From the NCBI GenBank assembly GCA_033439765.1, contig JAULSN010000001.1, positions 7,192,001 through 7,256,000 of the forward strand: DNA of 64,000 nt, read 5' to 3'. The DNA is from Lasiosphaeria ovina (Eukaryota > Ascomycota > Sordariomycetes > Sordariales > Lasiosphaeriaceae). A program made the translations under genes and the position numbers. The notes below the pieces were generated by a model. The model ran no database searches and was not told where the DNA came from. It saw only the letters and a program-made list of their open reading frames with translations. Of this stretch, positions 1-64,000 are shown piece by piece; position 1 is the stretch's first letter; each line of letters opens with the position of its first letter.

Positions 1-1941
1 AGTGAGAGGAACCAGACACCTAAGGGAGGTGAGGGTGGGAGTGAGAGTGAGGGCCCGGCATGGCGTTCGGGTCCATGGCGCCTGCATGGATGCGACGGGC
101 CGGTCTATCCGCCGAGTACATGTGTCGCCGGCCTTTTCGACCGAATCCGGCTATGTAAGGTACTCAAGGTATGTACAGCAGCCTCGTTGAAATGGAAAGG
201 TGCCTGTCGAGGTTGATGAGCGCGTGGTGAGCCACAGCAGGCAAGTCTTTGGTTTCGGTGAAAACATCTCTGTAGCGCAATGCTATCGAGCCCAATAGTG
301 TCCGTGGAGCGCTAACAGGCAGGATGCCCAGGCCTGAATGGGCAGCCCCCCCTTGATGCATAATTCTGATCGCTAACCGGTAGGTAATTACCCCAACGAC
401 ATCTTACCAACTACCCCCTGGTTCATAGCATCAAACGACAAGTCCCAGAGAGAACACAGCCAACGACCTGTTGTCGCTGTATGTACCGAGTGCATGCAAT
501 GGATCCAATCCCTGGATGTGAATGCTTGCCAACGTATGAGTTCAATTGCCCAACGGCTTCTCCCAAACACTTTCCTGGGAGGGAGTACCGTAAATACCCA
601 AAGCGTACCCATCAGACGGTAACACCTACATGCAAAACTTGGAACCAAGACAGCCCCAGGTTGACGAATACAATCAGCCTACCCGGAAAAAGCAACTCCA
701 GGTCATATGGAGGTTCTGATGAGAAGGATGTCAGGCATATACGATGCCTCTAGCTAGGTTTGTCATGTCACCAAATATGCCTGCCCTTCATAAAGATGAA
801 CAAATAACCCGAACAGACTTTGCTTTCCCCAAGATGAAGAATCCCAGAGCTCTCTATTTTCCCCTTCAAATAGGTGCCGTGGCAACGGGCTGGACACATG
901 CATGTCCAGCGTCGGAGGAGATGGTCAATGGAAAGTATCAGGGATCGATCTGTTTGGCTTGACTTGGGCATTTGTGGGAGAGAGAGAAGGCCCTGAGTAA
1001 GACACGATACATGCACTCCAACCCCAGAATGTCTGCTGGCCTGCGGTAGTACTTGGGGAGAATGAAAAAGGCTTTTCATAGGTAATTTTTAACGAGGAGA
1101 TAGGCTTCTACGTGGGATTCTAAAAGGGCGATTCTAGCAAGGCAGCTATTACCTCCCTCGGCGAAAAAAACGTCGAGGTTGAGTTGTAAAGTACCTGTTT
1201 CGATCTGGGAAAGTCCGCCGCTAACGAAACATTTAGGAATTGGATTGCGCTGGTGTTCTGCCGTAGGCCTTCCACGTCATCATTCTGGGATTCCTTGGAC
1301 AGCCAACGCTTTTATTATACTCATACGCTGATCAACTGCTAGCCTCTAAGATTGTTTGGGTGGCGGCTGGCCGGAACGCCATTCGTCAAGAACCCCCTTC
1401 GCCAACGAGCGCCACTCCTCGCCCGTCCTAGATCTTAACACTGGGAAGTAGGTCATTACCTCAGACCTTCCATCCCTCAGCCTCAAGACGGGTAGCAACC
1501 AAGAACCAGAAAGAGGAAGAGGCGCGCATATCAATGAGCAGTAAGGAGAAGCAAGAAGCGAGAAAGGAGACCGACGGAGAAAAGGACACGATCCGAAGTC
1601 GCGGATAAACCCATCCTCCAACCGCCCATGGTCAAGAACTCCATTCATTATTCGGGACAAACCACGCGGAAGCAAGATAAACAAGACAAACGCCCCAACG
1701 CAACACTTAACCCCTGGCACCAGACACCCTTGTCCCGTTTCCCAAAACACACGAGGCAGGCATCCAAGACCCCCTCTACGTCCTCCCCCGAAAGCGCCGT
1801 GAAAATGCATCTCCAAAACTCTTCCACTTCCCCAAGAAACCCAGAATCTCTTCCCTGAGATCAATAGCCGGCCCAATATCGCAACTTCGCTCCCCACTAA
1901 TCCTACACGAAGACGAAAAACACCACGTCAAAACATGACAC
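1..1941. other. gene-poor left edge; dispersed-repeat copy at about 1126-1240
   Basis: I find no convincing gene here. Open frames are short, start at random and show no recognisable domain. The stretch at about 1126-1240 resembles 60278-60410 near the other end of the window (shared cores such as cctccctcggcgaaaa against cgtccctcggcggaaa, then tctgggaaagtccgccg against tcttggaaagttccccg), so it is probably a diverged copy of a dispersed element. The last 500 bases before 1942 are probably the 3' untranslated region of the next gene, which is read on the minus strand. Confidence 0.4.
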
Positions 1942-4252
1942 TCAGGCTAGGAAGCTGGCGTTGACGCCTCGCCGGTCGCGCTTGAGGGGCGAGAAGGCGG
2001 CGCCGGCGAACGGGTTCTTAGCCCCTATCCCCATGGTCTTCTTCGCGCCCCCCACGGTCCTAACGCCGTTGAGTCCGGCCTTAGGCGGCCGCTTCGTGGT
2101 CGCAGCAGCTGGTTTCGCTACCGTTCCCCTAGCAGCAGCTACTACTACCTTGACCACGACGCGCTCGCCCTCGTCCTCGTCAAACACTGAGGGCCTGTTC
2201 GACGAGCCAAGCACCTTGCGCTTCTTCTTCTTGGGCTCTGTCTCGACGCTGGCGCCACCGCTTGGACGTAAAGTTTCCGCCGACGCCTTGTCAGTGGCGA
2301 TGCTCGTTGTTTTGGTCACAGATGCGGCTGGTGTAGAGCTCTCCATCGACCGGTTCTCCTGCTCATCTTGGCCGGCCTCTTCGGCCTCCTCAGTCACCTT
2401 CTCCAGCGTCGACTCGGGCAGCGTCGCTTTGCCGTTTCGAGCCGTCAGGTTCTTCTTTGACGGCGACGATTCAGCCAAGGGCGTGGCCTTTGGCCTGCCG
2501 CGGGGCTTCTTCTCTTTTAGTGTTCTGGTAGCCTTCTTGGCTGGCTCTGCTGTAGTAGCGGCAGACTCTGGTTCAGTGGCGGCCGGCTTATTGTCAACCG
2601 CCATAGAAACTACCGTTGTGGTTTCCTCTTGGCCGCGGAACTGGAACAACGGCAGAACGCGAGTGGCCTCGTCTCCGCCGGCTTTGGGAGACAAGTCGCT
2701 GATGTTGATTGTCTTGTTCAGGAAAGGCGTAATCGAAAATGTCGACTTCTCCCCCACGACCGAAGGATCAAAGGCCCTCTTCTTGAGAGGGCGCTTTGGC
2801 CGATCGTCCTTGTTGCTGGGAGTGAGCAGGATATTATCATCGATGCTCATTTCGTCGACGCCTCTCTTCTTCTTCTTTGCCGGCGCCCGCGCTGCTGGCT
2901 TCTTGGTGGGAACCGTAGTCGTCTTGACGGCTGGGATTGTGACAGAGTGCTCCCTGGCCATTTCGAGGTCGGCTCGGCACTTCTTCAGATCTTCTTGCGC
3001 CTCTCGCAGCTTGGCTTTTGTCTTCTCTAACTTCTCGTCGGATGCTTCCTGTTGGGCCCTAACCTCAGCCAAAGCTTGTTCGCTCTGCTTCTGGAGGCGA
3101 GCCTTGTCCTTCTTTTCGGCTGCCAGCTGCTTTTCGATGCCAGCAACCGTCTCTTGAAGTTGCGCAACCTCATCCGGCGTGGACAACGTCCCGCTTGCTT
3201 GGTCCTTGGCTTCGCGCTGGGCGGCGCGCTTTTCGGCTGCCAACGCCTTCTCGGTCTCTGCCAAATTTTGTCGCAACTGGTCGAGTTCCTCCCTCAGCTC
3301 AGTTGTGATATTATCCTCGTTCTTGGTCAGCTTCTGGACCTTGCGCTTTTCCGCGGCGAGGCTTTTCTCCGATGTCGCCAGTTCCTCACGTAGCGACTGC
3401 AATTCTCCTTCGGCCTCGTCGCTTATGGCCTGCTGGGTTTGCGCGTGCTTCTTGGTGGCTTTCTTCTCCTTGGCGAGCTGCTTCTCTAGCTCGCGCACTT
3501 GCTTCCGAAGTTCTTCTTCCTCCTGGTTGCCCCGGTCTTGCTTTTGGGCCGCTTTCTGGGCGACCCGCTTCTCGTTGGCTAGCTCGACCTCCAACGCGTT
3601 AAGCTGGCGTTCTAGAGCCAACTTCTCGGCTAGGACATCTTTTTGGTGCGACAATTGCGATCGGAGGTGCTCAATCTCAGGCTTGAGGAGCGCGACTTCC
3701 CGGGAGAGAGTCAGCTTCTCGGAAAGGAGCTTTGTCGAATCTTGCGACACGCTCCCGAATGCCGACAATTCGTCCTGGAAAACTTGTTAGAAATAGGCGA
3801 GCGAGCGCGATAAGGCGGGTTGGATTGGCATCTCGGGAACTTGCCTTCAGGTTGTTAATCTCGCGAGCCTGCGCCTGCACCATAGTCTCCTGCCTACGGC
3901 ACTTCTGCTGCACGCTCTCGAGCTGGCTGCGAATGTCGTCGCCCTGATCGACAAGGTTTTTGATCTGGGCGGTCTTCTGGGCAACCTGGTCCTTCAGCGA
4001 CGAGTTTTCGTCGCGCAGCAACATGTTGCGGAGCTTCACTCTCCGCGCCTCCTCATCCTTGACCAGCAAGTTGGCCTGGTGAGAGGTATTCTGATATTTC
4101 ATATCGCGCTCGTGTATGAGCTGGGTTCTCTAGATTGCGGGCAAGATGTTAGATCTAGTTGTGGGATGGCATTGATTCTGGTTGCTGGCGTTTGCGTTGC
4201 GCACCTCTTCAGAGTCTATGTTTACACATAGCGACGCGCGTTTGGATGGCAT
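1942..4252 (-). CDS. coiled-coil protein with basic low-complexity C-terminus (721 aa, 3 exons)
   Basis: Exons, read on minus: 4252-4205, 4129-3845, 3774-1942. They join in frame to 721 residues starting MPSKRASL. The first intron (4204-4130) is GT-AG. The second (3844-3775) reads AAG|GCAAGT...ctaac...CAG, a GC-AG intron. Residues of about 20-390 form a long, almost uninterrupted heptad-rich coiled coil (Lys/Glu/Leu/Gln) with recurring blocks of the type EKxLAAEKRxxQ. The C-terminal third is basic and Ser/Thr/Pro-rich, with several Lys/Arg clusters that could be nuclear localisation signals, a conserved-looking FSITPFLNKT segment, and a basic tail. I infer a nuclear or spindle/chromosome-associated scaffold, but I do not recognise the family well enough to name it. 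It is divergent from OST3 with 558 bp between start codons. A downstream start at 4102 would lose 25 residues of coiled coil. Confidence 0.8.
3775..3844 (-). other. GC-AG intron
   Basis: Read on minus, the donor is CTGAAG|GCAAGT and the acceptor is ttttccag|GACGAA, with a ctaac branch site 10-14 nt before the acceptor. Removing these 70 nt keeps the frame (NLK then DELSAFG) and continues the coiled coil. Without it the frame reaches a stop. GC donors are a minor class whose strong AG|GCAAGT context is what is seen here. Confidence 0.85.
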
Positions 4253-4810
4253 GGGATCGCACTGCGTGATTAAAGGCGAGCACACGTTAGGGTTAAGAAT
4301 AGAGCTAGGCGTTTGCGCGCAGCCGATTTGCGTTTGGGATTGCCGAGTGTCGATTGAGGCCGTCAATTTGCGGGATCTGGTGCTGATGCGTCGTCGTGGT
4401 TGATGGGGAAGAGCGACCCACGCAACCGCCCAAAGTGCTGGAAGTAAACAGTGTTCCCAAAGTGGTTTAGATCAGTTCTTCCCCACCTTACCTAAGCGTT
4501 TTGACTGTTGACCCCTGCAACAAGTCGATCCGCTAGCAAGTAGGGCCTTGCGGCCACAAGTCGGCCCGCTCTGGCAAAGCTCTGGCCAATGGTACGTCAC
4601 TAAGCCGGCACTGCTGTCGCGCGCGATTGAGGACACCTTTTGATGGACATTTGGGGGAGCTAAGCAGCTAAGCACACGAACTATAGAAAACGACAACCAC
4701 CAGACGGCACCCCACGCCCTGGATCAAGTGCGCTATTCGAGGACCAGCGACAGCGACATTATTTTAGAGTTCTCATTGCCTTTCGATTCGATTCGCACAC
4801 GGAAGCCAAG
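4253..4810. promoter_or_regulatory. divergent promoter region between coiled-coil gene and OST3
   Basis: These 558 bases separate two start codons that point away from each other, so both promoters must lie here. No TATA box at a convincing distance and no recognisable binding motif was seen. Confidence 0.5.
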
Positions 4811-6012
4811 ATGCGCTGGCTGCCCGCTTTCCTGTCGGCGGCACTCGTCGCCGCCGCTGCGTCAAACTCCAAGAAGTCGTCCGAGGAGCGCTTCAGTGCC
4901 TTCCACGCCAAGTCCCTCTCCTCGACCCCCGTCAAGCTCTCCGACTCGTCGTACCGGGACCTGACCAAGACTCCCCGAGACTACACGGCCGCTGTGCTCC
5001 TGACCGCCATGGACACCCGCTTCGGCTGCCAGCTGTGCCGAGAGTTCCAGCCGGAGTGGGACTTGCTCTCGCGCAGCTGGATCAAGGGTGACAAGTCGGC
5101 CAAGTCGCGCATAGTCTTTTCGACACTGGACTTTTCCGACGGGAGGGATACGTTTATGGCTGTACGTTGTAGCCGTCTTTGTGCAATTCCGGCACCTCCA
5201 ATTCGGCTTCATGGCAAATTGCTGACACTGGACCCTCGTCATAGCTCGGCCTGCAAACAGCCCCGGTCCTGTTCCTTTTCCCGCCCACCGTCGGCGATCA
5301 CGCGGCCTCCTCGGCCGAGCCCCTCCGTTATGACTTCACAGCCGGGTACATAACCACCGCGCAGGATCGCTGAATGGATATGACAGCTAACATACGCATC
5401 CACAGACCCCCGTCCGCCGAGATGGTCCATGCCTGGGTTGCCCGTCATATGCCCGATCGTCCCCATCCCCCCATCTCACGGCCGATCAATTGGATCAGGT
5501 GGCTCACGACCATTGTTGCCATTGCTGGAAGTGTGACGGCCGGCTTCGTGGCTTGGCCCATCGTCCTCCCCATTGTCCAGAACCGTAATGTCTGGGCCGC
5601 CATCAGCCTGATTGCCATTCTGCTGTTCACCAGCGGACACATGTTCAACCACATCCGCCAGGTTCCCTACGTTGCTGGCGACGGCAAGGGAGGCGTCACC
5701 TACTTTGCCTCTGGCTTCCAAAACCAGTACGGCATGGAGACCCAGGTCGTGGCGGCCATGTGTAAGCTCTTCTTACCCGATGTCCCTCCTGGCGGAAGCA
5801 TGTGCCATTACTAACGAAGAGACACAGATGGCATTCTCTCCTTTGCCGCCATCTCCCTCGCGGTCAAGGTGCCCAGGATTGCCGACCCCAAGTCCCAGAG
5901 CATTGCCGTCATTGCCTGGGGCGGCGTCCTGTTCATCATGTATAGCTTTCTTCTCAGCGTCTTCCGGATCAAGAACGCCGGTTACCCCTTTGCGATACCG
6001 CCGTTTATGTAA
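4811..6012 (+). CDS. OST3: oligosaccharyltransferase subunit OST3/OST6 (330 aa, 4 exons)
   Basis: Thioredoxin-like subunit of the ER oligosaccharyltransferase, which transfers the lipid-linked glycan to Asn of nascent proteins. Exons 4811-5161, 5245-5345, 5406-5761 and 5828-6012 join in frame. All three introns are GT-AG and 60-83 nt long. Residues 1-17 form a signal peptide. A lumenal thioredoxin fold follows with the redox motif CQLC (Cys73, Cys76), which in the family forms transient mixed disulfides with substrates. Four hydrophobic segments then fill the C-terminal half (about 165-330), the usual OST3/OST6 topology. Length is normal for the family (about 330). The assignment rests on the CxxC context, the TAPVLFLFPPT segment and the 1+4 membrane layout. 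Housekeeping gene with no sign of decay. Confidence 0.95.
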
Positions 6013-9009
6013 GTCCCGGGGCGCTGTTGGTGGGGGGCGACTACCTGGTATTGTCATCTACATACATAACCCTTAAGATGCACGCGTCGTGAGCCTAGAG
6101 TACGGCCATTTTGCGAGCTAGGTGAGCTTGTGGTTCAACCCTCTTTTTTTTGTATGTCTTGTAAAGTAAATTTAGCGGCGTATCTAGAGGAAATGGAAAA
6201 GGACTTTGCGCTCAAACATGTATATGAAGAGCAATTCGTGCCGTTATGGCGATTCGGCAGTTGACTGCAGATTAAAGTTGACATGTGTAATGAGAAATTC
6301 AGACAATATTTTTGCTGTCAGGCAACATGTCCACCAGCCAAGAGGCCAATTGGGTTTCGAACAGGGCTTCTTTAAACGAACTCTACTTGATGGCCCTTTC
6401 AACATCTTCAGCTTTGCTTTAAACATCCATTCCATGATGCAACAAAGACAGATGGCACGTGTCAAACTCAATTGAGCACTGGGTAGGGACCTCTCCAAGT
6501 TGGGTTTATCTGTTATCACAATAGTGAAATGGCTCATACCAATCACCGCAAACACACTAAAAGAAACATAATAAAAAAGATGGAAGGGTATCTAAATATT
6601 TCTCTGTAGAATTTTATGAATATGAACCCTTGCTATCTATATGTAGTTATCAGTATGTAGTTATCTATATGTACCTAGTTATCTACAAGCTATAAGCCAT
6701 TCATCTGATACAATTTCCCATAATTAATTGATAATTGTATGGTCAACACAATCTCTCAAACTAAAACAGAGGAGCGAGGCAATGACCGAGTGCTGATTTC
6801 GGATGAGGCGGCACAAAGTCGAGACTCGAGATAGTTAGGTGTGTGCATGTGTGCTCGGCGAGCAAAATCCGAAGTCGGTTGCGAGGTTCCGCCAAGTCAA
6901 GGGAGGACTCTGGTGTCAGTCATAATTAAGCGGGCGAGCAAATGCATACTTTCAATTAGGTATCTTAATCAACTCCACACATCTGAGTCTTTCCACAGAA
7001 GCCAGCCAAGAACACGAATGTGTTCCCAGATCACCTGTGATCGTGTTGCATTCATTCTCAAAAACAATACTCGGCACAAAAGCCTAAGCTTATGGCTGCC
7101 AGCCAAGTTGCCACACAGTCCCGGGAAGCAAGGACCTTGCTGCTGCTGCATGACTTGGAACTACGGGAAACTAGCTCAATAGACGTGCTACTAGTTCTAG
7201 GTCCAGACAATTAAGGTCTAGATGGCGTGGTAACAAGTGGCGGACCTTCAATTCCGGGTCCACACGGGCACACAGACACGCATCCCTCCCGCAGGACTGC
7301 GGTGGCGTCGAGTGAGCAGCAGTAGCATAGCCCGATGCCAAGCGGGCGAAGAGGGATGCCGGAGCTTGAGCCGGGTCGGTTAGGCAGAGGATCTGGCTGG
7401 CAGGGGGGATACAATTTGTCACGGGCCCAGTCTGGCAGTTCAGGGGGCTTGTTTTCTGCTAGTCTAGTCGGGCGGTCCTTGCCAGCTTTTGATTTCTGGC
7501 GGTGCGGTTCGGTGTTGGTGCTCCTCCATTTTTCAACTTCATTATTAGACGAGAAAAATGCGCGCGCGGCTTCCGTGTGCGCGAAATATAAAGGCATCCC
7601 GTTTGGTATTGTCGTAAGCGTCCCTCCGTGCCGGCAGCGCGAGCGGCAGCCGAGAAAACCCCCGGGGCCTTTAGCCGACGCGGCACCAAGAGCCCGTCTG
7701 TATTGGGCGGCAGAGCCCTTAGACTAGGCTCTGGCGCGGTCGACTCTGGCAGGGCAGCGAAGGAAGCCCGGCTAATAATATGCGGCTTAATGGGCGCACT
7801 ATAGAACAGCAAATTATCGAGACTGTTTCAGATGAGCACAGATTGTTAGCCCATCAACTGCCGCTTGGCCCTATGGAGCACGTCTGGAGTCGTCCAAAGG
7901 CTCAGAGTCGTGCTCCATCGAGCCCTACGCAGGCTTCTGAAGCCAAGCCCCCGCACACAAATAATAAAAGATAATTAGAGAGGCGCCGAAATTGATATGC
8001 GGGGGAGAGCAGGTGAGTTTCTGGATCTGCAACGCTGTTTGGCATCTCGAGATGATGACTGCTGACTTTCTCGACAGTGACACGCCACCACGTCTGCAAT
8101 AGGGAGAACTCACCAAATTCTCGGGGCGGTACTGGCTTCAGGTCAGGGTGAAGACAGAGCTCGAATGGCGCCATTGCCGTCAGAGCATTCATCCTGCCGC
8201 AAAACAATATGGCGAGCCGCCAAGCTGTCTGTTCTGTCTCCGCACAAATGTCTTGGCAGCGGTACCTGCCTCTTCCTCCAACACGGCTGATCATCTCGGG
8301 GCCCCCCAAATCCAATGGGCGGCGAGGTCCAGGTTCCCCACAACCTTATTAGATGGCAGGAGCCGTGGGTGGTGCGCTTGCCTAGCTCGCCTGCCTCGCC
8401 GAGGCAAAGTGTGGCGAGGCCTGATGGGGAAGGGGCGTCCAAGGGACTTGCATGATGTGTGGAAGAATAGCCCAGAGTGCCACAATCCCTCAGGTTTCCC
8501 CACACTCTCTTCGCAAATGGCGGCCCTCGCACCAGTCCACCAATCTAGAGCGGCGCTGCAGCTGTCGACTGAGCAGAAATGAAGTTCGATATGGAAGAGC
8601 CGATGGCATCAGGGGTCCGTCCACTCACCATCTCGGCATCTCCCTCGAGCCCCGCATCCCATTTGCACGCGCCCACTGCTCGGGGGACGGTTGGTCGTCC
8701 GCTCGGAAGCTCCTGACCGAGCGATGCCGCGAGCGACGGGCCTGTCTTCCTGATTGCGAGCCTTGCTTGCTTGGTGCTCAAGAGTGTGGGGCGTTGTGTT
8801 GCGGCTAGAGACAGGCGGAGAGAGAGACTGAGAGACAGACTCCCGTCCCGGCTGCAGCCAAGGGGGGCCAGAGCAGAGGCTCTGTGAGCAAGCTGCTGTT
8901 GCCCCCGGTATAAAGCCCAACTGCCCTGCCTTCCCTTGGTATGAAGCTCTCCTCTTCCTCAGGCTTCTACTTGACCTGCAGTTGTAGAGTGCGAGTGCCA
9001 TAGCCCAGT
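6013..9009. other. long intergenic region; dispersed-repeat copy at about 6501-6556
   Basis: I see no supported gene in these 3 kb. The segment 6501-6556, read on minus, matches 24612-24670 and 56761-56820 (shared core gagccatttcac followed by tgtgata), so it belongs to a three-copy dispersed repeat. AT-rich sequence around 6560-6740 contains short near-repeats of tagttatctatatgta. The right end is the promoter of the GH6 gene. Confidence 0.45.
8786..8914 (+). promoter_or_regulatory. GH6 promoter elements: TATA box and one CreA-type site
   Basis: TATAAA at 8909-8914 lies about 100 bases before the ATG at 9010, a usual spacing for a strongly expressed secreted-enzyme gene. GTGGGG at 8786-8791 fits the SYGGRG consensus of the carbon-catabolite repressor CreA/CRE-1. 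A single hexamer is weak evidence. No clear Xyr1/XlnR site (GGCTAA) was noticed nearby. Confidence 0.4.
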
Positions 9010-10252
9010 ATGAAGCTCACACAGTCGGCTGTGTTGGCGTTTGCCGCGTCGGCTCTCGCCGCCCCATCGTCGACGACCCAGCAGGAGCCCCGGAAGGTCG
9101 CCGCCGCCTGCTCGTCGGCCGTCTCCCTCGATGCCAGCACCAACGTCTTCAAGAAGTACACCCTCCACGCCAACAAGTTCTACCGTGATGAGGTCACCGC
9201 CGCCGTCTCGGCCCTGAGCGACTCGAGCCTTGCGTCTGCCGCTGCCGCGGTCGCCGATGTTGGCACCTTCTTGTGGATCGATACCATTGCCAACATTGCC
9301 AAGATCGAGCCCGCCCTTGCCGACGTACCGTGCGACCACATCCTGGGTCTGGTCATCTACGATCTCCCCGGCCGTGATTGCGCCGCCAAGGCCTCCAACG
9401 GCGAGCTGAAGGTTGGCGAGATCAGCAAGTACAAGTCGCAGTACATCGACCGTGAGTATTCATCCCCTCTCCAGAAAAGAGTTTGCTTGCTGACATTGTC
9501 CGGCAGCTATCGTCAAGCTCATCAAGGCGTACCCTAACACCGCCTTCGCGCTCGTCATTGAGCCCGATTCGCTGCCCAACCTTGTCACCAACGCCGACAA
9601 GGACGCGTGCAAGCAGAGCGCCACCGGTTACCGCGATGGTGTCTCATATGCGCTCAAGAACCTCAACCTTCCCAACGTCGTCATGTACATCGACGCTGGA
9701 CACGGCGGCTGGCTCGGCTGGGATGCCAACCTCAAGCCCGGCGCCCAGGAGCTGGCCAAGGCCTACACCTCAGCCGGAAAGCCCAAGCAGTTCCGTGGCA
9801 TCTCCACCAACGTCGCTGGCTGGAACGCCTGGGACCTGAGCCCCGGCGAGTTCTCGACGGCGTCTGACGCCAAGTACAACAAGTGCCAGAACGAGAAGAT
9901 CTACGTGACGACGTTTGGCGCCGCGCTCAAGACGGCCGGCATGCCCAACCACGCCATCATCGACACTGGCCGTAACGGCGTCACCGGCCTGCGCAAGGAG
10001 TGGGGTGACTGGTGCAACGTCCAGGGCGCCGGCTTCGGCGTGCGCCCCACGGCTGACACTGGCACCGAGCTCGCCGATGCCTTTGTGTGGATCAAGCCCG
10101 GCGGTGAGTCGGACGGCACCAGCGACACGTCGGCCAACCGCTACGACAGCTTCTGCGGCAAGGACGACGCCTTCAAGCCCGCCCCCGAGGCCGGTACCTG
10201 GAACCAGGAGTACTTTGAGGATCTCATCAAGAACGCCAACCCGAGCTTCTAA
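9010..10252 (+). CDS. secreted GH6 cellulase without CBM1 (395 aa, 2 exons)
   Basis: Exons 9010-9451 and 9507-10252 join across a 55-nt GTGAGT-CAG intron (YID|P|IVKLIK). Residues 1-18 are a signal peptide ending ALAA. The rest is a complete glycoside hydrolase family 6 catalytic domain. Active-site landmarks are the GRDC loop (Asp123, like Asp175 of Trichoderma Cel6A), VIEPDSL (Asp168, like the acid Asp221) and the KPGGESDGTSD loop near the end, which carries the candidate base. There is no fungal cellulose-binding module and no Ser/Thr linker. That matches the CBM-less Cel6C-type branch of Sordariales rather than classical CBH II. The role is hydrolysis of beta-1,4-glucan outside the cell. 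Whether it is an exo- or endo-enzyme depends on two active-site loops that cannot be judged by eye. Confidence 0.95.
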
Positions 10253-12224
10253 ATTTGCAATTTTTCGCTCCCGCTACTGAAAGTCGGCTGCCAATCCAAT
10301 CCAATCCAACCAAAAACCCCGACATGAAAAAAATCAAAATGCAAAGTGCGGGCCCCCGGTGCGATGTAAAAAAGATGAATCCAAGAGAGGGAAAAAGGGA
10401 AATTCGGGCTTTGAGTCTCGGGGAGGCGAGGCGAGAGGGAGCTAGGAGGAAGCAGAGGGGGAAAAGCTTTCTGTAATTAACATACCTTTTCCGCCCTCTC
10501 TCAATCTAGAATCCCTAGCTGTACATATACAAACAAAGCTCCGTGTATACCTTGGCATGTCCGTGGTCTTTGAAATCTTTGTGACTGCGCTGACACCTCT
10601 CTCGGTCCGAAGGGTCGAGATAAGATATCACATGGTGGAATGTGACACTCTCAATCGGGGGGTTAGGTGCCAGTAGACCTAATTATCAGGTTCTTATTCA
10701 ATAAGCGCAATTGCGCATCTGCATTCGTGCATGTGTGTTTGTGAGTCATGTTGTCGTTTCTAATCCCTCGTTGTAGTAGTTATCAGCAAACCTTTTCAAA
10801 GCTGGCTATTTGTACCTCTAGTTCTATAGTCACCCCCCACAGCATTTTCTGACCAAGTCCGGACTAGTCGCAGAGCCCGAGCAAGGGGCGAGACACAGTG
10901 AGGACTGCCCTGAGCAGAGGTGAGTTCAGGGGAGAGGCTTTTAGCCCGCTTATAGTTGCCGTAATCCAAAGGGCTGCAAGGATCCGTTCCCGGACCCCGC
11001 TCTAGGACACCGATCCACTGCCAAGTACACCGTTTTCCTTGACCCATGCAAGTAACTACCGTTAACAGACCAACTAAAATTACCGCTCGTTCCCAAACCG
11101 TAACTCTGACGTGCATAAGTCAAACGCCAAGTCTCTAACAAACAACCTACTATAAATGCTTACCGATACAGACTCATTATATTATGGAAAGAGAGTATTG
11201 GAGAGCGCAGTAAATAAAGCTGAAGAGTAGAGCCACAACGCTGCGTAAAGGAGCAGGACCAGGAACAGCGCAGCAGGTCAACTGTCAGCCACCCAACGTT
11301 ACTATTTCGCTCCCTACCCAGTAATGGAACAAAGTACTAGACTACGGGAAGCAGCCAATTACCAAGCAGCCGGGGAGTATAGGATTACCAACGGAAAAGA
11401 AAGGAATACATTAGTAGGACCCAGTCATAATTAGATCCAACAGCGCCGTATGGTGAGACAAGTCAGAATATTCACGGTTTCATCCTCGGCGAGTCGGTTG
11501 GTTGGGTTGCGTTTTGAGTTTCCAGTGCCCGCGTCGAGGTGGTTCACCCTCGGCCGGCCGGTTGGTTGGTTGGTTGGTTGGTTGCGTGGGTGCGTGGGTG
11601 CGTGGGTTGAGTCTCCAGTCTTCGCGTCTCGATGGTGGGCTTTGCTTTGCTGGGTGTTTGCGGCAAGTTAGGTGGCGTGCTCCTGTTCGTTCTTTGCTAA
11701 CCCAGCAAATTAGAAGAAACCTCGTTCTGGGCAAGGTTCCCAATCCTCAATGTCCGTCCCTCTTGGCCGCTCCTCCTTGACTGGTAAAATGGACGCCGAT
11801 GCGATCGTATCGCTGCCTCCTACCCGTGTCACAGTAATACGTAATGAGGGTGCGAGGTGGCTGAACTGCTGCTGACCGAAGCCGGATTTCGCCGGTGGTG
11901 GGCTTATGCAGGTCAGCCTTTTGGACGTAGCCCAGTTAAGCTGAGTACGCCTAGCAGCCCACTTTACTTTTTGGGCGGCGAACGAAATCGCTTTCTGGTC
12001 TTCAGCCGTGACTCGCTCGGTGGTGGGCTCTGTTGAGTGGGTGCCAGAATTCAACATCATCACAGTCACTGGCACAGTCACTGGGCTTGGCGTGGGTGGT
12101 CACTGAAGCCTCCATCAAATAGGGGACCGCAACATCCAGCTATAAGTGTTAACCGGCAATACAGTTTTTTGACTTGTTCTTCATAGGTAGCTACCAGTTC
12201 AGCAGAGTGAAGAGAAAAAAAAAG
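10253..12224. other. intergenic region with GTTG and GCGTGGGT microsatellites
   Basis: No gene is supported. The region begins with the 3' untranslated region of the GH6 gene. At about 11558-11583 the unit GGTT repeats about six times and at about 11583-11606 GCGTGGGT repeats three times. The minus-strand open frames around 11710-12080 have no recognisable content. Confidence 0.4.
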
Positions 12225-13532
12225 ATGGCCCCCTTTTCGCCACCCTCCGGTCCTGTGCCGTACCAATTCCTGGTCCAGTCTCAGAATGTGAGCGTGAGCG
12301 AGTGGTTTGCCCAGCTCACCCTCTGCTTTGCGCCGCTTGCCGGTCACGTCCTCGTTGGCATTCCAACGCTCGTGAACCGGACCGGCCGCCCCATCCCTCT
12401 CAGCAGGCGGATCCCGCTCTTCAACCCAATCACCATCGCCTGGCGCTACGTCATGATTGCCGATCGGAGGCTCCGGTGCAACGGCTGGACGCCCGCGCAC
12501 ATGGCTGCCACGAATGCCGTCTTCCTGGAAGGCGACGTCGGCAGGTGGACCTCGTCCGAAGCCGCCATGGAGCGGTACTTGGCGCCCTCGAGTCTCATCA
12601 AAGCCCCCCCCAAAAGCCACGTCGACCTCATCTCCGTCTCCATGCTGGGCACCCTGGTGGTCGTGTTTCAGGGTGCGCAGGCCCTCTATGAGTCCGTCAT
12701 TGCGGCCGCGCTCAAGTCCATGCTGATTCGGGGCCCGGCCTCGGTCTTTATGCCCATCGCTATCAGCTCCCTCGTGCGACTCTTCGCGGCGCCGTGGATT
12801 ACACAGGACTTTGCTTTCCGGGATTGGGAGGATTGGGACTGCGTCGCCACCCCAGACACCACTAGCACGTCTTCATCTACTGCTGACGCTGCGCGACTGA
12901 CTGGCCGGGAAGAGGGGGTGGAAGAAGGTGGCCCGGTCGGCAACAACACGGCGCAAACAGAAGCAGACGGAAAGGAGGGTACGCAGAGAGAGTCCCCTGA
13001 GACGCTAGAACTCCCTAGGGCGGTAGAAGACAGCGATAACGATACCCCCAAGAACCCACATGTCCTTCTTCCCGGCTCCGCAGCCGCCACCCCCGATATT
13101 ATTACAACGACAACACCTCTATGGATCCGGCACAGGCCCGGTTGGCTATCCATAACCTTGCGCGTCGTGGTCCTGTTCTTCTTCTTAGCCATGGTCGGGG
13201 TCCAGGTGTCCCACTTCTTCAACCACCACGCGCTCGCCCGGTCGTCGCTCTCGGGCATCGCCTTGGGCTTGCTCTACCACGTGCTGACGGCCCTCTTCCT
13301 CGCGCTCTCCGTCGTCTACATGCTCCAGGGCAAGACCAACGACACCATGATTCCGTGCGTCAACTCGACGTGGTATCTGGTGTATACCATTGTCTGGTAC
13401 ACGTGGGCCGTCGTCACGGTCGTGCTCAGCGCGCTCGAGGTGAGGCGGACGAGCTGCGGGATATACACCGTCTTCCGCGCGTCCGCGGGACTTGACGAGG
13501 AGCTGTGTTCGTATTATTTTGCGGGCACCTGA
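12225..13532 (+). CDS. unrecognised multi-pass membrane protein (435 aa)
   Basis: Single-exon gene. The first real ATG is at 12225; the frame is open further upstream but only from a TTG. About six hydrophobic segments are visible: residues about 23-46, 140-168, 178-196, 305-328, 340-365 and 380-402. A hydrophilic acidic, Ser/Thr/Glu-rich loop of about 100 residues (about 205-300) lies between the third and fourth. The N-terminal part carries a conserved-looking FNPITIAWRY segment followed by a soluble stretch. Nothing resembles a transporter signature, channel filter or enzyme motif known to me. Codon use is GC-rich like the neighbours. It is probably a lineage-restricted fungal membrane protein; no function is assigned. 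Confidence 0.75.
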   Translation: MAPFSPPSGPVPYQFLVQSQNVSVSEWFAQLTLCFAPLAGHVLVGIPTLVNRTGRPIPLSRRIPLFNPITIAWRYVMIADRRLRCNGWTPAHMAATNAVFLEGDVGRWTSSEAAMERYLAPSSLIKAPPKSHVDLISVSMLGTLVVVFQGAQALYESVIAAALKSMLIRGPASVFMPIAISSLVRLFAAPWITQDFAFRDWEDWDCVATPDTTSTSSSTADAARLTGREEGVEEGGPVGNNTAQTEADGKEGTQRESPETLELPRAVEDSDNDTPKNPHVLLPGSAAATPDIITTTTPLWIRHRPGWLSITLRVVVLFFFLAMVGVQVSHFFNHHALARSSLSGIALGLLYHVLTALFLALSVVYMLQGKTNDTMIPCVNSTWYLVYTIVWYTWAVVTVVLSALEVRRTSCGIYTVFRASAGLDEELCSYYFAGT

Positions 13533-14500
13533 GGGTGATTTGATCCCCTCGAGGTTGTTGGGAGCTTTTACATGCTTGGATCGTTAGAGACGAACGGTTT
13601 CTTCAAGACATTATCCATATAACTAGATGAATCCTTAGACAGAGAGATACCCCTATAGTCGCTCCGTGAGGAGCTTTCTCGGATCCTCGCGCAAAATACT
13701 TTCCCGGCTCGCATCCTCCTTGGATATTATTACATATTTAACCAGAAAGAAAAAATCGAAACGGGAAGGTTTTTTCTTTTTTTTCTCGGTAAGGAGTAAG
13801 AAGTAATGAGCTATGAGTAAGTAAATTAGGTAAAGTACTGGTAAACTGAAGTAAAACTAAAACTTAAAATCAACGTAGTTTTATTCTGGCTTTGTATCAG
13901 AATGCAGCCATTGTTGCAACGCTGTGTACTGTGGGAGAATTTGGCAATTGTGTTATGCTGCGATGTGGCACGTTAGACTAGCACCAGAATGATACGAGGC
14001 CAGGGTGTTATACCACCCCAAAATCGACGGCTACCCATGCTCATAGTCACGTAGATTTTCGTCAGCTTTGATCAGTCTAGATCAGTCCCGGCTCAGCTTT
14101 TCTAAAGCAGCACCGGCACCGACCCACCCACGAGTTAAGACAACGGCTAGCGTCTATATTCCCGTAGCCAGCGGGACCACCAAACAAAACGACGGCCACG
14201 ATAAACCCGGCAAACGCGGCAAACGGCCACGCAAATGGAGAAAAAAAGAGGCAAATTCCAGGCAAATCTGAGCTGTCAATATTTGCGCTTGTTTGCCTGG
14301 GTTTGATGGTATTTGCCGGATATGGGTTAGGTTATAGCCAGGGGCAGCACCCTCTGGCCAGCACCTAACCCCTTCTGTGAGACCACCCCTGAAGGCGCTG
14401 TCAGATTTCTCCGGTGCCGAAAGTGCCCTCTTTTCACCTCGGTTGGGCTGTTTCTTCGCTGAACAGTTTTGCCAAGGTTGCCCTGCCTTTCTGCTGCAGG
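13533..14500. other. AT-rich intergenic stretch
   Basis: From 13533 to about 14070 the sequence is AT-rich with homopolymer runs (poly-T at about 13770-13785) and no open frame of interest. The segment from 14200 to 14330 has several copies of ggcaaa/tttgcc and may be the end of the transposon whose coding relic follows. Confidence 0.35.
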
Positions 14501-14739
14501 TAGCCGCTAGTCTTTGCATCACACCCCCTCCACTCCACCTGACAGCCACCGAACCGAGCCGCGTTGCTGCCATCGAGCGATTTTACCCCCACAGAGGGCC
14601 CGAATACAGCTGTTTCTCGCCCTGGAACGTCAGATTCGCTTGTCTGCGTTACCGAAACCGAATGCTGGTTCCGCAAAACTAGCAGCAGCGCGCCGAACCG
14701 ACCCGTCGCTCCGATTTTCAACAAAGAACAGGCTATCAA

Positions 14740-14902
14740 AGATGGCCTTTACGCTTCTTTCGATACCAGGCATGTCTGCAGGTGTGAGCGTGTTTTCAGT
14801 CAGGCCAAGTTGCTTCTGAACAGCCAAAGGCAGGGCATGTCTGAGGCAGTAGTGGGCGAGTTTCTCGTGACGAAGCACTACTTAAGAAACGTGGGACTTT
14901 GA
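14740..14902 (+). pseudogene. hAT transposase C-terminal (dimerisation domain) relic
   Basis: Two overlapping frames together recreate the end of a hAT-family transposase. One frame reads LLSIPGMSAG. After a shift of about two bases at roughly 14782 the other reads CERVFSQAKLLLNSQRQGMS and continues to a stop at 14902. The SIPxMSAxCERVFSxAK pattern is the hallmark of the hAT C-terminal dimerisation region. The rest of the transposase is not recognisable, so the copy is dead. Confidence 0.6.
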
Positions 14903-15185
14903 GGCTATTCCGGGTGTGATTTAGGGGCTTTGGGCGGTATTTCATGGCGTTTTCGGACTTGGGGGGAGCAGAACAAATTATTTTCAGTGTATTTGTCAGC
15001 CGTTTGATGGTCGCGCTGCCCCATGGCATACTTGGATGTAACTACGTTACTTGGACACCAAGCCCTCCCTCGCTCCTACGCCAGCTACGTGCTCGGGAAA
15101 CCAGATGCCCTCCCCCTCGATGCTTGGCATCAGATTCATCGTAGGGTTAAGGAGAAGTACACTGCTGTGTATGCTCGCCAATATA

Positions 15186-17782
15186 TCACCGGCGAGTCGG
15201 CAACCGACCGATTTGCGTTCGAATATAATCCTGCCGCTTCTCGTCATCCCACTCCAGGAGAGGCCACGGAGCAATGTAGTAACGGTTGTTCCCGCGAGAA
15301 ACGCCGATCCCTTTGAGAATCTGAAGAATGCCCCTTCGGGTGTGGATATGCCTCCTGACGTTTTCGTCGAAGATGCCGCTCTCGGCGACGTATTGCTGGA
15401 TGAGTGCCACGATCCCAGCCATGATGACGGTCGCGGGGGAACATCCCGACATGGTCATGTCGTCGCTGGACAAGTCGTACGGCACCTGATGGCCGAGCGT
15501 CCCGTAGAGAGGGCTGCCCTCGTTCCACGGCGCCGGTGGAGGATCGTACGAGCCGTAGAATCCGCCGTGGTGCTCCGTTCCGCGGACGGATATGACGTAC
15601 TCCATGAAGGCCGGGAACATTTCTTGTCCGTTCGATCCTTCGTTCGATGCCGCGGCAAGGAAGACGAGGGAACCCCCCTTGATGCTATCGGCTTGCTGCA
15701 TTGCCGTGGAGATTTGCGCCACTTCGTCAGGGAATCCAAATGCCATCGATATGATGTCAACATCCCATGCCTTGACCGCGTGTAGTATAGCCTGAATTGG
15801 TTAAAATACGCGCAGGAAAGAGCTTGTGCGAGAGCACGTTACCTCGGCCACGTTCTCCTGTGCCTCGGCCAACTCGTCCTTGCTTCTCGCGACGCGGACG
15901 ACGAATATTTCGCATGTTCTGACCATCCTCATGAGCAGGGTCGTGAGGGCCGTGCCATGGCCGTCCTCGTCTATGGGTGTAGGCACGCCGCTAACGAGGT
16001 CGTGCCAGCGGCCGACGAGACGGTTCTCATCGCCTGGCACGACGTTGAAGTACTCTGCCTCAAGACTGCAGCCAGTGTCAAGAATCGCGATCTTGACCGG
16101 GGCCGACGAATGACCGTGCTTACGGCCACTTTTGATGCAATCAACTCGCTCAAGCCACTTGATGGGCCCTGCATCCTACGCAGGGTCGTCAGGACATGTT
16201 CTTCTCTGCTCCCGGTTCCCAGCCCACCTACCTGAGTTCTCTTGCGAGTAGGTTTCGAGACGAGTGCTCTGACGGGCATCAACTGGTCGAGCACCGAGAC
16301 GGAATGTTTGATGTCGGCGAGGAACTGCCGGCACGAGTCCAAGGTGAAGTCTTCCCGGACCACGACCCTAAGTAGCTTGAGATTGGCGGCGTGCGGTGCC
16401 ATGTTGAAGGCCGGCACGACCCAGCCGCGACCGCGCAGCTGATCAGCGACAGAAAATTCGTCATAGTGCCTTTCTTGATCGGGCGGCAGGCGGAAGGCAA
16501 CGACGGGGACGCCTAAGCCAGACTTTTTGCTCATGATGATAAAGCCCAACATCTCGAGACAATCGCTGAGGGAATCAGCCATCTTCGTCAGGAATGACAT
16601 GACGGTCCGGTAGCCTTTCTTGCCGCGGCGTACTAGCTGGTAGTACTGCCCGACGATGTGGCTGGCGCTCGTAGAGTTGTTAAGAGTAAAAGATGCCCGG
16701 TTGGTGTCGAAGAAGTCGTTGTTGAAGTCTAATTCCTGCGGTACGTACTCCCGAGAGCGCCAGATGACCCAGTCAACGCAGGAGGACACAAACCCGTACT
16801 GTCCGCGTGGTTAGCTGTGTATCGAGGTGGGGGACTGTATCTCATGGAACGAACCCTGTGACTGGAAACGTTGATGGACGCGACCCTCTCCAGCCTAAAA
16901 TCCCACTCAAAGGCCGGGTCGACGAACGGGACGACGAACGCTCCAATGGCAGCATCGACATGGATGGGAACAGTGGAAGCCGTCTTGACAAGATAGTCGT
17001 TGACGGCTTTGACGTCCTCGTACTCGCCCGTGTATTCGGTCCCTAGGATGACACAGATTCCGATGATGTTCTCGTCCACCATGGCTACGGCGTCGGTGGG
17101 GTCCATCGTATAGCGCTCGTGTGTACAATAGACGAGCTTCTCCTCAATTTCAAAGTAGCGAGCGGCCTTTCTCCAGCCCACCTGGGTGGCGGAGCTCATG
17201 ATAATGTTGGGCCGATCCGGGCTTCTGCCAGTCGCGAGCCTATGGTTCCGCCAGCGCTTCTTCATTGCTACGACGGCCAGCATGATCGCCTCGGACGTGC
17301 CACCACACGAGATGCCGACGCACGAGCCGAGAGCAGATTCGGGAGCGTGGAAGAGACGGCCCATCATGCAGACGCAGCGGCTCTGGATGTCGGCGACGCC
17401 GGGGGAGTTGATGTCGTTCTTGGCAGAGGACTCGGCTACGAGCTTTTCGGCTTCTTCGTCCTGCTGCATATCAGCCAGTATCCCGGCGCACCGAGGGAAA
17501 AGCGCGGGAAAGGGCTACCGCGAAGGTAGTGGCGTCGAAAGAGGAAATGCTAGAAGAACGCGAGATGAGCATGGTGAGTTCCAAATTTGAAGCTGGCTCG
17601 GTTCACTTTCGCGAAAGATCGCCGTCCAACTTGAGCTTGACCTTGATCAAGCGGGAGACGATTTCCTCGGGCATTTCCGCCTCGGGCATTTCGTTCTTGG
17701 GGAGCTGGGGCTGGGCTGCAAATCCATAGCGAGCAGCGCTGGGGTCGATAACTGTACTGAACATGTCATGGAAGTCGTCCAT
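15186..17782 (-). CDS. glutamate-decarboxylase-like domain fused to S8 subtilisin-like protease (773 aa, 6 exons)
   Basis: Exons on minus: 17782-17607, 17549-17519, 17463-16855, 16798-16232, 16175-15843, 15791-15186. The five introns (51-57 nt) are GT-AG; the donors differ in strength (GTAGGT strong, GTTCGT weak). They join in frame to 773 residues. Residues 1-461 align by eye along nearly the whole of group II PLP glutamate decarboxylase, from the EMPEAEMPEEI segment to LRVVVREDFT. The PLP lysine of SGHKYGL is Arg272 (SSHRYGF) and DAASGGF is DAAIGAF (Asp239 kept). Residues 462-773 are an S8 subtilase with ILDTG (Asp494), DGHGT (His534), oxyanion Asn622 in AASNEG and SGCSPAT (Ser690). The fourth intron joins the halves without a stop, and the protease half has no own ATG before its Asp and His. 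No signal peptide, so probably cytosolic. It is head-to-head with a gasdermin-like gene, as expected for a HET-Q2-type activator. The activity of the first half as a decarboxylase is doubtful. Confidence 0.85.
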
Positions 17783-18284
17783 GACAGGCGTTGGGGACGA
17801 GAGACGTCGCTCTAGATAGGTTGACTACCCAGGGACCTAGTCAGGATACAAGGAGCGAGTCGAGAGGGGTTTTCGAGGGACGTTCAGCTCGTGCTGGCAG
17901 ATCAGGAGAGGGTCCGGAGGGGCAGTAGGTATTGACGAGGGCGCCTCTTCGGGATTTGCGCCGGTCCAATCGAGACGAAACACGTCGAGCACGCCGCAGT
18001 ACACAGTACTGTACCCTCGGCATCACGATATGAGAAAATGGTCTGATTGGCTGGCGAGGAGTTAAATTCAAAAACTGGAGTTTCCCTATTTCTCTCTCTT
18101 TTTGCCACTGGAGAATTCCACATCTTTGCTCCTTCTGCGCCGTTGCTCGACTGACAAACGCTACTTCAAGATCTGAACCTGAAAACGGGGTTGGCGAGTA
18201 CTCTGGCCGAGAGACTCGTCCAAAGACCTTGCGAACCTACAGAGTTGCAACGCTCTGACCGCGGCTTTCGCATCGATTACCGCC
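17783..18284. promoter_or_regulatory. divergent promoter between protease fusion and gasdermin-like gene
   Basis: These 502 bases lie between two start codons facing away from each other, so both genes are probably expressed from this one interval. No TATA box at a convincing position or known operator motif was recognised. Confidence 0.5.
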
Positions 18285-19121
18285 ATGTCGTCGGTGCAGA
18301 ACCCGACGTATCTGCTGGCGCCGAACTGGGATTTCCGTCCCGGCGGACCAATCGCTCTGGGTAACATCGTTGCGGACCCCTTCAGGCCGCACAAGGTCCT
18401 ATCCCGGGCGGCTGGGCCGCTGCCGCTCACGGAGACCATTCTCCACGCGGACTGGAGCCTGCGCACCGGATCGGCCCGCAGCGTCCATGCGAGCATCTGG
18501 GCCGTCTTTTTCGACGCTGTCGGGGTCGACCTCCTTGCGGCGCGGAGTCAGGCGACCGTGGACAACTACTCGATGCGGGAGCTCGAGACCACTTACTTCG
18601 TCGACGATCCGCCGACCGAGGACATTGTCAAGCGCATCAAGGATGACCCCAAGGTGTCGAAGCTGATGCGTCTCGACAGCGTGTTCTGCAGGCCCGTCTA
18701 CATGATCACGGGCATCAAGACAGCCAAGGGATTCATGCTGAGGAGCGAGCGGTCGGCAAACGTAATTGTGGACGGCGCCGTGTCGGCGCCTGTTGCGGCG
18801 GGTGGGCCGTCCGTCGGAGGCGGCGCTGGAGTCTCGGCCGAGACGTCCCTGGCCCACGGCCTTACCTCCCCGCAGGACATCGTCTTTGCGTACCAGCTAC
18901 TAAAGATCTCGCCGCGAGGATGGAACAAGAAAACGTTCAAGCTTTCTGAATACCAATCGAAGGCGACGTTCCTGAGCGACGACGCAACAGAGGAGGTGGT
19001 GCCAATCGTTGTCGAAATCACACACGCAACTTCCAACGACTTTGTCGACGCAGGGAGCGTGAAGAGTACTTGCGTCGTAGCCGGGACGGCCATCGTTACC
19101 CCTGGGGACAGAGAGGCGTAG
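18285..19121 (+). CDS. gasdermin-like cell-death effector (HET-Q1/RCD-1 type, 278 aa)
   Basis: Single exon, 278 residues, no signal peptide. The N-terminus WDFRPGGPIALGNIVADPFRP matches what I know of fungal gasdermin-like proteins: a Trp-x-Phe-x-Pro start, then GPIxLGNIIADP. After an alternating strand/helix body there is a Gly/Ala-rich stretch (about 164-185, GGPSVGGGAG). The length equals that recalled for Podospora HET-Q1. In that family the N-terminal part forms membrane pores after a short C-terminal tail of a few kDa is cut off by the partner protease; RCD-1 of Neurospora acts by allelic incompatibility instead. The tail here (from about 215) contains FKLSEYQ and TFLSDD segments, which are candidate cut regions, but no site can be assigned. 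The divergent S8 protease gene next door strongly supports the call. The alternative is an unrelated orphan; only structure prediction would exclude it. Confidence 0.75.
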   Translation: MSSVQNPTYLLAPNWDFRPGGPIALGNIVADPFRPHKVLSRAAGPLPLTETILHADWSLRTGSARSVHASIWAVFFDAVGVDLLAARSQATVDNYSMRELETTYFVDDPPTEDIVKRIKDDPKVSKLMRLDSVFCRPVYMITGIKTAKGFMLRSERSANVIVDGAVSAPVAAGGPSVGGGAGVSAETSLAHGLTSPQDIVFAYQLLKISPRGWNKKTFKLSEYQSKATFLSDDATEEVVPIVVEITHATSNDFVDAGSVKSTCVVAGTAIVTPGDREA

Positions 19122-19287
19122 CGGCCGCGGCAGCTTTGGTTGCCAATGACCGTCCTTGCCTGATGATGTTGCCGAGCGGATGTTCTGAGAGGCACCCTTT
19201 ACACGTCGAAGAGGCCGCCCCTATTTCGCCGTCAGCAGTGGAAGAGGGCGGAATTGGCGTAGAGTGGACGTCACGGACCAGACCCGG

Positions 19288-19470
19288 GCTAGCCTCCCGT
19301 GCTGCTGAGGCCGAACTTGCCCAGGCCGCCCGTCGAGGTCCGGACCGGGTCCGAGATGGTGTTGGTCGGGGTCACCTTGAGTGCGACGATGGACGCCACG
19401 CCCTAGACGGATCGTTGTCGAAAAAGTAGATGGCCCGGGGACCGTCGCGTTGGTAATAGCGGTCTAAGAC
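19288..19470 (-). pseudogene. relic of a beta-propeller (lactonase/cyclase-like) protein
   Basis: On minus, one frame reads RDGPRAIYFFDNDPS. After a one-base shift the next reads VASIVALKVTPTNTISDPVR and a further segment ending GKFGLSSTGG before stops. The pattern resembles the first blade of secreted fungal propeller proteins of the carboxymuconate-cyclase/lactonase type. With the shift and stops, and no neighbouring exons found, it is a decayed fragment. The family call is tentative. Confidence 0.35.
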
Positions 19471-19608
19471 GCCTGACAGCCATAGACATGAAACTGCCAT
19501 ATGCTATAAACCACAGCTTATTATACTACGCGGCCGCTAGACTTCTATTTAATTACCCATGGCGAAAACCGTGGGAGCTTCTTCCCCTCAGCCCCGGAAG
19601 CAGCGTCT

Positions 19609-19800
19609 ATGAACACAGCTGCCGCCGCCCTCTCGAAGACAAATCTAAGTACATCCATCACTCGCCTCCAGACCGCTGGTGCCGTTGCTCGAAGCGCCGT
19701 GGCCCTGTACGAGATCGCCCAGCGCGTCGCTGACGAGCTCGAGCAGCTCACCCAGAAGCACATGCCGCAATATTCGGCCCGGGCTGTTCTGTGGTTGTAG
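19609..19800 (+). CDS. small hypothetical ORF (63 aa), doubtful
   Basis: The frame runs from ATG to TAG and gives an Ala/Leu-rich, probably helical peptide (AGAVARSAVALYEIAQRVAD). GC-rich third positions look coding-like in an otherwise AT-rich zone. It may be the surviving N-terminal exon of a lost gene. Nothing identifies it. Confidence 0.25.
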   Translation: MNTAAAALSKTNLSTSITRLQTAGAVARSAVALYEIAQRVADELEQLTQKHMPQYSARAVLWL

Positions 19801-20164
19801 TGAACCGTTTTGACTCCCTTTTGGTGGCTATTTCAGGCTCTATCGCCGGCAGCATTGTTATCGGACAAGGAGAGACGGCATGGGTAGGCCCCGTGTCATC
19901 CAACTATCCCGATTATCAACACTATCGTTGACCCGGAACTGGTAAGGCATCCGGATGACACAGCCTCTCCCGAGGGATTACCCCCGGGAGAGCAACACTG
20001 GTACCCTCTAAGAGACAGACGAAACGGCAATTCCACTGGCAAAATTACAACACAATGAAGATTGAGACGGCACACGCAACTGACCTTGGTGGAAAGCATT
20101 GGCTGAATCCTAAGGCTTCTGAGGTAACATTTTTAGGACGCTAAAGTAGAGACATCGGATTCGA

Positions 20165-20609
20165 CTAACGTGCGTGATAAGCGAGTTAGCCAGACAAGCG
20201 AGCTAGCCACTTCAACTTCTCATATATAACCCTGAGAATATATCTTTATAAAAGTCATCTAATTCTTAGTAAAAACTTCTAAAAACTTCAAACTTGTAAT
20301 ATAAGTATATAATATGAGTAAAAATGTATACCATTACTTGCTGACTAATTTAGCCTTGAAAAACGGAATATAACCCTAGGGTTATATATGTAGGCAAGAT
20401 TGTAACTACAAGTTTACTATCTTATACTTAGTGTAAAATTTTACATAAAATCATAATAAGTTTCTTCATTATTATAAACCCTAATATCAAATCTCGGGGC
20501 CTTTTACTAAGGTTTGGTGATTTTAGCAAGGGTTAAATTTCAGGGTTATGTTAGGGAAATCGGGTGGCTAACTCGCTTGTCTGGCTAACTCGCTTATCAC
20601 GCACGTTAG
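20165..20609. mobile_element. TIR element of 445 bp, MITE-like
   Basis: Bases 20165-20210 and 20564-20609 are inverted repeats of 46 nt with a single mismatch. Each arm starts ctaacgtgcgtgataagcga and contains two variants of gcgagttagcc. The outer CTA...TAG allows a TA target duplication with arms beginning ACGTGCG, as in Tc1/mariner (pogo/Fot1-type) elements. The interior is very AT-rich (TTA/TAA runs), has no open frame and looks mutated by repeat-induced point mutation. It is therefore non-autonomous. Confidence 0.8.
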
Positions 20610-21060
20610 CTTTTTTCGGACCTTTAAGGGCAAGAACATGAGGTTCGTTTTCAAGAAGGAACAATTTTAAATAGTCCACCGTTACGTATAGAACAAATAG
20701 GAGGACTTGGCGCGGGGTTTTCCCAGCTCGTCGTTTTCAAAATTGACAGCCGGAATAGGCGTATGTATTAGAGGTATTAATGATTAAGCCTCATTTAAGG
20801 CACATTTCCTAGGCCCAGTTCTTGGCCATCCACACATTGTTCTAGGATCTCCGGCCGGAGGCCTCAAGAGGCTCGTATAGTAATTGTAGCAATATGTCAC
20901 GGAGTGCCCTCGTGGGTTTAGCTGGCGGTAACTCACATTAGATCCACTTGAGCGGCAGAATTTCAGCCAAACTGGAATTTCTTCTACAGTAGCCGCTCTT
21001 TTTCCTTTTTACTTTTTCTCTCTAGCTTACAATTAACTACAGCGATACCTCCTTTTGTAA

Positions 21061-21115
21061 CGCCTAGAAGGTTCTGGAAGCCAGTGGAAGCCAGTGGAAG
21101 CCAGTGGAAGTAGGC
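21061..21115. repeat. short tandem repeat of a 10-mer (ccagtggaag)
   Basis: The unit ccagtggaag occurs three times head to tail, with partial copies at both ends (ctggaag... and ...gccactgg). It sits in the repeat-rich zone between the gasdermin-like gene and the RNase-H-like gene. Confidence 0.7.
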
Positions 21116-21170
21116 CACTGGTTTACACGTCAGACTTGCCACTATAGTCGCCACCTAGTTGCCACTGAAC

Positions 21171-21240
21171 TTAGCTATAAGTAGTAGCTCTCTTAGCTTC
21201 GCCAGAGAGCGAGAAGCAGGTTTCAATTGATTACTTACCC
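21171..21240. repeat. LTR-like relic, copy 1
   Basis: The sequence ctataagtag...ctctcttagcttcgccagagagc...gagaagc resembles 22745-22835 and, inverted, 36020-36095. A hairpin of the form ctctggc...gccagag is shared. Similar fragments (gccagaac boxes, gttgcaacc) recur to about 21730, so most of 21170-22100 may be remains of one element. Confidence 0.4.
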
Positions 21241-22464
21241 AACCCCCTATCTTGCAGTGCAACCTCTATCCTCGTCAACCCCAACGTACCCTGCGTTACA
21301 TAATCGGCTGGAGAGTAAATAAATAAGACACCGTTACAACCTCCACTACTAAAGCCGAAAGCCTTTTTATAAACAGATTATTGGCTAAATTAATTATTTA
21401 ACTGGATAACCACCATATCACTATCTAGTGTGATAATACATAAACCATTCGCCTTGTTACGGCCGAAATGGCCACTGCCAGCAAGAAGGGGGTTCTGGGC
21501 ACGCAGTGCCAGAACACCAGCTTCTTTCTATTGTTGAAAACAAGGCGTTCAGGGGCCCTGGGCTTCTAGTCAGCGGAGCTGACTGGAAGCCTGGCACAGC
21601 CAGAACGCCAGTGAGCCTGAGCCACTGCGGTGACGAAGTTGAATCCTACAGATAGGTCTATAAAGAAGGTGGTTCTGGCTGGAAGCCAGAACCACACAAG
21701 GAATTCAATCACACAGTTGCAACCACATCGTTTCCAAGAGTGCAGTGCTTCTGACAGCCACTCCACAGACCAAACTCCAGCATGTGAATATCCACAACCG
21801 TTGGCATTGACAGTGTGACGGCATTGGCATTATCCGAAGGACGATGCGCAATACCGCCATTGTCGGCCTCATTGTTTGGACCACAAGTGGCTGGTACAGC
21901 AGCCTGTTCACTGAACAACACGGCTGGTCAACAAAGGATGTGGATGGTCTTTGTGCTACAGAAACTCTCTATATAAGCTGGCCAAACCCCCAGCCCTTAT
22001 AGCCATTCCTCCTTCTCTCCTCACATGAGCCTAACATAATTTAGGTTCTACTAATTGAACGACCATTCTTCAACCAACGTAGCCTTAACCGTGACAGACA
22101 GGAGGTTAGCCGTTAAACGATAAAAATCGAATACACACCCTTACATAGCATGGTGGCTAACAGTTTAACTAAGGCCCTGAATTTTCCACTCCATCGACGG
22201 TTCCTCCAGCAAATAGGAGTTACAGAGCCATATACAAAAAGCTCAGCGTCTTAATTCTTTGAATTTTTCTAATGAACTAAGATGTAAGGAAAGGCAGGTT
22301 ACGCCCGATCAAGGTGGTCACAATGGTGGCAGCAAGCAAGAATCGGCAAAGGGGTAAGATTTCAACCTGGCCTAAGCCGAGAGGTGGGCGAGGGCCGTGG
22401 TCTAAATACAGGGCGGTGGTGGTTGGTGTGCCAGGGGTATTTCCTTACAGAAGACGCCGAGAAG

Positions 22465-22535
22465 GCCCCTGAAAGGAATTGAACCCTTAACCTTTCCAGA
22501 AAGAATGGAATACACTACCATTGTGCCACAGAAGC
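22465..22535 (-). ncRNA. tRNA-like sequence / possible SINE head
   Basis: Read on minus, 71 nt fold as a complete cloverleaf. The acceptor arms GCTTCTG and CAGGGGC pair over 7 bp (with G-U). The A-box-like segment is TGGCACAATGG, the anticodon stem TTCCA/TGGAA encloses the loop TTCTTTC, the variable loop has 5 nt, and the T-stem AAGGG/CCTTT encloses TTCAATT. The D-arm (GTGGCACAATGGTAG) looks like tRNA-Gly, but the loop gives anticodon CTT (Lys). The mixed identity and AT-rich changes suggest a decayed tRNA or the Pol III promoter head of a SINE rather than a working tRNA. Confidence 0.5.
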
Positions 22536-22744
22536 TATTATTGATTGAAAGGAGTGTAGGATGGGATGGTATAGTCCAGGTCCAAGCCTTGTTGGCTCTG
22601 AGGGGGTGTGTCAGAAAAAAAGGGGTTCCGACCGGACCTGAGCTGAGCTCCGGTGTGGCCATCCAAGCTGAAAAGGAGCTCAGGGAAGCTGTGACGTAGT
22701 CAGTTCAGCTGGCAATGCCACGATCTGCCACCAATGTTGCCACC

Positions 22745-22835
22745 ATTTGCAGATATAACAGAGGCTCTCTGGCTTCGCCAGAAAGCCGAAGAACAAGCAA
22801 TGGAAGCAATACAATCAAGCAATTGCAACCCCCAT
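22745..22835. repeat. LTR-like relic, copy 2
   Basis: The sequence gaggctctctggcttcgcca...gaagcaatacaatcaagc...attgcaacccc is found inverted and nearly unchanged at 36026-36095. That shows both derive from one dispersed element. The arrangement TATA-like box, hairpin, then a C-run is what a retrotransposon LTR promoter region would look like, but no element boundaries could be fixed. Confidence 0.5.
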
Positions 22836-23265
22836 TATTTCTAACCAATCCAGGGTGCAGTGTTTCTGAGGACCCAAAACTAGGTCCTCGCAACTCCACG
22901 GCCATCTTGGACCGTGGCAACTATAGCTGAGGCAGGCCAAAATATTGACCCCCTCGCTCAGTCTGGCTCAGTCTGGCTCAGCCTAAGGCGGCAACTGCTC
23001 AGTTCCGAAGAAGGAAAGGGAAATTCGTGGTGTTGATTTTAGGGTGGTGTAATGACTGTTATATAACTTCATTGCTCATACCAAGTAATGAACTATATTC
23101 AAGATCGCTAGAGACTCGTATCCGCCTATCCGCTACCACGTTAAGCCGCCGTAGACTCGGCTGGTAGTCTTTGGTGCAATTACTTTCGCTTGAGTACTGT
23201 GGCCATGCTCTCTCTCGTGTGTACGTGGTTTCCCCCCCCCCCCCAAATGCTGAACAGGGCGAAGA

Positions 23266-24057
23266 TCATGCCTCTGAGGTCGGCTGCAGCGGGCTCCCGG
23301 CCTCCGTTTCAGAATATTCATCCGGGACGTCGACCGAGTCTACCCAAGGTGTTAGGACGGGACCTCGCCCCACAACATCCGTCCATACAGAAGGTGCATC
23401 TTCTTGGGTGCAAGCCTTCCCCGCGCCGGCAGCAGCAACGGTGTTCCATTCTCTCGGGACCAGCCAGAACTGGACAGCCATCCCCTCCTTCTGATATTGC
23501 CGGATCGTAAAAAGCAACGTGTGCCAGAGATCCCAATCCTTGATCCCTGCTCCGCGCTTCAAATAGTCAAACTCGACTATCGTGGTGATGTAGTTGGTCG
23601 AGGTCTCAACCACATGGTCGGAACTGGAAGCGATGACAAGCGTGCGGATCCCATCGCTGGGCCAGTGTCGGAAACGCAGGGCGCCAACGACAGCACGGAG
23701 CTCCGCTCGGTTTCTGCCCTGGGCCCAAGTGTCGCCGAACGGCCCCGTGGTCTCCAGGCGGCCAGAGACGACGAGTGGCTCGTCCTTGGGACCAATCCCG
23801 TGCCAAAAAGCCCAGCCTGCCTTAGAGCCTGGTAAGCCGTCAACGGGTAGGCATGTACCCCCGGTGAAAACGATGACTGTGCTGGTATCATGTGTGAGAG
23901 TTAATCTGATAGACGATATTAGCCACCATTGTCCTGCATTGGCCGTGATTGACTTGATTTACCTGGTGATGAGATACAAAGGTCTCTGGCCAGAGAATTG
24001 CAGCAACGGAGCTGACCCCGATAGCGGCTTGAACTTGGTGGGAAAGAGCCCAGCCAT
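23266..24057 (-). CDS. RNase-H-like protein lacking catalytic aspartates (244 aa, 2 exons)
   Basis: Exons 24057-23963 and 23905-23266 join across a 57-nt intron (ATCACCAG|GTAAAT ... ctatcag|A). The frame then continues from RPLYLIT into RLTLTHDTSTVIVFTGG. The whole length follows the standalone fungal RNase HI-like family: VxFTDGAC, NRAELRAVVGAL, LVIATDSEYVVEG, KNxDLWxxLL, VQFWRIPREWNTVADAAA. The acidic positions do not survive. The first Asp is Gly47, the Glu is kept (Glu100), the second Asp is Ser126 and the last is Ala190. The reading frame is open and spliceable, so this is either a recently inactivated gene still free of stops or a non-catalytic nucleic-acid-binding derivative. It lies in a repeat-rich zone. 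Confidence 0.7.
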
Positions 24058-24853
24058 GGATCCGGCTTGTCTCGATATGGGTAATAGTGGACGACCTTGT
24101 GTGGCGTTTGTGGAAGTGTTGATACTGCTCTAAAGGCTGCTGTTGCTGGAGAAGAATTGCTGATGTTGCTCTAGCTGTTACTGTTGCCGTTGCTGGGGGA
24201 CGATGTGTTGCAAGATCCTGGAGATGGGTCTGCGACCGGAGCTACAGAATCGGTGACAGGATTGAGCAAGGGCCTGTTCGCCTGGGCAGGCACGAACACC
24301 CTATGGCCTATGCCACTTGAGAAAGCGCGATATGAAAGTGCAGCTGGCGTGTTCTCTTTCCTTGGCGGGGCAGCAAAAATAGACGCACGGTGTTGCCCAA
24401 GGACGTTTGAATATGGTGGCTTGTTCGTGAGGAATGGTCCTGAGCGATCCTGTGCAGCCAGACATTTGGTGCGCTTTATGTGCCTTGGGCGAAAACTCAG
24501 ATCTTGTATGGCAGTGGTAAGGTTCGTGAGTCGGCCAGTATGACTCTGTCGGTGCCGTTCAGTTGTTTAACTTTTTGCTGTACCGCGACAAATGCCTGTG
24601 CTAACCTTTTAATGTGTACGTGGTGATGGGTATGAGCCATTTCACTTTTGTGATAAATCTAACTGTGGAAGTCCCTCCTTAAGCGACAAGCAAGCTAGGT
24701 ACCAGGTATTATCGCATGCGGCAAGATGAACACAAAGCAACTGGGCATTTCGGCTTCGGTGAATTGACAAGCATCATCAATCGTATATTATCCTAGCTGC
24801 ACCAAGGCACAATCCAAGACATCATCCCTCGGGCGGTACTGTAGGCCATTAAA
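24058..24853. other. intergenic; dispersed-repeat copy at 24612-24670
   Basis: No gene is supported. A glutamine-codon-rich stretch around 24120-24190 is low-complexity CAG/CTG sequence. Bases 24612-24670 carry the second copy of the three-copy repeat (gtggtgatgggtatgagcca) also present at 6501-6556 (inverted) and 56761-56820. Confidence 0.5.
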
Positions 24854-26646
24854 TCAGGCACGAACCTCAGCTGTCGTCGCAGCAGCCGTCTTCTCCTCCA
24901 CCGGAATGTCGGCGTCATCTTCACCAGCCAAGTGGCGAGCCTTGGCCGTAGCGGCGTCGCCACCGACAATCGCAGCATCACCATCAAAGAACTTGACAAT
25001 TTCTTCGAGGGCCGTGTTCTTGGTCTCAATGTAATACTTCCAGACGACAAGCAGCTCAAAGGCAAGCCAGACGCAATACACGAGGTAATACTTCCAGGCA
25101 ATGGCCTCGAGGGCGATGGGGTTGACGTATTGGTTGAACCACAAGCTGAGGTCGACGCAGAAGAACATGACGGTGAGGCCCTTGGCACGGATCCGGTACG
25201 GCAGAATCTCGGTCGAGTACGAGACCAAGAGGCCGCAGAATCCCAGGTTGTACATGACGTAGTAAACGAAGATGAACACGATGACGGTGTTGGCAGCCGC
25301 CGAGCTCTGGTCCACATCGTACCGAGCCAGAGCAATCGTCGTGGAGACGAATGCAGCAAGCATACCGAGGCAGGAGGTGATGAAGAGCGGGCGGCGGCCA
25401 ATCTTGTCGACGAAGAAGCAAATCCCAACAGCCGAGATAAGCTGGACAATGGACAGGTAGCCGTTGATCTCCAGAACCAAAGTGGAATCGGTGATGCCGA
25501 TCAACTTCAGCACCTGGGGCAGGAAGTATGAGACAATACCGTTGCCAGACCACTGGGAGAAGAAGCCGATGGATACCAATATGATGAGGCGATGGCGGTT
25601 GCCGGGAGTAGCCCACAGCTCGCTCCAAGCCGACTTCTCGTACTCCTGTTCCAAGGCAATGGTCTGCTGGATTTCGTTGAATTCGACATTGACGAGGTCG
25701 TCGTCGAGATTGCCCTCGGCATGGACATTGGCGAGGATTTGCTTCGCCTTTGCATGTCTCCCCTTGGAAATAAGCCATCTGGGAGATTCGGGCACAGTCC
25801 AAATGAATATCATCTGGACGATCGATGGGAGCGCCTGCAGGAGACACGGTACACGCCAAGACCACTGGCCATCGAGCTTGTCGGTGCCGAAAGCGACCCA
25901 AGACCCAACCAGAGAGCCGAGATACCACAAGGTGTTGTAAATGGTGCTATAGATGGCACGATGCTGGGGATGGACGAGCTCGGCAATCAGGAGTGGCGCA
26001 GACCCCTATTGGAGGCTTGGGTTAGTGGCCAATCATTCCAGAAGCGAGCATGTAAAGAAGTGGGGAGCGGGAGTAAACTTACATGAGCAATGGCAATGCC
26101 GAAACCCAGGATGAGGCGGCCGATGATGAACAGAGCAACATGAAAGCCGATGCAGATTAGTGCAACGCCGACGATCATGATGGCACAGCCAATCACGACG
26201 CCTGTTCGACGACCCAGAATGTCGGCAGTATAGGGGACGACGGGGATTGCAAGAAGAGAGCCAATGGACATGGAGGCGGCGATGAGACCGAGGATTTGAC
26301 CATTGGGGTTGTTGAAGTCTGGAGGTAACGCGAGGTGAGCATTGCGAAGAGAGATACCATGACAGGATTGGGAACGGGCGGTTCTCACTCTCGTTCCATG
26401 CCGCGATAGCCTGGAGGCCATTCATGAGAGACCCATCATAACCTGGACAAGGTGCGTGTTAGCAACGGGTCGTTCGTTCACTTGGTGCAATCATCACATG
26501 GAGGAGTGGCCAAGCAGCTCACCGTTTGTGGCCGAGGTCAACATGGCAGCCCAGAGAGTCAAGTAGACGGTGCGCATGTTCTTCAGCTTCCACCAAGTGA
26601 CTTTGGGCCAGTCGCGGCCGGCGAGCTCGAAAGTGTCCTTGCCCAT
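24854..26646 (-). CDS. MFS sugar transporter, SP family (521 aa, 4 exons)
   Basis: Exons on minus: 26646-26523, 26442-26389, 26318-26083, 26005-24854. The introns are GT-AG (70-80 nt). The joined protein has the full twelve-segment layout of the sugar porter family. Signatures are GYDGSLMNGLQ in the first helix, the DILGRRTGV loop between TM2 and TM3, PESPRWLISKGR before the central loop, DKIGRRPLF after TM8 and the IETKNTALEEI version of PETKG after TM12. The C-terminal tail is acidic/alanine-rich and cytosolic. It resembles fungal lactose/hexose permease-type transporters, and a plasma-membrane proton/sugar symporter is the likely role. The sugar cannot be read from sequence. It is intact, with the start chosen at MGKDTFEL because this precedes the first helix at usual distance. 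Confidence 0.92.
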
Positions 26647-28472
26647 GGTGGAAGCCCTGTCTGGGAATGGGCGAGATCAGAATGGATAGGTCTTGAAAGC
26701 TGCTACAGGCCTGGCCGTGGTCGTGGTCCTAGGAGCCCGGCGGAGCAGAGTTGTCTCCCATGGCCATGGGCCCCGAGGTGGTATTTAAGCAGAAGATCCA
26801 TGGGGGAGAGAGCACGCTCGTCTGTAGTGTTCCTGTGTGCGAGAGAGAAAAGAGTGATAGAGTGAGCAGGGGTGCAAATAGCTTGTCTGGCCCGGACCGG
26901 CCCTGTCTAGTGTCTACGGATGCACTCGTAGTAACAACGGGATTGAGCTTCCCCCAACAACACAAGCTTCCCCAAGCTCGAGGGCGGCATGCGGGATACG
27001 ACACGTGCATGGGAGGCGGAGGGGGAGGGCGGGCTCATCTCTTAATGGACGTGGCGGGCAGCGACCGGGGTATTCGCGTGTGCTAACGGGACGTCGATCC
27101 CGTCGTGTTCGGGATGCCAGAGCAGGAGCCCAAGCAGATTTACGCGAGACCCTCAGCGCGCCTCTGCCTGCCCCAGAGCTCGTCCATGTTTGCGAGGAAA
27201 CTAGGGCCAAAAGGGCGTGAGGCACAGACGGTTGGGCGGACCGACGATCGAGGTGGCGCGAAGCCACGTCTGATCGTGGAAGCGAATGCAGTTCGTCAAG
27301 GCCCAGGTGCAGCAGAAAGGATGCAGGTCTTGGCCCGAAACGTCGCGACACTGGGAACATAATTGGCGCCAGGCCCGCCAAGGACAGCCACCGCCTGGGC
27401 ACGGTGCAGGCACACACACGGATGCATGCTAACGCCAGCCGCCCTCGGTCCGATAGCACTGCCAGTTTGGGTGTGGCTCGCTCGGCTGATATGGTGATGG
27501 AAGCCAGGAAGTCAGCATGGAAGGCGCCCATGGGAGGAACTGAAGCAGTCAAGCTGTAGCTGCGGGGCGGGGTTCCTACTGGCCGGGCGAACGGCAATGG
27601 ATCGTGGCTGCCAAACACGCACCCTAACGATATGCAGATCCAGACTTTACTGTTTTTGGCTTCACGGGGCGGGGGTTCTGCCCTGCTTTGGGGAGGATTC
27701 CCTGGTAGCCACGAGACAAAGGGGCATAATTGGAGGGGTAGGCACGGATACTACAATCTATTTCGCCTTAGTTTTGCAGGTTCTAGATTGCCTTCCGTCC
27801 AAACACCTCGACCAAAGACCTGGGACCGTCTGCGAAATGAAAAGAGAAAATAGATTGAACTTCAGGTAGCAGTATAGAACACACTTGCCCACACTGTAGC
27901 TTTGGATGCCGTGATACTGCAAGTCAGGCCGCTCCTTCTATATTTGGACAGTGCGGGACATGCAGCCTGCACGCGTCGGTTCCGGTAATAAGCCCCTCAC
28001 TTCAGATCGTTGAACTTGAACAGCGAGAGTTGACTAATCAAAACGCGAGGATCGCAAAAAGACTCTCGGAGTGGAAAATGTTTCTATGCCGAGAAGTGAT
28101 GCGCACAAGTTCTCTTGACGCCGAGTGCCCGAGCCAGCTCTCAGTCACGCGGCATCGATAAGCCGAGAACAGTGTGAGCCAAAGACGAGGGGTGAGGAGA
28201 CGAGATGGAGAAGCAGGTAGGGTCGCCTGGATGGAACGCAAGATGCTGGGATCCCCACTTGACAATTGGGAATCCCCGCGTTGACTTGGAAAAGTTGATC
28301 CAGGGCGGCCTGCAAACGACCTTTCCCATTGGCCATCAGGTCCCGATGTTCCATCGCCTCAATTCCTCAGACCGCTGGCCCAGCCATTTTTAGGTCGGCC
28401 CGTCCTAGGCGCGGATGATAAAATGCTGACTGAGAGTAGATAGAGGTAGTATTACCAGGTTGGGCTATTGCT

Positions 28473-28507
<35 letters not shown>

Positions 28508-29794
28508 GTCGGTCTCACCTGTCGCCGGCCTCCCAGCGTCGCAGCCATTGAATGGCACCGTGACACATAAGACGGCAGGTCGCCTTGGTGCACGGCGCGC
28601 CCCAAATTCCAAGTCTCTCTTCCAACCTTTTATATACACGGCAGATGCCTGCTACGGTATCCCGCCGCTTCGGAATCACAGTGCTCCTGAAATAACACCC
28701 TACAGCGTGATGACGAGCCGGCCGAGACCTCATCAGCAACACGCTGTGACATTAGGGACGTCAAAACAACCCCAGGCGAGCTTGAGGCTCTGCAAGGCGA
28801 CGATGGGAGTTGAATAGCCGCGCCAATATCTCGGGTCGACTACACTCGTCCCCACTAATAAACTCTAGTGGAGCATGTCGAAAGGAGCGAGCCTGCATGA
28901 CAAAACCTGACAAGGCGCTTGTCAAGCGTTTCTTGTTCCGGCCTTGGCATACCCACACTGAGCCTCTTGACACTTGGCATGGTAGGCGGTCAGGTGGCTT
29001 CCGGGATTTCATTTCTCATGAAGCTCCTAACCGTTGTCTTCCTAGTGTGATTGTCATGTAACTGATCCAACTATGATTACGGATGACTCGGGTTAGATTC
29101 TGGAAGATTGTGAGCGAGATGTTGATATCTAAATTTGCCTCACCTGCCTGATCAATGGCGTAGTAATTACCTGGTAAAAGAACAGGATAAGAAGGGATCA
29201 AAATCGAATCCACTATTGTTGGGGGGATAATATATGACGATAAATAGCCCTTGACGTGTTTGTTATTTTTCTCTTTGTCTCACCTCTCTCCTCTCGCTTT
29301 TTGAGAGGTTCCGTAACAACTGAACTCGGTCAGGGACCACAAGAAATCTTAACCAAGTAGATCAAGTTTGAGCCAGTAACCGATGAAAAATCGATGGGTC
29401 TATCTGTCTGTTTTCGCGAATTCGTGACAAAGCCTGATAAACTTTCCCTTGTTCAATGCTTGTGAACGCATTTCATTTCATTACTAGGTGTGTAATTACT
29501 CGCCTTAATAGCCTTCATCATGGATGACCCTCAGCACAACGTTCTAACGCCTTCCCTGCTGACTGCGTCACGAGAAGGCCAAATACGTGTATTCTTGGGA
29601 TGGTGTGTATGTCTACGCTACCTAGGTACGCTATCGATCTGTTTTCTATATTTGAGAGAAATGGCAAGGACACAGCGCCCACCCTCCTACCTAAGACCTA
29701 AGCCGCAGAATTGGACGCAGGACTAGGTAATTACAGGTAGCAGTGAAAAGTACAGCACATGAAAATCCCGACAGCCAAAGACACCACTGCCCCG
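26647..29794. other. intergenic region; CGT microsatellite at about 28471-28512
   Basis: About 3.1 kb without a supported gene. The left end is the promoter of the sugar transporter, read on minus. An imperfect TCG/CGT trinucleotide tract lies at about 28471-28512. Open frames on both strands are short and have no recognisable content. Confidence 0.4.
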
Positions 29795-30079
29795 CTACGC
29801 ATTTTCTTTGAACAGAATCTTCTCGTGGGCAACGACAAAGTGGCCAATGTCGACATTGCCGTTGGCCGCGTAGCCCGTCTCGAGCTCCGCCCACTCGGGG
29901 ATGGTTCGTATTTGCGTCACTTGAGCCATGCCGTACTTGGCAAACACGGGAACGGCTTCCTTGGGGTTGCCCTCCGTCGCCCATTTGACGAACTTGTCGT
30001 AAGGGACGCCATCTTTCTTGTAGATGAAGACGGTGAACTTGAACAGTGGGGCGGATGCGGATGCCGTGATTGCAGATTG
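29795..30079 (-). CDS. EthD-like small protein, start not found
   Basis: On minus an open frame ends at 29795. It contains FKFTVFIYKKDGVPYDKF, then a stretch ending YGMAQVTQIRTI and later DIGHFVVAHEKILF. Both ends fit small dimeric alpha/beta-barrel proteins of the EthD/stress-responsive type common in fungi. The open frame extends upstream only to a TAA at 30080-30082 and has no ATG before the conserved N-terminus, so a short upstream exon is needed or the start has been lost. The call is tentative. Confidence 0.45.
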   Translation of the reverse strand, partial: QSAITASASAPLFKFTVFIYKKDGVPYDKFVKWATEGNPKEAVPVFAKYGMAQVTQIRTIPEWAELETGYAANGNVDIGHFVVAHEKILFKENA

Positions 30080-31239
30080 TTACTTTGCTGGAAGATGAAA
30101 AGAAATGGAAATGGAGATGGAAATGCTCGAACGTTTTGCGAACATGTATATGAATTGACCGAAAGACACGGGGCAGCGGAGTGAATATATAGGTGAACGG
30201 TCCGTAGGTAGGCTGCCTGCCAAGGGCGCGGACTGTGTGGAATACCTGTGTCGCTGTCGGGGGCTATCGTTCTTAGCTTGTCGAATTTAGCCCGTGCGCT
30301 TACCACCCCGCCCAATCAGACCCCTGCCTCCAGGCGTAAGGGTTGATCGATTCCGCCTTGCTTCATTCCCTTTATTTTCCCCGGTATGACCGCGTACCGT
30401 AGTAAGCTATTAACAAAAACAAAGCGGACTGTAAAATGCCAGTATTCCGTGCTAGTAGCTATGACTAACAGCCCCTACCAATTCTTCAACAGCTCTGCTA
30501 AGTGAGCAGATGGATTCGATGGTAGTGCCACAGCCATCAGGTGGGTAGGTGGGGGGGGTACCGGTACCTGTGTTTGTCCAGAAAAGTAGCCTGCTTAAAG
30601 GTACTGTCAAGTGAAGAGTCCGCCCCTTTTTTAATTGTTCTTTCCCGGCCCAGCTACTGGTAAAATTTCGAACTCAAGCTCAAACGCGAAACGCGGCGCA
30701 ACGATTTGCTTTAGTAGTCAATTGAGTTTTGTTGCAGATTCGGCTTTTTGGCCGCAGCCGCGTTGAGTTCGCCTCATTACATAGCAATGAGGGCGGCGAC
30801 CCAGCGTGATCCTACAGTGCCCCGAGAATAACTGATCGTCGACGCCGTCCCTGCGCCAACAACACCTCCGGCAACTCTTCCTTTCTTAGTGTCAATTTCG
30901 TCTGCCTTGATATCCATCACCATGCTGGGCCTGGAGTCTTCAGTTCTCCAGAGACTTGGGCTGGGAGGGCGGTGTGGCCACAACACGACATGGTTGGCTG
31001 CAGCCGTTGCAGCCTCACGACAAAAGCCTCGTCGCATTCAGCTAACCCCGCCACCACACACCTTCTCACGACCTTGGGGTTTCCCTTCCACGCCGACGGG
31101 TCTACGAGAGCTCCTTCGATCGACACTCCCTCACCTGCAGCGCCCGGCTCATCATCACCACAGGTAGCTGAAGTCCTCCCCTACCGCCGACCGCACAGCA
31201 CCCAAACCCCCTACAAAGCCGTGGCCCCAGAGCCTCACA
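30080..31239. other. intergenic/upstream region of the NLR gene
   Basis: No gene is recognised. A G-run followed by ggtaccggtacc lies near 30550-30570. The last few hundred bases are C-rich and pyrimidine-biased, as expected for the 5' leader of the NLR gene. Confidence 0.35.
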
Positions 31240-34200
31240 ATGGATCCCCTCAGCACCATCGCGTCCACGATCGCGATCATCCAGGCCATCTCCTCGACAT
31301 ATAAGGCCATCCAACACCTCAGAGGCCTCCCGAAAATATTTGAAGATGTGAACCAAAGGCTTCCTCTTGTGGAATACACCCTGACTCTGGCCCACGGCAT
31401 GGTCCTAGACGAATCGTCAAGAAAGATCATCGGGCCGGTCATTGGTCGTTGCGAAGAGAAGGCTGAGGCATTGCGTGACATCTTCCAGGAAGTGGAAAAG
31501 CGTAAAAACGAGGCGAATGATCGGCCAGCCTACGATATCTTTCTCGCCATGTCAAGTTTGGGCAAAGCAAATCAGGCAAAGACCCTGATGCAGGAAATAG
31601 AGGGCAGCTTGGTAGAATTGTCTACCGTCCAGTCGCTTAGGATGGCAACAACACAGGACCAGATGGGCAAGTTGGAGAAAGCCATCCATGAGCTATCTTG
31701 CGGGGCCGACCACGACACTCGGAGGATAGCTATCCTCAAGACCCTCCACACCTCGCCATATCTGGATCGAAAGAATAGGAATCCAGATAGGGTCCCGGGG
31801 ACGTGCGAGTGGTTCGTCAATCACCAGCTTTTTCGAAAATGGCAAGAGAGCAGCTCCTCCAGCATGCTCTGGGTCTCCGCAGATCCTGGGTGCGGGAAAT
31901 CCGTCTTGGCAAGGCATCTGGTAGACTCTGAGCTTCGGACTACCACATCCAGAACCACCTGCTATTTCTTCTTCAAGGACGACTTCGATGATCAGAGAAG
32001 CGCGAAAAGCGCCCTTTGCTGCATCTTACACCAACTCTTTACGCAAAGAGAGATCCTCTTCTCCAGTGAGATCGTTAAGCGGTTCGAAGCCCGCGAAATA
32101 CACCTTACCGACTCGTTTGACGAACTCTGGGAGGTCCTTATTATGGCTTCACAGGACAAGAATGCTGGCGAGATAGTCTGTATTCTTGACGCCTTTGACG
32201 AATGTGAAGACCAAGAACAATCTATGCTCGCCCAAGCCCTGTGCAAACTATATCGAACCGAGAAGGCCCTTAACCTGAAGTTTCTCATTACAAGTCGGCC
32301 CCACGGCACTATCCGACGGGGTTTCCAGCCTCTCGATATGCCAGGGTTACCTCTTATCCATTTGAGTGGGGAAAGCGAAGTTGAGACGGACAAGATTGCC
32401 CGAGAGATCGATATCTATATACGCGCCAGGGTCCAGAGCATCCGAGACCGTCTGACTCTTAGTCTAGACGATGAACAGCTGCTCTTACAAGGGCTTCTGC
32501 GTACCCCAAACCGGACTTATCTGTGGGTTCATCTCACCATGGATTTAGTCCAGGATGACATTGGCATCAATAAAGTTGGGATACGCAAGGCCGTTTCCTC
32601 CCTTCCGCCAACCGTCGACCACGCATACGAGGGTATCCTGAACAGGAGTCACAATCCCGAAGAAGCCAAGAAACTATTACATGTTGTCGTCGGGGCAGCA
32701 CGGCCTTTGACCCTAGCGGAAATGGCCGTAGCGCTGGCTCTCCAACCAGACCACCGGTCTTATGAAGACCTGGACCTCAAAGCTGATAAGCGCTTCCGTG
32801 AATATGTGAGAGACCTTTGCGGCCTCTTTATCACCATTACCGACTCCAAGATATACCTCCTTCACCAGACCGCGAGAGAATTCCTTGTCCAGGATGACCC
32901 TTCAAAAGGGGTCCACCGGAAAAAGCGCCGTTTGAGAGAAGCCCGACCGAAAAGTAATGATGATGAACTAAGGTGGAAATCCTCACTCCAGCCACGGGAG
33001 TCCCACCGCATTCTTTGCCAGATCTGTGTTTGGCATCTGCTCTTTACTGAGTTCGAGACCCACTCTCTGGATGAGAACGAGATATTATCTCAATACCTTG
33101 GTCACGTCTTTCTTGACTACTCTGCTAAAAACTGGGCTTCTCACTCCCGCGGGTCTGGTATCGAGGATGATGACGCAATCACGGACTCACTGCTAGCGAT
33201 TTGCGATGCGCGGACAAGACGTTGTCTAACTTGGTTTAGAATCTACTGGGCGGACACCAAGGCAGATTTCCCTCAGAACTTCACAACCCTCATGATTGCT
33301 TCTTATTTTGGACTGGAGCGGGTTGTGAAACTGCTGCTTAAAAGAGATGATGTCGAAGTAAACTCCCTTGACGGCACATATCGGCGCTCGGCGCTCTCTT
33401 GGGCTTCAGAGAATGGGTTTGACGGCGTTGTGAAGCTGTTGATCAGGGGCCCTAAATTTCACTTCAGACACCTCGCCAGATCACCATTTTGGAAAGGCAC
33501 GGATGTCGACGTGGGAGATAGATACGGTCGAACACCTCTATCATATGCTGCTTGGAATGGACACATGGCCATCACCCGGCGGCTTGTCAGGGCAAAAGCC
33601 CGCGTCGATTCAGTGGACGAAATTGGGGGAACGCCAATATCCTACGCCCTTTGCAGTGGGCATGAAGTTGTAGCTAACAAACTGATGAAAGGAGCCCGGG
33701 CCGGCTCAGTGGAGGTGATTAGTCGGGAATTACTTACTTCCGCTGCCGGGAAAGGCCATAAGACTATCGTTGAACGGCTGCTTGAGAAAGGGGCGAATAT
33801 GAAGGCGGCGGGTGACGATGGCCGGACAGCACTACGGGCAGCTGCCTATAGCGGGCATATGGCCATCGTGCGGCTACTCCTCGAGAAAGGGGCGAATATA
33901 GAGGCGAGGGGTACCGATGGCCGGACAGTACTATACTTAGCTACCGAGAGGGGGCACGAGGCCGTCGTGCGGCTACTCCTCGAGAAAAGGGCGAATATAG
34001 AGGCGAGTGGTGGCGATGGCCGGACAGCACTACGCGCAGCTGCCGGGAGCGGGCACGAGGCCGTCGTGCGGCTACTCCTCGAGAAAGGGGCGAATATGGA
34101 GGCCGTAGGTGGTTACTATAGCCGGACAGCACTATGGTCAGCTGCCTATTGGGGGCACGAGGCCGTCGTACGGCTACTCCTCGAGAAAGGGGCGAATATA

Positions 34201-35190
34201 GAGGCGAGGGGTACCGATGGCCGGACAGTACTATACTTAGCTACCAAGAGGGGGCACGAGGCCGTCGTGCGGCTACTCGTCGAGAAAGGAGCGAATATAG
34301 AGGCGAGGGGTAACGATGGCCAGACAGTACTACGCGTAGCTGCCGAGAGCGGGCACGAGGCCGTCCTGCGGCTACTCCTTGAGAAAGGGGCGAATATAGA
34401 GGCGAGGGGTAACGATGGCCGGACAGCACTATGGTTAGCTGCCTATTGGGGGCACGAGGCCGTCGTGCGGCTACTCCTCGAGAAAGGGGCGAATATGGAG
34501 GCGAGGGGTGATGATGGCCGGACAGCACTATACGTAGCCACCGAGAGATGGCACGAGGCCGTCGTGCGGCTACTCCTCAAGAAAGGGGCGAATATGGAGG
34601 CGAGGGGTGACGATGGCCGGACAGCACTACGGGCAGCTGCCTATAGCGGGCATATGGCCATCGTGCGGCTACTCCTCGAGAAAGGGGCGAATATAGAGGC
34701 GAGGGGTAATGATGGCTGGACAGCGCTATGCGTAGCTACCGAGAGCAGGCGCGAGGCCGTCGTGCGGCTACTCCTTGAGAAAGGGGCGAATATGGAGGCG
34801 AAGGGTGACGATGGCCGGACAGCACTATGGCTAGCTGCCCATTGGGGGCACGAGGCCGTCGTGCGGCTACTCCTCAAGAAAGGGGCGAATATAGAGGCGG
34901 CGGGTGGTTACTATAGCCGGATAGCAATATGCGTAGCTGCTAATAGCGGGCACGAGGCCGTCGTGCGGCTACTCCTCGAGAAAGGGGCGAATATAGAGGC
35001 GAGGGGTAACGATGGCCGGACAGCACTATGGTTAGCTGCCTATTGGGGGCACGAGGCCGTCGTGCGGCTACTCCTCGAGAAAGGGGCGAATATGGAGGCG
35101 AGGGGTGATGATGGCCGGACAGCACTATACGTAGCTGCCGAGAGGGGGCACGGGGCCGTCGTGCGGCTACTCCAACCCCATCGTCTTTAA
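31240..35190 (+). CDS. NLR-type protein: SesA-like N-terminal domain, NACHT NTPase, ankyrin repeats (1316 aa)
   Basis: Uninterrupted 1316-codon exon. Residues 1 to about 150 form an all-helical N-terminal domain starting MDPLSTIASTIAIIQAIS, like the SesA/NACHT-N death-fold family of fungal STAND proteins. The NACHT core has a P-loop in WVSADPGCGKSVLARHL (about 213-225), Walker B ILDAFDECED (about 315-325) and the following FLITSRPH. A winged-helix region follows, then degenerate ankyrin repeats (about 685-840) and 14 nearly identical 33-34-residue repeats. In fungi such proteins oligomerise on ligand binding by the repeats and trigger incompatibility or defence. The last repeat breaks off after VVRLLQPHRL without a capping repeat, so the array may have been truncated or rearranged. 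No signs of repeat-induced mutation in the repeats. Confidence 0.93.
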   Translation: MDPLSTIASTIAIIQAISSTYKAIQHLRGLPKIFEDVNQRLPLVEYTLTLAHGMVLDESSRKIIGPVIGRCEEKAEALRDIFQEVEKRKNEANDRPAYDIFLAMSSLGKANQAKTLMQEIEGSLVELSTVQSLRMATTQDQMGKLEKAIHELSCGADHDTRRIAILKTLHTSPYLDRKNRNPDRVPGTCEWFVNHQLFRKWQESSSSSMLWVSADPGCGKSVLARHLVDSELRTTTSRTTCYFFFKDDFDDQRSAKSALCCILHQLFTQREILFSSEIVKRFEAREIHLTDSFDELWEVLIMASQDKNAGEIVCILDAFDECEDQEQSMLAQALCKLYRTEKALNLKFLITSRPHGTIRRGFQPLDMPGLPLIHLSGESEVETDKIAREIDIYIRARVQSIRDRLTLSLDDEQLLLQGLLRTPNRTYLWVHLTMDLVQDDIGINKVGIRKAVSSLPPTVDHAYEGILNRSHNPEEAKKLLHVVVGAARPLTLAEMAVALALQPDHRSYEDLDLKADKRFREYVRDLCGLFITITDSKIYLLHQTAREFLVQDDPSKGVHRKKRRLREARPKSNDDELRWKSSLQPRESHRILCQICVWHLLFTEFETHSLDENEILSQYLGHVFLDYSAKNWASHSRGSGIEDDDAITDSLLAICDARTRRCLTWFRIYWADTKADFPQNFTTLMIASYFGLERVVKLLLKRDDVEVNSLDGTYRRSALSWASENGFDGVVKLLIRGPKFHFRHLARSPFWKGTDVDVGDRYGRTPLSYAAWNGHMAITRRLVRAKARVDSVDEIGGTPISYALCSGHEVVANKLMKGARAGSVEVISRELLTSAAGKGHKTIVERLLEKGANMKAAGDDGRTALRAAAYSGHMAIVRLLLEKGANIEARGTDGRTVLYLATERGHEAVVRLLLEKRANIEASGGDGRTALRAAAGSGHEAVVRLLLEKGANMEAVGGYYSRTALWSAAYWGHEAVVRLLLEKGANIEARGTDGRTVLYLATKRGHEAVVRLLVEKGANIEARGNDGQTVLRVAAESGHEAVLRLLLEKGANIEARGNDGRTALWLAAYWGHEAVVRLLLEKGANMEARGDDGRTALYVATERWHEAVVRLLLKKGANMEARGDDGRTALRAAAYSGHMAIVRLLLEKGANIEARGNDGWTALCVATESRREAVVRLLLEKGANMEAKGDDGRTALWLAAHWGHEAVVRLLLKKGANIEAAGGYYSRIAICVAANSGHEAVVRLLLEKGANIEARGNDGRTALWLAAYWGHEAVVRLLLEKGANMEARGDDGRTALYVAAERGHGAVVRLLQPHRL
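33769..35182 (+). repeat. 14 near-identical ankyrin-encoding repeats of 99-102 bp
   Basis: Each unit reads GADVVRLLLEKGANIEARG-type sequence at the DNA level (cgtgcggctactcctcgaga, gaaaggggcgaatatagagg). Most units are 99 bp. Two contain GGYYSR instead of GDDGR and are 102 bp. Differences concentrate in the few codons between TAL and GHEAVV (RAAAYS, YLATER, WLAAYW, CVATES and so on). A block of about 1.7 units at 34381-34545 recurs almost exactly at 34979-35140, which points to recent duplication or gene conversion. Confidence 0.92.
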
Positions 35191-36019
35191 TCTATAGACT
35201 TCATCGACTTACCTTCTACCCTATGCGTCTAAGCGCTGTTTATATAGTGTCACTTGTGGCAAATCGATAGACTGAAACATATGTCATTTAGTGTAAAAAT
35301 CATCTAGATCACTAGCTATTAGCAATCTATTAGATTATTAATAACTTTTAGCTACTATTCTTCTACGTACTCTTACATAAACGCACTCATTAAGGATTAC
35401 GATAGGCATATATACTAGTTAGTCAAGATCTTAAAAAGGCTATCCTCGTTACGTGAGAGCGAGATCTGTAAATGCGACTCGATTTATCACCGTGCAATAG
35501 ATGGAGATAGAGAGGACCCCCGTGATTATTATCTTGTGCGACTTGTCTTCTGCCTTATCCTCGCTATAACCTCCAAAATCTACCTAAAATACTACCTGAA
35601 CTGTAAGTCACGTCATCCGACTGTTCGCTCACGTAGAGTCCTTAACGGCTTGGTGTCTCTCTGTTTGAGATAGCCGCCACTAGCCACCCCTCCTGTGACA
35701 GCATTATGGCACTTAGAAACCAGAATGCTGGTCGCCTAAGTAGTCGAGGATTACCGTCATTGCCTAAGTTAAGCTGGTCTTTTAGCGGCCTGGAGAACTA
35801 TTCTTAGGTTAGGGGTAGACTTCTGTCCTCACGTGAGAACAACCTTCAGCGAAGATTTCCTCTCAGGGGGGAGGGGGGGAGGTGGCTACCGTCCTTTTTT
35901 ATATGATTTTAAGCCGTAAGTCCCGCCCATAGATAACTTTAGCGTACATAATGCCCTTAGATTTACACATTAGGATGGGATATGATACTGTCAGAAGCGC
36001 CGCACTAGATTCGGTGGAT
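35191..36019. other. AT-rich gene-free stretch downstream of the NLR
   Basis: No open frame of interest. AT content is high to about 35460, compatible with an untranslated region followed by decayed repeat DNA. A purine run (ggggggaggggggagg) lies near 35867-35882. Confidence 0.4.
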
Positions 36020-36250
36020 TTGAAGGGGTTGCAACTTGCTTGATTGTATTGCTTCTGTTCTGCGTGGCTCTCTGGCTTTTGCCAGAGGACCCCTATTCAT
36101 CGTTGTGGATTGTGGCAAGCCATTACGCCTAGGTTTGCGCGGCTGTGGCCACCTTTGACAAATCCACAGTTCTGGAAACTTCCAGAGCCTTCGTTTTCCA
36201 GCACTGGAAGGCTGGCGTTCTGGCACTGCGTGGCCTTTCTTTCTGACATA
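36020..36250. repeat. LTR-like relic, copy 3 (inverted relative to copy 2)
   Basis: Read on minus this contains gaagcaatacaatcaagc followed by gttgcaacccc, matching 22795-22835, and a hairpin ctctggc...gccagag. The flanking gcagtgccagaacgccag box is also found near 21500-21610. Confidence 0.5.
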
Positions 36251-36313
36251 GACTAGGGGTACGAAGCTGGTGACAAATCTTACCAGCTACCCCGTACTTG
36301 GACTACCAGCGCG

Positions 36314-36570
36314 TTACTTAACTTGGACAACTCTCGCGAGAACCTGCCCCTGGCCTCTAATAGCCGTCACCTCTACATCGTCCCACGTCTTGTCAATGCA
36401 AACGTCGCCGCCAAGGGCGAACGGGAGAAGGCGACGTAGAAGCTCTCCTCATAGGATGCCGTAGTCTGGCGATAAGCCCCGTCGCGTCCAGATTGCCGTC
36501 AGAGCACATGCCTAGCAATGCGAAGACCTTATCGTGGCGGTTCCTGGCCTGGTATGACCATCTCGGTGCT
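36314..36570 (-). pseudogene. HET-type (heterokaryon incompatibility) protein relic
   Basis: On minus the frame reads RNRHDKVFALLGMCSDG, then after a shift GLSPDYGIL, an in-frame stop, GELLRRLLPFALGGDV and later VTAIRGQGQVLARVVQVK. DPRDKVFALLGL followed by PDY is the conserved end of HET domains, and GxVLGxV is typical of their following region. With an internal stop, at least one shift and no upstream HET core, it is a decayed fragment. Confidence 0.5.
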
Positions 36571-36745
36571 GCGATCAGGGTCACTGATGAGTTCGTTCGC
36601 GACTTTATCGTTGTTGAAGAACCTGGCCTTTTATTTCATGTACACCAGAAAGTGGTAAACGGTAACAAACTCAATGCCATCGTACGTGAACGACCAAGCG
36701 TCGTATATAGACAGTCGGTGAAGAGAGCCCGATGTGTCGTTCTCT
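36537..36745 (-). pseudogene. possible NADAR-domain relic
   Basis: On minus: YDAWSFTYDGIEFVTVYHFL, VYMK, a stop, then KARFFNNDKVANELISDPDR. This follows the N-terminal half of NADAR domains (W-x-F-x-x-DG-x-x-F-x-TVEHF, then KAxxFxDxxxAxxIL). The in-frame stop and loss of the second half make it a relic. It abuts the HET-type relic. Confidence 0.4.
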
Positions 36746-37243
36746 TCGCAGGCACGGCGGCAATAGCTAGTTCCTTAACGACTTCCCCTGTATGAGCCCG
36801 GCGTTCAACAGAACTCTCGAAGCAGGATAAGGACATGATGAGGTAGGCAATGAAGAGGAGGTCGGTCCATCCCCAACTGCTACAAGAGCTCGCCCCCACC
36901 CCCACCCCCCGGTTTCCCTAGAGATGGCGTTAGAGACCGGGTTCAGGAGGGTCGTTAACCAACGTGATAGCCGGTATATGATCATCGACCTATCAGTACA
37001 GCCGCCGAGTGCAGAGCAGCCACAGCCATGGCCACCAGGGTGGGAGTCATAATCAAGCACCTGGTCGGATCCTTCGCCGCTGGGTCTGCCAGACTGGTGT
37101 GTGAGTCCAAGTACAGTTATGTCGTTCATAGTCGATATCAAGACCATGTTCAGCCTAACATACGCCGGTCGGGCAGTACGTAGTACTGGATAAGGAACAC
37201 CGAGCACGAACACCACTAAGAATCTACCAACACTAAGATCAAC

Positions 37244-37696
37244 ATGGCCAATGGCAAGAAGAGCGACGATAAGAAGCCCGTGGCGCCGAAGGAAGGCGCG
37301 CCAAAGCACGACCTGTCGAGACCCAGGACGGTCCCATCGGTCCGCCCGGCCTCGAGGATGACATCGCCAGGGTCACTGTCAGCGGGAAGGCGGAGTCCAA
37401 AGAGCCCGATGATGGATGGTCAGGGTGTCCATACTGATGAGGGTTAGATCGGAAGAAGAACGCAATGTTGGAGGCCCTGAAGAAGAAGGCTGAGGCGTCG
37501 AGGGCGAGGCAGACGGCGAAGGCGGGAGAGTGGAGCACCACGGCACGCACACCCTCGGGACTTGAAGACCGAGGCCGACTCGCTCGCCGTCGCCGGCAGG
37601 AATATAGGTGCTGCTGGGCAGAGGGAGCCGGACTGGATCCGAGATCAACTGGCCGTGATCGACAAGGCCAGGTCAGCCCACCTCGCCAACTATTAA
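37244..37696 (+). pseudogene. frameshifted relic of a small charged protein
   Basis: A plausible start context (atcaacATGGCC) opens a Lys-rich frame MANGKKSDDKKPVAPKEG. A second frame continues GPIGPPGLEDDIARVTVSG, a third MLEALKKKAEASRARQTAKA and the last ends WIRDQLAVIDKARSAHLANY then stop. Taken in order they look like one protein broken by several shifts. The family is unknown. As an intact product, only a 67-residue peptide (37244-37447) would be made. Confidence 0.35.
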
Positions 37697-38964
37697 CCAT
37701 CATGGCGTAACAATGACGGTCCCAGAGGAGACAGGCTTCCCGAACCGCGGATAAAAGCTCAGGGGTTTCCGTAAAGTCATGTAAGCGTTACTGTTCCTCC
37801 TGGAAGAGCACGCGTTAGAGGGCTACGTAGTGGGTGGGAGACAGCTGTAGCGTTTTGTTAGCAGAAGCCCAAACTGTTAGAAACCTGTCAGCTGCGTTTC
37901 GAAGACTAAGGGAGGGCAGGGGATTAAGATGGAGGAGGATTGACGGGGTAAGGGGGTTTAACACTGTGAGGGGATTAACAGGCTGAGGAACAGAGAACGT
38001 GCACGGTAGGAAGAAATTCGTCATGAGAAACTCAGCGATCCCCAAAAAAGAGGTCCACGGAGGTCAGAGAGCGCATCAAGACTAAGATCCTCGTCAAGCA
38101 TACTAATAGCAAGAGCTTGGAAGAAAAAAGTGAGAAACCTATCCTGCAATTCAAGCAAGCGTGCATATTCAAACTTCAGCTGGACAAGAGCTGGGCGGTT
38201 GTACTGTTTACCATGGCAACTGCTTGTTGCCGTCTCGATGGCTTCAAAGTGGCCGAAAATGCGGTGGAAACGGGCTATCACTCGTACACGCTCATCAGAA
38301 TCTGCAACGAGCAGCTGCTGCGCGCAAAAGTCAATCAAGCCCTCTAGGGACGGTTAATGGCAGTGCGTTGGGCGGCCATAATAGAACAAGGGAGCGAGTT
38401 CGTGAAAAACGACGGCGAAGAAGTTGAAGGTGCCGAGATTGGCAGGTCTAACCTGCCAAAAACGGCACCCCAAACAGCGAGGCTTCTTTGGCCGACTGAG
38501 CCGAGTGGCTTCCACTGCACAGACAGTTTACACGTACACAGTATGGACGCCTGGCCGGCTTTGAGCTTTCCCCGACTTGGTCTTGGGCGTTTTCGACGCT
38601 GCAGGCTCCGCCACTCTTGTGCCATCGCAAGACTTTCAGCCAGCAAGGGTGGTACCGGCCCCTCGTCCAGTAATGCTGGCTCAATTCGCCAATAGCAGCA
38701 GCGGACGGTCCCGTGGTGCAGCTTTATTGAGTCTGGCAGGGCGGCCGGTTCGAGACCCAAGGCGTTTTGGCTGCAGCCTCATGGCCCGACCTGCGCGCTA
38801 TGTCACTGCTCATATAAATGTGATGGCGTCGCTGGGATCTCCCAGAGCCTCGCCGGCTTTCGCGGGTGTGCTCGCGATTTTTCTCAATCGCTCGATATTT
38901 TGCTGGCTCAAGAGCTCCTCCATCACACCCGCGGGGAGTCTGTCTCACTAATTATTAGTACATC
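37697..38964. other. intergenic; minus-strand ORF fragment at 38021-38338
   Basis: The minus frame 38338-38021 gives an amphipathic, protein-like stretch (FEYARLLELQDRFLTFFFQA) that stops at SLSFS. It may be a fragment of a lost gene, but no family was recognised. The rest, to 38964, is presumably the promoter of the next gene. Confidence 0.3.
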
Positions 38965-39974
38965 ATGATGCCTTCATTTTCGCGAGCGAGACAGCTTGCT
39001 CTCGTCTTTGCGGCGTCGTTCTCGACACTCGCAGGGGCGGTTGAGAACGCGCCTTGCTACTATCCCGGGGGCGAGCCTGCGCTCGGCTTCTTTCCGTGCC
39101 AGGCCTTCAATGCGCCAGTCAGTTCCTGTTGCCCGGCGGGGTGGACCTGCTTCAGCAACGCCCTCTGCATCGCGACGACAGACAGCAACTCGTTCCCCAA
39201 TCTGACATTAGGCGCCGTGCAACGAGGAGCCTGCACAAACCCGGCGTGGAACAACAACATCTGCGGGAGCGCCTGCCTCGGTGAGTCGAGCCCACGCCGG
39301 CGAGGCCTATCTGACCAAGCGTCGATTCACTATTCGAAAGTTGTCTAATATGGCCTCTCGCAACTGCAGACGATGACAACAAGGAGGGCCAGCTTGCCGC
39401 CTGCAGCAGTCAGAGTTTCTGCTGCGAGAACGACTTCAACGCGGGCAAATGCAAGTGCTCCAACAATGGCGGCGCATTCACCATTAGCGCCGGCATTCCC
39501 CAGACCATCATCCAGGTGTCCGACACCACCTTTACGGGGACGCCCTCGATCAGCATTGCCACAAACCCGCCAACGACGGCCACCACGAGCAGGCGGTCGA
39601 CGTCGACGCGCAGCACGGCGACGCCAACCACCACCCCATCGACGAGCGCTTCGACCGCGCACTCCTCCTCGTCGACCACGTCCACCTCCTCCGGCGCGAC
39701 CACAGGCACCTCGTCTCCGTCGACTTCCGGCGACGACGGCGGCGACGGCAATGGCCGCCGCAACCTCATCATCGGCCTGGTCGTGGGCCTGGTCGGGGGC
39801 GCGCTCCTCCTCGGCGCGCTCGGGTACTTTCTCTATCGGAGGTCCCAGGGCCGCCCCCAGCCGGGCGTCAACGTCGTCGCGGGCGACTTCAACAGCACGT
39901 CGATGCAGCTCGCAGAGACTGACGTGAACGGGCCCCACTATGGCGGGCACTACAGGGCGGGAGGTGGAGCCTGA
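38965..39974 (+). CDS. single-pass membrane glycoprotein with Cys-rich ectodomain (306 aa, 2 exons)
   Basis: Exons 38965-39280 and 39370-39974 join across an 89-nt GTGAGT-CAG intron (CLDDDNKEG). Order of parts: signal peptide (1-25, ending LAGA), a Cys-rich ectodomain with about 13 Cys between residues 30 and 145 (CCPAGWTC, SQSFCCENDF, CKCSN), a Ser/Thr-rich stretch (about 165-240) likely O-mannosylated, one transmembrane helix (LIIGLVVGLVGGALLLGALG), a short basic stop-transfer YRRSQGR and a cytosolic tail. This is the layout of fungal cell-surface sensors of the Mid2/WSC general type and of many uncharacterised Pezizomycotina surface proteins. No specific domain is recognised. Confidence 0.88.
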
Positions 39975-40464
39975 GATGTGTGAAAAAAAGACGTAGAATT
40001 GCAAACTCTCTCTCTCTCTTTACACTTTGCTGACGAGAAGAGCGGGCATATCATTGTTTTTTCTTTCTTTTTTTTTTTGTTTGTTTTTTTTGGTCGCACA
40101 GTATCCTTCTCTTATTCCTTCTCAGGCATTAATCTGTCTTTTGCATCCGTCTTTGTCGCTTCATATTATATACCCTACAACCATATCTTTGCATCTATCT
40201 CATCTCATCTCGCTACATTTACACAAGTCTAACTTGGGAGAGTGGAATCACGCCGTACATGGATTGGAAACTGGCCTAATGAAGGAAACAAATCTCGAGT
40301 TACATAGGTATTGGTATTGGTATCGGTATCGACACATCTATACCTCCCCACAACCGCACATATTTGTTTATTTATTCATATATATATATACATAATAATA
40401 TGACATGAGATTTACATATTCCATCGTCTACCCTCGCTTCCCTCTAGAATCTCTCTGGTCCTTT
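39975..40464. other. intergenic between convergent genes; CT and poly-T tracts
   Basis: A (CT)n tract at about 40005-40020, poly-T runs at about 40060-40090 and a TA-rich segment at about 40380-40400. The surrounding genes converge, so this holds both 3' untranslated regions and no promoter is expected. Confidence 0.5.
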
Positions 40465-41152
40465 TCACATCCCCATTCTCTCATACAGCCACTCGGCCAC
40501 CAGCTCCTGGCCGCGCTCGTCCAGGCCGCCGCTCATGCTGCTACTCTCCTCCTCCTCCTCCTCCTCCTCCTCCTCCTCCCCAGCGACTCCCTCGGCACCG
40601 GCCTCGCCGCTCACGCTCTCGCACTGGACCCGGCGCTCGGCTTCCGCTACGCGCGCGTCAGAGTCCTCGAACTCGGTCTCGCGCTGCATCCGCTCCTTGA
40701 GCTCCACCATGGCCACGCTGCGCTGCATCAGCCAGCCCAGCTCGTGCGCCTGCACGGTGAAGTTGTTTTTCTCGGCAGGGTCGTGGTGGTGGTGTTTTTG
40801 CTGTTGCTGGTGCTGCTCGTCGCCGGCGAGTTTCCGTCGCATGGTGGCCCGCTTTGCTTTTGTCGGTCGCGCGGATGCCGATGCGGATGCGGATGCGGAT
40901 GCAGGCGCAACGGCTTTGGCTGCTGCTGCTGCTGCTGCTGCTGCTGCCCCGGTTGTTGTGGAAGGAGGCGGCGGTGGTGGGGCATTGCTGTTGTTGTTTC
41001 TGCAGCTGCTAGAGAGCGATGACGACAACGACGACGACGAGAGCAGCAGCGTCTCGGGGACCACCAGCGTCGACCTGCGCGGCGGAAAGATCAGGTAGCC
41101 TTTGCGCGGCGCTTTTGTGGCAGCGAGCAGGACGGCGTCCGAGCGCGGGCAC

Positions 41153-41183
<31 letters not shown>

Positions 41184-42078
41184 AACCCTGCTCGTCCCAG
41201 CGGGAAGAGGAAGAGGCCGAGGACAGGGACAAGGACGCTAGTGCGTCGATGGCCTGGGACATGTCGCTGGCGGCGGCCGTGGCGGTGACGCTGGTGGTGA
41301 AGTCGGGCGGCACGTGCAGCGCGGCGCTGTGAAAGAAAAGGCACGCGCTGGCGAACGGGTCAAACAGGTCGCCCGGCGTGTCGAAGAGGGCGGGCATGCG
41401 CTGCTTTAGCAGCCGGAACGCCGGGTCCTGGTTCTCGGGGGGCGCCTTGGCGAAGGAGCGGCGGAGAGAGGCGAGCGATGGGAGCTTTACTCGTCCCGCT
41501 GTTTGCGACGACGAAGAGGACGGCTTGTCCTTCTTGGCTCCTCGGTGCTGGCGGACTGGGTGGTCGGGGAGGAACATGGTCCAGTCGTAGATGCCGTTGT
41601 AGGCCACCAGCCCGCGCACGGCCATGGGCTGGCGGGCGTGCGACTCGGTCAGGGCGAGCCCGGCGGCGAGCCCGGCCCCGAGGTACGACCCGCACACGTA
41701 CACGTCGCGCCGCTCGCCGTCGGGCGGCGCGAGGTTGTTGAGGATCCACGAGTAGCCGAACAGCACGTCGTGGATGGGAGTCGGCCAGCGCAACGGCGCG
41801 ATGCTCTCGCCGTTCTCAGGCGGCGGCAACTCGGGGGCGTCCTCGGACAAGGGCGACCACCTGTAGTTGATGACGGCAGTCGGGTACCGCGGCAGCCATG
41901 ATGGTATGTCGGCGACGGGAGGGCTGCTGGAGCCGTCCCAGGATTCGCTTTTGAGATTGCTGGCGTGTGAAGCCGAGAATGGCGGGAGCCAGATGAGTAA
42001 GGGGTCGCTTGAGCGGTGCTGGTCCCCTACGTTGTGAAGGCTGTTGTCATTGCGCGGGGTGTCAGTGAATTGGCTCAT
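40465..42078 (-). CDS. alpha/beta-hydrolase-like protein with extensive low-complexity tracts (537 aa)
   Basis: Single exon. The N-terminal half (about 25-260) reads like a fungal alpha/beta-hydrolase-fold protein: DPLLIWLPPFS strand, AVINYRWSP, a long helix, then VYVCGSYLGAGLAAGLAL in the place of the nucleophile elbow, then GLVAYNGIYDWTMFLPDHPV. The elbow is GSYLG rather than strict GxSxG, so catalytic competence is uncertain. The C-terminal half is a string of simple sequences: DGDGDGDD, Ser-rich, six Pro, (Ala)9, ASASASASASA, a Gln/His tract and (Glu)12, encoded by trinucleotide or hexanucleotide microsatellites. These probably vary in length between strains. An amphipathic helix (MVELKERMQRE) near the end looks conserved. 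Confidence 0.8.
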
Positions 42079-43196
42079 TCGTTCGAGAAAAGTGCCTAAG
42101 GACTAACAACCTACCTCACGGTTATGTCACCGGACGATGCACAGGGGACGCGAAAGTGTTGAACGTCATGTCTCTCTGGGTCCCCGCCGGTGAGCTTGCC
42201 AAAGAGCCTGCTGCGGGGGGTCACTGCTCTCTGCTGTGGAACGGAAGCGCGCCAGAGTCTCGCTGTCGGCGGCCATCTTCGCATCTTGAGCCTCCTAGGA
42301 GCGCAAACATCCTCCAGTGCCCCTGGTTCAATCCGTGCGGTCAATCGAGTCTCTTATTACGTGTGTCGTAGTGGGTGTTTCCGCGCACGCATCTTTGCAT
42401 CAAATTCTCGATGTTTTTTCTGTTTCGAGTCTTTAATAAGTTTAAGGTTGTGACATTGAGCAGCAATTCTCATCACGGGCCTTGCTCACCTCAGCTTGAC
42501 CCACATCCATTCATTGCCTTCCAGGCTGTCAGGGGCGACACCCCAGCACCAACTCTCGGCAAAGTTATGGTTACAGGGTTAGGTGCGGCTGGTGAGATGC
42601 CAAGATGACGGGACTGGAAAGCTAAAACAGTCCGTCCATCCTCCCTCATCCCTCAACGACACCTCAACTCAATCTCTACCGCTCACTCTGCCAGGAGCGT
42701 GTAGTCTTTAGGTTTCGTTATCGAGCATAAGAGAGCCAACCACAAATTCGTATTTTCTTTGCATTTTACTCTCCCGCTCCAGAATTATTACACGGTTCCT
42801 ACTCTATCTAAGATATGCCCAGTCCAGCCACCTCCTGCCCACGAAAGTTGCATTACTCCGCACCTTACCTATATATCGCCATGTTTGTTTCCCAGTTAAC
42901 TCATTCATCAATACTCATTAGGTAACCATGGAACTCTAACCATGGAACTCCGAACCCCCAATCCGACAAAGCATGCAGAAATGCAACCTGGGTATCCAGC
43001 TTTGCAAATACCACGCATGCCATGCTATGCAAGTGTCGACGTGCTCCGGCAGCTCCTGTCCAGACTTCCAAACCCAAAACCCACCCCGAACCATAGGGGG
43101 GCCTCACGCCAAACCCTGCAGTATCCCATACTTGACCCCCATAAATCAGACAAAAGCAGACATTAACAAACCTCAGAACTTACCTAGCGTGCCTGT
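42079..43196. other. intergenic stretch without visible gene
   Basis: It contains the promoter of the hydrolase-like gene (left) and the 3' flank of the TOK channel (right). Small open frames have no coding character. TACCTAAG-like and AT-rich segments occur at about 42720-42900. Confidence 0.45.
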
Positions 43197-45652
43197 TCAT
43201 CTGTGGCTGTGGTCGTGGCTCTTCCTTCTCTCGACCCTGCTCACCCCCTTGAGCTCCTCAGTCAGTCTCCGCGTGAGCTTTTCCAATATCCACTCGGCCT
43301 CTTCCTGCGATCCCATCAGAGGGCTGCGGCTATCGACCCAGCTCCAAGACTTGATATCAGGGGACGCCTTGGCCTTACCATTGCCGCTTCCCCCGCCATC
43401 GACTGGGTGCCTGTCGTCTTCCCCGTCATTGTTTTTGCTACCACGATGCCGAAAGTGGGGCAGCGCCAGCAGCAGCCTCTTCTCCTTCCTGCTGCCGCCG
43501 TGCAAGTGCGTCAGCGGCTTCCGGTGTTGGTTGGCGTCATTCTCGTCCTCGCCTATGAGGCGTAGATACCACGCCCATTCCCAAAACGTGTACTTGCGCG
43601 GTGGGTGGGCTTTGAGATGCTCCATAACGCGGCCAATCTCCTCTATCAGCGTGACGTGGTACTCGGCCTTGCTGGACGGAATGTCGGGCAAGGTATTGCG
43701 CGGAATAGATGGCGTGCGCGTCATCTTGAGCTGAATGGGGTTGTTGGGACTGCTGGGGCTGCCGGGACTACCTGAACTCACGCCGCCCTGGTGGACCTTG
43801 ATAGCCTGTTGTGACGGCGGCTTGTTTTTGGTGCCTAGTTTTGATTCGTCGCCGAACTTGATAAGGCGTTTAGTGCTGGCTTCCGATGCCGCATTATCGT
43901 CCACTCGTCCCCTATGCTTCTCTTCATCCTCAGCGTCTCTTTCGCGTTTTGCTCTTCCGGCAGCCGTTGTTGCCCCTTCTTTCTCCAGGTCGGCCTGGTC
44001 TTTTTCCAGCGACCGTTCTACATCGTTGTCGGTATCGCTATATTCTTGCCGTTGGGCATCGCCGAGAAAGCCCAGAGGCGCCTCTTCAATCTCCTCGCTG
44101 AACAGTGTTCCACAGGATATCATCTTGAAAAACAGTTTCAGATCCTTCCTGAACCCTCGATCGCCAGGCAGGATGGTGACCATGGCAACCTGGTCCGTGG
44201 CGTCCCGGATCCCCTTTACGATGGTATCCCCGGCATTGGAGATGAGCACCGTCATGGTAGGCAGTGCGAGAAGCGCCCAAAAGACCCAGAACGACTTTCC
44301 AGAGTTGGATATGGGAGTCTTGTCGCCGTAGCCAATCGTCGTCAAACTACAAAAGGCAAAGTAGAAGGCGTCAAAGTATGTCCATCCCTGGTATGTTATC
44401 TCGCACTCTTGGAAGATTTTCGCTCCAACCAGCCACAAAACCATCCACGTGCTTCCTGAAATAGCCAGCGAATACCACCGCCGCCTACGGGCGGCATCCT
44501 CCTGGATTTTTCTCATCAATTTGAACTCTTCCTCCCTTCGCTCTAGCTCGGTGAGCCCTGTGCTGGCATGGGAGCTTTCAGATAAGTGTTGCATCGGGTC
44601 GGCATGGCGGCCACCAACCGGTTTGAGAATCTCGTCGTTACCCTTCAGGGTCATGCGTCTGATCATGGTCCGGCGCTTCTTTTCCACCAGTCGGGCATCG
44701 AATCGCCGCCGGCCACGGTCCAGGACCAAGCTACGGATAGAGCCGATGACGAGACCAAGGCTTATGATACCGACGAGCGCATACGGCATCAGCAGGGCCC
44801 GTCCTAGGGTCGTGGTAGCATAAAAGTCACCGAACCCGACGGTAAACAGAGTCACAGCCGACCAATACACAGCATCGAGATAATCCCACCCCTCAATGTT
44901 AGAGAAAACCAGGGCGCCAATGAGGAGGTACATGAGGAACATGATGGTCTGCAGCATTAGCGTGCGCTGGCTTGGCGTGAGCTTGAAATCCTTCTCATAG
45001 CGGCCTAGGTGAGCACCCATGAAGGTCACGAGCATGAGTGAGCCGACGATCAAGTAGAGGATGGCCGAGTATATGCCATAGTAAAACGCCTGAGACCAGA
45101 TGTGCCGGTCAGTCGGTTGGATGAGCAGCGGGCCTGAGGCTGTGGCCGTAAGCACAACCAGGGCAATCGACGAAATGTACCACCCGACAATGGTGATGGG
45201 CTGGGCGATCGAGAACCTGAGCCTCCTGGTCATGTTGAGAAGCAGAGCCAGGTTCGCGATGATGGCAATGGCCAGCTGGACGGCGTTGATGGCCGTCAGC
45301 CACACCGGGTCGGCGATGTACGTCGCATAGTCGGGGTTCGATCCCGGCTTGTAGCTCTGTCGCCACGGCCGAACCAGAGCGCATATGCTGAAGGCGGACG
45401 CTACGGGGCCCAGCGTGCCGGCGATCATGGGAAACGCGGCCGAAGCAAACCACCACCGGCTTTATATTACCGGAGCCAAGACCAGTCAACCAAAAACAGC
45501 CCCCACGAACCACATGCACGGTTTTGAGAACCAACTCACCTGGGGTCCAAGTGCGCCTGGTCATCCCCGCCGTGTATGGGGTGTATATGGTGGCTATCGG
45601 GCTCGAGAGCTTGGGCATGGTCCCCCACAGCCTCACCGCTGGCGTCGTTCAT
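43197..45652 (-). CDS. TOK1: TOK-type two-pore outward-rectifying potassium channel (791 aa, 2 exons)
   Basis: Exons 45652-45540 and 45459-43197 join across an 80-nt GTGAGT-AAG intron (HLDP|S|RWWFASAAFP). Eight membrane segments are visible: four at the N-terminal end, then two pore modules. Filters are TVGFGD (about residue 243) and TIGYGD (about 413), the two different K+ filter sequences typical of fungal TOK channels. The loop between the pores is basic (KKRRTMIRRMTLK). The long cytosolic C-terminus (about 480-791) is charged and Ser/Pro-rich and probably regulatory. In yeast the family carries outward K+ current across the plasma membrane and sets membrane potential. Length is slightly above yeast TOK1 (691). 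The start at MNDASGEA gives a short acidic/His-rich N-terminal tail. Confidence 0.94.
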
Positions 45653-48600
45653 CCTGTCAACGAGCGATTTCTCGGAGCAGATGGAATGGCTCTGAAGGGG
45701 GCGAACCGCAACCGCGACCGCGACGGCGAAAAATGCGAAAAATGCGAAAAATGCCCAGGGTCGATCGCCTTGGCTTCTTTGCCCCCTAACTCAGATGCCC
45801 GGGCAAAACAAGAGTCGCATGGGCCTTAACTCTGGACATCGACAGATCAAGGATTGGTGTAGTAGATAAGGCAAGGCGGACGGGTGTTTGTAGATCTGGA
45901 TCTTGGCAGCCCATGTGCACCGTACATTGGCTATCTCGAGGCTTGCATTGGCACTAAAAACGAGCGGACGGATGAATCGGGAAGATGGAATGCGGTCCTT
46001 TTGGAAAGAACGCCCTGGGCCTTGAAGGATCCCTTTGAGAGGCGGCATCGGCCAACTGACTTATGACGTCGACAGGTTGACTTGAGTTGCCTTACCTAAG
46101 ATACCAAGATACCAAGCCTGTTGAGACGTTCCGCCGTTGTGGTGTTGGAGGCGCTGCCAGTTGCCGCGCAAGACAGGCTCCACAGCTGGGGTGGGACGGT
46201 ACCTGGCTAACGAAACAAAGAGCAGAAGATTCTATGGTGTTTCCCATTTCTGTTAAATGGCTACCCCGCATGGAGTATTTTCTTCGCCTTTTTTCCCCAT
46301 GTCTGGTTGGTGTATTAGACTAATAATAGTAGGGTACATCTGTGGCGCAAAGGCACAGAGGGTTCGAAGGGGGCCCCGGGTGCTGAAATGTTCGTAAAAA
46401 AAAAGGTCCTAGTGTAATGTAACCACAAATCTCAAGAAGGCGCCAGTTAAGCGTTTGCTGAAGCCAGCTGATTTGTTGATTTGCCAGAGGCTGCGGGGGG
46501 CCTGTCAATTCTGAAACATTCCCTCCAGACTCGGTCGAAGGACGAAATCAGTTTGTTCAGTTACAACTTTCGCTGTCATGCAATCATCCGTCCAACTGAG
46601 CTGCTGTGCGACGTTCGATGACTTCGCTGCGGAATCCTCTTCGCTCGAGGGAATAAACGTACCCATGCATCGGGTCTGGGGATGTGGAAGGCAGCTGCTG
46701 GGCATTCGCAGTCTACGAATACCTGTCTGTGTCATATTCATGAAGCAACGATAACTTCGTGCATACAATACCATGCATGCGCGCGAGTAAAGTGTTTCTG
46801 CAGTGCGCTAAATATGAATGGCAGCATTTTAGGATTTCACCGATGGAAATAACAAGGCGCGAGGAGAAAAAAAGAAAAAAGGTAAAATCTCGAGGGAGCT
46901 TGTGATTGCCGGACGCGACCGTTTGCCTGTCCAGGCTACCGTGTTGGTGGCGAGTTAAGAATATTGAAACCCGACGGGCATTGAACTTGCCACACATTGC
47001 CCATAGAAGTGAGTGAGTAAAGGGAGAGAGGCTCAGGGAGGGCCCTGAGATATCCCGGGAGCGAAGAAGGAAAGAATGGAAAGGGAAAAAGGAAAGAAAC
47101 GACGGCAGTTGAGACACCTGGTCAACTCCACATCCCCAACGCTCGCGTACCAAGACTGCCGTAAGCCTTTTGTAGAGATCTGGATCGTTGGCAAAAGAGC
47201 CTTTCTGCCTTCATTGGCGACCGTTGAATCCTGAGGTGGTCCGGCTGACAAGATGGCCTGGTGTAAATCTCGGTCTTGCCTCCCGTTCGGTCCGCTTTCG
47301 GCCTCGGTCAACGTAGACGCCTATAACTACCAATTGACTACGCATACTAGGTTACGTTATCCGTCCCTTTCGATCTACACCTCCCTCATTAGTAAGGACC
47401 TAACGCATAGCGTAGCGTGCTCACGCCGACGGGAGGTGGCAGACCTGACCTGGGGAGAACAGCTCAGCCGCAGGAAGAAGGCTGGGCTCAGGTTCAGTGT
47501 CTTCGGTCTCTCGGCCGGGAATTGGCCAAGACAGTTGCATGCTGCGTCAGTAACGCCAATCACGAGATTGTAAAGTAGCATTTGTCCCGGCTCAGCGAGG
47601 GGTCCATTTGAAGGACACGAAGAGCACAGCGGTATTCCGAGAGGGGTGCAGTCGAATTGGAGGGTCCTAGATCAAGGCTCCGACCCTACCTACCGTGGTC
47701 TTCCGGCAAGAGCATACCGAAGCCCCCTTTCTTTCTGACTCTGGAAGCTGGAAGTGTTGGGTAACACAGATTACAACTACGCATGTATGAAAACGTATAC
47801 CGACACGGTGCATAAGTTTTGCATGATTTGAATCGGAGCAAGACGAGAAAATGCATGCATTTGCAGATTCCATGTTGCAAACTCCGTACCCAAAATAAAA
47901 TAAAATCACACAGTAGCCCGGCCTCGCCCCGCGATTTTCCTATAGGCGCTGAAAGTTTGCCTGCAGCCTTCCTGGGGGCAGCCTGGCTCGCCTGGCTCGC
48001 CTGGCTCGGTGATTTGGCTGAGACCGCCCGCATTTCTCCCCCATCTTTTTCACCGCCACATCATCGGGGCGACCGTTTCCCCCTGCACAGTACATGCCCC
48101 TTGTGGCATGGCCGTGCTGCGAATTGGCGGACGAGCCCTGTTCGTCCTGGACGGGCAGCCCCGTGCTGGTATTGGCTTGCACCTGATCCTCCATTCCCCT
48201 GCGCCCCACAGCCTGCCTTCCCCTTCGAGTCCTCCCTCCCCCGTGTCTCTTTTCCTCTTCCATTTCGCAGCCTGCCACCTCGCACGACAACATCGCCATC
48301 CCATCAGAACCTGCGTGCCTTTGCAGAGGCCGCAGACGGCAAATCTTCTCTTGGGGCGATTGATTGCGGGAACGCAGCCGCCAATCGGCCTTTTTCAATC
48401 GTCCTTTGCCGGGGTCGAGATTTGCCAGCCTCTCGATGCAGTGGGAGCGCGACAAGTAATCACTACCCGTCCCTGTCGAGCCCATTTCCGACGCGGCTGT
48501 ATCCACCACACACCTCAGGAGTTCCAGGACGACACAGACGTCCGCCCATACACTAGGAATTGCCCAACCCTCAGAGCTATCGTGATCCCGATCCGAAACA

Positions 48601-49083
48601 TTGTCGGCCATAGCTGCCTCGCCCCCGCGATAGTCGAGCCTATTAACAACCGTTGGTGGTCGAGCCAGAAAGGGGGGGAGTCCAAGGCGTTGAAGCTTTT
48701 GCTCAGGTGAGTCGGCCAAGCGTGCCCACCCTACAACACTATGGGCTTCCCGCCGTGCATACAACCTTTTCCAAACGCTACCGCCGGCGTGCTGCCTGTT
48801 CAACAGTCTGGCTGCCTTTTTACGTCCTCCGTATACTTCCTGCCCGCTGCACGACGCCATCACATTTTCGCGACCCCATTTTGGCGGTCATTGTCCCCAT
48901 GATCTCCTAGCATCCATTTGAAGCGCAACCGCTAGATGTTTTATTTATTGCAGCCCACTGACAGTTGGATTCTATCTCAGGCATCAGCACACACCCGATT
49001 CACGGAGCTGCGCCATTTGCCCGGCCACCCTTGCCGTCACGGTCTGTCGTAGCGTTGCCCTCTCGTCCCGAGGATAAAATACA
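45653..49083. other. long intergenic region before the casein kinase gene
   Basis: No supported gene in 3.4 kb. Open frames at 47819-48863 on both strands overlap each other, lack start context or domains, and probably reflect a GC-rich leader of the kinase gene. Minor features: a triplet of aaaatgcg units at 45728-45755 and cctggctcg repeated three times at about 47985-48010. Confidence 0.4.
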
Positions 49084-50613
49084 ATGGCGTCGTCTTCGTC
49101 AAACGTTGTTGGCGTGCACTACCGGGTGGGGAAGAAGATAGGAGAGGGTTCGTTTGGTGTCATCTTCGAGGGAACGAACCTACTCAACAATCAGCAGGTC
49201 GCCATCAAGTTTGTACGTCGTTCCGCCTCTGGCTGGAGACAGCCGAAGCTTGCTCCTCCATTCAAGGCCGCCCGTGTTGACTTGCTTGCGACAGGAACCG
49301 AGAAAGAGCGATGCTCCTCAACTGCGTGATGAATACCGGACCTACAAGATCTTGGTCGGGTGCCGTAAGTTGACCGCACATGGTCCCAGGCAATCGTAAC
49401 TATGACTAACCACGCCACCTATAGCCGGCATTCCCAATGTTTACTACTTCGGCCAGGAGGGACTTCACAATATCTTGGTCATCGATTTGCTTGGCCCTTC
49501 TCTGGAGGATCTCTTTGACCATTGCAATCGGAGGTTCACCCTCAAGACCGTCGTCATGGTTGCCAAGCAGATGGTACGCATCTTGGCGACTTTGTTCCTC
49601 TTCTATCGCCGTGGTCTGACTTTTTTTTTTTGCAGCTTTCTCGGGTGCAGACCATCCACGAGAAGAACCTCATCTACCGGGATATCAAGCCCGACAACTT
49701 CCTGATTGGTAGACCCGGCACAAAGACAGCCAATGTCATTCACGTTGTCGACTTCGGCATGGCGAAGCAGTATCGGGACCCCAAAACCAAGCAGCACATC
49801 CCGTATCGGGAGCGCAAGTCGCTTTCAGGAACTGCTCGCTACATGAGCATCAACACGCATCTTGGCAGAGAGCAGTCAAGGCGAGATGATCTCGAGGCCC
49901 TCGGCCATGTTTTCATGTACTTCCTGCGCGGTGGCTTGCCCTGGCAGGGTCTCAAAGCTGCAACTAACAAGCAGAAGTACGAGAAGATCGGTGAGAAGAA
50001 GCAGACCACCGCAATCAAGGAGCTCTGCGAAGGATTCCCAGACCAGTTCGTCCAGTATCTAACCTACGTCCGCAATCTGGGCTTTGAGGACAACCCGGAC
50101 TACGACTACCTGCGTGAGCTCTTTACTCAAGCGCTCAAGGATGCCGGTGGTGTGGAAGATGGCGAGTACGACTGGATGAAGGTCGGCAAGCCTGACAAGA
50201 AGGGGGATTGGGAGCGGCCGGGTGCTCTCCACAACCCAAACGCGAGACCCGGGGTTTCGGCCATGGAAGTTCACGCCAATTCCCGAGGTGGCACCACACA
50301 CCACCAAACAAGCAACACTCGGCTCAATCCAGGGCTCACTGTAGACCGTTTAAACGCCGCGCAACCCCCGACGCCACCGAACAGGCAGCCCAACAAGCCC
50401 GTCCGGCAAAGCGTCCTCGCGTCGGCGCCGACGCCGAGAACCCCGGGGGCTCCCATCTCTTCACCACAACAATACCCACCACAACTCAGCCCGCAGAACA
50501 ACATGGGCCACCTCAACCATCAAGCCGCCATGGCTCAGTCACCGAACCCTAACCCTCAGCCTCAGCCGCCTACGGGGTTCCAGAAGTTCATGAAGACGCT
50601 TTGCTGCGGTTAG
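49084..50613 (+). CDS. membrane-anchored casein kinase I, YCK/CK1-gamma type (441 aa, 4 exons)
   Basis: Exons 49084-49212, 49295-49364, 49425-49573 and 49636-50613. The introns are GT-AG (60-82 nt), and the third ends in a long T-run before CAG. The protein is a complete kinase: glycine loop [19 protein letters not shown] lysine, YRDIKPDN catalytic loop, DFGMA in place of DFG, and the CK1 signature [14 protein letters not shown] with an RRDDLEALG motif. The C-terminal tail is Pro/Gln/Asn-rich and ends LCCG; the terminal Cys pair is what yeast Yck1/Yck2 use for palmitoylation and plasma-membrane attachment. The Neurospora counterpart would be CK-1b. Roles in the family: endocytosis, nutrient sensing and morphogenesis. 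Single-copy housekeeping type with no anomalies. Confidence 0.95.
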
Positions 50614-52304
50614 GGGAATCGAGTCTTTGCCATGTTCTGTTGTCAGCTTATGTATGGATTTCCTCCTTTTAACCCTCTCACGAATGTCTACTAATAGCCT
50701 GACAGTTGAAGGCGGCAACGGACGCCCCGTCTTATAGAGATATGACGGGAGACAACGTCCTGTATGAATTTTACCGACACATCCGATCTTGGTTTTTTGC
50801 ATGGGACATAGAGGATACCTTCTTTCCATAGCGGTTCGGCACATCTGGCACCTAGCTGGAAACCATCATGATCACGATACTCCGACTTCGTCTACGTTTC
50901 CCCACCACTGTTGGGCCTTGAGTCAGGCTGCCGAAGGTTTTCGAAAACAAACGGTGCTTCGATTCCTGGGCTGGCCGCGAGCCGGGAAGATCACGTATTG
51001 GAGGCTTTTTTTCTCTTTTCACATACCTCTCTAATAATCAGCATCCTCCTTCAGATCATACAGAAAAAGAACGGTATTGTAACAGACATGGTTTACCTTG
51101 GCTGGCTGGATGGGAGGCCCGGCATGTCATTTTTGTTTCTGTCGCCCGCAATAACGAAACCGTTGCAGAAAAGGCAGATCACAACCCCAGCAGCATTCAA
51201 TAGTGACCATTCAAGGGGGAGCTGTTGCTTGGCCAGGGCGTGGGCGAAAGGGTATAGCATTGTTTGCGTCACGAATCGTCTCCTTCACGTCTCTTTTTCC
51301 TTTGTTTCGAGTGTTTATATTAAAGGCGAAGACTGTCTCTGTCGGGGAGAGAGTGGCCCAGGGGGGAGTGAAGCAAGCGCATGGGAAGCGAGGACAAATA
51401 AGCGGCGGTCGAGTTCTCGGGTTGACCCCGAGCGTAGGGGGAGCCAGGAGATAGTTATGTGTTGTTGTTCTGACGAGAATAGATTGGTTCGTGGATGGAT
51501 GGGTGGATGGATGACATTTTACAACGTAAATCTCTCATCGACGGGGTTTTTGAAACGCCATCTATCCATCTGTCAGTCTGTTTGTCCGTCAGTCTGTTTG
51601 TCCGTCAGTCAGTCTCGTCGCGAGGAATAATAGGTTGAGAAAATCAAGACGGAAATTCAGAAACCCTGGTGCACAAACGTTATTAAACTGAGATTTGGTT
51701 GATTGCTTCTTACCCCGGATGAATGGGATGGACGGCCTAGTTCACGGTCGGGCTTCATTTAATTATTTGACCTAGTTTACCTACACAGCTTGAGTGTCTT
51801 GGTTTGCTAAATCACGCCATTGTATCTGCGCAAACGCCGAAGGTGAAGCATCGTCATCGCAACTTATGAAATACGATGCGATGCATGGGACAGCACATGG
51901 TGTCATTGTGTGCGGCCAAATCGTCGAGTTATCACTTCACTTGGATGAAGGCTTGATGCCACTCTATTCTTGTACATGGCAATATATTTTGAAGTTGAAA
52001 AAAAAAAAACCCCCCCTCCGCTCCAAGCCAAAGCAGCCGCAAGTCTCAGTCAGCTCTGGTCATAATCCGTAAGTGTCTCCGTAGCTACCGCCGGCCGCTA
52101 ATATATAGATGTATAAAGGGATGGTGGCAAGATCGCCACTAATGCACCCATAATGTCCCCAGCCCTCCCCGGCAGGAAGTCGACATCGCGCTTACATGTT
52201 GGTCTCTTATGAGAGACCAAAGGCGTCCAGTCTTTCCCCAATTATAATATTTGATGTCACACGAGCCTCTGGAGTGAAGTGCCAGACCCTCCGTGGACTC
52301 TTGT
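50614..52304. other. convergent intergenic region with GGAT and CAGTCTGTTTGTCCGT repeats
   Basis: It holds 3' flanks of the kinase (plus) and the p24 gene (minus). Tandem sequence: ggatggatgg tract at about 51493-51513 and a repeated gtcagtctgtttgtccg unit at about 51571-51615. No gene is supported. Confidence 0.5.
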
Positions 52305-53195
52305 CTATGTGAGCTTCTGCTTGATGAAGAACGAGCGCAGGTGAGACAGCTGCCATGCGCATGTTATGCCAATGACAGTCAGCTGGATCAGGATCCACCG
52401 CACCACGCGCCCATTGGTACTCTCGGACTGATCACGGAACTCGGCCTCGCGTTCCTATTGTTTGGGGAGGGGTTGTTAGCTTAGGTTCGCAGCCGGGGCA
52501 CAAAGTTGGGACAGGTAGGAGAAAGGCATAGGAGAATAGAGGCCGTGGCGCCAGACGTACTCTCTGGAAAACCTGTTCCCTCCGGATGTCGTTCAGGCGT
52601 GCATTCAGGTCCTTGACGCGCGTGGCCAGGTCCTGGATCTTGTCCTTGTCGGAGCTCTCAATGGCGCTGGTCTCGCCAATGGCCACGTCCAGTGTCAGCC
52701 GGATCCCGCCGTTGGGCGACGAGAGCGAAAGCCAGTTGGACCGGCCGCTGTTGGAGGACGGCGTGAAGCAGATCTTGTGGTCGCCCGCCTCGGCCGCCGT
52801 GAAGGTGAACTTGCCGCTGGCCCCGCCACGCTGCGAGACCACGCGGTGCTCGCTGTCAAAGATTTCCTAGAGTGGGCAAGATGTAAAGGTCAGCACACAT
52901 ATGTATAGCTGAAAGAAAATGTATATAAGTGTAGGGCTGGAGGAAAGAAAGGGGGCCGAGACAAGGGCACAAGGGGCGCAGGGACACATACGTCGACGGA
53001 GATGTAGATGCTTATTCCATCGTGCTTCCACCATGCTTGCCGGTGGTCGTCCCATTCCTCGGCCGTGTAGTGGCCCATGACCAGCGTGTCTTTGGGCAGC
53101 TCCTCGAAGAAGCACTTGGGCGACGTGACATCGATGTAGAAGTAGAGCGCCTGCGCGACGGCGCTCAGCGAGAGCAGCGGCAAGAAGGCCCTCAT
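52305..53195 (-). CDS. p24 (emp24/GOLD) family cargo receptor, alpha-type (219 aa, 3 exons)
   Basis: Exons 53195-52992, 52866-52561 and 52454-52305; introns of 125 and 106 nt, GT-AG. Order of parts: signal peptide 1-16 (ending VAQA), GOLD domain beginning [20 protein letters not shown] with the conserved Cys pair (Cys28 and the Cys of HKICFTPSS), a coiled coil ([20 protein letters not shown]), a transmembrane segment ([17 protein letters not shown]) and a short tail [11 protein letters not shown]. The tail keeps the di-aromatic FF used for COPII binding and a basic pair for COPI. The [12 protein letters not shown] stretch is typical of the alpha subfamily (yeast Erp1/5/6). It cycles between ER and Golgi as part of a hetero-oligomer selecting cargo. 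Usual length. Confidence 0.94.
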
Positions 53196-53895
53196 GGTGC
53201 TGTATTATCTGCGATTGCTGCAGCCAGCGTCGTTGGGGTTAATTGGTGGTGGTGCGGTAACGTGGAGGTATGGGTTGCCGTCGTCGTTGGGTTAGTCGTG
53301 TTTGTGTGTGTGTGCTGCAACGAGCGACCCGATGTCCCAAGAAGTCGACGATCCGCTATAAGGCGAGCTGGCAGGCCCTCCCAAGTCCCAGCTCACCGAA
53401 GCTGCCACGTTCAAAAAAGTTCAGACAGGGGTTCGAAGCCTTGGGGTCACGTGCTACTTTTGCTCCGATTGGCGTTGAGGTCTGGGCCGGCACCACCCCC
53501 CGCCTAGTGGGTTTTCTTTTGCTGTCGGGCGACTCTGGCATTCACTCAGTTGACTGCACCCCTGGAAAGAAAATCAAAATCGCGGTTTTCAGACCCGTCG
53601 CACCGATTGAGCTCATCGCCTTTCCGTCATCAACGGGCCATTCACCATTCCTTCATCACCTAGTCAGGCTTGCTATGGTCCCTCTTCTTCTGGCCGATTT
53701 TATTCGATTTTAAATATTTTAATTCCACCAAGCGCGCCGCTTGTCAACCGTGCCATACCTGCCCCGTCGCAGCTCGCAGCCCAGACCTGGGCAGCAGCTT
53801 GTGACGCGTTTGTCGTCCCGAGTGCCCACCGCCCACCGCCCACCCAAACTACCTTTATACCGTCCGCTGCCACCACCACCGCCGCCACCACCACC
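53196..53895. promoter_or_regulatory. divergent promoter between p24 gene and SWC4
   Basis: 700 bases between two start codons pointing away from each other. A CCACC trinucleotide tract runs into the SWC4 start codon (about 53865-53895). A TTAAATATTTTAA palindrome lies at about 53710-53722. No recognised factor site. Confidence 0.45.
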
Positions 53896-55860
53896 ATGGC
53901 CTCGCACGACTTGCGCGACGTCCTCAACCTCCCCTCCGATCACTCTTCAACCCCGCGCCCGTCCAAAAAGCAAAGGACTGGCCCGGGGCGGCCAAACCTC
54001 AAGGGCCTAGCCAGGGAGGTACAGAATCTTGGCGGCGACAATCCTATCGCGATCGTACCAGAGGCTGCCGTGTTCAAAAAACGTCGCGTCATTAGCAGGA
54101 AGCCGGCCGCGCGATGGGAACTGAGGCCCTTCACAAACTCAGCGCGAGGTGACGATGGGGCGCTCATCCTGCGACACTGGAGGCGGAAAACGGATCATGA
54201 TGCGCCGCCAGATGCCATGGAGGAGGACGGAGAACCGGGGCCGGTAGAGAATGCCGCAGATGGAGAGCGCCAGGTTGAGAAGACCATTAAGACCGAGGAC
54301 TCGACCTTCGCAAAATTCAACGTCGAGATTTCCATACCGCAGTACAACGACGACCAGTACCGCGCCAACTTGGAACGCTCCGACTGGTCGAAGGAGGAGA
54401 CGGGCTATCTTCTGAAGCTTGTCCAGGACTATGACCTGCGGTGGCCGATTATTTGGGACCGGTACGACTACTCCCCACAAACCTTCCCCGTCAATGGGGA
54501 GGCAGTCAACGGCGACAGCACGGCCGTCGTACCCGTAAAGGGAGAGCAGCGTTCTATGGAAGCTCTGAAAGCCCGGTACTACGAGGTAGCCACGGTGATG
54601 ATGTCGGTTCAGAAACCGGCTCAGTACATGACGGGCCCGGAATTTCAACTATACGAGACCATGATGAAATTTGACCCGTTGCAAGAGGAGGCGCGCAAAG
54701 AGTTCGCTCTCAATACTATGGCGCGCTCAAAGGAGGAGGCGCGCGAAGAGGAGTCTTTGCTTCTGGAAATGAAGCGCATTCTTGCGCGCACCGAGCGCTT
54801 CAAAGAGGAGCGCCGTGAGCTATATCAACGCCTCGACTACCCATCCACCGATGCAGATATCAACACGTACAAGACGTCCACTGGGCTTAATTCATTGTTA
54901 CAGAATCTGATGAACGTTGACAAGACTAAGAAACGGAAGAGCATCATGGCTTCGGGAGAGGGTGTCAGCCCCGGCACCGCAGTCCCTCCCACCGCGGTGT
55001 CTGAAGCAGGACCCAATCGCCGAGAGAGTATTGCGGCGACTGGGCCTAGCCACAGAGAGTCTATTTCCGGGACACCTGTGACGCCCGCGGAGCCAACACC
55101 TAAGGATACCAAGAAGAAGGGTGCGGCGCCAGCTGAGCGCCGCAAGCTTTCAGAGCAGGAGGAGCAGGTCTACGGCGTAACTCACCACGATCGCTTAGGC
55201 AGTGGTCCAACCTTCCGCTACGAGAAGATCAACAAACTGTACAGTCACAAGTCGGGTCAGCAGCAGCTGCGGATCACCAATGCCCTGGGCGAGCTTGATA
55301 TCCCAGCTCGTCTGGCCATGCCGACTGCCGCGGTCACGGGGCAGTTTGAGGTCTTGTGGAGTGCTGTTACAGCCCTTGTCGACCTTCGCAAAGTAAGCGA
55401 CAGGCTTGATGCAGACATCAAGGTGGAGGAGCACAAAAAGGCCGAACGTGACAAGGCTAGGGGGATCACGAACGGGGGCGGCGATGCCTCTAGCAGAGAC
55501 AGGTCTGTCAGGAAGGACGGCGCTGGCCCGAACGGGTCTGCCGAAAAAAGTGACGAGAGGAGAACGGAACCCGGGACGGCAGAAACAAAGCCTGAGACTA
55601 GACCGAGGTCACAGAGGTCACAGCACAATGACTTGCAAAATGGGAATGGCGGGACTGCTGCTGCCGAGCCTAAGCCAGGGTCAGGCGGCCCTGGTGAAGG
55701 TGCTAATGTAGACGGGGCTCCAGCTGAAGTCAAAGAGGAACCCGGCGCTGGTGAACGCGAGAAGCTTGGTCCAAGGCCTAGCAGCAGTGGAGCACACAAG
55801 CGTAGTGCGAGTGTGCTCAGCACTATAAGTGACAAGAGTGCCAAGAGGCAAAAGAAGTAA
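53896..55860 (+). CDS. SWC4: SWR1/NuA4 complex subunit SWC4 (DMAP1 homologue, 654 aa)
   Basis: Single exon. SWC4/DMAP1 is shared by the SWR1 remodeller, which deposits H2A.Z, and the NuA4 acetyltransferase. Landmarks are the N-terminal DLRDVLNLP segment, the RRKTDHD region and the SANT-like DAMP1 domain (about 155-195) with YRANLERSDWSKEETGYLL and RWPIIWDRYDY. A conserved helical part follows (EEESLLLEMKRILARTERFK), and a YGVTHHDRLGSGPTFR segment precedes the C-terminal helical region. The last 150 residues are charged, Gly/Pro/Ser-rich and basic at the end. The protein is nuclear. Length is in the range of other filamentous fungi and longer than yeast Swc4 (476), mostly through the tail. Confidence 0.96.
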   Translation: MASHDLRDVLNLPSDHSSTPRPSKKQRTGPGRPNLKGLAREVQNLGGDNPIAIVPEAAVFKKRRVISRKPAARWELRPFTNSARGDDGALILRHWRRKTDHDAPPDAMEEDGEPGPVENAADGERQVEKTIKTEDSTFAKFNVEISIPQYNDDQYRANLERSDWSKEETGYLLKLVQDYDLRWPIIWDRYDYSPQTFPVNGEAVNGDSTAVVPVKGEQRSMEALKARYYEVATVMMSVQKPAQYMTGPEFQLYETMMKFDPLQEEARKEFALNTMARSKEEAREEESLLLEMKRILARTERFKEERRELYQRLDYPSTDADINTYKTSTGLNSLLQNLMNVDKTKKRKSIMASGEGVSPGTAVPPTAVSEAGPNRRESIAATGPSHRESISGTPVTPAEPTPKDTKKKGAAPAERRKLSEQEEQVYGVTHHDRLGSGPTFRYEKINKLYSHKSGQQQLRITNALGELDIPARLAMPTAAVTGQFEVLWSAVTALVDLRKVSDRLDADIKVEEHKKAERDKARGITNGGGDASSRDRSVRKDGAGPNGSAEKSDERRTEPGTAETKPETRPRSQRSQHNDLQNGNGGTAAAEPKPGSGGPGEGANVDGAPAEVKEEPGAGEREKLGPRPSSSGAHKRSASVLSTISDKSAKRQKK

Positions 55861-58800
55861 TGTACCTTAGTTGTGCGTTTTATATGTGCGCGGAGAGGCG
55901 CGTCAGCGAGGGGCCCATATGGCCAGGTGAAATCCTGAAATGACACTTTATGAGCTTCGGGACTTCAAAGGACGCCTGGTCGAACTGATGTGAAGAATGG
56001 CATGGGTGGTACTGCAGCCCATGTATCCTCCTAGACGTCTGAGATGGTTACTTATGTTTGCGTGTTTGTCACAGCGTAATGGCCGGCCCAAGTTCTTGAG
56101 CATCCGCAACCCACGATTGACGCGAAGTTGAAGAGAGACTAGGTGGCCAGTAGAAGACCCTCACGACTGGTACGAGCCACTCTAATCTATAAACACTTTT
56201 AGATGCAGAGAGAAGAGAGAGGCTGTCTGTTCGGACCGTTGGCAACTGTTTCTCTCCACTGTTGCAATAGGTACACAATCACAACACTGGAAACTAAGGT
56301 GCCTACATCCCCAGAAGAAAGATCATTTTGGCATTTGATAGTCGTAGGCTCGTTTACGGTTTAATGAATAATACCGGCGTAACTGGCCTAAACAAAAAGC
56401 CTTTGCTGGGGCCTTTGTGAAATGGACATAGGGCTTTGGTATTCGTGGTCTACCTATATCAGTCCTTGAGGCTATTTCTGAAAGTTCTGTATCTTTTGTG
56501 GGAGCTACAGTCTGAGTAGACGTTTGTTGACAGTCTGGACAGAATTTCCCATAGAGGCAGACACCCGATATCCCAATATTAGTTGGCGACGAACATGTTG
56601 CGTTTGTGTGCCACTCACGAGGAGGGTGAGAGATGTTGGAATATGGAATCTAGGAACAGGAGTTTAAATTGGGGCTTTCCAGTCAATCCGGGGTCGTATT
56701 TTGCAGAGATAGACGGGCCAGCGAACACATACCGTGGTCTTCTTAACTGTGTTCATCTTGGTGTGTGCGTGGTGATGGGTATAAGCCATTTCACTTTGGT
56801 GATAGATCTAACTGTGGAATCCACTGCTTGAGTAGACGAAATTAAACATACCGTGGTCTTGTTTCTGGTCGGACTGGCTAGGTTAATGCGCATCAGCTAT
56901 GTCACAAACAAGAAAAAGTGAACCGAGTACCTAAGGTAGGTATCTCGAAGCGAGGCACTCGAATACCAACATGGGTTATATTTATCTAGTGAACATCGTG
57001 TTGTGTGATCGTGTGCAGAATAGTATTGTGTCGATCGAATATTGTAGTGAAGCCAGTCTGACCGTAGTCTCCGGGTTACTATCGGCACACTGTTGTATAC
57101 TTGCTATACAAGGTCAAGGGTTCATTTTGTTCCCTCGTAAATCACGCAAGATTGCCTACGCGTTTACTACTACAGCAGGAGATCTCGAGTCGAGACGGAG
57201 AAACCCACCCGAGCATTAGGTATCATGGGAAAGGGGATTAGCTGGCCCTTAGTTCAGGGTATTGTTATCGGCATGTGAATGTATATTTTAAGCTGGCCAC
57301 TCCTCTCACATTGCCCAGCCGCAGGTTGAGGGAGCTGAATCGACAGGCTCAGATGTGAATTCAAGCCTTCTATTGCAGGTCCGCGTTCCTTATAATATCA
57401 ACGTAAGACTCAGCATATCATCACTGGCTAAGACATAAACTATCGAAATACGGCGTCCAGCAGAGAAGGATGGACGTTTTAGCAGTAGACGTCGGCATTT
57501 ACACCAAGAAACAAAACAATATATTACTTCTCTCAAGATCCATTTATTGCGTACTGTTTTCCCGAGCACAGGATATCATAGCTATCACCCTCAAGGCCAG
57601 CAACACGCACCCATACGCAAACATCACTGCTAGTCTTTGGAATAGACACACAAAGCCGCCGGGGCGGGCTTGAAGACAAGGATGGCGGGTGGCAGGGGAA
57701 TGGGGCGTCGAGTCCAGAGAACGGATTAAGGGGCTTGCGTGGCACTTGTAAAAATCGACGACGTAAACAACAGCGGCTACGTATTTCTATGCGGACGTTT
57801 GTCAATATGACCAGTGTCTCGCCCCCGGGCACCCCGGCCAGTGAGAGATAATTCGAGCCGTCGGAGACGGAGCAAGACCGAGGCGTCGAGATTTCTGCTA
57901 CCCGATGAGAAAGCTGTCAGTCAGCTGCAAAGCCCCTGTAATACGCCTAGGCGCCTTGTCTGGTTCCGAGGTCCAGGACATAAAATGGGCAGGACAGGCT
58001 TTACTGTAGGCCGTGTTAGGTTTGAGATGTCTTGACGGATGCCTAGCCACTTGGCTACACCCCGAGTTGGTTGAACAGGGACTTGAAACGAGCAGGCGAG
58101 CGAAGTGTAAATAGACGCCAGCATTTCAAGTAAGAGTAGCAAAGGGCGACGTTGTGGGGAGATGGCCCCGGTCTACAGGGGCGGAGACGTCAGCTTGAAT
58201 GCTACATTGCTGGGATGTATGGTTTGTGGTGAATATATCCCGAGTCTAGGATAGGAGACGGATGATGATCTGGAGGCTCTTTTGTAGAGTAGCCAAGGAT
58301 GGCGTCGACGCCCAGCAGGGGACTCTTTGGTAATAATGCAAACCGCAGTGCTAATATTAGACCAGAGACAATGCGGGCTCAGTCTGACAGCCTGGCATTG
58401 GCATCAACGAGGCCTCAGTTCATCTCAGCCTCTCGACAGGCACGTGAAGCGAGGGAGCTGCACAGAGATATTCCAATGACGTCTGAGTGGTGTATTTGAC
58501 GCAGTCGCCTATCCTAGACGCGAGGGCGGCAAAGGTGTTGACGGCGTCTCTGAGAGACTGAGAAGGAGAGCGTCCAGATATATCGGAGACAGAAAAGGAG
58601 AAGTGGGGCCAGACGGTATCCTATATGTACGGAGTATATCAAGAAGGGCAGCCTGGCGTGACCCAAGGAAGCAGAGTCACCAGCAGCGCCTCGCAGCCGC
58701 TGACTGTGCATGAGGCGTATCCTGGGTCGTCTCAATAACCTCAGGCTGCAGACGCAGGCGCCGACGACAGCAGGCGCCTGTCAGAATGCCCGAGAAAGCG

Positions 58801-60277
58801 CCACATCCTCGGGCCGGATTGCTATGTACTACTACGGAGCGCACAGTAGGCAAAGGGGGCTGCTGGGCCGCTGTGGTAGAAAATGGCATCGGCTGGCGCC
58901 TCGACGAGGCTTGAACATGTACGATGATATCACCACGCTGAGATAGGGCTACAGGGACTGGGCGCATGTAGGCGCAGGCTTTCGTCCCATCTCAGGTCGG
59001 ACGGGGGATGGGCAGCCTGGCTCTCGGCCAATGCCACAGCGCTGGCTCAGGGGCGCTGGCGTCTGGCAATGCACAGCAAGGCCAATGGGCCCACAGATCT
59101 GACACTAGGGCTCATCTGTATGGGCGGGATCGTGGGGAGAAGCCTAAGCACGGCGTTTCGCTCACCAGCAGCGTGGTGTCTGGAGCGCCCGCCCTCGGGT
59201 TGCGCCATCGACCATGCGGTGGCACTGGTGCGTGGGTGGCGGTTCGTCTGCACGACAGCGATCCCCTGATTTCTTCCTCCACGCCACGGGCCGTGGGGCT
59301 GCTTCTGCAGCCGTTCAAGGCTGGCTGTGCTGTGCTGTACTGTACGTATGTATGTATGCCTGTCCTGGATATGCAGGCCGTTTGTGATTTGGCCCGATGG
59401 CGGTGGCCTGCGCGAACTTTGTTTGACGCCCATTCGTTGCCGTGCTGCTAGCAAGCCCGCAACGCAAGTGCAAGTGCCCAGATGGCATGCCATGCTATAC
59501 CGAGTAGGGTCCCTACCTTACTCCGTACCCGTACTTCGTGCAGTATTGTTTGCGCTAGCTTCGCCGCTACGATTGGTGCTCCGAGCAGCGCTTCACAGCG
59601 TCGTCTGCTGCCATTGGTGCTCGCCGGCTGAGGAATCGTTCGAGAAGAATTGTTGCAATGCGCGCCGACTTGCTGGCGGCAACTTGCCGCCGGCAGCAGA
59701 AGACGTCGTCGTGGAGGGACGAGGGCGGCTACAGTAGCTGGCGTCGGCGGTTGTGATTCGCCGCCGAGCATTGGCGTTTCGACAAGTCACGCTTACTGCG
59801 ACGCCATTGGTCCTTTTTTGAATGACAAGACAAGCTCTCGTTGGCCGCAGAGATGATGGAATTTTGATCGAAACAAGTTGCTGGTTTGACTGATGATTGC
59901 ACCCGCACAACAAGGAAGGTTCTATACGCGGTACGGAGCGGAGCAGAGCATTGGGTTGGCGTCAATGGCATAAGGTGCTGTGCGTATACCTGGCAAGGTT
60001 GAACCCTAGAATTCGCAGAAGACTTGCAGCGGAAGCTTCCGCCATCTGTGTAGGTAATCTATCGCAGCTGCTGAGCCTGGCATCGTCCCGCTCCGGCTCC
60101 GCTTTCCTCATTTGGCTGCAGCCTGGGAAAAAGGAAGGCACTAACAGCGGGGATTGGACTTATAGGCTTCAACCTGGTATGTTTGTTGCCGTGGTGCTTG
60201 GGCAGAATAAATGTTATAGTCCAGCAAATAAACACGCCAGGGTTAGCCTCGGGCGTGTTGGAGAAGAGATAGACCTC
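55861..60277. other. long gene-poor stretch; dispersed-repeat copy at 56761-56820
   Basis: About 4.4 kb without a supported gene. Bases 56761-56820 are the third copy of the dispersed repeat shared with 24612-24670 (gtggtgatgggtataagcca, then ctaactgtgga). Sequence is GC-rich from 58500 to 59800 but open frames on the two strands are mutually overlapping shadows with no domain. A 63-70-bp segment at 60071-60139 recurs at 60927-61010. Confidence 0.4.
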
Positions 60278-60410
60278 TAGAATTCTAGAATAGTGATTCT
60301 AATAGCCATTACGTCCCTCGGCGGAAACCCTTGAGGTCGATCCCTAATGTGCTGAGGCCCTTCAAATCTTGGAAAGTTCCCCGTTAATAAATATTCAGGG
60401 AGCCTCATCG
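60278..60410. repeat. diverged copy of the repeat seen at 1126-1240
   Basis: Shared landmarks in the same order: gattcta, attacgtccctcggcg, gaggtcgat, tcttggaaagttccccg, ttaataaa. About a third of positions differ, many as C/T or G/A transitions, as expected for an old, possibly RIP-mutated family. Confidence 0.45.
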
Positions 60411-60579
60411 GTCTTCCACTGACAGTCTCAAGAACCAGTCGTGCTATTCACAGATCCCTTCCTGCATTGAAACGAAACCCCCTTCTCCCTGACACTTCGC
60501 ACACGACACAAAATGGAGACTACAGGGCTCAGCAGCGACGGTTCGCCCTGCAAGCCGCGCAGACCTCGATCAGACGATA

Positions 60580-60900
60580 GACACAATCGAAGAAACTACA
60601 AAGCGGTTATCTGACTTGTTGAAAGAGAGAGTTATGAGCCCGGCGACTGCAGAGTCGGTTCAGAAGCTACTCGACTTGTTCAAGGGTGCCGCCGCCGCCG
60701 ACCCTAAGGACATGATTACAATGACACAAGATCTCTCTCTCCAGACAATCCGGCAGATCATTGGTAGCTGTTTAAAGGACGATGAGAGATACACGGAAGC
60801 CTTGACGAAAATGATTCAGTTCGAATCGGATGCATGGTATTTGAGATACGGGGTCTATCACGCTGAGAAGCTAGCAGCTCTGAGAGTCGAGGCCAGGTGA
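60580..60900 (+). CDS. unrecognised ORF fragment, helical, up to about 110 aa
   Basis: An open frame without ATG at its left end reads DLDQTIDTIEETTKRLSDLL and then, from an internal ATG-like start, SPATAESVQKLLDLFKG and DLSLQTIRQIIGSCLKDD to a stop at 60900. The composition is protein-like and strongly helical. It lies between two copies of a small repeat (60071-60139 and 60927-61010), so it may be the body of a repeated element or a degenerate gene. No family recognised. Confidence 0.3.
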   Translation, partial: DTIEETTKRLSDLLKERVMSPATAESVQKLLDLFKGAAAADPKDMITMTQDLSLQTIRQIIGSCLKDDERYTEALTKMIQFESDAWYLRYGVYHAEKLAALRVEAR

Positions 60901-63900
60901 GGCCCGATCGATCGTGCAAAAGAAGTTCGAGCCTGGCGCTGTCCCTTGGCACCGTCCCGGTCCGGCTCCGCTTTCCTCATTTGGCTGCAGGTTGAGGAAA
61001 GAAGGCGGGGACTGTGCTGTTGCCTTCTCGGCCTCCCACCTCTCCACACTTTCTCGACCCCTCCAAAAATCGACAGTATCAAGAACCAATCGTGCCATTT
61101 AAAGATCTGGCAAGGGGCCCATGACGCCCAGTACTGTGCCGCTCACTCATCTTCTTCTCAAACACCTCGGGGTTTGTCCAATCATGGACCAATCCTCTCC
61201 GTCGGGTCTGAGAAGGCAGCTGCATTTGTCCGCCAACAGCTCTTCGTCCGGTCACCAAAGGGGAAGAGACAGCCGAGCCTTACCAAACTCCGACCGTTGG
61301 ATTGCCACCCTATCCGATCCCATACCGTCGCGGAGCGCGTCCTTTTCCGAGCCTCAGACTAAAAACCCCGGCCTCCCCACGGCGACTCCGGTCTGTCCTG
61401 GCTGTCCAGATCACTAGTAATTACGGAACAATGCGGCAAGATTCCGCAGCCTGCGCTTCCTTCCGTATGCAAGAGTTGGCAGCAACTTGGCAACAGTTGT
61501 GTATTCGTACATCCCTACCGAGTACAGTACACCTACTACAGTTCGCTCCCGCTCCCACTCCCGTGCCACCTCCGCTCTAATTTTCCTATTCCTGCCTCCA
61601 CTACCATCTACCGGCCAGGACACCCGATTTGGATATCCTTTCCATCGGGAGTTGCGGAAGCTGGATAGTCGAGAGAGCTCTCGTTGGGTTTTGATCGGCC
61701 CGGTCTGGCCTCCGGTTTCCATGTGCCGGCCGCTGCAAGCCTCGTTCATCAATCTCACATTACATTGTTCGCTTTCTACCACCGTGCTGAATTGAAGTTT
61801 TGGATCTTCCGGCCTGCAGTGCAATCACGTTTGTTTGTAGGATCAATAGGCGGGTCTGACAATCTCACCGCTTGATCGCCCCGAGCATCTCATCCGCGCA
61901 CCTTCGCTTCGGAAATAAGCCAAAGAACCAACGGCATGAGACAAATCGGTCCACAAAGCGGAACCAGCGTGAGCAATCACTCTGGCCAATTCTGGATAGA
62001 TTAAGGCAGTGTCCGTGTTTTGACTTTTGGGCCAGTCGGCCGAGTCCTTGAATCCCGGATCCGCTCACATGGCCAGCGTTGACGGAATACGCTTCACGGA
62101 CCGTTCTGGACGCCCTGTCAACCCGCAGCTCCGAATCGCGATAACATCGTCTGCCGCCTGGCTACGGCCGGCGTTTGAGGGTCATGCGCGGCTCGTTTCC
62201 AAGAGTCTTTCATTGGCGCCCAAAGCCGCTCTATTCGGTCCTGGACCTCCGCGAGGCCAAAGGAACTTTCGAGTCTCGACAACTACTGGCTTCAATCGCT
62301 GGACCACACTCCATCCTCATAGGTAGATGTGCAACAATTTTGACCCAATCAGGCCGCTTGAAGAAAAATTCGTCGCCAATTGTTCTGCTCTGGCGGCAAA
62401 CCCTTCGGCTTCCCCTGTTCCTCTGCAAGTGCTCCGAGCATTTGACCCCACCAACTTCCCGCCATCGACTTAATATACACTACCTACGGATTAAGAGTGG
62501 CTCCAACACCAACAAGCGCTGCATTCCCGCCATGAGGGGCTGAGAGACTGAGATGGGAGGGTGGGTTATAACGTGACTGCGCCCAGCTTCTCTGAATTCT
62601 GGACGTCGTCTGCAGCACAACGGCAAGATATTTGATCCGAACATCCAACTCTCGGAGACTGGATCCACGTTAGGGAGTTGCGCACAGGACAGCTTCTTAT
62701 AACGTGCCTGGACCACGGACTGGTTGCTAAATATAACCCCTCCTCCGGGCTGATCCCTGTGCCGGCTGGGCATCATCTCTCCCCTCAATGTTGCATCCTC
62801 AACGCTGCGCTGGAGAATTACCTCGACTTTTTCCTGAGTGTGTGTGTTAGGAGAGCAATGAGTGTGGAGAGCGGAGGAAGGGGCATAAGTGCGGGTGCGC
62901 GATTGAGGCGCAGGAAAGGTGCTGAGCTCCGGATCATCACACTATCACGGTCGTGGGGGACGCCATGTTTCCCCAAGTTGCTCTCGGTACGTGATGGTGG
63001 GAGGTGGCCAAGTCGGCACCACCTTGTCAACCCATTGAGCTCACACCCAGTTGGACGTATACGTATTCGAAGGCTGCCCGAAAACTTGCCTTTGGCCCCA
63101 TGTTTCCAGCCGAGGCATTCTTTCTCATCGGGCCCTGCTGCCGCGTTACTCACACGCTGATACGGCTCGCCGCCGCCGCCGTTCCCGGTTTGGACCCAAA
63201 CAGATCATCTGGCGTGTGAGGTTTGTGACGCCCAGCCGCCTGGTTGCTGTCAGTGTCGAGGGGCGAAGAGGCGGCTGGCAGTCATTTTGAACACAGACTT
63301 GCCACTTGGATACGAGGTACCCGGCTCGGGCCTGTATGACAGGGGTTGCGTTATGGGGGGATGGCACACACCGGACTCTGACATGCGTTAACTGCCATAA
63401 TAATATGGTAATAACTAATACCACGAATCACCGCCGCATCTAATAGACGCGGAGTGTTGAACGGATGGTGGCAAGAGAACAGAAACAAGAAGGAAAACGG
63501 CAACGCTACGCCAGATGCATGACTTTCGCGAGACTCAGCTCTCGCGGCAGACATTATCAACACACACACCGACCAAAAATGGCCCGATTTTGGCCATCTT
63601 GGTTGGACAAGAGTTTGGAGGTTGATCGTAACAAGAAGCATGGGCGACCTAGTTTCACAGCCCTCTGGATTCATCCTAGCCCAGGCAGCTAGCCAAGCGG
63701 AGGCTCGCATTCGGGGCCTGGGCGGAGAAACAAACAAACACATGGCCTCTGGCGTAGGCCGCTTGTGTGAAACTGGGGGATTCTTCGTCCGAAGAGGGAA
63801 CGGCGAAGCTGTCGGACTTGCCATTTCCCATTGTGTGACGAAAGCCAACCTTGACAAGCGTCACGTCCGGTCTGCTGCAGGGGACATTGACATTGCTCTG

Positions 63901-64000
63901 AGCTGCATGCCATGCCATCGTTTATTTATTGCATCAGAGCCGGAAGGTCTGTTCTGGTACGCATGTGCAAAGCGGGCCATCTGCGACAGAGTCGATGCTT
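60901..64000. other. right edge without supported gene
   Basis: Repeat segment at 60927-61105 (see findings). Otherwise only short open frames on both strands, no domain, no tRNA and no element boundaries were recognised. Confidence 0.4.

Follow-up and report, generated by a model that had tools for sequence, protein, structure and literature searches.

A gasdermin gene of Lasiosphaeria ovina next to a subtilisin-like protease gene that carries an apparently dead glutamate decarboxylase: a likely cell-death module

What sets off a gasdermin-based cell-death switch in a fungus, and could a former metabolic enzyme be the part that does so? A 2025 review describes the activation of fungal cell-death sensors as a major open question and names repeats, parts of NLRs and kinase-like domains as receptor halves (PMC12881547). 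According to PMC10197012, about 80% of gasdermin genes in fungi occur in a cluster with a protease gene, and about 63% with a gene of the S8 family. In Podospora anserina the gasdermin HET-Q1 has 278 residues and HET-Q2 is an S8 protease of 388 residues, which is thought to cut HET-Q1 at F238 and to remove 40 residues, or about 5 kDa (PMC10989679). The locus discussed here lies in a stretch of 64,000 nucleotides of L. ovina (bases 7192001-7256000 of contig C1, JAULSN010000001.1), which is called the window throughout, and contains a gasdermin-like gene and an S8 protease gene arranged head to head.

The gasdermin gene (18285..19121, plus strand) is complete in a single exon of 278 codons, without any intron, and encodes a protein of 278 residues. 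From its start codon to that of the minus-strand gene there are 502 bp (17783..18284), which could possibly serve as a shared bidirectional promoter. The original prediction had described an intact S8 gene and an intact 278-codon gene separated by this distance; the coordinates are exact and both frames are open. It had also named the gasdermin fold beforehand as a check, and the fold is present: the predicted structure is that of the gasdermin pore-forming part (pLDDT 53.9, which is low, with the C-terminal part uncertain), and its closest structural match is Neurospora RCD-1. Searches with the sequence alone match neither a Pfam family (E <= 1) nor a PDB chain (E <= 10). The pore-forming part comprises residues ~1-225, and the C-terminal part (residues ~226-278) is variable in sequence comparison and of low confidence in the model. 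HET-Q1 resembles the window gasdermin in having a short variable C-terminal part (PMC10989679) as well as the same length. By analogy with HET-Q1, our best guess for a candidate cleavage site is Phe229, and a hypothetical cut after this residue would give a fragment with a computed mass of 4,987 Da. RCD-1, unlike HET-Q1, is described as becoming active uncleaved, on meeting its other allelic form (PMC12881547).

Several other features were seen around the pair. An AT-rich stretch (20180-20480) lies downstream of the gasdermin gene, and 20001-21000, with 40% GC, is the lowest 1-kb bin. Parts of a GH6 glycosyl hydrolase gene (9494-10249, plus strand) and of a sugar transporter gene (24857-26005, minus strand) flank the locus. 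About 12 kb from the pair there is an open frame of 1340 residues (31168-35187, plus strand) of NLR type, with SesA, NACHT/NPHP3_N and many ankyrin repeats.

The minus-strand gene was modelled with six exons, from an ATG at 17782 to a stop at 15186, and is open over 773 codons. Its five introns, all GT-AG and 51-57 nt long, are consistent in phase. Introns as short as these, along with the gene content, point to a filamentous ascomycete. Exon 1 (17607..17782; all exons of this gene are on the minus strand) encodes the N-terminus of a glutamate decarboxylase (GAD) domain and rests on the splice model and on tblastn against the organism's own GAD; exon 2 (17519..17549), from the splice model, is a micro-exon of 31 nt with a counterpart in the own GAD gene. 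The GAD core is in exon 3 (16855..17463), identified by Pfam PF00282 and by alignment, and its last codon is that of Arg272 (16857-16855). Exon 4 (16232..16798), based on the splice model, Pfam and the match to solved structures, encodes the remaining GAD domain and a linker. Intron 4 of the splice model (16176..16231) marks the junction between GAD and S8. The S8 domain follows in exon 5 (15843..16175), with Asp494 (16079-16077) and His534 (15959-15957), and in exon 6 (15186..15791; Pfam PF00082), with Asn622 (15644-15642), Ser690 (15440-15438) and the stop. Two Pfam families, both over the Pfam cut-off, are the only ones that the 773-residue protein matches at E <= 0.1: PF00282, pyridoxal-dependent decarboxylase (residues 88-376, E 1.2e-49), and PF00082, subtilase (residues 488-721, E 2.5e-10). 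At this threshold there is no NACHT or NB-ARC.

Is this one gene? The splice sites are predicted from the genomic sequence, and GAD and S8 could in principle be independent neighbours that were wrongly joined and that lie near a gasdermin by chance. However, there is a stop immediately upstream of 16175 and no Met ahead of the triad Asp and His, so the S8 frame is not self-standing, and two separate genes were rejected on this ground. Just 56 nt of intron separate the GAD and S8 frames, and the number of gasdermin-like loci near S8 loci in this genome, given below, argues against chance vicinity. We regard wrong joining and chance vicinity as an extremely improbable explanation of the locus. 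A GAD half with a broken start was also considered and ruled out, as the micro-exon modelled on the own GAD keeps the frame with no base altered.

The S8 part is only weakly similar to solved subtilisins (best E 2.3e-5), and in the pairwise alignment the Asp and Ser positions line up and those of the His motif do not. When six S8 parts from this genome are aligned, Asp494, His534, Asn622 and Ser690 are in the expected columns, and on this alignment the domain is an S8 protease with an intact catalytic triad. The last S8 intron (15792-15842, minus strand) may be an old one in this family of proteases; at L026, L029 and L030, three related loci in this genome, the S8 frame is interrupted there too, and that of a fourth, L025, is intronless at this place.

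The original prediction also called for the co-occurrence of the two genes in relatives to be looked at, and here it was examined inside the L. ovina genome (51.7 Mb in 32 contigs). At least seven gasdermin-like loci were found, and at least 32 Pfam S8 pieces, which were merged to at least 25 loci. Of the seven gasdermin-like loci found, five have an S8 locus within 3 kb (binomial P 1.2e-11 at a per-gene chance of 0.0036) and six within 10 kb (binomial P 8.5e-12); these P values treat the pairs as independent, and the pairs may share one ancestral pair. Two weaker matches, C27:5575058 (E 0.0034) and C30:2659141 (E 0.024), were excluded from the seven and neither is near a merged S8 locus; with both added the tally is 5 of 9. 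The adjacency of gasdermin and S8 genes exceeds chance, and the nearest relatives of the window S8 part in this genome adjoin other gasdermin-like loci. Their orientations vary: the window pair is head to head, those at L025, L029 and L030 are convergent, and the two genes at L026 run in the same direction. In a Pfam scan of the sister proteases at L025, L026, L029 and L030, DUF7580 was found ahead of the S8 part in L025, L026 and L030, although in L030 the match is below the cut-off and in a separate upstream frame; the upstream frame of L029 has no Pfam family. L025, L026 and L030 are like the window protease in their S8 family and in adjoining a gasdermin-like locus, and unlike it in having DUF7580 where the window protein has GAD. 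The L030 pair (C30:612900-622800) looks decayed on both sides, with only a C-terminal piece of the gasdermin and a Gly in the catalytic-Asp column of the protease. Co-divergence of gasdermin and S8 was tried as support for the pairing and dropped; over five loci there is no significant correlation, and 27 of 120 permutations reach the observed value. At L027 the gasdermin has its closest S8 locus 9.2 kb away and is adjoined by an open frame (L027 2021-3220, plus strand) that by eye is HET-domain-like. The nearest S8 locus to the gasdermin-like locus L028 (C12:6201124) is 2.8 Mb off, and no protease was seen by eye in its long ORFs.

What is the domain ahead of the protease? It had been predicted that the protease carries a new regulatory domain. 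The domain is real, and it can be identified as a glutamate decarboxylase without the catalytic lysine. Its closest solved relative is Arabidopsis glutamate decarboxylase 1 (3hbx; E 5.2e-108, residues 23-449 on 23-450), followed by E. coli GadA and GadB. The organism's own GAD gene (L031, on contig C28) is 68, 58 and 59% identical to the GAD half in three exon matches and has three introns in common with it: a phase-2 intron ahead of the micro-exon, a phase-0 intron behind it, and a third that directly follows the catalytic-lysine codon. The next intron of the own GAD is missing from the window gene. The common intron positions indicate that the GAD half derives from a duplicated GAD gene and not from a retrocopy. 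From its sequence, the GAD half is a duplicate of a GAD gene that was joined at an intron to an S8 protease, and this protease appears to belong to the family whose sister members carry DUF7580.

The GAD half was compared with four sequences, the own GAD on C28, the longest frame of an own GAD-like gene on C32, Arabidopsis GAD1 and E. coli GadA. Of 116 columns that are invariant in these four, 32 are altered in the window protein. The PLP-binding lysine, Lys276 in the E. coli numbering used here, is Lys in all four and is replaced by Arg272. Other changes are Asp86 to Asn88, Ser126 to Thr125, Thr212 to Glu212 and Phe317 to Asn313, and Glu89-Tyr90 are absent, which shortens the Asp86 loop. The equivalents of Ser127, Gln163, Asp243, Ala245, Ser273, His275 and Ser318 are preserved. 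We take Asp243, Thr212 and Phe317 to be residues with roles in GAD. The change of Lys276 to Arg272 should by itself be enough to abolish catalysis, and the GAD half appears to have lost it. In E. coli GadB, Thr62, Phe63, Cys64 and Asp86 contact the gamma-carboxyl group (PMC9814759). Asp86Asn alone would not be lethal to the enzyme, because an enzyme with Asp86Asn and His465Ala is reported to retain activity (PMC12961736).

The GAD half may still bind PLP non-covalently, and this leads to a reading in which it is a metabolite sensor that holds non-covalent PLP or a PLP-amino-acid adduct, so that the protease, and through it the gasdermin, would respond to vitamin B6 or glutamate status. Most of the seven preserved residues contact PLP in E. 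coli GadB, where Gln163, Ala245, two serines, Ser273, His275 and Ser318 are given as contacts (PMC9814759; the two serines are numbered 127/128 there and 126/127 in this analysis). However, with the altered equivalents of Lys276, Thr212, Ser126 and Phe317 and the shorter Asp86 loop, PLP binding by the window protein is putative, and we regard a sensor of this kind as improbable.

Is the GAD half simply decaying? It has changed fast: with Arabidopsis GAD1 as outgroup there are 71 lineage-only changes in the window GAD and 13 in the own GAD, and in 128 columns that are invariant in three outgroups the window GAD departs 41 times and the own GAD 12 times. The 453 aligned GAD codons contain zero stops, against a mean of 12.9 and a minimum of 4 in 500 neutral simulations at the same divergence under an equal-rate model with substitutions only. 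Identities between window GAD and own GAD at the three codon positions are 0.71, 0.76 and 0.49, and NG86 gives dN 0.32 and dS 1.51; both sets of values average the two lineages. We read these sequence data as altered rather than missing constraint on the GAD half, and its fast change is compatible with relaxed constraint too. A decaying relic, with the GAD fusion as a broken receptor that has no present function, would agree with the fast change and with the decayed look of the paralogous L030 pair. Nevertheless, the two window genes have open frames, the protease keeps its triad and the simulations never reach zero stops, and a relic is very unlikely.

We consider it likely that the locus is a two-gene fungal regulated-cell-death module, consisting of a gasdermin and a linked Q2L-type S8 protease with an apparently dead GAD as its receptor. 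As in other Q2L proteases, an S8 domain with its triad is present and a gasdermin gene lies within 10 kb, here at 502 bp. The proposal that the pair forms a gasdermin/protease cell-death module is supported by the fold, the triad and the adjacency. That the window protease cuts the window gasdermin is suggested by the precedent of HET-Q1 and HET-Q2 (PMC10989679).

How might such a module work? The GAD half would be the receptor. Because GADs work as oligomers, it would probably keep the protease oligomeric and silent. A non-self or parasite-derived protein that alters the GAD assembly is put forward tentatively as the trigger; the real GAD and a bound ligand, either PLP-like or an amino acid, are doubtful candidates even when taken jointly. 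The change in assembly would set the protease free or bring it together, and the protease would then cut near the gasdermin C-terminus, at best guess after Phe229, and release ~5.0 kDa. The N-terminal part would form pores in the plasma membrane, and the compartment would die. It has to be weighed whether the GAD half is instead a mere oligomerising scaffold, or a partner of the own GAD, with no recognition of its own and the trigger elsewhere. E. coli GadB assembles into a homohexamer (PMC12961736), and the working-looking GAD paralogue on C28 could be such a partner. Rapid change of the domain would be unexpected for a pure scaffold, however, and we think this explanation unlikely.

A gasdermin with a linked protease is already a known kind of module; what appears to be new here is the receptor half. 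Like the Podospora pair, the window pair consists of a gasdermin gene linked to an S8 gene. HET-Q2 has 388 residues, whereas the window protease has 773 with the putative dead GAD ahead, and its cleavage of the gasdermin is predicted. Multidomain Q2L proteases, like the window protease, combine S8 with an extra putative sensor domain and lie no more than 10 kb from a gasdermin gene (PMC10197012, PMC12881547). PMC10197012 gives 18 architectures of Q2L proteins in about one third of some 1500 sequences, with ANK, TPR or WD40 repeats as the most common partners and some NLRs. The window receptor half has a GAD fold instead of these or of a kinase-like domain. Neither PMC12881547 nor PMC10197012 uses the word "decarboxylase" in its main text, and no description of a GAD-S8 fusion was found in literature on gasdermin, glutamate decarboxylase and fungi, a comparison to which the 18 architectures of Clave et al. 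2022 are external.

Dead decarboxylase paralogues as regulators have parallels. Antizyme inhibitor and trypanosome prozyme are pseudo-decarboxylases that regulate by protein contact; they resemble the GAD half in this respect and differ in having neither a protease nor a gasdermin. The apparently dead GAD may possibly act as an integrated decoy, though this is far from assured: a copy of a housekeeping PLP enzyme that has lost its catalysis, keeps its shape and is fused to an executioner protease. An invader protein aimed at the fungal GAD, or a hetero-oligomer with a foreign GAD, would then fire the gasdermin directly. If this is true, the protein would be a fungal counterpart of the integrated domains of plant NLRs, without an NLR. 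At this locus a cell-suicide switch is probably triggered by way of a dead metabolic enzyme. The receptor half has an enzyme fold that can be recognised, its structure, assembly and ligand are known and an intact paralogue exists in the same genome, and this makes the question of the trigger directly testable, with PLP, glutamate, a foreign protein or the real GAD as the partner.
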